Part shown: positions 1 through 34,398 of the stretch, piece by piece
Numbering within the stretch: position 1 is the first letter of the stretch
Layout of the letters: every line of letters starts with the position of its first letter
Source: a virus
Length of the DNA: 34,398 nucleotides
Strand: one strand, 5' to 3'
Virus record (IMG/VR): IMGVR_UViG_3300044615_001866
Coordinates: 1 to 34,398 of that record
Made by a program: the position numbers and the translations under genes
The notes under the pieces: model-generated
Databases searched by the model: none
Told to the model about the DNA's origin: nothing
Seen by the model: only the letters and a program-made list of their open reading frames with translations

Positions 1-583
1 GGCAAGCATAGTTGTTAAGGATCGCCGGAACATCAGGACCGAAATAATCAATAACTTCAAGACTTGCTTCGCTTACCCCGTTTGCTCGGAGCTGCTGGGG
101 GCTGATTTCCAGCGAAGTTTGGGAAGAGCCGTTGGAGTAGGCCTGGCTGTTGTTGATCCCAGGCATAGAGGTCGGCATCCCCGCGTTGCTGTACTGGGGA
201 GCCTGCTGGGAAGCGTAGCTGGCCGGGTCGATTTGAGGGCTCAGATTCGACTGTTGACCCTGGAATGGGAATTGGACGGGCGAACTCAGGAGCCCCACCA
301 CTCGGTTGAACGCTTCCTTGTACGGATTCTCCGCCTGTTGGGGCGCCTGGGGTGCTTGGGGGTACGACGCTGTAGGGGCGTAGGGGTACCCGTTCACCCC
401 CATCTGGGCCTGCATTTGCGGGGCTGGGGCCGCCACTTGCTGGTAAGGCGCCACCCATTGGGAAGTCGTTGAAACCGCTGGAGCTTGTGCCGCCGTCTGC
501 GCCACCGGAGCCCCGTAGCTGATCGGCTGGGTCGGGGATACTTGGGGTGCCGATTGGGTCGGCATTGCGGTATCGGCCTGCAT
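1..583 (-). CDS. scaffold-like head assembly protein (N-terminal part, runs off the left edge)
   Basis: An open frame starts at ATG 583, preceded by AGGT at good spacing, and continues without a stop to position 1, giving 194 residues. The first ~130 residues are Pro/Gln/Ala-rich and low complexity. From about residue 155 it looks folded (ISPQQLRANGVSEASLEVI, then a Tyr-Phe-Gly-Pro segment). Codon third positions are mostly G/C. It lies immediately after the portal in transcription order, where many tailed phages encode a scaffold or prohead protease, so a scaffold role is inferred from position and composition only. Of its 583 bases, 527 are shared with the portal reading frame in another phase. 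Confidence 0.7.
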   Translation of the reverse strand, partial: MQADTAMPTQSAPQVSPTQPISYGAPVAQTAAQAPAVSTTSQWVAPYQQVAAPAPQMQAQMGVNGYPYAPTASYPQAPQAPQQAENPYKEAFNRVVGLLSSPVQFPFQGQQSNLSPQIDPASYASQQAPQYSNAGMPTSMPGINNSQAYSNGSSQTSLEISPQQLRANGVSEASLEVIDYFGPDVPAILNNYAC

Positions 584-2318
584 AGGTTACCTCTTTTTGT
601 AGGCTTTCGAGTGTTCGGTAAAGGAAGGGAGTGAGATCGAGTCTCGGGTCCGCAGCCATCGGTAAGTTTGGTTGCTGCGGATGTGGTGTCCGCATTTCTT
701 GATTGACTAGATCAATAAATGCGGAGTAGGCCCTCTGTACTTCCCCTACCATTCGGAATGGGAAACCGGAGAGCATGCTCGCGATTTCGTCATCCGTTTT
801 TGAAGGGAATAAATACTTCAGTGCTTCAATGCTATCAACCCCTAATTCCTGCAGGTTTCGGGTAAAGATAGATTGGTTGAGTTTATCCTGGGCCGTATCT
901 TCATAAACAGGACCCATCCAGCGCCAGTTTACAGTGCGATCCCCGTCCGGAGCCAAACCAAGAACACCATCAGGTACTTCCTTGGTTTCAACAGCTTGCT
1001 CAATTGCTTTTTGTAATTTTTTCTCGTAATTAACTTTTTGTTTTTCGTACTTAGCTTGGGCAGCTTCGTCGCTCGGGTCTTCTGGTGGGGTTGGATATTT
1101 AATTCCCGATGCGTACGCCAAGGATTTTCGGAAGATCTGCTCTTCCTGGAAAATCATTAATTCGAAGCACTTACAAACACCATAGGTGTACAGCATCAGA
1201 CACTTCTTCTTTGCTGTAGCACTAACACGTCCGTAAGCGGATTTAATCTCAGTGGCGGTCACATTAGTGATACTGAGATCATCAATACCACCTAATGCCA
1301 GGCGAATCTCACTGCGGAGCTGCTCAGAGTAACGAGCTTGATCAGTACTGACCGCATTCGGCGTAATAAAACCGACACGATCGGTTGGCTCCAGGTTGGC
1401 AATGACTCTTGGAACGCGCATACCGCTTCCAGGACGACCAATGTAGCCAGGTGGCTGTCGCGTAACGTTGTCTTGCTTGAACGTTGAACTAGACAGGAAG
1501 AATTCTGATTGAAAGCCAGACTGGCTCGAAATACTGGGGCGCTGAGCCGGATCGGTTTCGCTGCTCTCAACAATATCTTGCTTGGGTCGAGATGAGAGCA
1601 GTGTCGGGTTACCGAAGAAAGAAAGGTTGGCGCGAATATTTTTGACCATCTCATCGTGTGCCACGATTTGATTGGCCAACCATTCAAATTCACCGCTGCC
1701 TTCAGTTCCAAAGGCATCCGGATTGTTAAAAACTTCAACACAAGGGATGAACTCCATTGTGTTTACGACTGTCTTTTTATCAAAAATGCCGTACTCCAAC
1801 GACGGCATATCAAAGGTAATTTCTTGTTCGCTGTGGAACTCTTCAATTTCATTTGCGGTGATGCGCAGACGCATATACCGCTTATCAGTATTTAAGCCAA
1901 CACCCTGGAAGCCCTTATTGGATTTGACTTTATACGGATAAATGATGATGACCTCTTCCAAGTCACCTTCGGTTGAATAATAGGTTCGATATGAATCTTT
2001 ATCGAACCAGTACAGGCGATAAGTCTTCTTGGTGGGCCGGATGTAAAAAAGGCCTTTACCGTACGTTAAAAATCGATCCCAAATGGAGTCGAGTCGTGCA
2101 TCTAATTTATTGAATTTAATGACTTGCTGAATGAAGTCAAATCGCTGCGTACCGAAATTATCTTGAGCCGGATAGAATTCGACACCCTGCCGAATCCCAA
2201 ACATTTTCATTTGGGACAAGTGGGCATTTACCAGCATGGTATCTGCTGGGCCAGTACCATCCCTTGTGACGACCGCTTTGAGGATGGCGTCGAGGGTGGA
2301 TTTGGTACTATCGCTCAT
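57..2318 (-). CDS. portal (head-tail connector) protein
   Basis: Portal proteins form the dodecameric ring at the capsid vertex through which DNA is packaged and ejected. The 753-residue product has an N-terminal alpha/beta region, a TATEI motif at residues 354-358 inside the helical core (as in T7-type portals), and a Lys/Glu-rich helical stretch around 420-450. From about residue 579 it becomes a Gly/Pro/Ser-rich tail that ends in a basic stretch. That tail is translated from DNA also read as the next gene in another frame, so it may be a genuine disordered extension or a frame kept open by chance. It lies downstream of the terminase in the same operon. Confidence 0.85.
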   Translation of the reverse strand: MSDSTKSTLDAILKAVVTRDGTGPADTMLVNAHLSQMKMFGIRQGVEFYPAQDNFGTQRFDFIQQVIKFNKLDARLDSIWDRFLTYGKGLFYIRPTKKTYRLYWFDKDSYRTYYSTEGDLEEVIIIYPYKVKSNKGFQGVGLNTDKRYMRLRITANEIEEFHSEQEITFDMPSLEYGIFDKKTVVNTMEFIPCVEVFNNPDAFGTEGSGEFEWLANQIVAHDEMVKNIRANLSFFGNPTLLSSRPKQDIVESSETDPAQRPSISSQSGFQSEFFLSSSTFKQDNVTRQPPGYIGRPGSGMRVPRVIANLEPTDRVGFITPNAVSTDQARYSEQLRSEIRLALGGIDDLSITNVTATEIKSAYGRVSATAKKKCLMLYTYGVCKCFELMIFQEEQIFRKSLAYASGIKYPTPPEDPSDEAAQAKYEKQKVNYEKKLQKAIEQAVETKEVPDGVLGLAPDGDRTVNWRWMGPVYEDTAQDKLNQSIFTRNLQELGVDSIEALKYLFPSKTDDEIASMLSGFPFRMVGEVQRAYSAFIDLVNQEMRTPHPQQPNLPMAADPRLDLTPFLYRTLESLQKEVTYAGRYRNADPIGTPSIPDPADQLRGSGGADGGTSSSGFNDFPMGGALPASGGPSPANAGPDGGERVPLRPYSVVPPSTPGAPTGGESVQGSVQPSGGAPEFARPIPIPGSTVESEPSNRPGQLRFPAGSPVQQRGDADLYAWDQQQPGLLQRLFPNFAGNQPPAAPSKRGKRSKS

Positions 2319-2338
2319 CGGTTTTACTGGATCTCAGT

Positions 2339-2521
2339 TTATTCTTCAATATCGTAGCCAGCGGCAATCCGTTTGAGTGTGATTGTGTCATCCTCAACTT
2401 CAACGTCGAAACGTTCGTTCGGTTGAAGAGCCATATCATGGCACAGTTCGTCAGGCAGAGGGATTACTGCGGAACCGTAGGCGTCCTGCTCAAGCTCAAT
2501 AGTGTAATAGCTGGTGGACAT
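2339..2521 (-). CDS. AbrB/MazE-like swapped-hairpin DNA-binding protein
   Basis: The 60-residue protein matches the AbrB/SpoVT-MazE fold pattern: a short strand, then AVIPLPDELCHDMAL, then a strand pair ending in DDTITLKRI. Such proteins dimerise through swapped hairpins and bind DNA as regulators or antitoxins. AGGAG sits about nine bases before the ATG. It is wedged between the large terminase and the portal in the late operon, an unusual place for a regulator, and no toxin partner is next to it. It could instead be a small structural protein that borrowed the fold. Confidence 0.6.
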   Translation of the reverse strand: MSTSYYTIELEQDAYGSAVIPLPDELCHDMALQPNERFDVEVEDDTITLKRIAAGYDIEE

Positions 2522-2579
2522 TGGAAATGGATTCTCCTAGTTTAGGTCCAAAATACTTTATCCCTATTTACTCCTAAAT

Positions 2580-4103
2580 TTAAAATTCGAGCTCCAGCTT
2601 GCCCCTGGTCATTAGGCCATTACAGAGCCAGACAAGAGCGTCGACGCAGTCGTCGTGCGAGCTAACACCAAAGTTAACGATCTCGTCGGTGAGTGGTCCG
2701 AATCTCCGATACTTGTTAAAAATAATTTTTCGCTGCTCAAACAGGCCCATAATACCTCGGAAACGAGCGACTTTGTCCCCACGGAATCCTTTGATTGCGT
2801 GCCAGTTCATGTTGTACAGTCCGTGGTCTCCCAGACAAATACGTTTAAAGTCCGCCTCCAAGGATGCCTGATATGCAACTGCTTCAGACCAGATGTCGAT
2901 ATTTGATCCGGTGGGGAAATACCTGTTGTTGTCTTTATGTACAACGCCCCACTCTTCCATCATTTCCATGAGGGCTTCTAGTTTCTCCAGGTTGCCCATG
3001 ATCCGAATTCGTTTGCAGTCAATGATGTGTATCTTCTGCCCCACACGTCCACCCATCACGAAGACGGTATAGTCATTCTGTTCACGGATGCCTGCAGACA
3101 GGTCAACCCCAACACCTAAAGAATCAAACTGAGTTGCGATTGCACCTTTGACAATCAAATCCGGAGACAGAGAGAGCTCACTGGTTTGGACAATTTGATT
3201 TTGATACTGGAAACTAAATGCAATTGGTGCTTGTCGACGCCGATCCTGTAGGTACTCCAGGGACCAGAGAGCTGGCCAATATGATATTTCTTCACCCTCT
3301 GAATCAACAGTAATTGCCGATTGGACGATTTGGATCCAGTCGTTTGTGGGTGTGAAGGTAGTGTTGTGGATATCATCATGTCGGAACCGAGTTCCTAGGC
3401 AGATGGCTCTCCCACCCTCGAACATAGTCGGAACAATAACTGAGTTCCAGTTATCTTCCATAGCTGCACGGATGTCCCGATTTTTAATATCATCTGCGGA
3501 TTTAATTGCGTCATCGATGATACAAAGATGAGATCGCTTGGATGTCACTGCACCCTTCAAACCAGCACAACAAACGGTAAACTCTTCTTCGCCAGTAGAT
3601 TTAATACCTGCAAATTTCCAATCGATGCTCCAGTATTCGTTGGAGTTGATTCCTTTGGCAATCTTTACACTTGGGAAGACTTCCGAGTAAGTCTTACTCT
3701 CTTCAATAATTCTTTTAATGGCAGCACTCTTAGGTCTCGCCACATCTACGGTGTAAGAAATATAAAGGATTTTGAGCGGTTTTTTGGCTAGGGCGTGGAT
3801 GCCAATTGCCCAAGCTGTAAACAAACCCAACACAGTCGATTTTGCTGAACCCCGTGGAGCCAAAATATCCACATTGGGTCCCGCAATTCCAACCAGACAT
3901 TCGCTGTCGTCACCGGTGCATAAGTATTGATGCCACTCTTTGTGGTGAGTCGCCGGTGGTTTGTCCCCAACGACTTCACAAAAATATCCAAAATCTTTTC
4001 GAGCCCGCTCTACATCTACAGTTGACGATTGTTTAACAACTCGTTTTTGAGCCGCAGCCCTGGCGGTGCGACGATAAACGCTGTAGATACTAGTGCCTGC
4101 CAT
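2580..4103 (-). CDS. terL: terminase large subunit (packaging ATPase/nuclease)
   Basis: TerL is the motor that pumps DNA into the prohead and cuts the concatemer. Of 507 residues, the ATPase half shows a Walker A-type loop APRGSAKST (about 82-90), a hydrophobic strand plus acidic pair LCIIDDA (193-199, Walker B) and LGTRFRHDD (about 236-244, coupling motif). The RNase H-like nuclease half shows GVDLSAG (about D334) and a C-terminal SSHDDCVDAL (about D484). These metal ligands appear intact. Length is normal for the family. The gene lies between a possible small subunit and the portal, the classic packaging order. Confidence 0.93.
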   Translation of the reverse strand: MAGTSIYSVYRRTARAAAQKRVVKQSSTVDVERARKDFGYFCEVVGDKPPATHHKEWHQYLCTGDDSECLVGIAGPNVDILAPRGSAKSTVLGLFTAWAIGIHALAKKPLKILYISYTVDVARPKSAAIKRIIEESKTYSEVFPSVKIAKGINSNEYWSIDWKFAGIKSTGEEEFTVCCAGLKGAVTSKRSHLCIIDDAIKSADDIKNRDIRAAMEDNWNSVIVPTMFEGGRAICLGTRFRHDDIHNTTFTPTNDWIQIVQSAITVDSEGEEISYWPALWSLEYLQDRRRQAPIAFSFQYQNQIVQTSELSLSPDLIVKGAIATQFDSLGVGVDLSAGIREQNDYTVFVMGGRVGQKIHIIDCKRIRIMGNLEKLEALMEMMEEWGVVHKDNNRYFPTGSNIDIWSEAVAYQASLEADFKRICLGDHGLYNMNWHAIKGFRGDKVARFRGIMGLFEQRKIIFNKYRRFGPLTDEIVNFGVSSHDDCVDALVWLCNGLMTRGKLELEF

Positions 4104-4127
4104 GCCCGTAGCATAGCGTACTAATTT

Positions 4128-4613
4128 TTAAGATTCTTCTTGCAGAATCTTTGTCCACACACCCATCGAAGCCTCTTGGAGAGGACCCTCGATTGGATCG
4201 TCACGAAAGATAGACAACATCTCCCGCAAGGCTCGGTCTGCACCAGCGAGAATCAAACCTTGTTTGTCGAGGAGGATCTTCTCATCGTTAAGTTGCTTAA
4301 TTGAGCCTCTAAGTTCTTTCTGCATCATCGCGATGCGCGATGTGCCCATATCCTGTTTAACCATTCCCATGTCAATTGCTTCGCGCAGCTTGGCAATATC
4401 TTGCTGCATCGAATCAATCTCCATCTCAAGAAGACCGTTAAAATCTCTTTTTTTATACTCTTTTTTAGACCACTCATCACACTCCACGATGTTACCTGTA
4501 AACCCGAGGAATCGGGAATACAGGTACATCTGAATAGGAGAGCTTGTGCGTTTACAAAATGTAAGAAAGGATTCGCGGTCTTTGTCTGTTAAACCTTGAA
4601 TCCATTCTTTCAT
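4128..4613 (-). CDS. possible small terminase subunit
   Basis: A 161-residue helical protein directly upstream of the large terminase in transcription order. The N-terminus (DKDRESFLTFCKRTSSPIQM) could be a compact helical DNA-binding domain. Residues about 60-125 are rich in Leu, Met, Lys and Glu with heptad-like spacing, suggesting a coiled-coil oligomerisation core. That layout suits a small terminase, but no family motif is clear, so the call rests on position and build. Its ATG overlaps the stop of the preceding gene by four bases (4610-4613), indicating translational coupling. Confidence 0.45.
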   Translation of the reverse strand: MKEWIQGLTDKDRESFLTFCKRTSSPIQMYLYSRFLGFTGNIVECDEWSKKEYKKRDFNGLLEMEIDSMQQDIAKLREAIDMGMVKQDMGTSRIAMMQKELRGSIKQLNDEKILLDKQGLILAGADRALREMLSIFRDDPIEGPLQEASMGVWTKILQEES

Positions 4614-5659
4614 GACCGGTACTGACGCTGGGCCTGTTCGTAATCTCTTTGCTCTTTATAGCGCCGGAACATCTCTTGCTGCAAGTCCGTGAGCCGCTGT
4701 TGTTCGCCGGTTGTCGCGATACCTGCTCGTTGTTCTTGACCACTAAGGGCAATTTGCCGCTCTTGACCGGTCAGTAACTGCTGCTGCGTTAATCGGGATT
4801 GTTCTCCAGTAGTGGTGATACCACGACGCTCTTCTTCGCCACGAACCCTGGTGAGACCTGTTTCGCCCACAAACCTTTCGGCTTGTGTCATTCGTTCTTG
4901 GGCACCAGTTGCAGCAATGCCTAAACGCTGCTGTTCACCAGTGAGTCCAATTTGACGCTCTTGACCGGAGAGCAACTGAGCTTGAGTCAGCCGGGCTTGC
5001 TCACCAGTTGCTCCGATGCCTAGACGCTCTTGTTCGCCACGAGTAACAGCGGTTTGACGCTCTTGCGCACCAGTAGCGGCGATACCCAGACGCTGCTGTT
5101 CCCCGGTTGCACTGATGCCAAGTCGTTCTTGTTCGCCACGGACTCTGGTAAGTCCCGTTTCACCAGCAAACCTTTCGGCTTGCGTCATTCGTTCTTGGGC
5201 ACCAGTAGCGGCGATACCCAGACGCTGCTGTTCACCGGCAGCACCGATGCCGAGACGTTCTTGTTCGCCCCGAGTCATGGCGGTGGCGCGTTCTTGAGCA
5301 CCAGCGGTTTCTAAGCTTGACCGATATTGGGCGCCAGTGGCAGCAATGCCTAGGCGCTCTTGTTCGCCACGCGTAAGAGTGGTTGCACGCTCCTGCTCAC
5401 CGGTTGCAGCAATCGTCAGACGTTGTTCACCACCTGCAGCTTGGGTCCGCCGAATATCTTGGCCGGCAAAGAACTCAGCATTCGTGCGGTCTAGCTGAGC
5501 ACCCAACTCCATATTGAGTCGTTGCTGAGCACCACTAACCTCATTCAGCGCAGTTTGCGTCTGCAGAGACTGAGTCGGCACCTGGGTAGGGGCCGGCGGC
5601 GGAGGCGGCGGGGGCGAATAAACAATTGTCGGAGGAGGAGGTGGTGGTGATCCGCCCAT
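4610..5659 (-). CDS. hendecad-repeat protein of the virion operon
   Basis: The 349-residue product has a Pro-rich N-terminus with runs of consecutive prolines, then about 19 imperfect copies of an 11-residue unit of form G-x-Q-x-R (GEQERLGIAAT, GAQERMTQAER and variants), ending in a charged Arg/Gln/Tyr-rich tail. Eleven-residue periodicity is typical of long amphipathic helices or right-handed coiled coils. Two 99-residue blocks (exactly nine units) are near-identical, showing recent internal duplication. Its place among virion-type genes suggests an internal, tail or connector component; that role is inferred. The function is not recognised. Confidence 0.75.
   Translation of the reverse strand: MGGSPPPPPPTIVYSPPPPPPPAPTQVPTQSLQTQTALNEVSGAQQRLNMELGAQLDRTNAEFFAGQDIRRTQAAGGEQRLTIAATGEQERATTLTRGEQERLGIAATGAQYRSSLETAGAQERATAMTRGEQERLGIGAAGEQQRLGIAATGAQERMTQAERFAGETGLTRVRGEQERLGISATGEQQRLGIAATGAQERQTAVTRGEQERLGIGATGEQARLTQAQLLSGQERQIGLTGEQQRLGIAATGAQERMTQAERFVGETGLTRVRGEEERRGITTTGEQSRLTQQQLLTGQERQIALSGQEQRAGIATTGEQQRLTDLQQEMFRRYKEQRDYEQAQRQYRS
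4630..5460 (-). repeat. tandem 33-bp coding repeats
   Basis: On the plus strand the repeat appears as recurring GACGCTCTTGTTCGCC- and GGCACCAGT-like blocks in 33-bp steps. A larger block starting at 4838 recurs at 5135, an offset of 297 bp = 9 x 33. Such an array can change length by slippage or recombination. Confidence 0.85.
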
Positions 5660-5698
5660 AATTAACGACTCGCTGCTTTCAGTTTAACGCGGTTTATT

Positions 5699-6307
5699 TC
5701 AGGCAACCTGAATGTATTGACCAGCAAAGCTACCTGCAAAACGCTTGGCGGCTTCTTGTTGAGCTGCGGTAGCCAGCTGACGCTGTGCTTCGGCACCAGC
5801 AGCCGTGGCCATCTGGTTTTGTTTGGATGCCATAATTGCCTGAACATTGCTCGGCATCTGCTCTTTGGTCGCCAGGAAAGATTTGCTAGCTGCCAAGTTC
5901 CGAGCAGTGGATTCCGCACCAGCAGCGCTTAAATAAGGATACAGAGAAGAAAGTTGCTCACGGGTTAAACGTGAAGAAAGCTTTGCGGCCTGCTCCATCT
6001 CTGCCATCCGCATCGGACTGATGGCTTTGTAAAAATCCAAGTATTTCTGAACCTCCTGATTCATAGGAGGAATAGCCGATCCAACCTGACCTTGAAGATC
6101 TACATCACGGGAACCCGTGGAGAAATCAGTTCCAATCATTGGGAACGGAATTTTAGAAAAGTCCGTTGTTGGAATCGTTACTTGTGGTAATTTTTGCGTT
6201 TTTTCCTTACCAAAAGCTGGAGCGGGTTCCCGGAAAGGGGCACCCACTGCAAAGCCAGGAATTTTCTGGTAAAAGGGTGACGCGGGATCGCTCCAGATGG
6301 CGGCCAT
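5699..6307 (-). CDS. unknown virion-operon protein
   Basis: A 202-residue protein starting at ATG 6307, one base after the stop of the preceding gene. The N-terminal ~100 residues are Pro/Phe-rich (IWSDPASPFYQKIPGF). The C-terminal half is a long Ala/Gln-rich helix (QMATAAGAEAQRQLATAAQQ), typical of internal virion or tail-assembly proteins. No catalytic motif, signal peptide or membrane segment is evident. It sits in a run of similarly Ala/Gln-rich genes upstream of the packaging genes. A structural role is inferred from context only. Confidence 0.7.
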   Translation of the reverse strand: MAAIWSDPASPFYQKIPGFAVGAPFREPAPAFGKEKTQKLPQVTIPTTDFSKIPFPMIGTDFSTGSRDVDLQGQVGSAIPPMNQEVQKYLDFYKAISPMRMAEMEQAAKLSSRLTREQLSSLYPYLSAAGAESTARNLAASKSFLATKEQMPSNVQAIMASKQNQMATAAGAEAQRQLATAAQQEAAKRFAGSFAGQYIQVA

Positions 6308-6308
6308 A

Positions 6309-7142
6309 TTAGCTGTACTGGTATTGTTGAGTTAATGCGGAACCGGCTTGCGAGGCTGCGGTAAGGCCCATCTGTTGGGCAGCTTGCTGGCTACGCTCAA
6401 GCATGTTGGCGGCGGTCATGATGTTCTGGCGAACACCGGCTGCAGCAAGTTGACGCTGGAACTCAGCCTTTTTAGAAGCTTCACTAGCTTTCATAACCTC
6501 TGGCAGCAATAACCGCATGGCATCACGTTGTGCCTCTGCGCTCTTCAGGGTTTCCAAACGCTGAGCCATGCCGACGCGGCCAAGCACATTCAGAGGATCG
6601 CTCAGGGTTCCACCAGCACCAAAGGTGCCCACTGGGGGAACGGCACCACCACCAAGCCCCGAGTAGTCCACTTCACCGGGAGCTTGGTAGCCAGCGGTCC
6701 CGGCACCAAATTGAGCGGCAGTACGTGCAGGCGGAGCAACGTTGGACGCGAGGGCGCCAGCCAAAGCCGGAGCGCCTAAAAGGACGCCGGTGCCCGCGGC
6801 CAATCCACCAATTGCAGCGGGACTAGTTAAGTTACCGGCGAGAGTACGCATCCCACCGGCACCAGCAGCGGCGGCGGTCCTTGCGGCTCCTTCTAGCCCC
6901 TGTTTACCCAATCCGGATGCGACACCTGTTAAGCCTCTTGCACCACTCCTTAAAGCTTCAGCGCCACTCATCCCTAGGCGCGAGGCCAAACCGGTTCCGC
7001 CCAAAGCGGTACCAGCCATTCTTAAACCACCGGGCACGGCAGCACCAAGCCCAGCACCAAGCAACGTAGCACCGATATCGCCGCCGGTTCTACGATACGC
7101 TTCAAGACCGCCTAAACCGGCGCCAATAACAGGGAGCAACAT
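6309..7142 (-). CDS. Gly/Ala-rich hydrophobic virion protein (ejection-protein-like)
   Basis: The 277-residue product has several weakly hydrophobic Gly/Ala segments, at residues 1-40 and about 108-135 (GLAAGTGVLLGAPALAGALA), separated by helical Ala/Ser stretches. The last ~80 residues form an amphipathic helix rich in Gln, Met and Ala. This composition resembles internal head or DNA-ejection proteins that insert in membranes on infection; that is an analogy, not a family match. The GC-rich coding frame also leaves long open frames on the opposite strand, which are disregarded. Confidence 0.7.
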   Translation of the reverse strand: MLLPVIGAGLGGLEAYRRTGGDIGATLLGAGLGAAVPGGLRMAGTALGGTGLASRLGMSGAEALRSGARGLTGVASGLGKQGLEGAARTAAAAGAGGMRTLAGNLTSPAAIGGLAAGTGVLLGAPALAGALASNVAPPARTAAQFGAGTAGYQAPGEVDYSGLGGGAVPPVGTFGAGGTLSDPLNVLGRVGMAQRLETLKSAEAQRDAMRLLLPEVMKASEASKKAEFQRQLAAAGVRQNIMTAANMLERSQQAAQQMGLTAASQAGSALTQQYQYS

Positions 7143-7183
7143 AATTTGAATCTCTCTTGATTGTTATTTTAAGTTGACTATTT

Positions 7184-7699
7184 TTAGATGTTCCAAGTTC
7201 TACCGGCCGCCGATAAACCTTGACCAACCATTGGCGCAAATGCAAGGCTGGCGCCACCTGTCATTGGGGCTAAAGCCAAACCTGCAATTCCCGCAAGGGC
7301 TTGACCGCCACCGGAGCCCAGGAAGCCAGGACTGCCTTGGGCCCCCTCAACAAAGACGGGGCTCATTTTTTGCGGTTCGTAGACGCTTAGGTTTTCCAAA
7401 ACCTGGCCGCCATATCCTCTGGACCAGTCCCCACCCCAGGCAAACGGTTTTCTCCGGGAAGAAAATCCCTCTTCGGCTTGAGTCCGATATTTATCAGTTT
7501 GACGCGATTTGTCAAATAATTTCCCGTATAAATCATCTTTATCTACATTAAATTTTCCGCCCCAATCAATTCCCTTTGAAGCGCCGCTCCAATCGTAATT
7601 ACCTTTTACGGAGGGGGCGTTTTTACCAAACGGGCTTTCATAGCCAGGCTTTATTTCACCATATCCGCCTTCAAATTGCCCACCGATATTAAAAGCCAT
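7184..7699 (-). CDS. unknown Gly-rich virion-operon protein
   Basis: A 171-residue protein. The N-terminal two thirds are Gly/Tyr/Asp/Lys-rich (GGQFEGGYGEIKPGYESPF), aromatic and probably disordered. The C-terminal ~45 residues form a hydrophobic Gly/Ala segment (QALAGIAGLALAPMTGGASL) like that of its neighbour. A hydrophobic tail on a disordered body suggests a minor virion or tail component. There is no recognised domain. Confidence 0.65.
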   Translation of the reverse strand: MAFNIGGQFEGGYGEIKPGYESPFGKNAPSVKGNYDWSGASKGIDWGGKFNVDKDDLYGKLFDKSRQTDKYRTQAEEGFSSRRKPFAWGGDWSRGYGGQVLENLSVYEPQKMSPVFVEGAQGSPGFLGSGGGQALAGIAGLALAPMTGGASLAFAPMVGQGLSAAGRTWNI

Positions 7700-7708
7700 G
7701 ATATTAAC

Positions 7709-8248
7709 TCAATAAGAAACCGGGGCAAATACTTGCTTTGATAATCCCATTATATCTAAACCATCGCCGGTTGTTCTTCCAGCAATACCAACCCCCTCCT
7801 GGGCCGATTGGCGAGCATTAATCAATTGTAATTGATGTTGAAATCGCTGTTGATCTAACATTGACTTGGCAACAGACTGATTTGTCATTGGCGAAACCCC
7901 GGGTATGTACTGTTGGTTTGCAAATGAAACTTGTGATCCTTGTCCCCTAAGCGGAAGCGCATATTGAGATTGGCCATACATTTCACTAATTAAGCCGGCA
8001 CCAGCAGCAATGCCTCCTGCCGCCAGGGCCGGAGCCGCTGCGCCAGCAAGTTTGGCAACCGTTTCGGGATTTCGCCCAGCCAAACTGGCTATTTTTCCGG
8101 CAATTCCGGGGGCATCTACAAATTCACGACTGTTAGTTAAAGCCCCTAAAACCCGTCTTTCAGCAACCTCAGACCCAGTAAGCATTGCGACTTTTAAAAA
8201 GTCCCCCAAAGCCTTACCCGCTAATCGTGTGGTAGTACTAGTAATCAT
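7709..8248 (-). CDS. unknown virion-operon protein with a hydrophobic middle
   Basis: A 179-residue protein with an N-terminal helical region, a Gly/Ala hydrophobic segment around residues 65-88 (LAGAAAPALAAGGIAAGAG) and a Gln-rich C-terminal helix (MLDQQRFQHQLQLINARQS). This helix-hydrophobic-helix plan recurs in the three neighbouring genes, suggesting a set of interacting virion components. Its start overlaps the stop of the upstream gene by four bases, implying coupled translation. No known family is recognised. Confidence 0.65.
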   Translation of the reverse strand: MITSTTTRLAGKALGDFLKVAMLTGSEVAERRVLGALTNSREFVDAPGIAGKIASLAGRNPETVAKLAGAAAPALAAGGIAAGAGLISEMYGQSQYALPLRGQGSQVSFANQQYIPGVSPMTNQSVAKSMLDQQRFQHQLQLINARQSAQEGVGIAGRTTGDGLDIMGLSKQVFAPVSY

Positions 8249-8709
8249 CCTACTTTTACTCCTTGGCTCGGGAATTTACCAACCGTATCTTCCATTTTAC
8301 TGTTAGTACCAGTTGTAGCTGGTTGTGTCATCAGTACTGAAAGCCTCTCTTTTGTAATTGCATCTTCAGGTTTAATCAACCCCCTTTCAATTGCTCCACC
8401 AGGTCCACTATATTTGTAGGCAAAATCCCTGGCAAACCGCGTCGCGTTGTCAGGTAAATCAGTGGCTCCAGCCACATTAATTTTTTGCTGGGAAGCGGCA
8501 GCAGTTTCAGCGGAAAAAACATCCGTGTCGTACATAGACCCGGCATCGGGATTGTTTTTAATCTGGCCGGCAAAGAATCGAGCAAAATCTCTCGGATCGG
8601 AAATACGCTCCGCCTCAGGACCTTGTTGAGCCCCATCCCCAGGTCGACGACCCTCGCGGAAAGCTAAATCGTCAATACCATAACGTTTGTTGAAAAATGG
8701 AGCAACCAT
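8245..8709 (-). CDS. unknown virion-operon protein
   Basis: A 154-residue, hydrophilic, probably soluble protein (MVAPFFNKRYGIDDLAFREG at the N-terminus) with several Asp/Arg-rich turns and few hydrophobic stretches. It is translationally coupled to the next gene through an ATGA overlap at 8245-8248. The N-terminal motif and operon position suggest a structural or assembly factor, but nothing identifies its role. Confidence 0.6.
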   Translation of the reverse strand: MVAPFFNKRYGIDDLAFREGRRPGDGAQQGPEAERISDPRDFARFFAGQIKNNPDAGSMYDTDVFSAETAAASQQKINVAGATDLPDNATRFARDFAYKYSGPGGAIERGLIKPEDAITKERLSVLMTQPATTGTNSKMEDTVGKFPSQGVKVG

Positions 8710-8715
8710 TACGAA

Positions 8716-8919
8716 TTACTTTCCTTTTTTCTTGCGCAGCTTGGTTAAGGTTTTAGCCAGGTTGGCTTGTTTAACTGTTTTCGGATCGTACTCGTCAGGG
8801 TTGGCGGTGACTTTGGCTGCATATTCAGCTGTAGTCATCCCAGCCTCTTCGGCTTTTTTAGAAAATGCTCCGGGGTGCTTGCTTGTGGCCTCCTGAATCC
8901 ACTTACCGCCTTCTGCCAT
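8716..8919 (-). CDS. small KHPGAF-type phage protein
   Basis: The 67-residue protein starts at ATG 8919; a TTG three codons upstream is possible but less likely. It contains KHPGAFSKKAEEAGMTTAEY and ends in a Lys/Arg-rich helix (TLTKLRKKKGK). Small phage proteins with a K-[H/x]-P-G-[A/S]-[F/L] motif and a basic tail are common in many phages; their role is unsettled, though nucleic-acid binding or capsid association would fit. It lies between the holin-like gene and virion genes. Confidence 0.6.
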   Translation of the reverse strand: MAEGGKWIQEATSKHPGAFSKKAEEAGMTTAEYAAKVTANPDEYDPKTVKQANLAKTLTKLRKKKGK

Positions 8920-8943
8920 GATCCGCAAATAAAAACTATTTTA

Positions 8944-9327
8944 TCAGGAGACAGCGTCTACTTTGGCTGCAATCAGGTGTGCTGCATGTAGCTCAGGGGC
9001 AGACGCCTCGAAAGCCCGGACTTTATCGGCAGCAACTTGAGGTAGCCAATTTTTCGCCATGTCCAAAGCCAGTTTCTTGATCTCGGGACCAGTCAGTTGA
9101 CCATCTGCAACCGATTCGATCGCCAATTCAAAAGCCTTGTCCACCTTAGAACCATCCCAACGGGCAAGGTTCTGATCCAGAACGGGGTCGATAATGTCGT
9201 AAGCTTTTTTGACAATCGGACCGTATTTTAAAAGACGACTAGCCGTTAAATTTTTACGAATCAAGGAGGCGGCAGCGGCTGCACCAACACCAAGCAGCAT
9301 GGCCAGAATTGGCTCAAGAAAAGACAT
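8944..9327 (-). CDS. holin-like membrane protein
   Basis: A 127-residue protein with one N-terminal membrane segment (residues about 4-24, LEPILAMLLGVGAAAAASLI), followed by a basic stretch and a cytoplasmic helical domain whose A-F-E-L-A-I-E-S pattern resembles LLH-type holins. Holins open the inner membrane at lysis. No endolysin is visible nearby, so the assignment is tentative and a membrane-anchored virion protein is the alternative. A GAGG sequence sits about ten bases before the ATG. Confidence 0.4.
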   Translation of the reverse strand: MSFLEPILAMLLGVGAAAAASLIRKNLTASRLLKYGPIVKKAYDIIDPVLDQNLARWDGSKVDKAFELAIESVADGQLTGPEIKKLALDMAKNWLPQVAADKVRAFEASAPELHAAHLIAAKVDAVS

Positions 9328-9365
9328 AATCTGTACCTCAATAAATTAAATCTAACACTATTGGA

Positions 9366-10829
9366 TCACTGAAGCAGCCCCATGCTGCGACCGGCATTGA
9401 TAAAGCCACCGGCGGAATCCTGCCCCTTCACAAAGGTGCCGCGTTGAATCCGATCAACAAGTTCATTCACATATTTGGGGTCGGCGTCGAAGTTATAGGT
9501 TTGTGATCCGGCCTTGGTTTTATATGTGACCGCAACCTCATTAGCCGGAGAAACACTAATGTTGTGGATCGGACCAGTGGGGATATCTTGCGAAATCATG
9601 CCCCCCGCCTCTTCTCGTGAAGTCCGCATGGCTTTGGCCTGGCGCAGAAGTTTAGCGGTTGTATCACCAATATCTTCCGATACACGAACTGATTCCGGCT
9701 GACTCGTGACAATCGCCTCTGGTTGTTTTGCTTTCAGCAGAGCGGTGCCCTGACTCTTCGGCATCAAGCCCAGTGCTTTACGCGCAAACGCTTCTGCTTC
9801 CTCACTTTCTGCGGTGCGACGAACTGATACAGACGCAACGGGAGCGGTGGGGGCCGAAACCACAGAAGCAGGGGCTTCCACCTTGGGGCTCACCATTGCC
9901 GTGATCGGGCTCTCAACTGTTGCAGGTTCGGCACCAGTGAGACGGGTTTCCGGGGTTGGGCGAACCTTGGTGAAGCTGATAGGTTGGCGAGCACCACCAA
10001 TTAATTCCTCTGGTTCCATCGAAGCGCCAGCAGAGCGCATCATCTCAGTGTATTGGGGAGTCTGGCGGAAGCTCTCAGCAGCACGAACAGCACCAACCCC
10101 AACAGGGCTAATCCCCTCTTGACGACCTTCTTTTAAAACATCTTTAAGAGCGCGTTCGCCGCGACCGGCAACCCCGGCAGCGTACTCAGCCACGGACTTC
10201 TCAACGCGAGCCTGTTGGCGTTGTTCAGACGCAACATTACCGAGAAACTCAGCAATCAAGTCATCCGCACGATCACGGACTGGGGTGTGCGGTGTAGCAG
10301 CTTTTGAAAGTTGTTCAACTTCATTGCCAGGGGTAAAAGTTTGGCTAGAAGTAATGACATGACTCTGAGTAGCGGGCTTCTCTTCGGAATCAACTACGGT
10401 TGGCTTTGCTGGAGAAACCCCGCGCATTTCCTGCATCGTTTGGGTTTGATGCGGAACAATATCTTGACCGTAACGATCAGAAGTGGTCGGCGGAGTTACA
10501 TCCATCGACGCGGTAACGGCTTGCCCCATGGGGTTTGAGGCTGGAGGCTGAGCCGGAGGAACTGCGGGCTCGTCATCTAATTGCAGCTTCTTAAATCCTT
10601 CACCACCCAAATAAGCCGCGCCAGCAATTAAGCCTGCACCAAGAGCAGCTTTACCAATAACATCGACAGCCTTGCGCACAGGGCTCATGCCGTAGCCACC
10701 GCGACGGCCAATGCCTTTGGTGAACTGATAAACCTCTGGCGCGAGCGCCATCCGCTCAGCCGGGGTTTGAGGATATGGATTGCCTGTGAGGTCGGACCAG
10801 ATTGCAAAGTCCTGCGGAGAAACAGGCAT
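9366..10829 (-). CDS. membrane-anchored virion-operon protein, first gene of the late operon
   Basis: The 487-residue protein starts at ATG 10829; a GTG four codons earlier is the alternative. The N-terminus looks folded (VSPQDFAIWSDLTGNPYPQT), followed by a membrane-like segment near residue 60-80 (IGKAALGAGLIAGAAYLGG). A long Pro/Ser/Thr/Ala-rich linker leads to a compact C-terminal domain of ~70 residues (NEVAVTYKTKAGSQTYNF to INAGRSMGLL) whose strand-strand-helix pattern loosely recalls the KTSC fold. No SD is visible; the leader is AT-rich. It is the promoter-proximal gene, divergent from the early genes. Confidence 0.65.
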   Translation of the reverse strand: MPVSPQDFAIWSDLTGNPYPQTPAERMALAPEVYQFTKGIGRRGGYGMSPVRKAVDVIGKAALGAGLIAGAAYLGGEGFKKLQLDDEPAVPPAQPPASNPMGQAVTASMDVTPPTTSDRYGQDIVPHQTQTMQEMRGVSPAKPTVVDSEEKPATQSHVITSSQTFTPGNEVEQLSKAATPHTPVRDRADDLIAEFLGNVASEQRQQARVEKSVAEYAAGVAGRGERALKDVLKEGRQEGISPVGVGAVRAAESFRQTPQYTEMMRSAGASMEPEELIGGARQPISFTKVRPTPETRLTGAEPATVESPITAMVSPKVEAPASVVSAPTAPVASVSVRRTAESEEAEAFARKALGLMPKSQGTALLKAKQPEAIVTSQPESVRVSEDIGDTTAKLLRQAKAMRTSREEAGGMISQDIPTGPIHNISVSPANEVAVTYKTKAGSQTYNFDADPKYVNELVDRIQRGTFVKGQDSAGGFINAGRSMGLLQ

Positions 10830-10847
10830 TTTTATAAACACATTATC

Positions 10848-10876
10848 TAGATATAAGTGATTTTAGATCGAGTAAA
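10848..10876 (-). promoter_or_regulatory. weak candidate promoter of the late operon
   Basis: On the minus strand TTTACT (10871-10876) lies 17 bp before TATCTA (10848-10853), in an AT-rich stretch directly upstream of the first late gene. The match to the sigma-70 consensus is only partial. On the same strand a CTATAGGG core lies further upstream near 10911. Confidence 0.25.
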
Positions 10877-10954
10877 TACGCTATATTTCTTCCCCCTACC
10901 GGCCCTATAGAAACCTCGTTTTTGGGAAAATTTTCCGGCAGCTATCTGGCCCGC

Positions 10955-11012
10955 CTGTCACAAAACTTTACATACCAGGAAAAAAAGAAAGGTATGTGAC
11001 AAGTTGTGACAG
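10955..11012. promoter_or_regulatory. nested inverted repeat between divergent operons
   Basis: CTGTCACAA (10955-10963) is inverted at 11004-11012 as TTGTGACAG, and inside it CATACC (10971-10976) is inverted at 10991-10996 as GGTATG, with an A-rich centre. The nested symmetry in a divergent promoter region suggests an operator or initiator site. A related CTGTCACAC/GTGTGACAG pair occurs at 12760-12823. Confidence 0.6.
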
Positions 11013-11021
11013 AACCCCCGT

Positions 11022-11093
11022 AACGGTTGGCGATGGGCTACAGTGAGGGGACCGAATCGAAAGGTTCGGCGCATCCACCTAGCAAGGAGCAAC
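11022..11093 (+). promoter_or_regulatory. repeated promoter-hairpin-RBS leader, copy 1
   Basis: It contains the block AACGGTTGG-CGATGGGCTACAGTG (11022-11045), a CCGAA/TTCGG hairpin, then ATCCACCTAGCAAGGAGCA (11073-11091) immediately before ATG 11094. The same three-part order at the same spacing precedes ATG 11691 and ATG 13202. TACAGT could serve as a -10 element; there is no clear -35. Confidence 0.55.
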
Positions 11094-11279
11094 ATGAACA
11101 AGCGTCTCAACAATTTTGTTGACGTTGTGGTTCGGATCCAGCCAGTGCTGGACGCCTTGGATCAAGTGCGGATTAAGCTGGACAATCAGGAATGGTCCGA
11201 CCTGCTGGACGTTCCTGGCGTTGAGGCCCTGGTCGACGCGATCATGGACCTTGACCGTGAGGTCCAGCGGAACCTGTGA
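11094..11279 (+). CDS. small unknown early protein
   Basis: A 61-residue, largely helical acidic protein (NFVDVVVRIQPVLDALDQVR, then DVPGVEALVDAIMDLDREVQ). The ATG is set by the AAGGAG of the leader cassette ending two bases before it. It is the first plus-strand gene after the divergent control region and is followed by a GC-rich hairpin and a second copy of the same RBS cassette. No family is recognised. Confidence 0.65.
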   Translation: MNKRLNNFVDVVVRIQPVLDALDQVRIKLDNQEWSDLLDVPGVEALVDAIMDLDREVQRNL

Positions 11280-11285
11280 CCAACC

Positions 11286-11301
11286 GGGGGCTCCGGCCCC
11301 C
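11286..11301 (+). terminator. GC-rich hairpin without T-tract
   Basis: GGGGGC-TCCG-GCCCCC lies just after the stop of the first early gene. The identical hairpin at 11521-11536 is followed by TTTT; this copy has no U-run, so it more likely stabilises the 3' end or causes partial termination. Confidence 0.45.
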
Positions 11302-11304
11302 TCC

Positions 11305-11325
11305 ATCCACCTAGCAAGGAGCAAC
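11305..11325 (+). promoter_or_regulatory. RBS cassette, copy 2
   Basis: ATCCACCTAGCAAGGAGCA is identical over 19 bases to copy 1 and sits two bases before ATG 11326. It supplies an AGGAG-type ribosome binding site. Confidence 0.7.
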
Positions 11326-11514
11326 ATGTTTCAATTCAACGAACCTTACGACCCCAGCGACGACCTGCCGCCAGCTGACATCCGGGAGGACTTTTCGGAT
11401 CTCACATTCAGCCAGAACCTCGACCCCCAGGGGGTTCTGGACCGGCTGGCGGTCTGGCTGCCAGCTGACAAGCTAAGAGAGTTCATGGACGACCTGGCCA
11501 TGGGCCGGATCTGA
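11326..11514 (+). CDS. small acidic early protein
   Basis: A 62-residue protein rich in Asp and Pro (NEPYDPSDDLPPADIREDF) with a helical C-terminus (DPQGVLDRLAVWLPADKL). The start is fixed by the upstream RBS cassette. It forms a two-gene unit with 11094-11279, closed by a terminator at 11521. The function is not recognised; acidic early phage proteins often bind host machinery, but nothing here proves that. Confidence 0.65.
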   Translation: MFQFNEPYDPSDDLPPADIREDFSDLTFSQNLDPQGVLDRLAVWLPADKLREFMDDLAMGRI

Positions 11515-11520
11515 CCAACC

Positions 11521-11540
11521 GGGGGCTCCGGCCCCCTTTT
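11521..11540 (+). terminator. rho-independent terminator
   Basis: GGGGGC-TCCG-GCCCCC stem-loop followed by TTTT, six bases after the stop at 11514. Confidence 0.8.
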
Positions 11541-11557
11541 ACAACTTTTTACAGTGC

Positions 11558-11576
11558 TGATAGTAGTTGATAGTGC
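11558..11576. repeat. TTGATAG-type repeat, copy 1
   Basis: TGATAGTAGTTGATAGTGC holds two close GATAGT units and resembles the two larger copies at 12571 and 12615. It lies upstream of the Cys-rich gene at 11691. Confidence 0.5.
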
Positions 11577-11621
11577 TTAATGAAGAAGTGTTACATGTGA
11601 AGAGTTGCAACGAAACCCCTG

Positions 11622-11690
11622 AACTGCTGGCCGATGGTCTAGGATTGATGCATCGGGATCGAACCCGATTCAACTCGCACTTAGCACGCG
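11622..11690 (+). promoter_or_regulatory. repeated promoter-hairpin-RBS leader, copy 2
   Basis: AACTGCTGGCCGATGGTCTA (starting 11622) is followed by an ATCGGG-ATCGAA-CCCGAT hairpin and a degenerate CGCACTTAGCACGCG before ATG 11691. The GATGG box is 58 bases from the ATG, against 62 and 59 in the other copies. The RBS part has lost the AGGAG core. Confidence 0.5.
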
Positions 11691-12374
11691 ATGAACACTG
11701 CACTGACGCTGCGCAGCAGCAACGACAAGACTGGCCCGATCGCGGTCAGCACCACGGCCCGCCCCAGCTGCCCCACAACCTGCGCTCTGGCAGGGGAGGG
11801 GGGATGCTATGCGGAAGCAGGATACTACACCCGTCTCCACTGGGATGCTGTGACCGCCGGGACCCGTGGCCTGCCCGAGGTGGACTTTATTGCGGCCGTC
11901 CGCAAGCTGAAGCCGGGTTCCCGGTTCCGCCACAACGTGGCTGGCGACCTGTGGCACGTTGGCGGCGCGATCCGTGGCGATCTGCTGCGGATGCTGGCCG
12001 ATGCCACCGCTCACCTGCAGGCAGCTTGGACCTATACCCATCACCTGCGCACCGGGGCCAACCTGGCTGCCATCCGCTCCGCCATCCGCCGGGGCTTCAC
12101 GGTCAACCTGAGCACTGAGGTGCGCAGCGACGCCGCCCGGTTCGCCAAGCGTGGCCTGCCGGTGGTCTGCATTGTGCCCGAGGGCTCCCCCGCCAAGTTC
12201 GAGCATGATGGGGTCACCTTCCGGCAGTGCCCCGCCACGTTCGATGGCTCCCCCACACAATGCAGCAGCTGCGGGGGTGGCATCCCGCTCTGCGCCAGGG
12301 CTGACCGCAACTTCGTGGTCACCTTCCCGGTGCATGGGGGCCGCGCCAAGCTTGCCGCCACCGCCTGCGGCTGA
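11691..12374 (+). CDS. cysteine-rich phage protein (SSN-KTG / CYAE family)
   Basis: The 227-residue protein carries a recognisable phage-family signature: LRSSNDKTGPIAVSTTARPS at residues ~7-26, a CPTTCAL...GCYAE cysteine cluster soon after, and C-terminal Cys motifs (CSSCGGGIPLC) followed by ADRNFVVTFPVHG. Homologues occur in diverse phages and plasmids as proteins of unknown function (I believe the DUF7227 family). The paired cysteines suggest a metal or Fe-S site, which is inference. Base composition is very GC-rich compared with the rest of the window, and large open frames on other phases are shadows. It has its own promoter-like leader and terminator hairpin. Confidence 0.85.
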   Translation: MNTALTLRSSNDKTGPIAVSTTARPSCPTTCALAGEGGCYAEAGYYTRLHWDAVTAGTRGLPEVDFIAAVRKLKPGSRFRHNVAGDLWHVGGAIRGDLLRMLADATAHLQAAWTYTHHLRTGANLAAIRSAIRRGFTVNLSTEVRSDAARFAKRGLPVVCIVPEGSPAKFEHDGVTFRQCPATFDGSPTQCSSCGGGIPLCARADRNFVVTFPVHGGRAKLAATACG

Positions 12375-12380
12375 TCAACC

Positions 12381-12396
12381 GGGGCCTTCGGGCCCC
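12381..12396 (+). terminator. terminator-like UUCG hairpin
   Basis: GGGGCC-TTCG-GGCCCC seven bases after the stop at 12374. The T-run (CTTTTAA) is offset by about seven bases, so termination may be partial and the next small gene may be reached by read-through. Confidence 0.6.
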
Positions 12397-12413
12397 TCTA
12401 CCCTTTTAATACC

Positions 12414-12542
12414 ATGGAATCACCTTACTTCGGTTGGATTGTGCCCTACGAATGGCAGGAACCCGATTATGGGGACGATCTAGAAGGCGAACAGCCCGAG
12501 GATTGCAGCGATTATGACGATGAGGGCGCTTTTACGCTCTGA
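12414..12542 (+). CDS. 42-residue acidic protein
   Basis: ATG 12414 to TGA 12542 encodes 42 residues: an aromatic N-terminus (MESPYFGWIVPYEWQEPDYG) and then a strongly acidic tail dense in Asp and Glu. It is bracketed by a hairpin at 12381 and a strong terminator five bases after its stop, which supports a real transcript. No homologue is known to me. Very acidic tiny phage proteins sometimes mimic DNA, mentioned only as a possibility. Confidence 0.55.
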   Translation: MESPYFGWIVPYEWQEPDYGDDLEGEQPEDCSDYDDEGAFTL

Positions 12543-12546
12543 AATC

Positions 12547-12568
12547 AGGCCCGAAAGGGCCTTTTTTT
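12547..12568 (+). terminator. rho-independent terminator
   Basis: AGGCCC-GAAA-GGGCCT followed by seven T's, directly after the stop at 12542. Confidence 0.92.
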
Positions 12569-12570
12569 AC

Positions 12571-12638
12571 AAGTTGATAGTTGATAGTACGCAATATTAC
12601 GTAATTTTTACGCAAAGTTGATAGTTGATAGTGCGCAA
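12571..12638. repeat. iteron-like duplicated TTGATAG repeats
   Basis: A 24-base unit (AAGTTGATAGTTGATAGT, then A or G, then CGCAA) occurs at 12571-12594 and 12615-12638, 44 bp apart and differing at one base. Each holds two tandem GTTGATA heptamers. A perfect palindrome ATTACGTAAT (12596-12605) sits between them. The AT-rich, gene-poor setting resembles a replication origin or a multi-site operator. Confidence 0.7.
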
Positions 12639-12759
12639 GGGAGAGAAATACACAATTTGATGCATTACAACCAATTTTTAAGCGATTTGCCGGTTTGCTA
12701 GGCTTGATGTTGGCGACCAAAGCAGTCGCTTTTATGTGTTTTTCGCGTTTTCTGCGTAC

Positions 12760-12876
12760 CTGTCACACAGGCAGATACTCTGGACACGGGGGAACGCCCC
12801 CTACAACTGGCACAGTGTGACAGTGACCCTGTTTTTGTAACAAATGTTACATTTTTTATACTTTTTTAATAAGTAT
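12760..12876. promoter_or_regulatory. cluster of palindromes in a gene-poor region
   Basis: Three inverted repeats: CTGTCACAC (12760-12768) with GTGTGACAG (12815-12823); the 16-base palindrome TGTAACA-AA-TGTTACA (12836-12851); and ATACTT/AAGTAT (12858-12863, 12871-12876). The first pair matches the half-sites at 10955 and 11004. Apart from these and the weak gene at 12938, I see nothing else convincing in 12543-13131. Confidence 0.55.
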
Positions 12877-12937
12877 TACCCCCTTGTACGCCCCTTGAGA
12901 CCCATTGCGCCGCAAGGGATCACAGGAGAAACGCCTG

Positions 12938-13087
12938 ATGATTCGTCGAGGGGGCAAAATGTCTCAGGATTTTTGCTGTGGAAAACTTTTGCAACATTTC
13001 GAGGCTGTCCACCGGTTCATGCCTGTCCATGGCTGGACACGCTCTCCGATTCGGTACAATGGTTTGCAGCGCATCTCTTGCACTTAA
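12938..13087 (+). CDS. possible small basic protein
   Basis: A 49-residue frame (MIRRGGKMSQDFCCGKLLQH at the N-terminus) preceded by AGGAG at eight-base spacing, one of the best Shine-Dalgarno matches on this strand. It contains two adjacent Cys and a His/Arg-rich C-terminus. No family is recognised and its composition is not strongly protein-like, so it may be chance. Confidence 0.35.
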   Translation: MIRRGGKMSQDFCCGKLLQHFEAVHRFMPVHGWTRSPIRYNGLQRISCT

Positions 13088-13131
13088 TAGGGAACGGGGT
13101 GCGGTTATTAACATCTGTGAAGATCCGGCTC

Positions 13132-13201
13132 AACCGGTCACCGATGGTCTACATTTGATTCCAGGGGGCAACCCCAGCATCCACTTAGTACGGGGCACAC
13201 C
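13132..13201 (+). promoter_or_regulatory. repeated promoter-hairpin-RBS leader, copy 3
   Basis: AACCGGTCACCGATGGTCTA (from 13132), then TACATT, a GGGG-GCAA-CCCC hairpin, then ATCCACTTAGTACGGGGCA (13179-13197) before ATG 13202. It has the same order and spacing as copies 1 and 2. Confidence 0.55.
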
Positions 13202-13351
13202 ATGCTTGCCTTTCATCTGATCCTCGAGCACTGGCAGACACGCCAGCTCAAGTTCGTGACGATTGAGGAGTGCGTCGATCTCGACGATTGTCTCGATCAC
13301 ATCCACCAGAATGAGCCTGACTTTGAGATCATGCAGGTTCGCCCGGCCTGA
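13202..13351 (+). CDS. 49-residue unknown early protein
   Basis: ATG 13202 to TGA 13351. The sequence starts MLAFHLILEHWQTRQLKFVT and continues with an acidic Cys-containing helix and a short strand. The alternation of strands and helix looks like a small folded domain. The start is defined by leader copy 3, and the next gene follows 31 bases later behind another RBS cassette. No family is recognised. Confidence 0.6.
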   Translation: MLAFHLILEHWQTRQLKFVTIEECVDLDDCLDHIHQNEPDFEIMQVRPA

Positions 13352-13359
13352 TCCATCAC

Positions 13360-13382
13360 ATCCACCTAGCACGGAGCACACC
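13360..13382 (+). promoter_or_regulatory. RBS cassette, copy 4
   Basis: ATCCACCTAGCACGGAGCA (13360-13378) then CACC and ATG 13383. It differs from copy 1 at a single base. Confidence 0.7.
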
Positions 13383-13562
13383 ATGACCGACCGCACCATC
13401 ACCCTGTTCGATCGCATCAACCTTGCCAATTGCGCAGCGATGCGAGCAGGTAGCCTCTTTCGGGATGAGAATCGCTTCCACGGGGAGTATGAAACTGCCA
13501 GGGCCTGGATAAAGTACCGGGTCTACAACAGCCCCAACTGCCATTTCGTGGAGATCGACTGA
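13383..13562 (+). CDS. 59-residue unknown early protein
   Basis: A mixed helix/strand protein (TLFDRINLANCAAMRAGSLF at the N-terminus) with an aromatic, basic C-terminal half (WIKYRVYNSPNCHFVEID). The start is set by the RBS cassette. It belongs to the three-gene group 13202-14175, all with the same leader type. No function is recognised. Confidence 0.6.
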   Translation: MTDRTITLFDRINLANCAAMRAGSLFRDENRFHGEYETARAWIKYRVYNSPNCHFVEID

Positions 13563-13600
13563 TCATCGCCCAACCCCGGCCTGGGCCAGAATGCCGGTTC

Positions 13601-13623
13601 ACCACCTAGCACGGAGCATCACA
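13601..13623 (+). promoter_or_regulatory. RBS cassette, copy 5
   Basis: ACCACCTAGCACGGAGCA (13601-13618), then TCACA and ATG 13624. Confidence 0.7.
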
Positions 13624-14175
13624 ATGGACATCAACAAACTCGCAGCGCAACTCGAAGAACAGCTCGACTCTGAATCTCTTCCTTGCCGGAAGTGCAATGG
13701 CAGCAAGCTGACCATCATGGAAGCTTGGACGGCGATCGACGGTCGCGAATTCTCCCGCCGTGAGCAACCTTGCATCTGGTGTGACGGCGTTGGCCACTTC
13801 ACCAAGCCCGACCTGGTTGAACTGGTCGCGGCAGTCAAGGGCCGGAAGCCAGGGACGCTGCGCTCGAAGCGGCCTGACGACACACGCGCCTATTTCATCT
13901 GGCGCATGGCTCGGTTCCACACTGGAGCTGACGTGACGCTGCCGATGACAGCTCAGATGGACATTGCCCCTGATCCCTACCGGGAGCTGCTCGATTTCTG
14001 GGCTGAGACGGTGGCTGAGCGCCTGTCAGGCCACAAGTCTGCAGGCCGAGCCCGCTGGCGTTCAGCGATGTATGGCGAAGCTCCACAGGAGCGCTACCTG
14101 CCTGAGTCTGCCTTCCCTGGCGGCCCTGTTGCTGACGCCAACAAACCAGATGAGGAGCTCCTCGAGCTGCTCTGA
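13624..14175 (+). CDS. DnaJ-type zinc-motif protein
   Basis: A 183-residue protein with two CxxCxG-like pairs, CRKCNG at residues 21-26 and CIWCDGVGHF at 50-59, the arrangement of one zinc site of a DnaJ cysteine-rich domain. No J-domain is present. The rest is helical, with a basic patch (KGRKPGTLRSKRPDD) and a Trp/Arg-rich C-terminal segment. It may bind zinc and act in nucleic-acid or protein binding; the precise role is unknown. It has the RBS-cassette leader and is the last gene of this leader class. Confidence 0.7.
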   Translation: MDINKLAAQLEEQLDSESLPCRKCNGSKLTIMEAWTAIDGREFSRREQPCIWCDGVGHFTKPDLVELVAAVKGRKPGTLRSKRPDDTRAYFIWRMARFHTGADVTLPMTAQMDIAPDPYRELLDFWAETVAERLSGHKSAGRARWRSAMYGEAPQERYLPESAFPGGPVADANKPDEELLELL

Positions 14176-14203
14176 CTTAACCAAACCTTAACCTGCCCCC
14201 CGC

Positions 14204-14410
14204 ATGCCCGACTCTCGCCACGACTTCAAGCCTCGCAAGATCCGATTCAAGATCACCGGCGGGGCTGAAGATCTCAAAGATGCTGAAGATCTCCTCAAAG
14301 AAGAGTATTCAGCAACTGGATGGGAAGTTAATTTCTACGAATTCAAACCGCGTGGAGATTATGGTCCCTTGCACGATCTCAGCCTCGGCTTTATTCAATC
14401 CATCAATTGA
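14204..14410 (+). CDS. 68-residue unknown early protein
   Basis: The N-terminus is basic (MPDSRHDFKPRKIRFKITGG), followed by an acidic helix (AEDLKDAEDLLKEEY) and a strand with aromatics, then a short C-terminal helix. The strand-helix-strand order suggests a compact alpha/beta fold. Its third codon positions are more AT-rich than those of the gene before it. It starts 28 bases after the previous stop, with no SD. The family is unknown. Confidence 0.6.
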   Translation: MPDSRHDFKPRKIRFKITGGAEDLKDAEDLLKEEYSATGWEVNFYEFKPRGDYGPLHDLSLGFIQSIN

Positions 14411-14415
14411 TCATC

Positions 14416-14577
14416 ATGACCATCACTCACTTCCTCGTCGAGATTGAACACTCTGAAGATCTCGATCCTCAACTTCTCATTGCACGATTCGAGACTGGCA
14501 AGAACCTCAAGTCTCTGGAAGTTCTAGAGATCAACACACCACCAGAACCGAATCGAGTTCCATACATCGCCTACTGA
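14416..14577 (+). CDS. 53-residue unknown early protein
   Basis: ATG 14416 to TGA 14577, starting five bases after the previous stop. MTITHFLVEIEHSEDLDPQL is followed by a helix and a strand ending in IAY. The beginning resembles a beta-strand followed by an acidic loop and helix. It is placed in a tight same-strand run. No function is recognised. Confidence 0.6.
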   Translation: MTITHFLVEIEHSEDLDPQLLIARFETGKNLKSLEVLEINTPPEPNRVPYIAY

Positions 14578-14596
14578 TTCACCACACGCACCGACC

Positions 14597-14893
14597 ATGA
14601 AACTGATCACCAAGACCATCGCCAAGAAGATCCCCCCGCTGTACGGGCAGGAGAAGCTGAGCGCCGAGATGACCCTGGCCTACGTGAAGCTGTTCACCCC
14701 AGACAGCAACTGGACCTGGTACATCACCGAGATGGATCAGCAGACAGGCGAATGCTTCGGTGTTGTCTGTGGCCACGAGCGTGAGCTGGGCTACTTCGAC
14801 ATCAACGAGCTCGAGCAGCTGCGTGGACCCCTGGGGCTCCCTGTGGAGCGGGATAGGTTCTTCGACCCAACTCCCGTAAACCTTTGCAAATAG
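14597..14893 (+). CDS. DUF2958 family protein
   Basis: The 98-residue sequence matches the DUF2958 pattern end to end: MKLITKTIAKKIPPLYGQEK, then AYVKLFTPDSNWTWYITE, GHERELGYFDINEL and RGPLGLPVERD. The family is about 100 residues long and common on plasmids and mobile elements; its function is unknown. It appears complete. The leader is A/C-rich (ACCACACGCACCGACC) without SD. Codon use is more G/C-rich at third positions than in the neighbouring gene at 14204, consistent with separate acquisition. Confidence 0.9.
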   Translation: MKLITKTIAKKIPPLYGQEKLSAEMTLAYVKLFTPDSNWTWYITEMDQQTGECFGVVCGHERELGYFDINELEQLRGPLGLPVERDRFFDPTPVNLCK

Positions 14894-14960
14894 GGTAGTC
14901 TCAGATACACCCAATTCCCTGAGGCTACGCTAGAACTTCACCAGGTCAGTCAGGCCTGAA

Positions 14961-14985
14961 CCGAACCAACACCCACACCACCACA
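14961..14985 (+). promoter_or_regulatory. A/C-only leader, no SD
   Basis: The stretch ending CAACACCCACACCACCACA right at ATG 14986 is almost free of G and T. It represents a second leader class used by many genes from 14.6 to 24.1 kb. Confidence 0.55.
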
Positions 14986-15393
14986 ATGGCAACCACCACC
15001 AGCAAGACCCGGAACATCCCTGGCATCATCAACGTCGGCCAGCGGATTGTAACCAGGGAATCGACCAGGACCGCAGCAGCCCGCAATCAAACGGAGCTCG
15101 ACATCGAAGCCTTCCGGGAGCTGAGTTCGACCATGAAAGATCTCAAGGAAGAACTGGAAGGGATTCGCGGTCGCCTCCTGCACACCCTGCAGGCCACGAA
15201 GCAGCACCGGCTCCTCTCCAGTGATGGGGCCTTCGCGATCACCCTCAAGGAGCGCAGCAACTGGACCTACAGCGATGAGCTGGAGGACAAGCTGACCATG
15301 CTCAAGGCTGAACAGCAGAATGAGCAGCGCAAGGGCGTCGCGATCAACAACCCCACCCTCTTCATCGACGGGCGCACCGTTGCAGTCAAATGA
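14986..15393 (+). CDS. unknown coiled-coil early protein
   Basis: A 135-residue protein with a central helix rich in Leu, Glu and Lys (STMKDLKEELEGIRGRLLHT), probably coiled coil, flanked by a basic N-terminal region and a C-terminal strand segment (NPTLFIDGRTVAVK). The layout recalls small phage proteins that bind nucleic acid or recombination factors, but no family is identified. Its ATG follows an A/C-only leader, and its stop overlaps the next ATG by four bases. Confidence 0.65.
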   Translation: MATTTSKTRNIPGIINVGQRIVTRESTRTAAARNQTELDIEAFRELSSTMKDLKEELEGIRGRLLHTLQATKQHRLLSSDGAFAITLKERSNWTYSDELEDKLTMLKAEQQNEQRKGVAINNPTLFIDGRTVAVK

Positions 15394-15638
15394 GCTTCGA
15401 CATCCCCGAACAGATCCTCGAATACTACGAGGAGAAGAAGCGCGACCTGCCGAAGGCTACCAACAGTCTTGTGAGCACGCTCCTTCACCAGCTGGATTGC
15501 GCGATCATCGCCCGCGACAATCACGGAGGACCGCAAGAAGCTGTTGATATAGCCTTCCAGGCCGTCCTTGACCATCCCGAGAATCGCTACACCAGCGAGG
15601 TTCTCTCCTATCGAATTCGCCAAGTGCATTACCACTGA
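15390..15638 (+). CDS. unknown early protein, coupled
   Basis: An 82-residue helical protein (MSFDIPEQILEYYEEKKRDL; later DNHGGPQEAVDIAFQAVLDH). It starts inside the previous gene's stop (ATGA) and its own stop shares a base with the next ATG (TGATG). It thus belongs to a four-gene translationally coupled string from 14986 to 16185. The function is unknown. Confidence 0.65.
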   Translation: MSFDIPEQILEYYEEKKRDLPKATNSLVSTLLHQLDCAIIARDNHGGPQEAVDIAFQAVLDHPENRYTSEVLSYRIRQVHYH

Positions 15639-15913
15639 TGACCACCCTTCCAACCATCCACCTGAACGGCTCTGGCGCCGAGAACCTCCGTGAGGAGTAC
15701 ACCGCAGCGCTGAATGCTCTGCATCACGCCAGGAATGCACTGGTGCATGCCACCCTCAACATGCGGGACTTCTACCCCCAGGGGGATGAGGCCTACATCA
15801 ATGCCAGAGAGGAGCGCACGAATGCCTTCCTCAAGCTCCAGGAAGTCGAAGAGTATTTGACTGACTGGGTAATCCACTGCCACGACCACATCGATCGGAG
15901 GAACGCAGCATGA
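15638..15913 (+). CDS. conserved small phage protein (HLNGSG / FYPQG type)
   Basis: A 91-residue helical protein beginning TIHLNGSGAENLREEY and containing RDFYPQGDEAY. I recall this start plus the R-D-[FY]-Y-P-Q-G motif as a widespread family of small phage proteins of unknown role, seen with two helices around the motif. The length is normal. It starts on the last base of the previous stop, and the next gene overlaps its end by four bases. Confidence 0.75.
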   Translation: MTTLPTIHLNGSGAENLREEYTAALNALHHARNALVHATLNMRDFYPQGDEAYINAREERTNAFLKLQEVEEYLTDWVIHCHDHIDRRNAA

Positions 15914-16185
15914 TCTCCAAGAAAGTTCCCACCTTTCAGCAGAAAGTTCTCCTTAAGTGCATCGATGCATTCGAGGTAATCGGTCAAAACATCAATGTTG
16001 TGGCTGCTGTCGGCATCACCTGCCTGGCTCTGGTCATCAACCAGAAGGTTCTCAACTCCAGGACATTCGAGAACTGCCCCACGTCCATCAACGCGCTGGT
16101 GACGCATCGCACGGTCCTCGGTGATGCCGTCGTATGTGTTTCCCGCGTTGAGTTGTACGGTCCACGCGCACCCCTTCCGGACTGA
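15910..16185 (+). CDS. small membrane protein
   Basis: A 91-residue protein with one predicted membrane segment at about residues 28-48 (NINVVAAVGITCLALVINQK), a basic amphipathic N-terminus (MISKKVPTFQQKVLLKCIDA) and a C-terminal domain with two Cys. The charge pattern suggests an N-in orientation. It is the last gene of the coupled string. It might act at the cell membrane during takeover or lysis; this is not shown. Confidence 0.6.
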   Translation: MISKKVPTFQQKVLLKCIDAFEVIGQNINVVAAVGITCLALVINQKVLNSRTFENCPTSINALVTHRTVLGDAVVCVSRVELYGPRAPLPD

Positions 16186-16186
16186 A

Positions 16187-16246
16187 ATGAGACACCTTTT
16201 GACGACTGCTGCAGTCGTAGCGATCATGCTCTTCCTCTGCCTCTAA
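16187..16246 (+). CDS. possible 19-residue membrane peptide
   Basis: Starting two bases after the previous stop, the frame encodes MRHLLTTAAVVAIMLFLCL, a single hydrophobic helix with a basic N-terminus. Its position in a coupled string makes translation plausible, but at this length chance cannot be excluded. Confidence 0.3.
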   Translation: MRHLLTTAAVVAIMLFLCL

Positions 16247-16281
16247 TTTAATTATTTCTTTAGATTCCCCCGCTATTCATC

Positions 16282-16599
16282 TTGTCCCGCCACCACTACG
16301 CTGCCCACGCTTTCTGGTCGAAGCCTCCCGCTCTTCCGGAAAACATTTTCCCCCTGTCACCACACCTACCACCTGACCAGCGTGATGCTGATTCTCATGG
16401 AAACATTCTCTTCTATTCTCCGCATCATGGATGGATGGTCGCGAGCTATGAAGAAGTTCAGGATGTTATTCGAGAGAACAAATGCACACACTGGACATTC
16501 ACACCGCCTGAACCACCCAATGCACTCCATCGTCCTCATCGAAAGTTTGAAGCTCCAATCCGACGGTCACCTCCATGTGATAGCAATCCTGGAGAATGA
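16282..16599 (+). CDS. DUF551-like protein
   Basis: The 105-residue frame contains LPPDQRDADSHGNILFYSP, then GWMVASYEEV and THWTFTPPEPP. This order (decision on D-x-D, a W-x-x-x strand, then T-H-W-x-x-x-P-x-P-P) matches DUF551-type phage proteins of unknown function. The only usable start is TTG 16282; no in-frame ATG precedes the domain. The last ~30 residues overlap the next gene and look unconserved, so the natural end may be a chance extension. Confidence 0.55.
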   Translation: MSRHHYAAHAFWSKPPALPENIFPLSPHLPPDQRDADSHGNILFYSPHHGWMVASYEEVQDVIRENKCTHWTFTPPEPPNALHRPHRKFEAPIRRSPPCDSNPGE

Positions 16600-16843
16600 A
16601 CGGAGAGACATGAGAGGAACCTACCTCTTCACCTCTCCTGAAGTTGCTCCAATCCGAGCAACAACCACCATCCCCTCCGAAGCTTTACCCCCAGATAAAA
16701 CCTTCAGTGGTAAAAGCACCACAGAGCTCGCCAACATGATCGACCGCCACCAGCTGTTCCTCCACCAGGAATGGAAGGCACTTGACGCCGAGGAGGCCGA
16801 ACCTCAACGCGACGACTATCCAGGCGGTCGCCTCTTCTTCTAA
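16520..16843 (+). CDS. unknown early protein
   Basis: Starting at ATG 16520 it gives 107 residues: a beta-rich N-terminal part (HSIVLIESLKLQSDGHLHVI), a Thr/Ser/Pro linker and a C-terminal helix (STTELANMIDRHQLFLHQEW). The frame is open further upstream, but the upstream part is a shadow of the previous gene. It overlaps that gene by 80 bases, more than usual here. The function is unknown. Confidence 0.6.
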   Translation: MHSIVLIESLKLQSDGHLHVIAILENERRDMRGTYLFTSPEVAPIRATTTIPSEALPPDKTFSGKSTTELANMIDRHQLFLHQEWKALDAEEAEPQRDDYPGGRLFF

Positions 16844-16871
16844 CCCACACGCACACACCGAAGGATCCACC

Positions 16872-17102
16872 ATGAAACTGATGAGCTGCAGCCACGTCGA
16901 CATTAGCGTCCTCGTCGGCTCCTTGATTGTCAATCCAGGGGGAGCTGAATTCATCATCACCGGGATCTCATTTTCCCTCGATGATCTAAGTCCTTGGATT
17001 CACATCAAAGATCCAGATATCGAAGAGAGTGATCAAGCTATTTCGTTCAATGAAACTCTCGAAGATTGGTCTATTCAAATAGGGAATAGTTTGTATGTCT
17101 GA
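16872..17102 (+). CDS. 76-residue unknown early protein
   Basis: ATG 16872 follows a leader with CACACGCACACACC and GGATCCACC. The product starts MKLMSCSHVDISVLVGSLIV, probably a beta-rich domain, with a very acidic middle (KDPDIEESDQ). It overlaps the next, membrane, gene by eight bases. No family is recognised. Confidence 0.6.
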   Translation: MKLMSCSHVDISVLVGSLIVNPGGAEFIITGISFSLDDLSPWIHIKDPDIEESDQAISFNETLEDWSIQIGNSLYV

Positions 17103-17196
17103 CTTCCCCTGGGCAGTCGTACTTCTCCTCACCACCTGTTTGTTTGGCGTCGCCTGGATCATCACTTACATCTTGATACTCGCAGCCAAAGAGTAA
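17095..17196 (+). CDS. 33-residue single-span membrane protein
   Basis: ATG 17095 to TAA 17196: an acidic N-terminus (MSDFPWA), one hydrophobic helix (VVLLLTTCLFGVAWIITYIL) and a short polar tail. It overlaps the preceding stop, so translation is probably coupled. Tiny membrane proteins are common in phage early regions; its role is unknown. Confidence 0.55.
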   Translation: MSDFPWAVVLLLTTCLFGVAWIITYILILAAKE

Positions 17197-17229
17197 ACCT
17201 ACACGCACACCACCACCAACACTGCAACC
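17194..17229 (+). promoter_or_regulatory. A/C-rich leader, no SD
   Basis: ACACGCACACCACCACCAAC lies in the leader before ATG 17230. The ACGCACACCACCACC core recurs before ATG 17512. Confidence 0.55.
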
Positions 17230-17487
17230 ATGGAATACGCAATCTCAATCAAACTCACAGAACAGCAGTATCACATCCTTAGGGATATGGCCAAAGATGA
17301 GTACCGAACTATCGGGAACACTGCAACGATGCTGATGGCTGAAGGTTTCGCTTGGTATATCGAAGATCACGACATTTGCATTTATAAACGACCCGAAGAT
17401 CTTGATCCAGATTGTGATCGCGAGTTTCAGCGTTATACCGATAAAGAATTGAAAGATATCTTTAGCAAGATTCCTCTCATTCAGTAG
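17230..17487 (+). CDS. ribbon-helix-helix-like protein
   Basis: The 85-residue product begins with a strand (AISIKLTEQQ) followed by two helices (YHILRDMAKDEYRTIGNTAT and MLMAEGFAWYIED), the layout of a ribbon-helix-helix DNA-binding domain. The C-terminal acidic part may mediate partner binding. The fold call is by eye. If right, it would be a phage or host transcription regulator. It has the A/C-rich leader class. Confidence 0.55.
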   Translation: MEYAISIKLTEQQYHILRDMAKDEYRTIGNTATMLMAEGFAWYIEDHDICIYKRPEDLDPDCDREFQRYTDKELKDIFSKIPLIQ

Positions 17488-17511
17488 ACCCATCTCACGC
17501 ACACCACCACC
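17488..17511 (+). promoter_or_regulatory. A/C-rich leader, no SD
   Basis: CTCACGCACACCACCACC ends at ATG 17512. It shares a core of 15 or more bases with the leader of the previous gene. Confidence 0.55.
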
Positions 17512-17967
17512 ATGTCCACCACCAACACCCGATCCACTAAAGAAGAATTCGACGCCAGGTGCGAAGAAGCAGCCGATCTACTGGCCGAAGGTTATCCCGG
17601 TCGCGTCGTTGTCCGGAAGCTGGCAACCAAGTTCACTGTGTCCGCTCGCCAGGCCCGTAACTACGTTCGGGAAGGGGAGAAGCTGGCGAAGGAATCGGTT
17701 CCCGTCCACGACCGAGCGTTCCTGTTTGCCCAGACCTTTGCTGGTCTCCAGGCTGATCGGATTGACGCCAGGGAATCTGGGAACATCAATGCCCAGGTCG
17801 GTGCATCGAAGCAGCTGGTGCAGATGCTGAAACTCATGTCCGACATCGATCCGATGCGGGACTTCGAGACAGCCTTCATGCATGCAGCCGCTGCTCAGTT
17901 GAACAACGGGAAAGGCTCGATCCCCAGGGTCAGCGTGAACCTCCAGGGAGAGGAGCCTCCGTTTTGA
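17512..17967 (+). CDS. helix-turn-helix protein (small-terminase-like alternative)
   Basis: A 151-residue protein with an N-terminal helix-turn-helix (about residues 28-52, VVRKLATKFTVSARQARNYV), a helical middle containing DARESGNINAQVGASKQLVQ, and a disordered Pro-rich end. HTH plus helical oligomerisation is the design of both phage regulators and small terminases. It is on the early strand, far from terL, which favours a regulator. The start is fixed by the A/C leader. Confidence 0.6.
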   Translation: MSTTNTRSTKEEFDARCEEAADLLAEGYPGRVVVRKLATKFTVSARQARNYVREGEKLAKESVPVHDRAFLFAQTFAGLQADRIDARESGNINAQVGASKQLVQMLKLMSDIDPMRDFETAFMHAAAAQLNNGKGSIPRVSVNLQGEEPPF

Positions 17968-18004
17968 GAAATGGAACTAAATGGTTCCGCTTTTGGGTAA
18001 GGGG

Positions 18005-18145
18005 TCAGCGAGCGTTCACCAGAGCCGCTTCGTTGAGTTCCTTCCCTTCCTTAGCAGTCTGAGCAACAGCGAGGATGTTCTGTCTCGCAGCCCGCTTCAG
18101 TTGCTTTTGGTTCGCAGTCACGTACGTGATGAATGCAGCCTTCAT
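18005..18145 (-). CDS. 46-residue protein on the opposite strand
   Basis: On the minus strand ATG 18145 to TGA 18005 encodes a basic, amphipathic, Ala/Lys/Gln-rich helical protein (MKAAFITYVTANQKQLKRAA). The codon third positions look coding, and the plus-strand frame over the same DNA is less protein-like. It would be transcribed away from the GTATTGGC operator cluster at 18243, divergent from the genes at 18329. No SD is visible. Confidence 0.5.
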   Translation of the reverse strand: MKAAFITYVTANQKQLKRAARQNILAVAQTAKEGKELNEAALVNAR

Positions 18146-18242
18146 GATCAATTCTGTAGTTTTTAATACATTATCAGAATCGATGTGAGGCCGGAGTTCG
18201 CCGCGCTACAGTCCAAACAGTAAACCCGTACTACCGCCCCGT

Positions 18243-18302
18243 GTATTGGCGCATCAGCCAATACGTCACCAGTATTGGCAACCTCACCAGCCCAGCCAAT
18301 AC
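18243..18302. promoter_or_regulatory. four-half-site GTATTGGC operator cluster
   Basis: GTATTGGC at 18243 and 18272 alternates with its complement GCCAATAC at 18257 and 18295, giving two inverted pairs with spacers of 6 and 15 bases. The cluster lies between the minus gene at 18145 and the plus gene at 18329. Confidence 0.75.
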
Positions 18303-18328
18303 ATCAACCCGTCACCTCTACCACCGCC

Positions 18329-18526
18329 ATGTCCGCCGTTACCGCTGCCACTTCCGCCGCGTCTGCTTTCTCCCACAAAGAGTTGCCATCTCGGGAAGTC
18401 TCGTTAACTTATTACCTGAACGGCAAACAACAGGCCCTCTGTTTCAAAACAGAAGACCCTACCTTCCGCGAATTGATTTCAATCCTTCGCGAACAGGATC
18501 GTCCGTTCCGCATTGTCTACATGTAA
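18329..18526 (+). CDS. 65-residue unknown early protein
   Basis: ATG 18329 is preceded by the A/C/T leader CACCTCTACCACCGCC; an in-frame TTG upstream at 18275 falls in the operator cluster and is less likely. The N-terminus is Ala/Thr/Ser-rich and the C-terminus looks folded (REVSLTYYLNGKQQALCFKT, then a helix and a short strand). The function is unknown; control by the adjacent operator cluster is likely. Confidence 0.6.
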   Translation: MSAVTAATSAASAFSHKELPSREVSLTYYLNGKQQALCFKTEDPTFRELISILREQDRPFRIVYM

Positions 18527-18531
18527 CCAAC

Positions 18532-18729
18532 ATGACCATCCCGACCGACATGATGACCGAGGAATGGATGGATGAATTTGAACGTAACTTCGCGTCATTG
18601 AGAACGAATCGCAATAACGAACCTACCGTTGCATCGTCCTCCAATACTGATACAACAGCCCAAGACAAAAGCAAAACACAAACCACCTCCCAATCTCAAC
18701 CCGAAACGGACCCATGCATCTTCTCCTAA
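18532..18729 (+). CDS. 65-residue unknown early protein
   Basis: Starts five bases after the previous stop. It has an acidic, Met-rich N-terminal helix (MTIPTDMMTEEWMDEFERNF) and then a Ser/Thr/Gln-rich disordered tail. The frame continues open upstream, but that portion is a shadow. It is probably co-transcribed with 18329-18526. No family is recognised. Confidence 0.55.
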   Translation: MTIPTDMMTEEWMDEFERNFASLRTNRNNEPTVASSSNTDTTAQDKSKTQTTSQSQPETDPCIFS

Positions 18730-18902
18730 TTTCACTCCTCATTATTTTCACACCAACATCCACTTTCGCCTGTAGTCTACACGACAACAATCCCAACCAT
18801 GATCTTCCAAATCTTTCGTCACCACAACAAAGTACTCGTCGAACAATTCCTGGAGAATTTAAACGAATCTTTGGACTTAACAAAGAGTCTCAATCACACT
18901 AA
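18714..18902 (+). CDS. possible small lipoprotein, overlapping
   Basis: A 62-residue frame whose first 20 residues look like a lipoprotein signal (LLLISLLIIFTPTSTFACS, with FAC as a possible lipobox), followed by a polar segment. It starts within the end of the previous gene and overlaps the next gene by 104 bases in another frame. Because the next gene is more convincing, only the N-terminal half might matter. An o-spanin-like role is a guess. Confidence 0.3.
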   Translation: MHLLLISLLIIFTPTSTFACSLHDNNPNHDLPNLSSPQQSTRRTIPGEFKRIFGLNKESQSH

Positions 18903-19170
18903 AGATCTCAGCTTGACTCAACTCAGGGCGATGCAATCCTTCGCACAAATGAGAGAGCTTGCTGATAGTAACGAGATGGGGTTTGTTGCATCATTTATCG
19001 AACCCGACGGTTCGAACTACACAATCACGAACCTTCCCCACGCACAAAACGATTTCATCATCCAAAAGCTCCTCTCTGAACCATTTGTCGATGGTGAGAG
19101 TCGTGGTCGCGTTCAGCTCGTTGAAACATACGAAGGCATCCAACTTCAGATAGTTCCTGACGCAGAATAG
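18799..19170 (+). CDS. unknown early protein
   Basis: A 123-residue protein: a helical N-terminus (VEQFLENLNESLDLTKSL), a central helix (LRAMQSFAQMRELADSNEMG), and a beta-rich C-terminal part (GRVQLVETYEGIQLQIVP). It is soluble, with no known motif. Its sequence character is clearly coding, whereas the alternative frame over its 5' end is weaker. The leader is A/C-rich (ACACGACAACAATCCCAACC). Confidence 0.65.
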   Translation: MIFQIFRHHNKVLVEQFLENLNESLDLTKSLNHTKDLSLTQLRAMQSFAQMRELADSNEMGFVASFIEPDGSNYTITNLPHAQNDFIIQKLLSEPFVDGESRGRVQLVETYEGIQLQIVPDAE

Positions 19171-19220
19171 AGGGAACAAAGCCACCCCTAACGTGAGTGG
19201 TATCACCCCAATTCTGAGTA

Positions 19221-19547
19221 ATGTCTTACAACATCTGGAACGCCGTCGCGTATGAAATCACTAACCTGCTGATCAACCATGACGTCCGCTGGGAGCTCAA
19301 CCAGTGGGTACAATTGATCCGCAAACACTGCTTCCCCGATTGGGTAGAGTGGAAGACCGAGCGCACCATGAAGTCCGTCGACAAACAAATCGGCGAAATC
19401 AAAGAAATGATGAAGAAAGAAGATGACGCTAAGTACGTCACCCCGATCATCATCGAACACAAACCTGATGGCTCCAGGGCTCAAGACCTTTTAGGTGGAA
19501 CCCTGGAAATCAAAGCACCGTGGTTTGACAATAGCCAACCAAAATGA
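19221..19547 (+). CDS. unknown early protein
   Basis: A 108-residue protein with Trp-rich N-terminal helices (MSYNIWNAVAYEITNLLINH), a Lys/Glu-rich helix (DKQIGEIKEMMKKEDDAKY) and a polar C-terminus. A cytoplasmic coiled-coil protein is likely. No homologue is recognised. The next gene begins 46 bases on, after TTGACA (19527-19532) and a TACACT element (19553), which could hold a promoter, although the 20-base spacer is longer than usual. Confidence 0.6.
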   Translation: MSYNIWNAVAYEITNLLINHDVRWELNQWVQLIRKHCFPDWVEWKTERTMKSVDKQIGEIKEMMKKEDDAKYVTPIIIEHKPDGSRAQDLLGGTLEIKAPWFDNSQPK

Positions 19548-19593
19548 TCCGAGCTACACTGCAGTGAACCTTTACACCTACGCAGTCAAAACC

Positions 19594-19836
19594 ATGGCGT
19601 CCGATTCTCTGGACAAACATTGTAAGAAGATCCTGGAGCGGCTCGAAACCATCATCGTGATACTGGAGGATCTTCTGGAAGATCCGATCTTCCTGGACAC
19701 CATCCACGGAGAACAGGAGCTGAGTCTCGATCTGGCATTGGAGGTCCTCGATGGTATCGTCGTTAAGTTCGAACCAGAGGCTGCACCTGCCCCCAAGGGT
19801 CCGGCTCCTGTCGACGATAGTTACGACGCCGACTGA
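19594..19836 (+). CDS. 80-residue acidic early protein
   Basis: ATG 19594 was chosen because the frame upstream overlaps the previous gene and reads poorly. It is a leucine-rich acidic helical protein (KILERLETIIVILEDLLEDP) with a Pro/Ala/Asp tail. Charge and helix pattern suggest a protein-protein interaction module. The function is unknown. The next gene starts five bases after its stop. Confidence 0.6.
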   Translation: MASDSLDKHCKKILERLETIIVILEDLLEDPIFLDTIHGEQELSLDLALEVLDGIVVKFEPEAAPAPKGPAPVDDSYDAD

Positions 19837-19841
19837 ATCGG

Positions 19842-20006
19842 ATGAAGGAGTTACCTTCCGTTCAATACCAGGAGATCCTTTGGCGGGTGGCCGTCACCTC
19901 AGCAATTGAGACGACCGAACCCGCCTACGCGATTTTCGCCAGGCTTCTTCACAATTACCTAACAGAAAAGGAGTGGGTCGTCGATTTGGTTGACGATTTC
20001 ACCTAG
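19842..20006 (+). CDS. 54-residue unknown early protein
   Basis: ATG 19842 to TAG 20006, five bases after the previous stop. It is helical and Trp/Val-rich (MKELPSVQYQEILWRVAVTS, later NYLTEKEWVVDLVDDF). Dense amphipathic character and tight spacing support a real gene. Confidence 0.6.
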   Translation: MKELPSVQYQEILWRVAVTSAIETTEPAYAIFARLLHNYLTEKEWVVDLVDDFT

Positions 20007-20043
20007 GAGCGGCGATAATTCCAATGCACACACCACCCAATCG

Positions 20044-20355
20044 ATGGCCCACACTGTCGTTCCGCCTAATGACCTACTGAAGAAGTGGGAGGATCAGTGG
20101 TTTGACGAGCAAGAGAACGCTGACGTCCTGCTGATCCAAGCTTTTCAGGCCGGTGCAGACCAGGAGCTGGAGGCGTGCTGTGAATTGCTGCTACAGCAAG
20201 GGTTTGACTTTGTTGACGACCTCCGCGCCGCACGCCGCCCCAAGCCGCCGAGCTTGAAGGAGCAGGCGCTGGCTGAACTAGCTGAATGGGAGAACGTTAT
20301 GGACATTGCATCCGATAGCCCCATCCGCCGCGCACTGGAGCAACTCGATGACTGA
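20044..20355 (+). CDS. conserved small phage/cyanobacterial protein (ELEACCELL type)
   Basis: From ATG 20044, 103 residues with a Trp-rich start (LLKKWEDQWFDEQENADVLL), a core DQELEACCELL and the basic/proline motif LRAARRPKPPSLKEQALAEL. I recall this combination from small proteins of cyanobacteria and their phages, of unknown function. The adjacent Cys pair is a hallmark. Its end overlaps the next gene by eight bases. Confidence 0.7.
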   Translation: MAHTVVPPNDLLKKWEDQWFDEQENADVLLIQAFQAGADQELEACCELLLQQGFDFVDDLRAARRPKPPSLKEQALAELAEWENVMDIASDSPIRRALEQLDD

Positions 20356-20533
20356 TCTCTCCCCTGCCGCGCAGGCAATCTGGGATGCATGGGAAAGCGA
20401 ATGGAGTAAAGGAAGTCTTTGCCATGATCAACGATCGATTGCAGCCGTTCTTCGAGCTGCTGCAAATCAACTCGATCATCCAACCTCAGCCCACACGCTC
20501 TACGCCTTTGCCGATGAGCTTGAACCTAAGTAG
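20348..20533 (+). CDS. conserved small protein (LSPAAQAI type)
   Basis: A 61-residue protein from ATG 20348. DLSPAAQAIWDAWESEW followed by a helix AAVLRAAANQLDH fits a small family found near the ELEACCELL protein in cyanophage-type sequences. It overlaps the preceding gene, so the two are probably translationally coupled and may work together. The biochemical role is unknown. Confidence 0.65.
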   Translation: MTDLSPAAQAIWDAWESEWSKGSLCHDQRSIAAVLRAAANQLDHPTSAHTLYAFADELEPK

Positions 20534-20553
20534 TCACCTGCACTCCTATATCT

Positions 20554-20641
20554 GGTACTTGACGGTTACTTGCTGTCATTCCCGCGTAGGACTACACTTC
20601 TATTGCCACATCTAGGTTTTAGTACTTGATGGGTACTTGAT
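20554..20641. repeat. helically phased GGTACTTGA repeats
   Basis: Four 10-11 bp units in two tandem pairs: GGTACTTGAC + GGTTACTTGC (20554-20573) and AGTACTTGAT + GGGTACTTGAT (20621-20641). The one-turn spacing suggests cooperative binding by one protein upstream of the gene at 20664. The gap 20534-20663 holds nothing else I can identify. Confidence 0.65.
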
Positions 20642-20663
20642 CAGCACACCACACCACACCACC

Positions 20664-20840
20664 ATGAACCCGATCTACGTTCCGTTCATCGTCCAGGCAG
20701 TCTGTCAGCTCGGCGCCAGCGCTAGCCTCTGCCTGGGAAACCCACAATCGCAGCGTCCACCCAGTTTGCCGGATCTCATAGCAAATCCAATCGTTAGTCA
20801 GTATCAGTACAACTACTACCCGTACATGTACAACCAATGA
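20664..20840 (+). CDS. 58-residue protein with Tyr-rich tail
   Basis: ATG 20664 follows an exemplary A/C-only leader (CACACCACACCACACCACC). The N-terminal part is moderately hydrophobic (IYVPFIVQAVCQLGASASL) and the C-terminus is Tyr/Gln/Asn-rich. It might be a weak signal or membrane-associated peptide. Its stop overlaps the next ATG by four bases. The function is unknown. Confidence 0.55.
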   Translation: MNPIYVPFIVQAVCQLGASASLCLGNPQSQRPPSLPDLIANPIVSQYQYNYYPYMYNQ

Positions 20841-21217
20841 CTAAAAAGATCGTTAACTATAAACAGCCAACAGAAGAACAACGTGATCGAATGATGGATG
20901 CTGTCATCGATGAATTCGACTTTGAGAAAGTTCACCGTGCGATGGAAGCGCTCGATTGGATATGGATAACAACAAGAAACGATGGATTCGAGATTCCGTC
21001 CATCCCCAGGCTTAAAGCCTCCGCTCGGGAGTTAATGCGGAGCGCTTACCGCTGCTGGAACAAATTTGGCTACAGCCACGGAGAGGCGGGCAGCGGAGGG
21101 TTGATGGCCACGTTCATCGAAGCGGATGAAGAAGGTGACGCCACCTTCAATTTGTCTTTTGTGATCGAGGAGCAGCGCTCCTACGACTATTACCAGCCCA
21201 ACTACCCGGAAAAGTAG
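20837..21217 (+). CDS. unknown early protein
   Basis: A 126-residue protein that looks well folded: helical N-terminus (EEQRDRMMDAVIDEFDFEKV), a Trp-rich middle (RAMEALDWIWITT), a Gly-rich loop (GEAGSGGLMATFIEAD) and a beta C-terminus. I recall similar small phage proteins with the S-G-G-[LF] loop but not a function. It is coupled to the previous gene by ATGA. Confidence 0.65.
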   Translation: MTKKIVNYKQPTEEQRDRMMDAVIDEFDFEKVHRAMEALDWIWITTRNDGFEIPSIPRLKASARELMRSAYRCWNKFGYSHGEAGSGGLMATFIEADEEGDATFNLSFVIEEQRSYDYYQPNYPEK

Positions 21218-21291
21218 TACACTCTTAGCGTGGCAGCGGTGAGCCAACCATCGTGTAAGCCCACACCCTGTTCATCTGCACACACCAAACG

Positions 21292-21486
21292 ATGTCCATG
21301 TTCATCCCGGAGAACCAACTCCGCAACATGCTGCAAAACCAAGCAGCCCAAAGCATGCTCAACAGCACCGATCCGCTGACCCGGATGGTGGCCCTCAACA
21401 GCCTCATGCAGACCCAGCCTCAGCGCCAGCAAAACGTGAACTGGCTGGAGGATAACTGGCTCGACGACAACAACCTTTTCGGTTGA
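21292..21486 (+). CDS. 64-residue Gln/Asn/Met-rich early protein
   Basis: The product (MSMFIPENQLRNMLQNQAAQ; later NVNWLEDNWLDDNNLFG) is polar and helical with an acidic Trp-rich tail. ATG 21292 follows a CACACACCAAACG leader. It is the last gene before a strong terminator at 21535, closing the long plus-strand transcription unit. No family is recognised. Confidence 0.6.
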   Translation: MSMFIPENQLRNMLQNQAAQSMLNSTDPLTRMVALNSLMQTQPQRQQNVNWLEDNWLDDNNLFG

Positions 21487-21534
21487 TTTAACGATTAGAA
21501 AAGCTTAACTTTTTCTTCTCTTCTCGACTGACGC

Positions 21535-21583
21535 ACCACTGGTAGCTTGGGTAGCCAAAACCCAGTCATACCAGTGGTTTTTT
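21535..21583 (+). terminator. strong rho-independent terminator
   Basis: ACCACTGGTA (21535-21544) pairs perfectly with TACCAGTGGT (21569-21578), followed by six T's. An inner TGGGT/ACCCA-type stem extends the hairpin. Confidence 0.9.
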
Positions 21584-21654
21584 CATGTTTTGCGGGCGGA
21601 CAAAGTGTAGATTTATACCCAGGAGAATGAAGTACGCGGATAGAAAATAACGCC

Positions 21655-21831
21655 ATGGAAGCAACGACTGCAGCATTAAACAACGGCCGTCTGGCATGGG
21701 CCGTTTTGTGTAAAACCCCGTCGGGGAAGGGAGAGGTTGTCCGAGTGACAGACCATGAAGATGCGGATGCAGCGGTCAGGGAGAACCCGGAATTGTTCTG
21801 GAAGTCAGGCCCGTTCGTCCTCCCCTACTGA
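21655..21831 (+). CDS. 58-residue unknown protein
   Basis: ATG 21655 to TGA 21831, the first gene after the 21535 terminator, so it probably has its own promoter. MEATTAALNNGRLAWAVLCK opens an alpha/beta-looking protein that ends WKSGPFVLPY. A seven-codon frame with an AGGAGA just before it (21627) lies in the leader. No family is known. Confidence 0.6.
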   Translation: MEATTAALNNGRLAWAVLCKTPSGKGEVVRVTDHEDADAAVRENPELFWKSGPFVLPY

Positions 21832-21902
21832 GCAAACTTTAACGTTCTGTTCGCGGCCAGGGTGGACAAAGTCGGCTAAACTGGCTGGGCTTGAAACGCC
21901 TC

Positions 21903-22109
21903 ATGAACTTGCCGATCACGTCCTACGTTGTCTTCGTGTACAACGGTGACATAGGCGCCCACACCCCTGCATTTCCTGATCTGGATTCAGCTGAAGAGTT
22001 TGCCAATTCTCTCCGAGCTGTCGCCTCGAATCTGGTTGTGAGTGAGCCATGTCCTGTTGTTGCAACACAAGAAATTCAATTTAAAAACAGAATCAAAATC
22101 CAAAGTTAA
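21903..22109 (+). CDS. 68-residue unknown protein
   Basis: Starts at ATG 21903; a TTG four codons upstream is possible. A strand-rich N-terminus (ITSYVVFVYNGDIGAHTPAF) and a helix (DLDSAEEFANSLRAVASNLV) resemble small HicB-like beta-alpha folds, but the match is too weak to claim. A terminator follows nine bases after the stop. Confidence 0.55.
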   Translation: MNLPITSYVVFVYNGDIGAHTPAFPDLDSAEEFANSLRAVASNLVVSEPCPVVATQEIQFKNRIKIQS

Positions 22110-22117
22110 TTGTTGAC

Positions 22118-22150
22118 AGCTGTGTTATCTTTGGGTGACACAGCTTTTTT
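22118..22150 (+). terminator. rho-independent terminator just upstream of a gene
   Basis: AGCTGTGT (22118-22125) pairs with ACACAGCT (22138-22145), followed by a run of T's. It ends only 13 bases before ATG 22163, so it could also act as an attenuator for that gene. Confidence 0.85.
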
Positions 22151-22162
22151 GTAGATACACCA

Positions 22163-22414
22163 ATGGCCCGAGTTTTATCGGTAAGTGTGCCCGAGGCCCT
22201 GTATGACAAGTGGCAGGAATCTGACCTCGACCTGAGTCCGTCGGCAATGTTCCAGGCTGCACTTGAGACGGAACTGAATAAGACCAATCAATTCCTCAAG
22301 TATTGGAGTGAGCGAGCACTTAAAGCGGAAAAGAAGTTAAAGATTATTTCCGATCTGCTCCAGGCTAATGATAAAGAGGTTAAAAAATTTCTTATTTTTG
22401 AAACAGACAAGTAG
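22163..22414 (+). CDS. ribbon-helix-helix-like regulator
   Basis: An 83-residue protein: an N-terminal strand (ARVLSVSVPEALYDKWQES) and helices (LSPSAMFQAALETELNKT) fit a CopG/CcdA-type ribbon-helix-helix, followed by a long Lys-rich coiled coil for oligomerisation. Such proteins are DNA-binding regulators or antitoxins. It lies immediately behind a terminator hairpin. No toxin-like partner is recognised. Confidence 0.55.
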   Translation: MARVLSVSVPEALYDKWQESDLDLSPSAMFQAALETELNKTNQFLKYWSERALKAEKKLKIISDLLQANDKEVKKFLIFETDK

Positions 22415-22450
22415 GATTAAGAGAATAACAATTGCCTCCATGAGGTTTCA

Positions 22451-22648
22451 ATGCCACGCGAGTGGAACACTCCGAAGCGAGAGTGTTGGAACACACCAAT
22501 CCACCAAATTCTGAAGGCAGTAGATAACCACACCCGATTGTATTTAGAGACGGGTGATGAGTGGCATGAGTGTAAGGCGCAAACATTAAGACAATATGTT
22601 GGAGAGCTTAAAACGTGGATTCACAAACAAGAGGGCAGGGATACATGA
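22451..22648 (+). CDS. 65-residue unknown protein
   Basis: A His/Trp-rich small protein (MPREWNTPKRECWNTPIHQI; later DEWHECKAQTLRQYVGELKT) with three Cys. It shows two near-repeats of E-W-N-T-P / C-W-N-T-P at the start. The ATG has no SD. The function is unknown. Confidence 0.55.
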   Translation: MPREWNTPKRECWNTPIHQILKAVDNHTRLYLETGDEWHECKAQTLRQYVGELKTWIHKQEGRDT

Positions 22649-22694
22649 CGATCATTTACCCAACGGTAGAATATTGTCATTCATGTGTATCAAC

Positions 22695-22892
22695 ATGGAC
22701 CTTAACCAAGCGACACGACATTTTTACAGCGTGGAATTAACAAATGCTGAACGACTCGATGCTTCAGCGCTGATGGATTCTCTTCGTGATGCAGGTGTTG
22801 TCCCGATGAATACAAATCTGGGTCACTTCATCAAGGAGTGTTTTGCACGCGGATTAAACGATTATCGCAAAGATTTAGTGCGTCACGATTAA
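22695..22892 (+). CDS. possible ribbon-helix-helix protein
   Basis: From ATG 22695 (an alternative ATG lies at 22683), 65 residues. HFYSVELTNAERLDASALMD followed by GHFIKECFARGLNDYRKD has the strand-helix-helix order of RHH proteins. It is the third such candidate in this early region (with 17230 and 22163). It is followed by a long inverted repeat. Confidence 0.5.
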   Translation: MDLNQATRHFYSVELTNAERLDASALMDSLRDAGVVPMNTNLGHFIKECFARGLNDYRKDLVRHD

Positions 22893-22909
22893 ATACAATT
22901 TACCGTCAA

Positions 22910-22956
22910 TTTTAATTGTATGAATGTAGCAATGTGCTGCAACTGTACAATTAAAA
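22910..22956. terminator. AT-rich hairpin / possible bidirectional terminator
   Basis: TTTTAATTGTA (22910-22920) is perfectly inverted at 22946-22956, with an inner GTAGCA/TGCTGC near-pairing. The A/T flanks would serve as a terminator in either direction. A TATATA/TAGAAT-rich stretch near 23000-23017 may then start the next unit. Confidence 0.5.
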
Positions 22957-23037
22957 TCGATAAGAAATCAAAGATTAGCCGCGTCCACCGCCAGGGGTCT
23001 ATATATGCAATAGAATAGGTAAAAATATTCGGCTGTT

Positions 23038-23388
23038 GTGGAATTCAATCCGATCTACGAAAAGTTATTTTATCTAGCTCGGTCACGGGATCAACCAACG
23101 GAAGAATTGTTATTGGCTCAGGGGCACCAAAAATCTGGCAAACCTCCTCAAAAGCCTGGTCGGCGTTTGGTAGATATTTTAGTTCCTGGTAAACAAAATG
23201 AGGTTTGGACCGATATTCCAGGCAGAATGTTTTATCGGGAAAATGATTATGTGCTGCCAAACTTTATACCTGGTAAAGAGAACAAACAAAATCTATTGCG
23301 TACAATACCAAGTCATCCAGGTAACCTAATGGATGACGGGTTGCACCTCCAAATAGGGCCCCGTCCTTTTGGCACTATTTCCACTTAG
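23038..23388 (+). CDS. unknown protein, GTG start
   Basis: A 116-residue product, GTG 23038 being the only start that keeps the folded-looking N-terminus (MEFNPIYEKLFYLARSRDQP). It is rich in Pro, Gly, Asn and basic residues, with PGRMFYRENDYVLPNFIPGK in the middle, so it is extended rather than globular. It ends two bases before the HNH gene. No family is recognised. Confidence 0.5.
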   Translation: MEFNPIYEKLFYLARSRDQPTEELLLAQGHQKSGKPPQKPGRRLVDILVPGKQNEVWTDIPGRMFYRENDYVLPNFIPGKENKQNLLRTIPSHPGNLMDDGLHLQIGPRPFGTIST

Positions 23389-23390
23389 TC

Positions 23391-23615
23391 ATGGCTAGGG
23401 ATTACAAAAAAGAGTACGAGTATCACGGCACTCCAGATCAGATTAAACGTCGAGCTGCTCGTGTAAAAGCGCGTCGGTATATGGAAAGCAGGGGCCACGC
23501 GAAGAAAGGGGACGGCCGTGACGTCGATCATAAGAATGGAGATCCACTCGATGATCGTCCGGAGAACTTACAGATGCGGAACCGTAGCGAAAACCGCGCC
23601 GATAAGTCAAAATAG
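23391..23615 (+). CDS. small HNH-type nuclease-like protein
   Basis: The 74-residue protein shows DVDHKNGDPLDDRPENLQMR and a following ENR, the core of an HNH_3-like beta-beta-alpha metal finger (DH, N, then NR). The start MARDYKKEYEYHGTPDQIKR matches small HNH-like proteins of T7-type phages. It lacks the DNA-binding domains of full homing endonucleases. It could nick DNA, act in packaging or recombination, or be a domesticated remnant. Confidence 0.75.
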   Translation: MARDYKKEYEYHGTPDQIKRRAARVKARRYMESRGHAKKGDGRDVDHKNGDPLDDRPENLQMRNRSENRADKSK

Positions 23616-23630
23616 GAAAAACTGAACGAC

Positions 23631-23831
23631 TTGGAAGATTTTGACGAACTGATCACTCGCCAGGAGTGTCAGGAACTGATCGATGCTGCAATTCGGAAGC
23701 ATAACCGGAATGCAGGGATCATCAGTAGCATCGTCGGATGGGTGATCCTGTCGTTATTTGCGGAGGGGTTGTTGAGGTTGGTGGGGAGGATACCGCCGGT
23801 CCTGCCGTGGCTCAACGTAAATCTTAATTGA
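23631..23831 (+). CDS. small membrane protein, TTG start
   Basis: A 66-residue product: an acidic helix (EDFDELITRQECQELIDAAI), then a hydrophobic segment (GIISSIVGWVILSLFAEGLL) and a short Pro/Trp tail. The only start is TTG 23631, with AGGAAAA about 12 bases upstream. The helix-TM-tail plan is common for small phage membrane proteins. The role is unknown. Confidence 0.6.
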   Translation: MEDFDELITRQECQELIDAAIRKHNRNAGIISSIVGWVILSLFAEGLLRLVGRIPPVLPWLNVNLN

Positions 23832-24128
23832 GACGGGCGGAAGAGAAAAGGGTAGAGAACAGTCCGACGCCAGCGAAGCCCCATATATAGGGAGTAATAG
23901 AGGTCAACTCCAATATCCCAGGAATCATAAAGAAAACCTAAAAATCCATAGCCATAAAAGAAGGGCCGAGGACACCACTCCCCGACCCCCTTTTGCACAC
24001 ACGCACGATGGGAGAACCCAACCATGCACCCACTGGGTCAATTCGCTTGACCCCTTGCAATCTATCGGGATCCGTGTATTCTGGTCAAGCGTCGGATCCG
24101 TCCGATACGCACATTGCACCCAACAACC
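23832..24128 (+). promoter_or_regulatory. 297-bp gap: leader region with hairpin and repeats
   Basis: It holds a perfect GGGTCAA-TTCGC-TTGACCC hairpin (24035-24053), GGATCCGT twice (24068 and 24094), and a possible promoter TTGCAA-N16-TATTCT (24055-24082). An A/C leader GCACACACGCACG precedes ATG 24008, but the frame there is unconvincing. A hydrophobic aromatic frame exists on the minus strand near 23840-23960 without a clear start. Confidence 0.4.
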
Positions 24129-24590
24129 ATGAATTCCTTCCAATTTCAGGCTATGCAGGTCCTGAACCTGTCGGCCGAAGACCATCCCACCTGTCGCATT
24201 GAGGGTCATCAGCTGACACTCACCGCGACTCGCAACGGTGAGCAGATCATCATCACTGCACCAATCACTAACTCCAGTGAAGTGATGAAGCTCACACAGC
24301 AACAGCCAGCTATGAAGATGCCTTCCCCGGCTCGTCCTCAACTCCGGAAATCAACTCGTCGTCACACGGTGACCCGTGATTATCCTCGGGGTGAGCAACA
24401 TCCTAAAGCAAAGCTGACGGAACAAGATATTAAAGATATGCGGGAGATTTTTGCCGATCCTGGTTACATCAAGAGCTTCCGTAGTACCTACGAAGCTTAT
24501 ATCGATCTGGCGAAAACTTACAAGATTCACTACACCACGGTTTACAAAATCGTTAACGGCCAATCCTGGAAGCATGTCGCCAATGTTTGA
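24129..24590 (+). CDS. HTH-module protein (paralogous C-terminus with the gene at 28784)
   Basis: From ATG 24129, after a CACCCAACAACC leader, 153 residues: a beta-rich N-terminus, a basic Pro-rich linker (about residues 65-95) and a C-terminal helix-turn-helix beginning AKLTEQDIKDMREIF and ending TVYKIVNGQSWKHVANV. The same L-T-E...M-R...K-I-V-N...W-K-H-V ending occurs at 28784-29131. This kind of module accompanies resolvase, AP2 and HNH proteins and binds DNA. A regulator is likely. Confidence 0.65.
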   Translation: MNSFQFQAMQVLNLSAEDHPTCRIEGHQLTLTATRNGEQIIITAPITNSSEVMKLTQQQPAMKMPSPARPQLRKSTRRHTVTRDYPRGEQHPKAKLTEQDIKDMREIFADPGYIKSFRSTYEAYIDLAKTYKIHYTTVYKIVNGQSWKHVANV

Positions 24591-24945
24591 GAAGTACTTC
24601 AAGGTGAAAGTATCGATGGGGGATGGCAATCCCATTGATGACATCATCCCAGCAAAAAACGGCTTGATCGCGCAAGATGTGGCCCGCGAACGTCATCCCG
24701 GTGCTCGCTGCGTCCACATCTTAGGCATCTCTGAGATTCGTCCGATCCGTCCAGTATCTGCTCCCCCCAAAAGGTATAAGCCTATGGAGGACATTCTGAT
24801 TGGTGGAGAGACTACTCTCTGTCGAGATGATCGGATTCGGACCTGTCTAACGCTGCACAAAGCTGGCCACAGTCAAGAATTAATCGCCGATTTGATTGGT
24901 GTTGGCTCAACAACGGTGCGCCGGTGGTTGAAACAGTACGGTTGA
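24583..24945 (+). CDS. HTH protein
   Basis: The start is ATG 24583 (ATG 24574 is an alternative); both overlap the end of the previous gene, so translation is coupled. About 120 residues: the N-terminal half (FKVKVSMGDGNPIDDIIPAK; RHPGARCVHILGISEIRP) looks alpha/beta, and the C-terminus is a helix-turn-helix (HSQELIADLIGVGSTTVRRW). Two adjacent HTH genes suggest a regulatory pair. No specific family is claimed. Confidence 0.6.
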   Translation: MFEKYFKVKVSMGDGNPIDDIIPAKNGLIAQDVARERHPGARCVHILGISEIRPIRPVSAPPKRYKPMEDILIGGETTLCRDDRIRTCLTLHKAGHSQELIADLIGVGSTTVRRWLKQYG

Positions 24946-24955
24946 GCTAACCTAC

Positions 24956-24973
24956 GGACAGATACTACTGTCC
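24956..24973 (+). promoter_or_regulatory. hairpin abutting a start codon
   Basis: GGACAG-ATACTA-CTGTCC ends two bases before ATG 24976. As RNA it would block ribosome access; as DNA it is a 6+6 palindromic operator candidate. Confidence 0.5.
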
Positions 24974-24975
24974 TC

Positions 24976-25227
24976 ATGGAATTCAGCGAAAACGATGGAC
25001 TCCTTGTTTCATTCGACGAGGAGTCCAATACCTTCACCTTTGAATGGGATGAAGAAACCCATCCTGAATACAGCTTCTTACGGCTTTTAACGCCGGAAGA
25101 GCTGATGAACAAACTGTCCGAGCGACTTCAAGACCTTATCGACAATGAAAATGGTTCAAACATTCAAGATCGGGGATCGGGTAGCGGAGAGGCCGAAATC
25201 GACGATCATCCCGAATCTGAGGAGTGA
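24976..25227 (+). CDS. acidic early protein (FDEESNTFTFEWDEETHPEY type)
   Basis: An 83-residue, strongly acidic protein. VSFDEESNTFTFEWDEETHP followed by FLRLLTPEELMNKLSERL looks like a conserved cyanophage small protein (recalled pattern, function unknown). The C-terminal 25 residues are Gly/Ser/Asp/Glu-rich and overlap the next gene by 83 bases. A hairpin sits right before the ATG. Confidence 0.65.
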   Translation: MEFSENDGLLVSFDEESNTFTFEWDEETHPEYSFLRLLTPEELMNKLSERLQDLIDNENGSNIQDRGSGSGEAEIDDHPESEE

Positions 25228-25453
25228 ATCCCTCGAAAAAATTGCACGCTATCGCAGCCAACGTTTCGGCGTTGTGGTCGATGTGTTTGTTAAAAGTACT
25301 GTCTTTAGGGGGAATAAACAAGTTAAACAGAAGTTTCTGAAGATCCTCTGGGATGGTATGAAAACACCATCTGATCATGCACAAATGCGAATCTGCCACG
25401 AAAGTGATTTTGAGGCAGTGATGGACAATTACAGTAACTCAATCGGAGCCTGA
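25145..25453 (+). CDS. basic early protein (FKIGDRVAERPKS type)
   Basis: A 102-residue protein from ATG 25145 (or ATG 25151). It starts VQTFKIGDRVAERPKS, an SH3-like beta-barrel style opening (as in KOW-type domains), and continues with basic strands (QRFGVVVDVFVKSTVFRGNK; FLKILWDGMKTPSDHA). A small beta-barrel binding nucleic acid or protein is plausible. Its first 83 bases overlap the preceding gene. Confidence 0.65.
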   Translation: MKMVQTFKIGDRVAERPKSTIIPNLRSESLEKIARYRSQRFGVVVDVFVKSTVFRGNKQVKQKFLKILWDGMKTPSDHAQMRICHESDFEAVMDNYSNSIGA

Positions 25454-25454
25454 C

Positions 25455-25643
25455 ATGCTGGACAAAGAAGGTATGATCCGTAACCTGCGCGGAGCGGTTT
25501 GTGAGTACCTAGATGAGGACAGATTTGATGAACTCATTGAAGACTTGCAAAATATAGCAACCGAAGAAGAAGCTGATTTCCTGAAAAAAGCTAAGTTTTA
25601 CAGAAAACTTAAAAAAGCAGTAGAAGCACTCGCAGACAAATGA
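25455..25643 (+). CDS. 62-residue helical early protein
   Basis: An all-helical, charged protein (RNLRGAVCEYLDEDRFDELI; then AEEEADFL-type acidic turn and a Lys-rich helix KKAKFYRKLKKAVEALADK). It starts one base after the previous stop and overlaps the AP2 gene by four bases, so it is in a coupled unit with it. The function is unknown. Confidence 0.6.
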   Translation: MLDKEGMIRNLRGAVCEYLDEDRFDELIEDLQNIATEEEADFLKKAKFYRKLKKAVEALADK

Positions 25644-25960
25644 ACCGCGAATTGTACGGAGTGGCCGTTAGTAACGGATACGGTGACACTCGTCGAATCT
25701 CTCCAGAAGAACGCTGGTTGCGGTTGACGGGCCGACCTCAATCCATAAGAGGTGCCAGCAAATATAGAGGAGTCTCTATTTGCGACAAGACGCATGAAAA
25801 ACCCTGGCAGGCAATGTTGGCCTTCAAAGGTAAGCGTTACCGAGCCGGTGTTTTCGCCACAGAGGAAGAAGCTGCTATCGCCTGGAACAAAATGGCGCTT
25901 CGGATTATTGGCCCTTTAGCCATTAGAAGGTTAAATGTGGTTCCAAATCGTGGTGAGTGA
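25640..25960 (+). CDS. stand-alone AP2/ERF DNA-binding domain protein
   Basis: A 106-residue protein. Residues about 40-90 form an AP2 domain: SKYRGVSICDKTHEKPWQAM, FKGKRYRAGVFATEEEAAIA and a helix with AWNKMA. The Y-R-G-V, W-x-A and G-x-F-x-T-x-E-E-A-A hallmarks are all present. In phages AP2 is normally fused to an HNH nuclease; here there is no nuclease part. It could be a regulator of the tail fibre gene 38 bases downstream or a remnant of a homing endonuclease. Confidence 0.85.
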   Translation: MNRELYGVAVSNGYGDTRRISPEERWLRLTGRPQSIRGASKYRGVSICDKTHEKPWQAMLAFKGKRYRAGVFATEEEAAIAWNKMALRIIGPLAIRRLNVVPNRGE

Positions 25961-25997
25961 CTTGATTTAGAATACAAAGACTGATGGTTTAGGTTCT

Positions 25998-28148
25998 GTG
26001 TCGTACATCGGAGTTCAACCGACTGCTGGTCAATATCGGAAGCTGGATGATATTTCTGCAAGCTTTAATGGTTCGACGACTAGTTTCACAACTAGCGTTG
26101 GTGGTACCAACGTAACGGCGGGTACTGCCCAGCAGTTGCTGGTGTCCGTTGGTGGTGTAATTCAGGAGCCAGATGCTGATTACACCATAAGCACTAATAC
26201 GATTACGTTCACCACGGCACCAGCATCTGGACTGGACTTTTTCGCCATTTTGATGGGTGATGCGTTAAATACGGTCAGCACCTCGGATGGGTCTATTACC
26301 ACAGCGAAGTTGGCGGGTAGTCTCTCCGTTGGTTTAGCGGCTGGTACTAACTCGGCTCCGTCTCTTTATTTCACTGGGGATTCGAATACTGGTGTTTATT
26401 CTCCCGGCTCTGATCAGGTTGCCATTACTACGGGCGGTACGGGTAGACTGTTCATAGATTCTTCAGGCCGACTGTTAGTTGGCACATCTACAGCGCGTAG
26501 TAATTTCTTTGGCACAACTCTTAGTTCTTTAACTCAAACAGAAGGAACAGGTGGTTCTACTGCACGGGGTGCTTTAAGCGTAATTAATAATGATGTAAGC
26601 AATAACCCTGCTTACGTTCTTCTTGGAAGATCAGGTGCAGCAACACTTGGTTCAAATGCTGCGGTTGTCAGTGGAAGCCGCCTTGGAACTTTAACTTTTC
26701 ACGGTGCAGATGGCACTAGTTTTATTGAAGCGGCAACTGTTGCTGGTGAAGTAGATGGGACGCCTGGTACCACTGACATGCCGGGCAGACTTGTCTTTAG
26801 CACGACGGCTGATGGCGCAGCAAGTCCTACTGAAAGACTGCGGATAACCTCCGCTGGCCTCGTAGGGATTGGCTCTAATAATCCTCAGTCGCTTTTGCAT
26901 CTAGAAACAGATGGCACGGCGCTCCGTATTGTTCGGGGAAGCGCAATCGGATTCGCATACAACACCGGCACGGCTTCAACTGACGCTTTCAGGATTCAAT
27001 CAAATGGCGGCTCTGTTGATTTATTTAGCGCGGCTAGCCAGCCAATTACATTCTCGGCTGGCACGACCGAAAAAGCTCGCATCGACAGCTCGGGACGCCT
27101 GTTAGTTGGCACGTCTAGTGCGCGTAGCAATTTCTTTGGGGCCAGTTACGCAAGCGCTTTACAAGTAGAAACTGCATCGGCAAATAGCCCTAACGGTCTT
27201 TCAATCGGTGCAAATACCAATGACGACAACCCGGCAAACCTATATCTTTTTAAGACAAGGGGAACCTCAGTAGGTTCAAACACAGTTGTCCAAAGCGGAG
27301 ATGTTATTGGCTCCTTGAATTTTATAGGTGCCGATGGCACTAATGTAAGCAGTCCGGCTGCGTGGATTCGTTGCGCAGTAGACGGCACTCCTGGTGTCGG
27401 TGACATGCCGGGCCGCCTAGTGTTCTCCACTACAAAAGATGGCCAATCGTCTCCGACGGAGCGGATGAGAATTATCAATGACGGTTCAATTTTAATTCAG
27501 CAAACAGCACTTTCGAGCGCATCAGACGGTTGCTATTTTAACGCCGGTACTCCTGCTAATTTTCATCAATTACTCTGTCACAGCTCCTCTACTTCAACCC
27601 TTGCTAATTTATACCTTAATCGCCAAGCATCAGATGGAACGCTTATTGATTTTAGACAAGCGGATACCTCTGAAGGCGTAATTTCTGTATCCGGAACAAC
27701 TGTCAGTCTTGTTGGCGGTCACATTGCACGTTGGTCCCAGTTGCCAAATAATGGCGACCCATCTGAACTGCTTAAAGGCACGGTCATGTCTAACTTGGAT
27801 GAGATGTGCGAGTGGGGTGAAGAAGATAACGAGCAACTCAACAAGAGTAAAGTGAGCGACGTTGAGGGCGACCCACACGTGGCTGGTGTATTTGTTTCTA
27901 CGGCATTTTCAGATGAAGGTCCGTTGGATTTTTATCTTGCAATGACAGGTGACATGATCATCCGCATTGCTGAAGGTGTCACGGTGCAGCGGGGCGACCT
28001 GCTGATGTCTGCTGGGGACGGCACCGCCAAGCCTCAGGACGATGACATCGTGCGCAGCAAGACCGTCGCCAAGGTGACCAGCACTCACGTCACCTGCACC
28101 TATGACGATGGCAGCTACTGTGTTCCCTGTGTGCTGATGGCCTGCTGA
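25998..28148 (+). CDS. tail fibre protein
   Basis: A 716-residue product from GTG 25998. The N-terminal ~90 residues (YIGVQPTAGQYRKLDDISAS...) match the attachment domain of cyanophage tail fibres. The shaft is Gly/Ser/Thr-rich and contains two copies of a ~200-residue module starting IDSSGRLLVGTS and ending with PGRLVFSTT...SPTER-[LM]-RI. The C-terminal ~110 residues (GDMIIRIAEGVTVQRGDLLM; ...SYCVPCVLMAC) form a folded cap, similar to the C-terminal domain of other cyanophage fibres. It binds the host surface. Unusually it lies on the early strand, away from the virion operon. Confidence 0.88.
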   Translation: MSYIGVQPTAGQYRKLDDISASFNGSTTSFTTSVGGTNVTAGTAQQLLVSVGGVIQEPDADYTISTNTITFTTAPASGLDFFAILMGDALNTVSTSDGSITTAKLAGSLSVGLAAGTNSAPSLYFTGDSNTGVYSPGSDQVAITTGGTGRLFIDSSGRLLVGTSTARSNFFGTTLSSLTQTEGTGGSTARGALSVINNDVSNNPAYVLLGRSGAATLGSNAAVVSGSRLGTLTFHGADGTSFIEAATVAGEVDGTPGTTDMPGRLVFSTTADGAASPTERLRITSAGLVGIGSNNPQSLLHLETDGTALRIVRGSAIGFAYNTGTASTDAFRIQSNGGSVDLFSAASQPITFSAGTTEKARIDSSGRLLVGTSSARSNFFGASYASALQVETASANSPNGLSIGANTNDDNPANLYLFKTRGTSVGSNTVVQSGDVIGSLNFIGADGTNVSSPAAWIRCAVDGTPGVGDMPGRLVFSTTKDGQSSPTERMRIINDGSILIQQTALSSASDGCYFNAGTPANFHQLLCHSSSTSTLANLYLNRQASDGTLIDFRQADTSEGVISVSGTTVSLVGGHIARWSQLPNNGDPSELLKGTVMSNLDEMCEWGEEDNEQLNKSKVSDVEGDPHVAGVFVSTAFSDEGPLDFYLAMTGDMIIRIAEGVTVQRGDLLMSAGDGTAKPQDDDIVRSKTVAKVTSTHVTCTYDDGSYCVPCVLMAC
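26451..27475 (+). repeat. duplicated shaft module in the tail fibre gene
   Basis: The module from 26451 recurs from 27078, offset 627 bp. The second halves (GADGT; VDGTPG; MPGRLVFSTT) align too. DNA identity is high in the first 60 bases and lower after, indicating an old duplication with conserved edges. Confidence 0.8.
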
Positions 28149-28211
28149 TTAGTCCTACTCACTACAACCTCTCAAATCCCTGCTAACGTAATTGGGCCTA
28201 GGTCAACCACC

Positions 28212-28385
28212 ATGAGGCCCAATTACCGCGTAATTCTGCTGGAATGTATTGAGGCAGGTGTCCGTCGGGGATACCGCCGTGCATACAAACACACAGAATC
28301 TCCTCAAGAAGAAGCAATTTTCGAGTCCATCGAAGATTGTGTCATGAGTGAGATTGTAGAACGGTTCTTTTTTGACTTTGAATAG
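28212..28385 (+). CDS. 57-residue conserved small protein
   Basis: ATG 28212 to TAG 28385. MRPNYRVILLECIEAGVRRG continues with a Tyr/Arg/His-rich turn, an acidic helix and a C-terminal FFFDFE. I recall E-x-G-V-R-R-G-[YW]-R-R-A as a repeated pattern in small cyanophage proteins of unknown role. It follows the tail fibre by 63 bases. The A/C leader GGTCAACCACC precedes the ATG. Confidence 0.65.
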   Translation: MRPNYRVILLECIEAGVRRGYRRAYKHTESPQEEAIFESIEDCVMSEIVERFFFDFE

Positions 28386-28424
28386 GTAAAACCTGAATAT
28401 ACTTGTAGGGATTGCAACACAATA

Positions 28425-28748
28425 ATGCTTTCTACGAATACCAGGTTGCGCGTTGAATTCATCTGTGAACGCATTTCTCAGAAAGCACCAGTTGAACTTA
28501 ACGATATGGCCTGGATCCAGAAGCTAGCTTCTAGGAATCCTACCGTAGATAGCCAACTTAGAAAAGCTCGTCGCACTGCGATCCAGGGAGACGCAGGTCA
28601 AGACACATTGGATGGATTCTGCAACAAAATGGACCTCGGAGACCCAGATCCCAACGAGCATCTCACAGGTCCGCAAGATCCGTTGACGTTGGCTGAATGG
28701 TTTTCAAATAAACGCAAATGGTTCCGTGGACAGGTTGACAGCAACTGA
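28425..28748 (+). CDS. conserved cyanophage-type protein (MDLGDPDPNEHL type)
   Basis: A 107-residue protein. An N-terminal helical part (LRVEFICERISQKAPVELND, MAWIQKLASRN), a basic helix (QLRKARRTAIQ) and a signature MDLGDPDPNEHLTGPQDPLT then LAEWFSNKRKWFR. The pattern matches small proteins I associate with cyanophages; the function is unknown. A TATACT element about 30 bases before the ATG might be a -10. Confidence 0.7.
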   Translation: MLSTNTRLRVEFICERISQKAPVELNDMAWIQKLASRNPTVDSQLRKARRTAIQGDAGQDTLDGFCNKMDLGDPDPNEHLTGPQDPLTLAEWFSNKRKWFRGQVDSN

Positions 28749-28783
28749 TATTTCCTTAAAATAAAGGACCCTTAACCAGGCCG

Positions 28784-29131
28784 ATGCTCTGCCGGAGCTG
28801 CTCCAGCAAAAACACGCGTGTAACCTGCACCGAAAAGCATGCGACGTATACCAAGCGGTATTGCCGCTGCCTCGACTGTGGTCACAGATTTAGAACCGTC
28901 GAAAAATATGAATTCCCTAAGCCAGGTCCACCGAAGAACTACAGCCGTCCAGGTCGAATTGCTCGGGGCAGTGATCATGGCCACTCAATTCTTACCGAAG
29001 CTAATGTTCTGGAAATGCGCCAACTTTTTAGGAGTGGTTGGACGCTACAAGAATTAAAAGATAAGTTTGGGATGAGCTCATCGTATATTTCAAAAATCGT
29101 CAACTACAAACAATGGAAGCACGTAGCGTAG
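28784..29131 (+). CDS. zinc-ribbon + HTH protein
   Basis: A 115-residue protein. CRSCSSKN (Cys 3, 6) and CRCLDCGHRF (Cys 29, 32) form a zinc ribbon like that of NrdR, including the T-K-R-Y-C-R-C-L-D-C-G-H-R-F-R-T layout. The second half has a helix-turn-helix ending YISKIVNYKQWKHVA, related to that of 24129-24590. NrdR represses ribonucleotide reductase genes, but its ATP-cone domain is absent here. A DNA-binding regulator near ThyX is likely. Confidence 0.75.
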   Translation: MLCRSCSSKNTRVTCTEKHATYTKRYCRCLDCGHRFRTVEKYEFPKPGPPKNYSRPGRIARGSDHGHSILTEANVLEMRQLFRSGWTLQELKDKFGMSSSYISKIVNYKQWKHVA

Positions 29132-29337
29132 AACGGTCCCCAATCCAGACGACTGGGTACGTCAACATCCACACTGGTGACTACGCGTTCACCGTGTGCT
29201 CCGGCACCCTTGTGGTCACGTTCGAATTTCTAAAGGAAACAGATATTCGCGAGATGATCTCGTGTTTATCCTGTATGCTTGTGGACGACGAAAAACCGAC
29301 GGATGAGCAGCGTCAAACTGATCTGGATCACACCTGA
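29113..29337 (+). CDS. 74-residue unknown protein
   Basis: Starts at ATG 29113, overlapping the previous gene by 19 bases, and itself overlaps thyX by 35 bases. A beta-rich middle (TTGYVNIHTGDYAFTVCSGT, VVTFEFLKETDIREM), two Cys close together (CLSC) and an acidic tail. The three-gene overlapped string suggests coupled translation with thyX. The function is unknown. Confidence 0.6.
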   Translation: MEARSVERSPIQTTGYVNIHTGDYAFTVCSGTLVVTFEFLKETDIREMISCLSCMLVDDEKPTDEQRQTDLDHT

Positions 29338-29959
29338 AGCGGAAAACACAATTACGTATTGCGCCAGGGTTTCCTCTCCTCAGAATCAGGACAACTACGA
29401 GACAGCGCCCAAGCTACTCGGCTACTGTCTGAAGCAACGCCACTTCTCGATCTTCGAGATGGCCAACATGTGTGTTGAGATCAACACCACACGGTCGATT
29501 TCGGCTCAGTTCATCCGTCATCGTAGTATCGCGATTCAGGAGTTTTCTCAGCGATATTCCGATACCACGAAGTTGGGTTCGCCTGTGATGCCGCATCTTC
29601 GGCGTCAAGATACAAAGAACCGGCAAAATTCAATTGACGACCTTGACGCTGAGCAGGTACAGGGCTTCTATCGCCGCATTGCTACTCAGTTCGAAGAGGC
29701 GGAGCATTTGTACCAGGAGATGATCAGCTATGGGGTAGCCAAAGAATGTGCTCGTGAGGTTTTGCCGATGGCATCACCTACTCGGATCTACGCCAATGGC
29801 AACATCCGTAGCTGGATTACCTACATTGCGCTCCGGGAAAAATCGGGGACGCAAATGGAGCACATGAAAATCGCCAAAGATATTAAGAAGATCTTCTGCG
29901 GTCAACTTCCGAACATCGCTGAAGCCCTGGGTGGCGAAGACACTCCCTGGGAACTATAA
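29303..29959 (+). CDS. thyX: flavin-dependent thymidylate synthase
   Basis: ThyX makes dTMP from dUMP using methylene-tetrahydrofolate and reduced FAD. From ATG 29303 it has 218 residues, the usual length. The signature RHRSIAIQEFS (72-82) matches RHR-x7-S exactly. The AREVLP (150-155) and N-x-R-S-W regions also fit the family's substrate-binding C-terminus. It supplies thymidine for phage DNA replication, consistent with polA 2.6 kb downstream. It looks complete and active. Confidence 0.95.
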   Translation: MSSVKLIWITPEAENTITYCARVSSPQNQDNYETAPKLLGYCLKQRHFSIFEMANMCVEINTTRSISAQFIRHRSIAIQEFSQRYSDTTKLGSPVMPHLRRQDTKNRQNSIDDLDAEQVQGFYRRIATQFEEAEHLYQEMISYGVAKECAREVLPMASPTRIYANGNIRSWITYIALREKSGTQMEHMKIAKDIKKIFCGQLPNIAEALGGEDTPWEL

Positions 29960-29966
29960 TCGTCGG

Positions 29967-30497
29967 ATGGTAGATCCGTTCAACTGTTACGCCAAGCTAA
30001 AGGGTGAGGCAGATTATCTGCTTCATTACAGCAATTGGATTATTAAACACGAGGACCGTTGGACGGATCACTTCGGATTTAAAGCGGTAGAGCTGAATAG
30101 GGAGATTCTTCTAGAGGAAGAACCGCTACTGGCACTCGTTAATATGTATAATCCCATCGCCAGAATGGGGCTGCTGCGGGTCAAACCAAACAATTTTTAC
30201 GACTGGCACGTCGATGAGCATCGGCTGAGCTGCATCAACCTGTTACTGAGTACAGAAAATCACAGCCACACACTATTTGGCATCCAGTACGACCAGCTCA
30301 ATCGTGAGATCCTGGAGCTCAAATATGAGCCTAAACGTTTCTACCTGTTTAACAATCAGGTACAGCACTGCGTCTGTAATCTAGACGAAGATCGATACCT
30401 GTTCTCGATTTACTTCCAGGAAGAAATACGGTTCCAGGATGTCCGCAAGTTGCTCGAAGAGGCCGAGTTGCTTGCAGATCCCGAAGATTCACTTTAG
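29967..30497 (+). CDS. 2OG-Fe(II) oxygenase-like protein
   Basis: From ATG 29967 (a TTG or GTG start further up would overlap thyX), 176 residues. HVDEH at 81-85 gives an H-x-D pair, and QHCVCN (His 134) plus Arg 143 in DEDRYLFSIYF complete the iron and 2-oxoglutarate ligand pattern of a double-stranded beta-helix dioxygenase, near the Asp/Asn hydroxylase type. The substrate is unknown. It directly follows thyX, so a nucleotide or protein modification role in the same unit is possible. Confidence 0.65.
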   Translation: MVDPFNCYAKLKGEADYLLHYSNWIIKHEDRWTDHFGFKAVELNREILLEEEPLLALVNMYNPIARMGLLRVKPNNFYDWHVDEHRLSCINLLLSTENHSHTLFGIQYDQLNREILELKYEPKRFYLFNNQVQHCVCNLDEDRYLFSIYFQEEIRFQDVRKLLEEAELLADPEDSL

Positions 30498-30514
30498 AAT
30501 CTCACTGGTTCTGC

Positions 30515-31025
30515 AGACCCCTGTGCGCACAGGTGCCCCATGATCCTCGTCACTCATGGGATTCCGTCGGTTCAGAGTTGAAGCTGAGCTGCGATGAAGC
30601 AAGACAAGGCTCGGGCCGCACCCGGTAAGGTTCCTAACGCGGAACACCCTTGTCCTTCTTCAACGATCTATAAGACCGCCAATTTGGATCGGGCGATACG
30701 CTAAGCCGCGATACCGAAGCCAAAGGGTGGCGCGGTGAGCGAAGTTCCACCATTTACGGAAGTTTTCAGATTCAACTTCCTTGATGTAGGGACAACCGCG
30801 ATAAGTAAGGGTGGTCATGGGGATACCCACGTACCAACAATAGTATAAACAAAAGCGGAAATGTAGTCGTTTATACAGTAACAGAACTTGTTAAATTAAT
30901 ATAAAGATTTGAGGGTGCGACTCCTCCTTGGCCATGGGAAGAGCCGGTCAGTTACCAGAAGTAGGAAGCGATAAAAACTACTTCTCCCTCGTAATACGGG
31001 CCTGGCATCGCTCTTCTTCGGCCCA
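30515..31025 (+). ncRNA. candidate large structured RNA
   Basis: About 510 nt with no convincing gene but many perfect helices: CCTGTGCGCACAGG palindrome (30520); CCCATGA/TCATGGG (30537, 30554); GTTGAAG/CTTCAAC (30577, 30658) enclosing GACAAGG/CCTTGTC (30603, 30648), which encloses two hairpins CGGG/CCCG and GTTCC/GGAAC; GGAAGTT/AACTTCC (30758, 30774); TGGG-GATA-CCCA (30818); GTATAAAC/GTTTATAC (30843, 30869); AGAAGTAG/CTACTTCT (30957, 30978); GGGCC/GGCCC (30998, 31020). The nested multi-branch plan resembles ornate phage RNAs such as GOLLD or ROOL; class membership is not established. Confidence 0.6.
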
Positions 31026-31028
31026 CTG

Positions 31029-31034
31029 TATAAT
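31029..31034 (+). promoter_or_regulatory. consensus -10 element
   Basis: A perfect TATAAT, preceded by TG, lies 30 bases before the GTG at 31064, at the end of the structured-RNA region. No -35 match is visible at standard spacing. Confidence 0.45.
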
Positions 31035-31063
31035 AGACTCTATGCGCCTAAATTTCGTAACCC

Positions 31064-31294
31064 GTGGTAACCTTAACAAAACCCAAGCTAATAGGAACGG
31101 TAAGCTGTGATTCCGGCAGAATCTCTGTGCTGGATCCGTGTCATCTCGAGGTTTCTGATTCCGGTTCAGTTAGTCTTCCGGCATGGAATCTCCACACCAG
31201 CTTTAAAACGGAGCTCGGTGACGGCGAGTTCTGTGTTTACGCCCAGCGGGACCACCAAGGTCGACTCCGCCGCATCGTAATTGAACTGGAGTGA
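31064..31294 (+). CDS. 76-residue unknown protein
   Basis: GTG 31064 starts a beta-rich protein: LTKPKLIGTVSCDSGRISVL, then DSGSVSLPAWNLHTSF, ending GRLRRIVIELE. Asp/Gly turns between strands suggest a small beta-barrel. It follows the TATAAT at 31029, and its stop overlaps the next GTG. The function is unknown. Confidence 0.6.
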   Translation: MVTLTKPKLIGTVSCDSGRISVLDPCHLEVSDSGSVSLPAWNLHTSFKTELGDGEFCVYAQRDHQGRLRRIVIELE

Positions 31295-31548
31295 GCTACA
31301 TTCAACCCCAGAAAGAGCCCAACCGTTGGCTTCAGGTCGTGCTCCTGGACATGTTGGAACAAAACACCGAAGATTCTCGAGCTGATCTGAAAGAAGGAAT
31401 TACGCGTCTGGCTGCGTGGATTGAACCAGGTCTAATAGATCAGCTATTCGCTGACTGGGTAGATGAATACTTGAGTCTTTTGGCCGAATTAGAAAGCAAT
31501 CGTAGTAGCGATCCGGCATTGTGTTTGCCAGAGGATCGTCCGGAGTAA
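31291..31548 (+). CDS. 85-residue helical protein
   Basis: GTG 31291 overlaps the preceding stop (GTGA). The product has a helical core (NRWLQVVLLDMLEQNTEDSR; DLKEGITRLAAWIEPGLIDQ) and an acidic C-terminus. Its last 149 bases are also the 3' end of the minus-strand gene 31400-32011, so the two genes meet tail-to-tail with overlap. The role is unknown. Confidence 0.6.
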   Translation: MSYIQPQKEPNRWLQVVLLDMLEQNTEDSRADLKEGITRLAAWIEPGLIDQLFADWVDEYLSLLAELESNRSSDPALCLPEDRPE

Positions 31549-32011
31549 TCCCGATAATCTCAAATTCATTCCGGATTACATCATCCGCATACGGTGGGCG
31601 ATACCAATAGAACTCCTGTCTGATTGTGTCGACGCACCACTCTGGGTGATACCGGCACCATCGACTGAAGGCGCGAAACTGTTTATCCGGATCGCCCGAG
31701 GTCGAATCAATAACCAGGGCATCACCAGGCTGCAGAGCCCAGCGGAGGCGAAGGACCTCCTCGAAGCCGCGACGGATCGCTTTGATGCCGACGCGACCGT
31801 TGAAATGATTATCAAGAGAGCGACGTCGTTTATTTTTGCGACGCCAATACCAATCGTTCAGTTGCCGGCGAGATTTACCAATCGCAAATCCGGTATTCCA
31901 AAGGTAATAACCAGGAGCGTATTCCCGTACGGGTTCCAAAAATATTTTGCACAGGTGCCCCTCGACAGTAAATGTAGAAGAGATAAACTTGCGGCGTATT
32001 CGATACGTCAT
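31400..32011 (-). CDS. basic minus-strand protein of unknown function
   Basis: ATG 32011 to the stop at 31400 encodes 203 residues. The sequence looks folded: SSTFTVEGHLCKIFLEP, YYLWNTGFAIGKSRRQLNDW, a basic stretch KNKRRRSLDNHF, then GIKAIRRGFEEVLRLRWAL, GDALVIDSTSGDPDKQFRAF and the Trp/His-rich RWCRYHPEW. The helix-turn-strand with G-D-x-L-V-I-x-S loosely recalls GNAT or RNase H-type folds. Its start lies one base from the plus-strand GTG at 32013, a divergent pair without intergenic DNA. It is the only large minus-strand gene right of 10.8 kb. Confidence 0.6.
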   Translation of the reverse strand: MTYRIRRKFISSTFTVEGHLCKIFLEPVREYAPGYYLWNTGFAIGKSRRQLNDWYWRRKNKRRRSLDNHFNGRVGIKAIRRGFEEVLRLRWALQPGDALVIDSTSGDPDKQFRAFSRWCRYHPEWCVDTIRQEFYWYRPPYADDVIRNEFEIIGITPDDPLANTMPDRYYDCFLIRPKDSSIHLPSQRIADLLDLVQSTQPDA

Positions 32012-32012
32012 T

Positions 32013-32297
32013 GTGGAAGATCTTCTTCGCTTAATCCAGAATGACCCAACACTTTGGGAAATTCTAGAGCAATTAAAGCACCAAGATGAGAGTCCGGAAG
32101 ACTTTCTCCTGAGTGTTGCCCAAATGCTCTCCATTGAATTTGAGGAGCTGCACCGCACCGATCTTAGCGACAAACTGGCCGCTCTCTTCGGTGGTCTGCC
32201 TGCTGAAGCTTTTGTAATGGTGCCCCTGCTGCTGCACATCGCCCTGGACATCTTCTTAATGCGGGCAATTCCTAACCGCGACGCAATTCGGGATTGA
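32013..32297 (+). CDS. 94-residue unknown helical protein
   Basis: GTG 32013 is chosen because the frame upstream is a shadow of the minus gene. All-helical: DLLRLIQNDPTLWEILEQL, an acidic loop, DFLLSVAQMLSIEFEELHR, then a hydrophobic region (AEAFVMVPLLLHIALDIFLM) that might be a membrane span. The next gene starts two bases after its stop. The function is unknown. Confidence 0.55.
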   Translation: MEDLLRLIQNDPTLWEILEQLKHQDESPEDFLLSVAQMLSIEFEELHRTDLSDKLAALFGGLPAEAFVMVPLLLHIALDIFLMRAIPNRDAIRD

Positions 32298-32299
32298 TC

Positions 32300-32533
32300 A
32301 TGCAGACCGGACACGTTTTAGTTTCACACGATCTAGCCAAGGTTTTGTGTCTGACCGGTGACAAGAAAGGGGTGCGACTTGTCGCGATTGAGTCGACTAA
32401 AGAGCTGAACCAGTCCATCTGCTTGGCGGACCTGACGGAAGCCAAGAATATTCATGAAAGGCTTAAGGATGCTGGGTTGATCGGCAGCCTGGAAATCGTT
32501 AATGTGGCTAGGCTTTACAAGAAATTTTACTGA
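32300..32533 (+). CDS. 77-residue unknown protein
   Basis: From ATG 32300. It begins with strands (TGHVLVSHDLAKVLCLTGDK) and continues with a helix (DLTEAKNIHERLKDAGLIGS) and a final strand-helix (EIVNVARLYKKFY). It is an alpha/beta mini-protein directly upstream of polA, with three bases between stop and the polA GTG, so they are probably co-translated. The function is unknown; a replication accessory is a positional guess. Confidence 0.6.
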   Translation: MQTGHVLVSHDLAKVLCLTGDKKGVRLVAIESTKELNQSICLADLTEAKNIHERLKDAGLIGSLEIVNVARLYKKFY

Positions 32534-32536
32534 TCC

Positions 32537-34381
32537 GTGAACCTGATCCTGGACGTGGAGACCAATGGCCTGCTCCATGAGCTGGATCGGATTCACTCGC
32601 TGGTACTGCGGGACGTCGACAGCGGTGAAGTTTATAGTTGCGCGGATCAAGAAGGGTACATTTCGATACAACACGGCCTTGATTTAATCGCCGAGGCGGA
32701 GCAACTGATAGGCCATAATACCCTTAACTTCGACTACCGAGCTCTAAGAAAGGTCTACCCCGGTCTCGTTATGAGACCGAATTGCGATCATGTAGACACG
32801 TTGATCCTGAGTCGTGTTCTGTGGCCAGAGCTTGAGCCGGTAGACGATCAGAAATTCTCCCATATCGCCAACAAGTACCGGGGTCGACACTCTCTTGCGG
32901 CCTGGGGCGAGAGGCTAGGTGTAGAAAAGATTAAGTTCCAGGAAGAGCAGAAAAAAGATCCGGATATCGACAATGTCTGGGACAAATGGACGCCACAGAT
33001 GCAGAATTACTGCGTCGGAGATACGCTGGTCACACTAAAGCTCTACGAATATCTTTCCGCGCAACCGCTAGACCCCAGGTGCCATGACCTGGAGCATGAA
33101 TTTGCGACAATTATGTCGCTTCAAGAGGAATTCGGTTTCCCCTTCAATGAGAAGGCGGCATTCGCTCTGGTTAACACGCTTAAAGCTCGTCGAGCTGAAC
33201 TCGATGATGAGCTCCAAGAAGTATTCCCTCCAATCATCAAGGAGCGTATTTCACCTAAAACCGGGAAGAAACTCAAAACACACATCACTACGTTTAACCC
33301 CGGTTCGCGTCAACAAACTGCCGATCGGTTACGCGAACGTTACCCTGAAATTACGTTCGAAAAAACAGAAAAGGGTAATACCAAGGTTGATGACGATGTT
33401 CTGGAAGTCCTTGGTGAAAAATATCCAGAAGCTAAGATCCTGGCAGAATACCAACTACTGAACAAACGGTTGGGCCAGATCGCCGACGGGAAAGAGGCTT
33501 GGCTGCATCACTGCCGCAAATACGGAGATCGTCGTATTCATGGAGGCGTGAAGACTAACGCCTGTGTGAGTGGTAGATGTTCTCATGTGAGTCCCAACAT
33601 GAGCCAGGTCCCGGCTGTTGGTGCCCCCTATGGATCAGAATGTCGCGCCTTGTTTACGGCTCCAGAGGGCTGGATGCTGGTGGGGACGGACGCTGCTGCA
33701 TTAGAACTTCGAGCTCTTGGTGCGTGGCTTGCTCACTTTGATGGTGGTGAATATGCAAAATTGGTAAGTACTGAAGGCTTTGATATTCATAGTTACAACG
33801 CCAAACTGTTTGGCATCTGGGATGGAGAAGGACAGATTGAAAAGATGCAGCGGAACCTAGCCAAATCTTGCATCTTTGCTGTTTGCTACGGGGCTGGATC
33901 TAGGAAGGTAGGGTCCCTTTTCTATCCAAAAGGTTCCGAGAGCCAAATGATGGCCAAAGGGAAAGAAGTGATCGACACGTTCTACAGGAAGCTTCCGGCA
34001 ATCAAGAAGCTAAAGGACAAGATCGACGAGCGGGTTACGCAGCGAGGCTACCTTACGGGAATCGACGGTAGGCATCTACAGATCAGATCGCGGCACTCGG
34101 CCCTAAACCAGCTGCTCCAATCAACTGGCGCACTGATTATGAAGAATGCGACCTGTATTTTGTACGGGGATCTAAAAAATTATGGCTTTGTTCACGGAGT
34201 TGATTATGGTTTTTGCGGCTTTTTTCACGATGAATGGCAAATAGCGGCGAGAAAAGAATATGTTCAAGTGGTACAAGATACGTCAATCGGTGCGATTGAA
34301 AAATCGGGTAAATACTTTAATCTGCTGTGCCCGTTTACCGGTGAATCCAGGTCGGGGTTTAACTGGATGGAAACGCACTGA
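32537..34381 (+). CDS. polA: DNA polymerase, family A (T7-type) with 3'-5' exonuclease
   Basis: A 614-residue replicative polymerase from GTG 32537. The exonuclease domain has LDVETNG (Asp 6, Glu 8), HNTLNFD (~60-66) and YCVGD (~158-162). The polymerase domain shows motif A GTDAAALELR (Asp ~383), motif B RNLAKSCIFAVCYGAG (~438-453) and motif C FFHDEWQI (~561-568). The position equal to E. coli Pol I residue 762 is Phe (about 446), not Tyr (as in T7) or Leu. It is slightly shorter than T7 gp5 (704 residues). No 5'-3' exonuclease domain is present. A GTG start follows three bases after the preceding stop. Confidence 0.96.
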   Translation: MNLILDVETNGLLHELDRIHSLVLRDVDSGEVYSCADQEGYISIQHGLDLIAEAEQLIGHNTLNFDYRALRKVYPGLVMRPNCDHVDTLILSRVLWPELEPVDDQKFSHIANKYRGRHSLAAWGERLGVEKIKFQEEQKKDPDIDNVWDKWTPQMQNYCVGDTLVTLKLYEYLSAQPLDPRCHDLEHEFATIMSLQEEFGFPFNEKAAFALVNTLKARRAELDDELQEVFPPIIKERISPKTGKKLKTHITTFNPGSRQQTADRLRERYPEITFEKTEKGNTKVDDDVLEVLGEKYPEAKILAEYQLLNKRLGQIADGKEAWLHHCRKYGDRRIHGGVKTNACVSGRCSHVSPNMSQVPAVGAPYGSECRALFTAPEGWMLVGTDAAALELRALGAWLAHFDGGEYAKLVSTEGFDIHSYNAKLFGIWDGEGQIEKMQRNLAKSCIFAVCYGAGSRKVGSLFYPKGSESQMMAKGKEVIDTFYRKLPAIKKLKDKIDERVTQRGYLTGIDGRHLQIRSRHSALNQLLQSTGALIMKNATCILYGDLKNYGFVHGVDYGFCGFFHDEWQIAARKEYVQVVQDTSIGAIEKSGKYFNLLCPFTGESRSGFNWMETH

Positions 34382-34398
34382 CGAACCTTTAATAAGGG

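Follow-up and report, generated by a model that had tools for sequence, protein, structure and literature searches.

Between the thyX/oxygenase unit and the polA unit, the phage sequence studied here contains about half a kilobase of densely packed helices, and the question is whether this locus encodes one large structured RNA, as proposed in a preliminary description, or several separate elements. The whole stretch of DNA analyzed, an IMG/VR virus record of 34,398 bp (positions 1-34,398), is hereafter called the window. By its sequence it belongs to an S-EIV1-like cyanophage, since its 753-aa virion protein gave a sole match, to the freshwater Synechococcus phage S-EIV1 (51%), and both have the same gene order from thyX to polA. 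The freshwater phage setting suggested earlier was thus borne out, S-EIV1 being the nearest isolate. Syntenic relatives were detected via polA (L004) and via the small gene at 31067-31291 (L019-L023), while a search by the neighboring oxygenase revealed none. These relatives conserve the left part of the region (30506-30668) separately from the right part (30911-31024). That structured RNAs are present at the locus is near certain, and it is hardly in doubt that there are two of them rather than one. The region almost certainly consists of two small RNA genes on opposite strands, RNA-A and RNA-B, with an antisense protein gene between them (Table 1).

Table 1. Elements of the RNA-A/RNA-B locus (window coordinates unless a contig is named)
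Feature	Position	Strand	Remarks
Swapped-gene segments	29970-30494; L004:1277-1909; L020:771-1721		
RNA-A promoter, sigma70-like	30472-30500	+	TTGCAG 30472-30477, 17 nt, TAGAAT 30495-30500; read from the sequence
RNA-A, small structured RNA	~30506-30668	+	about 160 nt; both ends predicted
RNA-A hairpin A	30520-30533	+	self-complementary loop: GCGC in the window, GGCC in relatives
RNA-A hairpin B	30537-30560	+	loop with UCCUCGUC
RNA-A hairpin C	30571-30588	+	loop like AGUUGAAG
RNA-A forked domain	D 30603-30609/30648-30654; E 30612-30624; F 30630-30645	+	
DUF4278-like ORF	30660-30818	-	52 aa, MTTLTYRGCPYIKEVESENFRKWWNFAHRATLWLRYRGLAYRPIQIGGLIDR; Pfam DUF4278 E 0.003, below the Pfam cut-off
RNA-B	31024 to ~30911	-	~114 nt; start predicted from the -10 box; models R1, R3
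RNA-B helix strands	31020-31024/30998-31002; 30911-30915 with CCCTC ending about 30991	-	
RNA-B palindromic tetranucleotide	30930-30933	-	apical-loop GGCC; most relatives have GAUC, one has AGCU
RNA-B kissing strand 2	30967-30972	-	AUCGCU on the RNA strand
RNA-B kissing strand 1	31007-31012	-	AGCGAU on the RNA strand
RNA-B -10 box	31030-31035	-	TATTAT; overlaps TATAAT 31029-31034 (+) before the gene at 31067

The helices named in the preliminary description do exist. GTTGAAG (30577-30583) is complementary to CTTCAAC (30658-30664) and surrounds the GACAAGG/CCTTGTC stem, within which two hairpins are located. Of this nested arrangement, the inner helix and both hairpins are kept by compensatory changes, whereas the outer helix is not conserved: only the window and, with a shorter version, L004 have it, while elsewhere a AGUUGAAG-like sequence forms a hairpin loop. 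A pseudoknot made of the two outer strands was dropped on the same grounds. The whole 543 nt fold more stably than shuffled sequences (z -3.2), but this is weak and misleading support, as the signal comes mainly from the middle part (30669-30904; z -3.4), which is antisense to the protein gene, while RNA-A alone and RNA-B reached only -0.8 and -1.9, respectively. The signal beyond chance is the covariation among homologues, which had been named as a check and proved strong in both flanks.

The assumption that protein coding is poor in the region does not hold for positions 30660 to 30818. In the window, L019, L022 and L023, a DUF4278-like ORF lies on the minus strand between the RNAs, and substitutions are concentrated at third codon positions in four phages (e.g., 6, 4 and 23 by codon position), indicating that the gene is under purifying selection. 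A conserved protein frame, which had been regarded as an argument against a structured RNA, is therefore present in the middle third of the region only. In L004, a plus-strand gene for an aspartyl/asparaginyl hydroxylase takes the place between the RNA positions instead. The window further contains an inverted repeat (30844-30876; GTATAAAC..GTTTATAC) upstream of the DUF4278-like gene, which has similar counterparts in L023 and L022 and may be an operator or promoter.

RNA-A is preceded by a promoter-like sequence whose position is shared by relatives (L019, TTGACA-18-TATACT; L023, TTGACA-18-TATATT; L022, TTGACG-18-TAATTT; L004, TTGACA-17-CATAAT), the spacing of the -35 and -10 elements being 17 to 18 nt in all five phages checked. 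Relatives with helix-keeping changes were found in 20 viral contigs. As an A.C mismatch on one strand of a helix corresponds to a G.U pair on the other, the coding strand can be read from such changes: the distinct helix strand pairs, listed by hand and read on the plus strand, comprise 353 Watson-Crick, 18 G.U, five A.C and one other, which favors the plus strand. A run of T residues, indicative of a terminator, follows helix D in L176, L182 and L186. RNA-A also occurs in contigs without RNA-B. Rfam revealed nothing for it in the window or in its relatives, nor was the RNA-A pattern detected in 292 cyanobacterial genomes; RNA-A constitutes a second phage RNA family without an Rfam match. A first RNA-A DNA pattern and one for the loop of the 3' element gave mostly chance matches and were discarded, as were two chance matches of a second pattern (L244 and L251). 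Pairing of an RNA-A loop with RNA-B (CCUCGU/ACGAGG) was likewise rejected, since it holds in some phages and fails in L019 and L004. A single terminase (62.8%) places one group of RNA-A contigs (L241-L254) close to Synechococcus phage S-CBS4. In S-CBS4 itself (HQ698895), a forked domain resembling that of RNA-A is located on the minus strand at 4595-4528 and abuts a tRNA-Thr gene starting at 4527; in this stretch (4720-4456, minus), neither has a row in the annotation. Since this cultured phage appears to carry a copy of the RNA-A 3' domain, RNA-A is accessible to experiments.

For RNA-B, the first seven phages revealed five helices including a loop-loop kiss, with 95.7% of the cells paired and a covariation of 0.689, compared to 0.254 after shuffling and at most 0.162 when the alignment was slid. 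A degenerate pattern together with covariance model R1 yielded 42 further viral contigs (E 1e-14 to 1e-34), to which L250 was added later, so that RNA-B is now known from 50 viral contigs, each with a single copy. Some loop letters, among them part of the kiss, were fixed in the pattern, and loop conservation in the added contigs is therefore partly selected; the stems were absent from the pattern. Over 46 distinct sequences, fitted to the nested stems of the model, 95.9% of the base-pair cells are paired, covariation is 0.739 (0.224 shuffled) and two-sided changes affect 393 cells (122 shuffled). The 6-bp kissing helix, which is not contained in the model, is paired in 98.9% of cells in these sequences and shows two-sided changes in five of its six pairs.

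The preliminary description had assigned the right end of the region to a plus-strand RNA. Read in this direction, the phage RNA-B stems show an excess of A.C over G.U (50 to 20, p 4e-4; 12 of the G.U pairs stem from one loop-closing pair); the corresponding stems of cyanobacteria (see below) gave 42 to 11 (p 2e-5). Both p values are only guides, the sequences being related. Due to this excess, a plus-strand reading of 30911-31024 is ruled out, and RNA-B is located on the minus strand. The TATAAT described downstream of the region is present at 31029-31034, but on the opposite strand it reads TATTAT (31035-31030) and is placed as the -10 box of RNA-B. TATAATA (31029-31035) would be usable as a -10 element on either strand, for RNA-B (minus) and for the gene at 31067 (plus), and is possibly a bidirectional promoter. 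In most S-EIV1-like contigs of the window's group, a TAnnnT motif is found at -18 to -20 from the RNA-B sequence AGAAG. In most contigs of a GC-rich group it lies about 15 nt further upstream and is followed by an extra hairpin; this short additional hairpin, of variable sequence, was seen between the -10 box and RNA-B in L193, L222, L220, L226 and other GC-rich contigs. No conserved -35 element was detected for RNA-B.

The only Rfam family with credible similarity, in the window and at the loci of its relatives, is CyVA-1 (RF02965), a little-studied sRNA of unknown function with a model of 77 nt. It gave weak minus-strand matches to the window (21.4 bits) and L023 (22.5 bits), and among 11 additional phage loci it matched six, in each case at the position and on the strand of RNA-B (best 27.3 bits, L214); all RNA-B scores (21-27 bits) lie below the gathering score of 41.4. 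RNA-B possesses the CyVA-1 main hairpin with its conserved 17-nt loop (CGAAGRAGR..GUCAG) on the Rfam strand and starts at this hairpin after the -10 box, while the first hairpin and the closing helix of the model are absent. Full-length CyVA-1 matches to L023 and L214 pair with neighboring sequence and have low scores. A genome scan for the CyVA-1 loop led to 13 cyanobacterial loci, in which the sequence 3' of the Rfam model contains a GUGGAGUUUUUGUCGCUUCCUCCAC-like hairpin, the loop of which forms a kiss with that of CyVA-1. On the reverse strand the kiss types are AGCGAC/GTCGCT, AACGAC/GTCGTT, AGCGAT/ATCGCT, AGCAAC/GTTGCT, GGCGAC/GTCGCC and AACGGT/ACCGTT. In addition, the loop of the first CyVA-1 hairpin forms a second pseudoknot with the 3' domain, and both pseudoknots covary. 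The whole structure is 90% paired, with two-sided changes in 25 of 43 pairs. As judged from these alignments, the RNA is about 190 nt long and has two pseudoknots, and the Rfam model does not extend beyond its 5' part; loci showing the covarying hairpin, the kiss and the second pseudoknot include L090, L091, L101, L113, L117 and L121. The idea that Rfam lists CyVA-1 on the wrong strand was ruled out by the A.C and G.U counts: Rfam has the strand right, and what falls short is the length of its model.

Compared with this extended CyVA-type RNA, as defined here, RNA-B likewise has a second hairpin that covaries and kisses the main loop with its own loop; by contrast, it is phage-borne, starts at the main hairpin and has neither the 5' hairpin nor the second pseudoknot, and RNA-B of the GC-rich group has an extra 5' hairpin of its own. 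The phage-only model R1 gave 23 matches in 96 kb of cyanobacterial loci and R3 gave 38 in 171 kb (best E 3.9e-5), in both cases only at the CyVA-type RNA and on one strand, and the selection of the loci had no bearing on the matches to the second hairpin. Vice versa, the cyanobacteria-only model R2 matched the window at E 3.9e-5, the best hit in 180 kb. Because the phage-only and cyanobacteria-only models find each other's RNAs, homology of RNA-B and the CyVA-type RNA is very probable, and RNA-B appears to be a 5'-shortened homologue of it. With strict filters, R3 found nothing in 386 cyanobacterial genomes; this result carries little weight as the same model matches known loci when searched alone. 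For CyVA-1, the comparison supplies the missing 3' part, adds two pseudoknots and reveals a viral branch in at least two cyanophage groups.

The CyVA-type RNA occurs sporadically, in 22 of 292 cyanobacterial genomes, with up to four copies in those inspected, sometimes close together. Close-set or tandem copies were seen at L121:1479-1879 and in L137 and L151, about 208 and 726 bp apart. In nine of 27 cyanobacterial loci (L129, L130, L136, L143-L148), a membrane-protein gene precedes the RNA on the same strand, a neighbor that gave no hint of function.

Among phages, the setting of RNA-B varies. S-EIV1-like phages carry it in their thyX/polA region, and their GC-rich relatives, with a capsid protein 68% to that of S-EIV1, have it in the structural-gene region. 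T4-like genes accompany it in other contigs, namely uvsW in L214 (72.6% to Synechococcus phage S-B68) and, judged by eye, a baseplate-like gene in L221. RNA-B was not found in any isolate; at the sensitivity used, S-EIV1 and 12 other cyanophage records contained none. Since the genomic neighbors differ that much, no single gene can be the cis target of RNA-B. Own promoters and changing gene neighborhoods make it rather likely that the RNAs act in trans. Separate transcription and trans action are what we infer beyond the folds, conservation, strands, homology and changing neighborhood, which are shown by the comparisons themselves. The best explanation, in which we place moderate confidence, is that both are stand-alone, trans-acting phage sRNAs and that RNA-B perhaps dimerizes and imitates the CyVA-type RNA. 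RNA-A, which folds into hairpins and the forked domain, would be transcribed from its own promoter and, in several relatives, end at an intrinsic terminator. RNA-B, which forms three hairpins, two of them locked by the 6-bp kiss, would be transcribed from its own -10 box; its gene is very probably common to cyanobacteria and their phages. In the infected cell, RNA-B might imitate, replace or compete with the CyVA-type RNA or its partner. Such imitation may not apply to the hosts of S-EIV1-like phages, since these are Synechococcus strains with small genomes, and in the cyanobacterial sample every genome below about 3 Mb went unmatched by the cyanobacterial model. An RNA gene present in both cyanobacteria and phages points to an infection process worth manipulating and offers a route to the function of CyVA-1.

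A second RNA-B copy might be bound through the apical loop. In 24 of 32 distinct loops a palindromic tetranucleotide occurs at one position (GAUC 20, GGCC three, AGCU one), compared to none to two at shifted positions and a shuffled mean of 10.8; the switching thus comprises three states, with GAUC dominating. For loop L9.3 of OLE RNA, switching among GGCC, GAUC and AGCU has been taken to indicate that the loop kisses between molecules (PMC12286853). The palindromic loops of RNA-B and RNA-A suggest RNA-RNA dimers, and we regard dimerization as a tentative proposal that may well fail. That RNA-B, and perhaps RNA-A with its GGCC/GCGC loop, builds RNA-only dimers or larger particles, RNA-B being the viral version of a cyanobacterial RNA acting alike, seems unlikely; if true, both would be phage RNAs of very small size that work in the manner of OLE, ROOL and GOLLD. 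On the other hand, RNA-B could be a monomeric decoy of or substitute for the host CyVA-type RNA, with an intramolecular kiss, which binds a host protein, the palindrome being a protein site or due to chance. The homology and the conserved loops CGAAGAAGA and GUUUUU, common to the cyanobacterial RNA, agree with this view, but the palindrome changes as a unit (GAUC, GGCC, AGCU), which is unusual for a protein site, and there is no known partner; we consider it doubtful.

Trans-acting sRNAs also have to be weighed against cis-acting leaders, RNA-B being a 5' UTR element of the DUF4278 gene and RNA-A an attenuator-like leader of the Asp/Asn hydroxylase gene. Indeed, in the window, L019, L022 and L023 the DUF4278 ORF follows RNA-B and shares its strand, and in L004 and L176 the hydroxylase gene starts right after RNA-A, with an intervening T-run in L176. 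However, RNA-B has other neighbors elsewhere among phages and in cyanobacteria, and what comes after RNA-A is the antisense DUF4278 gene in the window and a tRNA in S-CBS4, making this reading quite improbable. It is very improbable that the repeats act as DNA, i.e., as an integration, recombination or replication site with palindromes extruding hairpins and genes swapped around them: the gene between the elements does vary among relatives (DUF4278, hydroxylase), but the strand-specific excess of G.U over A.C and the loop-loop pseudoknots are signatures of RNA, and promoters and terminators suit transcription. A single plus-strand RNA of about 510 nt, GOLLD- or ROOL-like, would account for the dense helices and the whole-region z of -3.2 but is scarcely credible, being ruled out by the two strands and the antisense gene, with left and right parts each occurring without the other and no Rfam match.

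What remains of the original proposal is that the locus is structured and phage-borne; instead of one half-kilobase RNA it harbors two, roughly 160 nt (RNA-A) and 114 nt (RNA-B) long. None of the models for GOLLD, ROOL, introns or tmRNA matched, and neither Rfam at the gathering score nor ARAGORN reported an RNA in the window, including group I and II introns and tmRNA. ROOL and GOLLD are phage-borne and often located near tRNA islands, and GOLLD members often exceed 800 nt (PMC12286853). The OLE, ROOL and GOLLD RNAs, likewise without an assigned function, resemble the RNAs of the locus in their kissing loops, and the suggested likeness survives in the palindrome switching of RNA-B as in OLE L9.3; by contrast, RNA-A and RNA-B are far smaller, lie on opposite strands, and their oligomers would be putative. 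The structured RNAs manA, wcaG and PhotoRC-II of cyanophages are found in potential 5' UTRs or with photosynthesis genes (PMC2864571). Like these, RNA-A and RNA-B are structured RNAs of cyanophages and aquatic metagenomes; unlike them, they are not bound to one gene, and they match none of these families.

The genes flanking both RNAs are exchanged among the relatives, the segments concerned (Table 1) including 2OG-oxygenase-like, Asp/Asn hydroxylase and ArdC-like genes, the last with an M78 peptidase.
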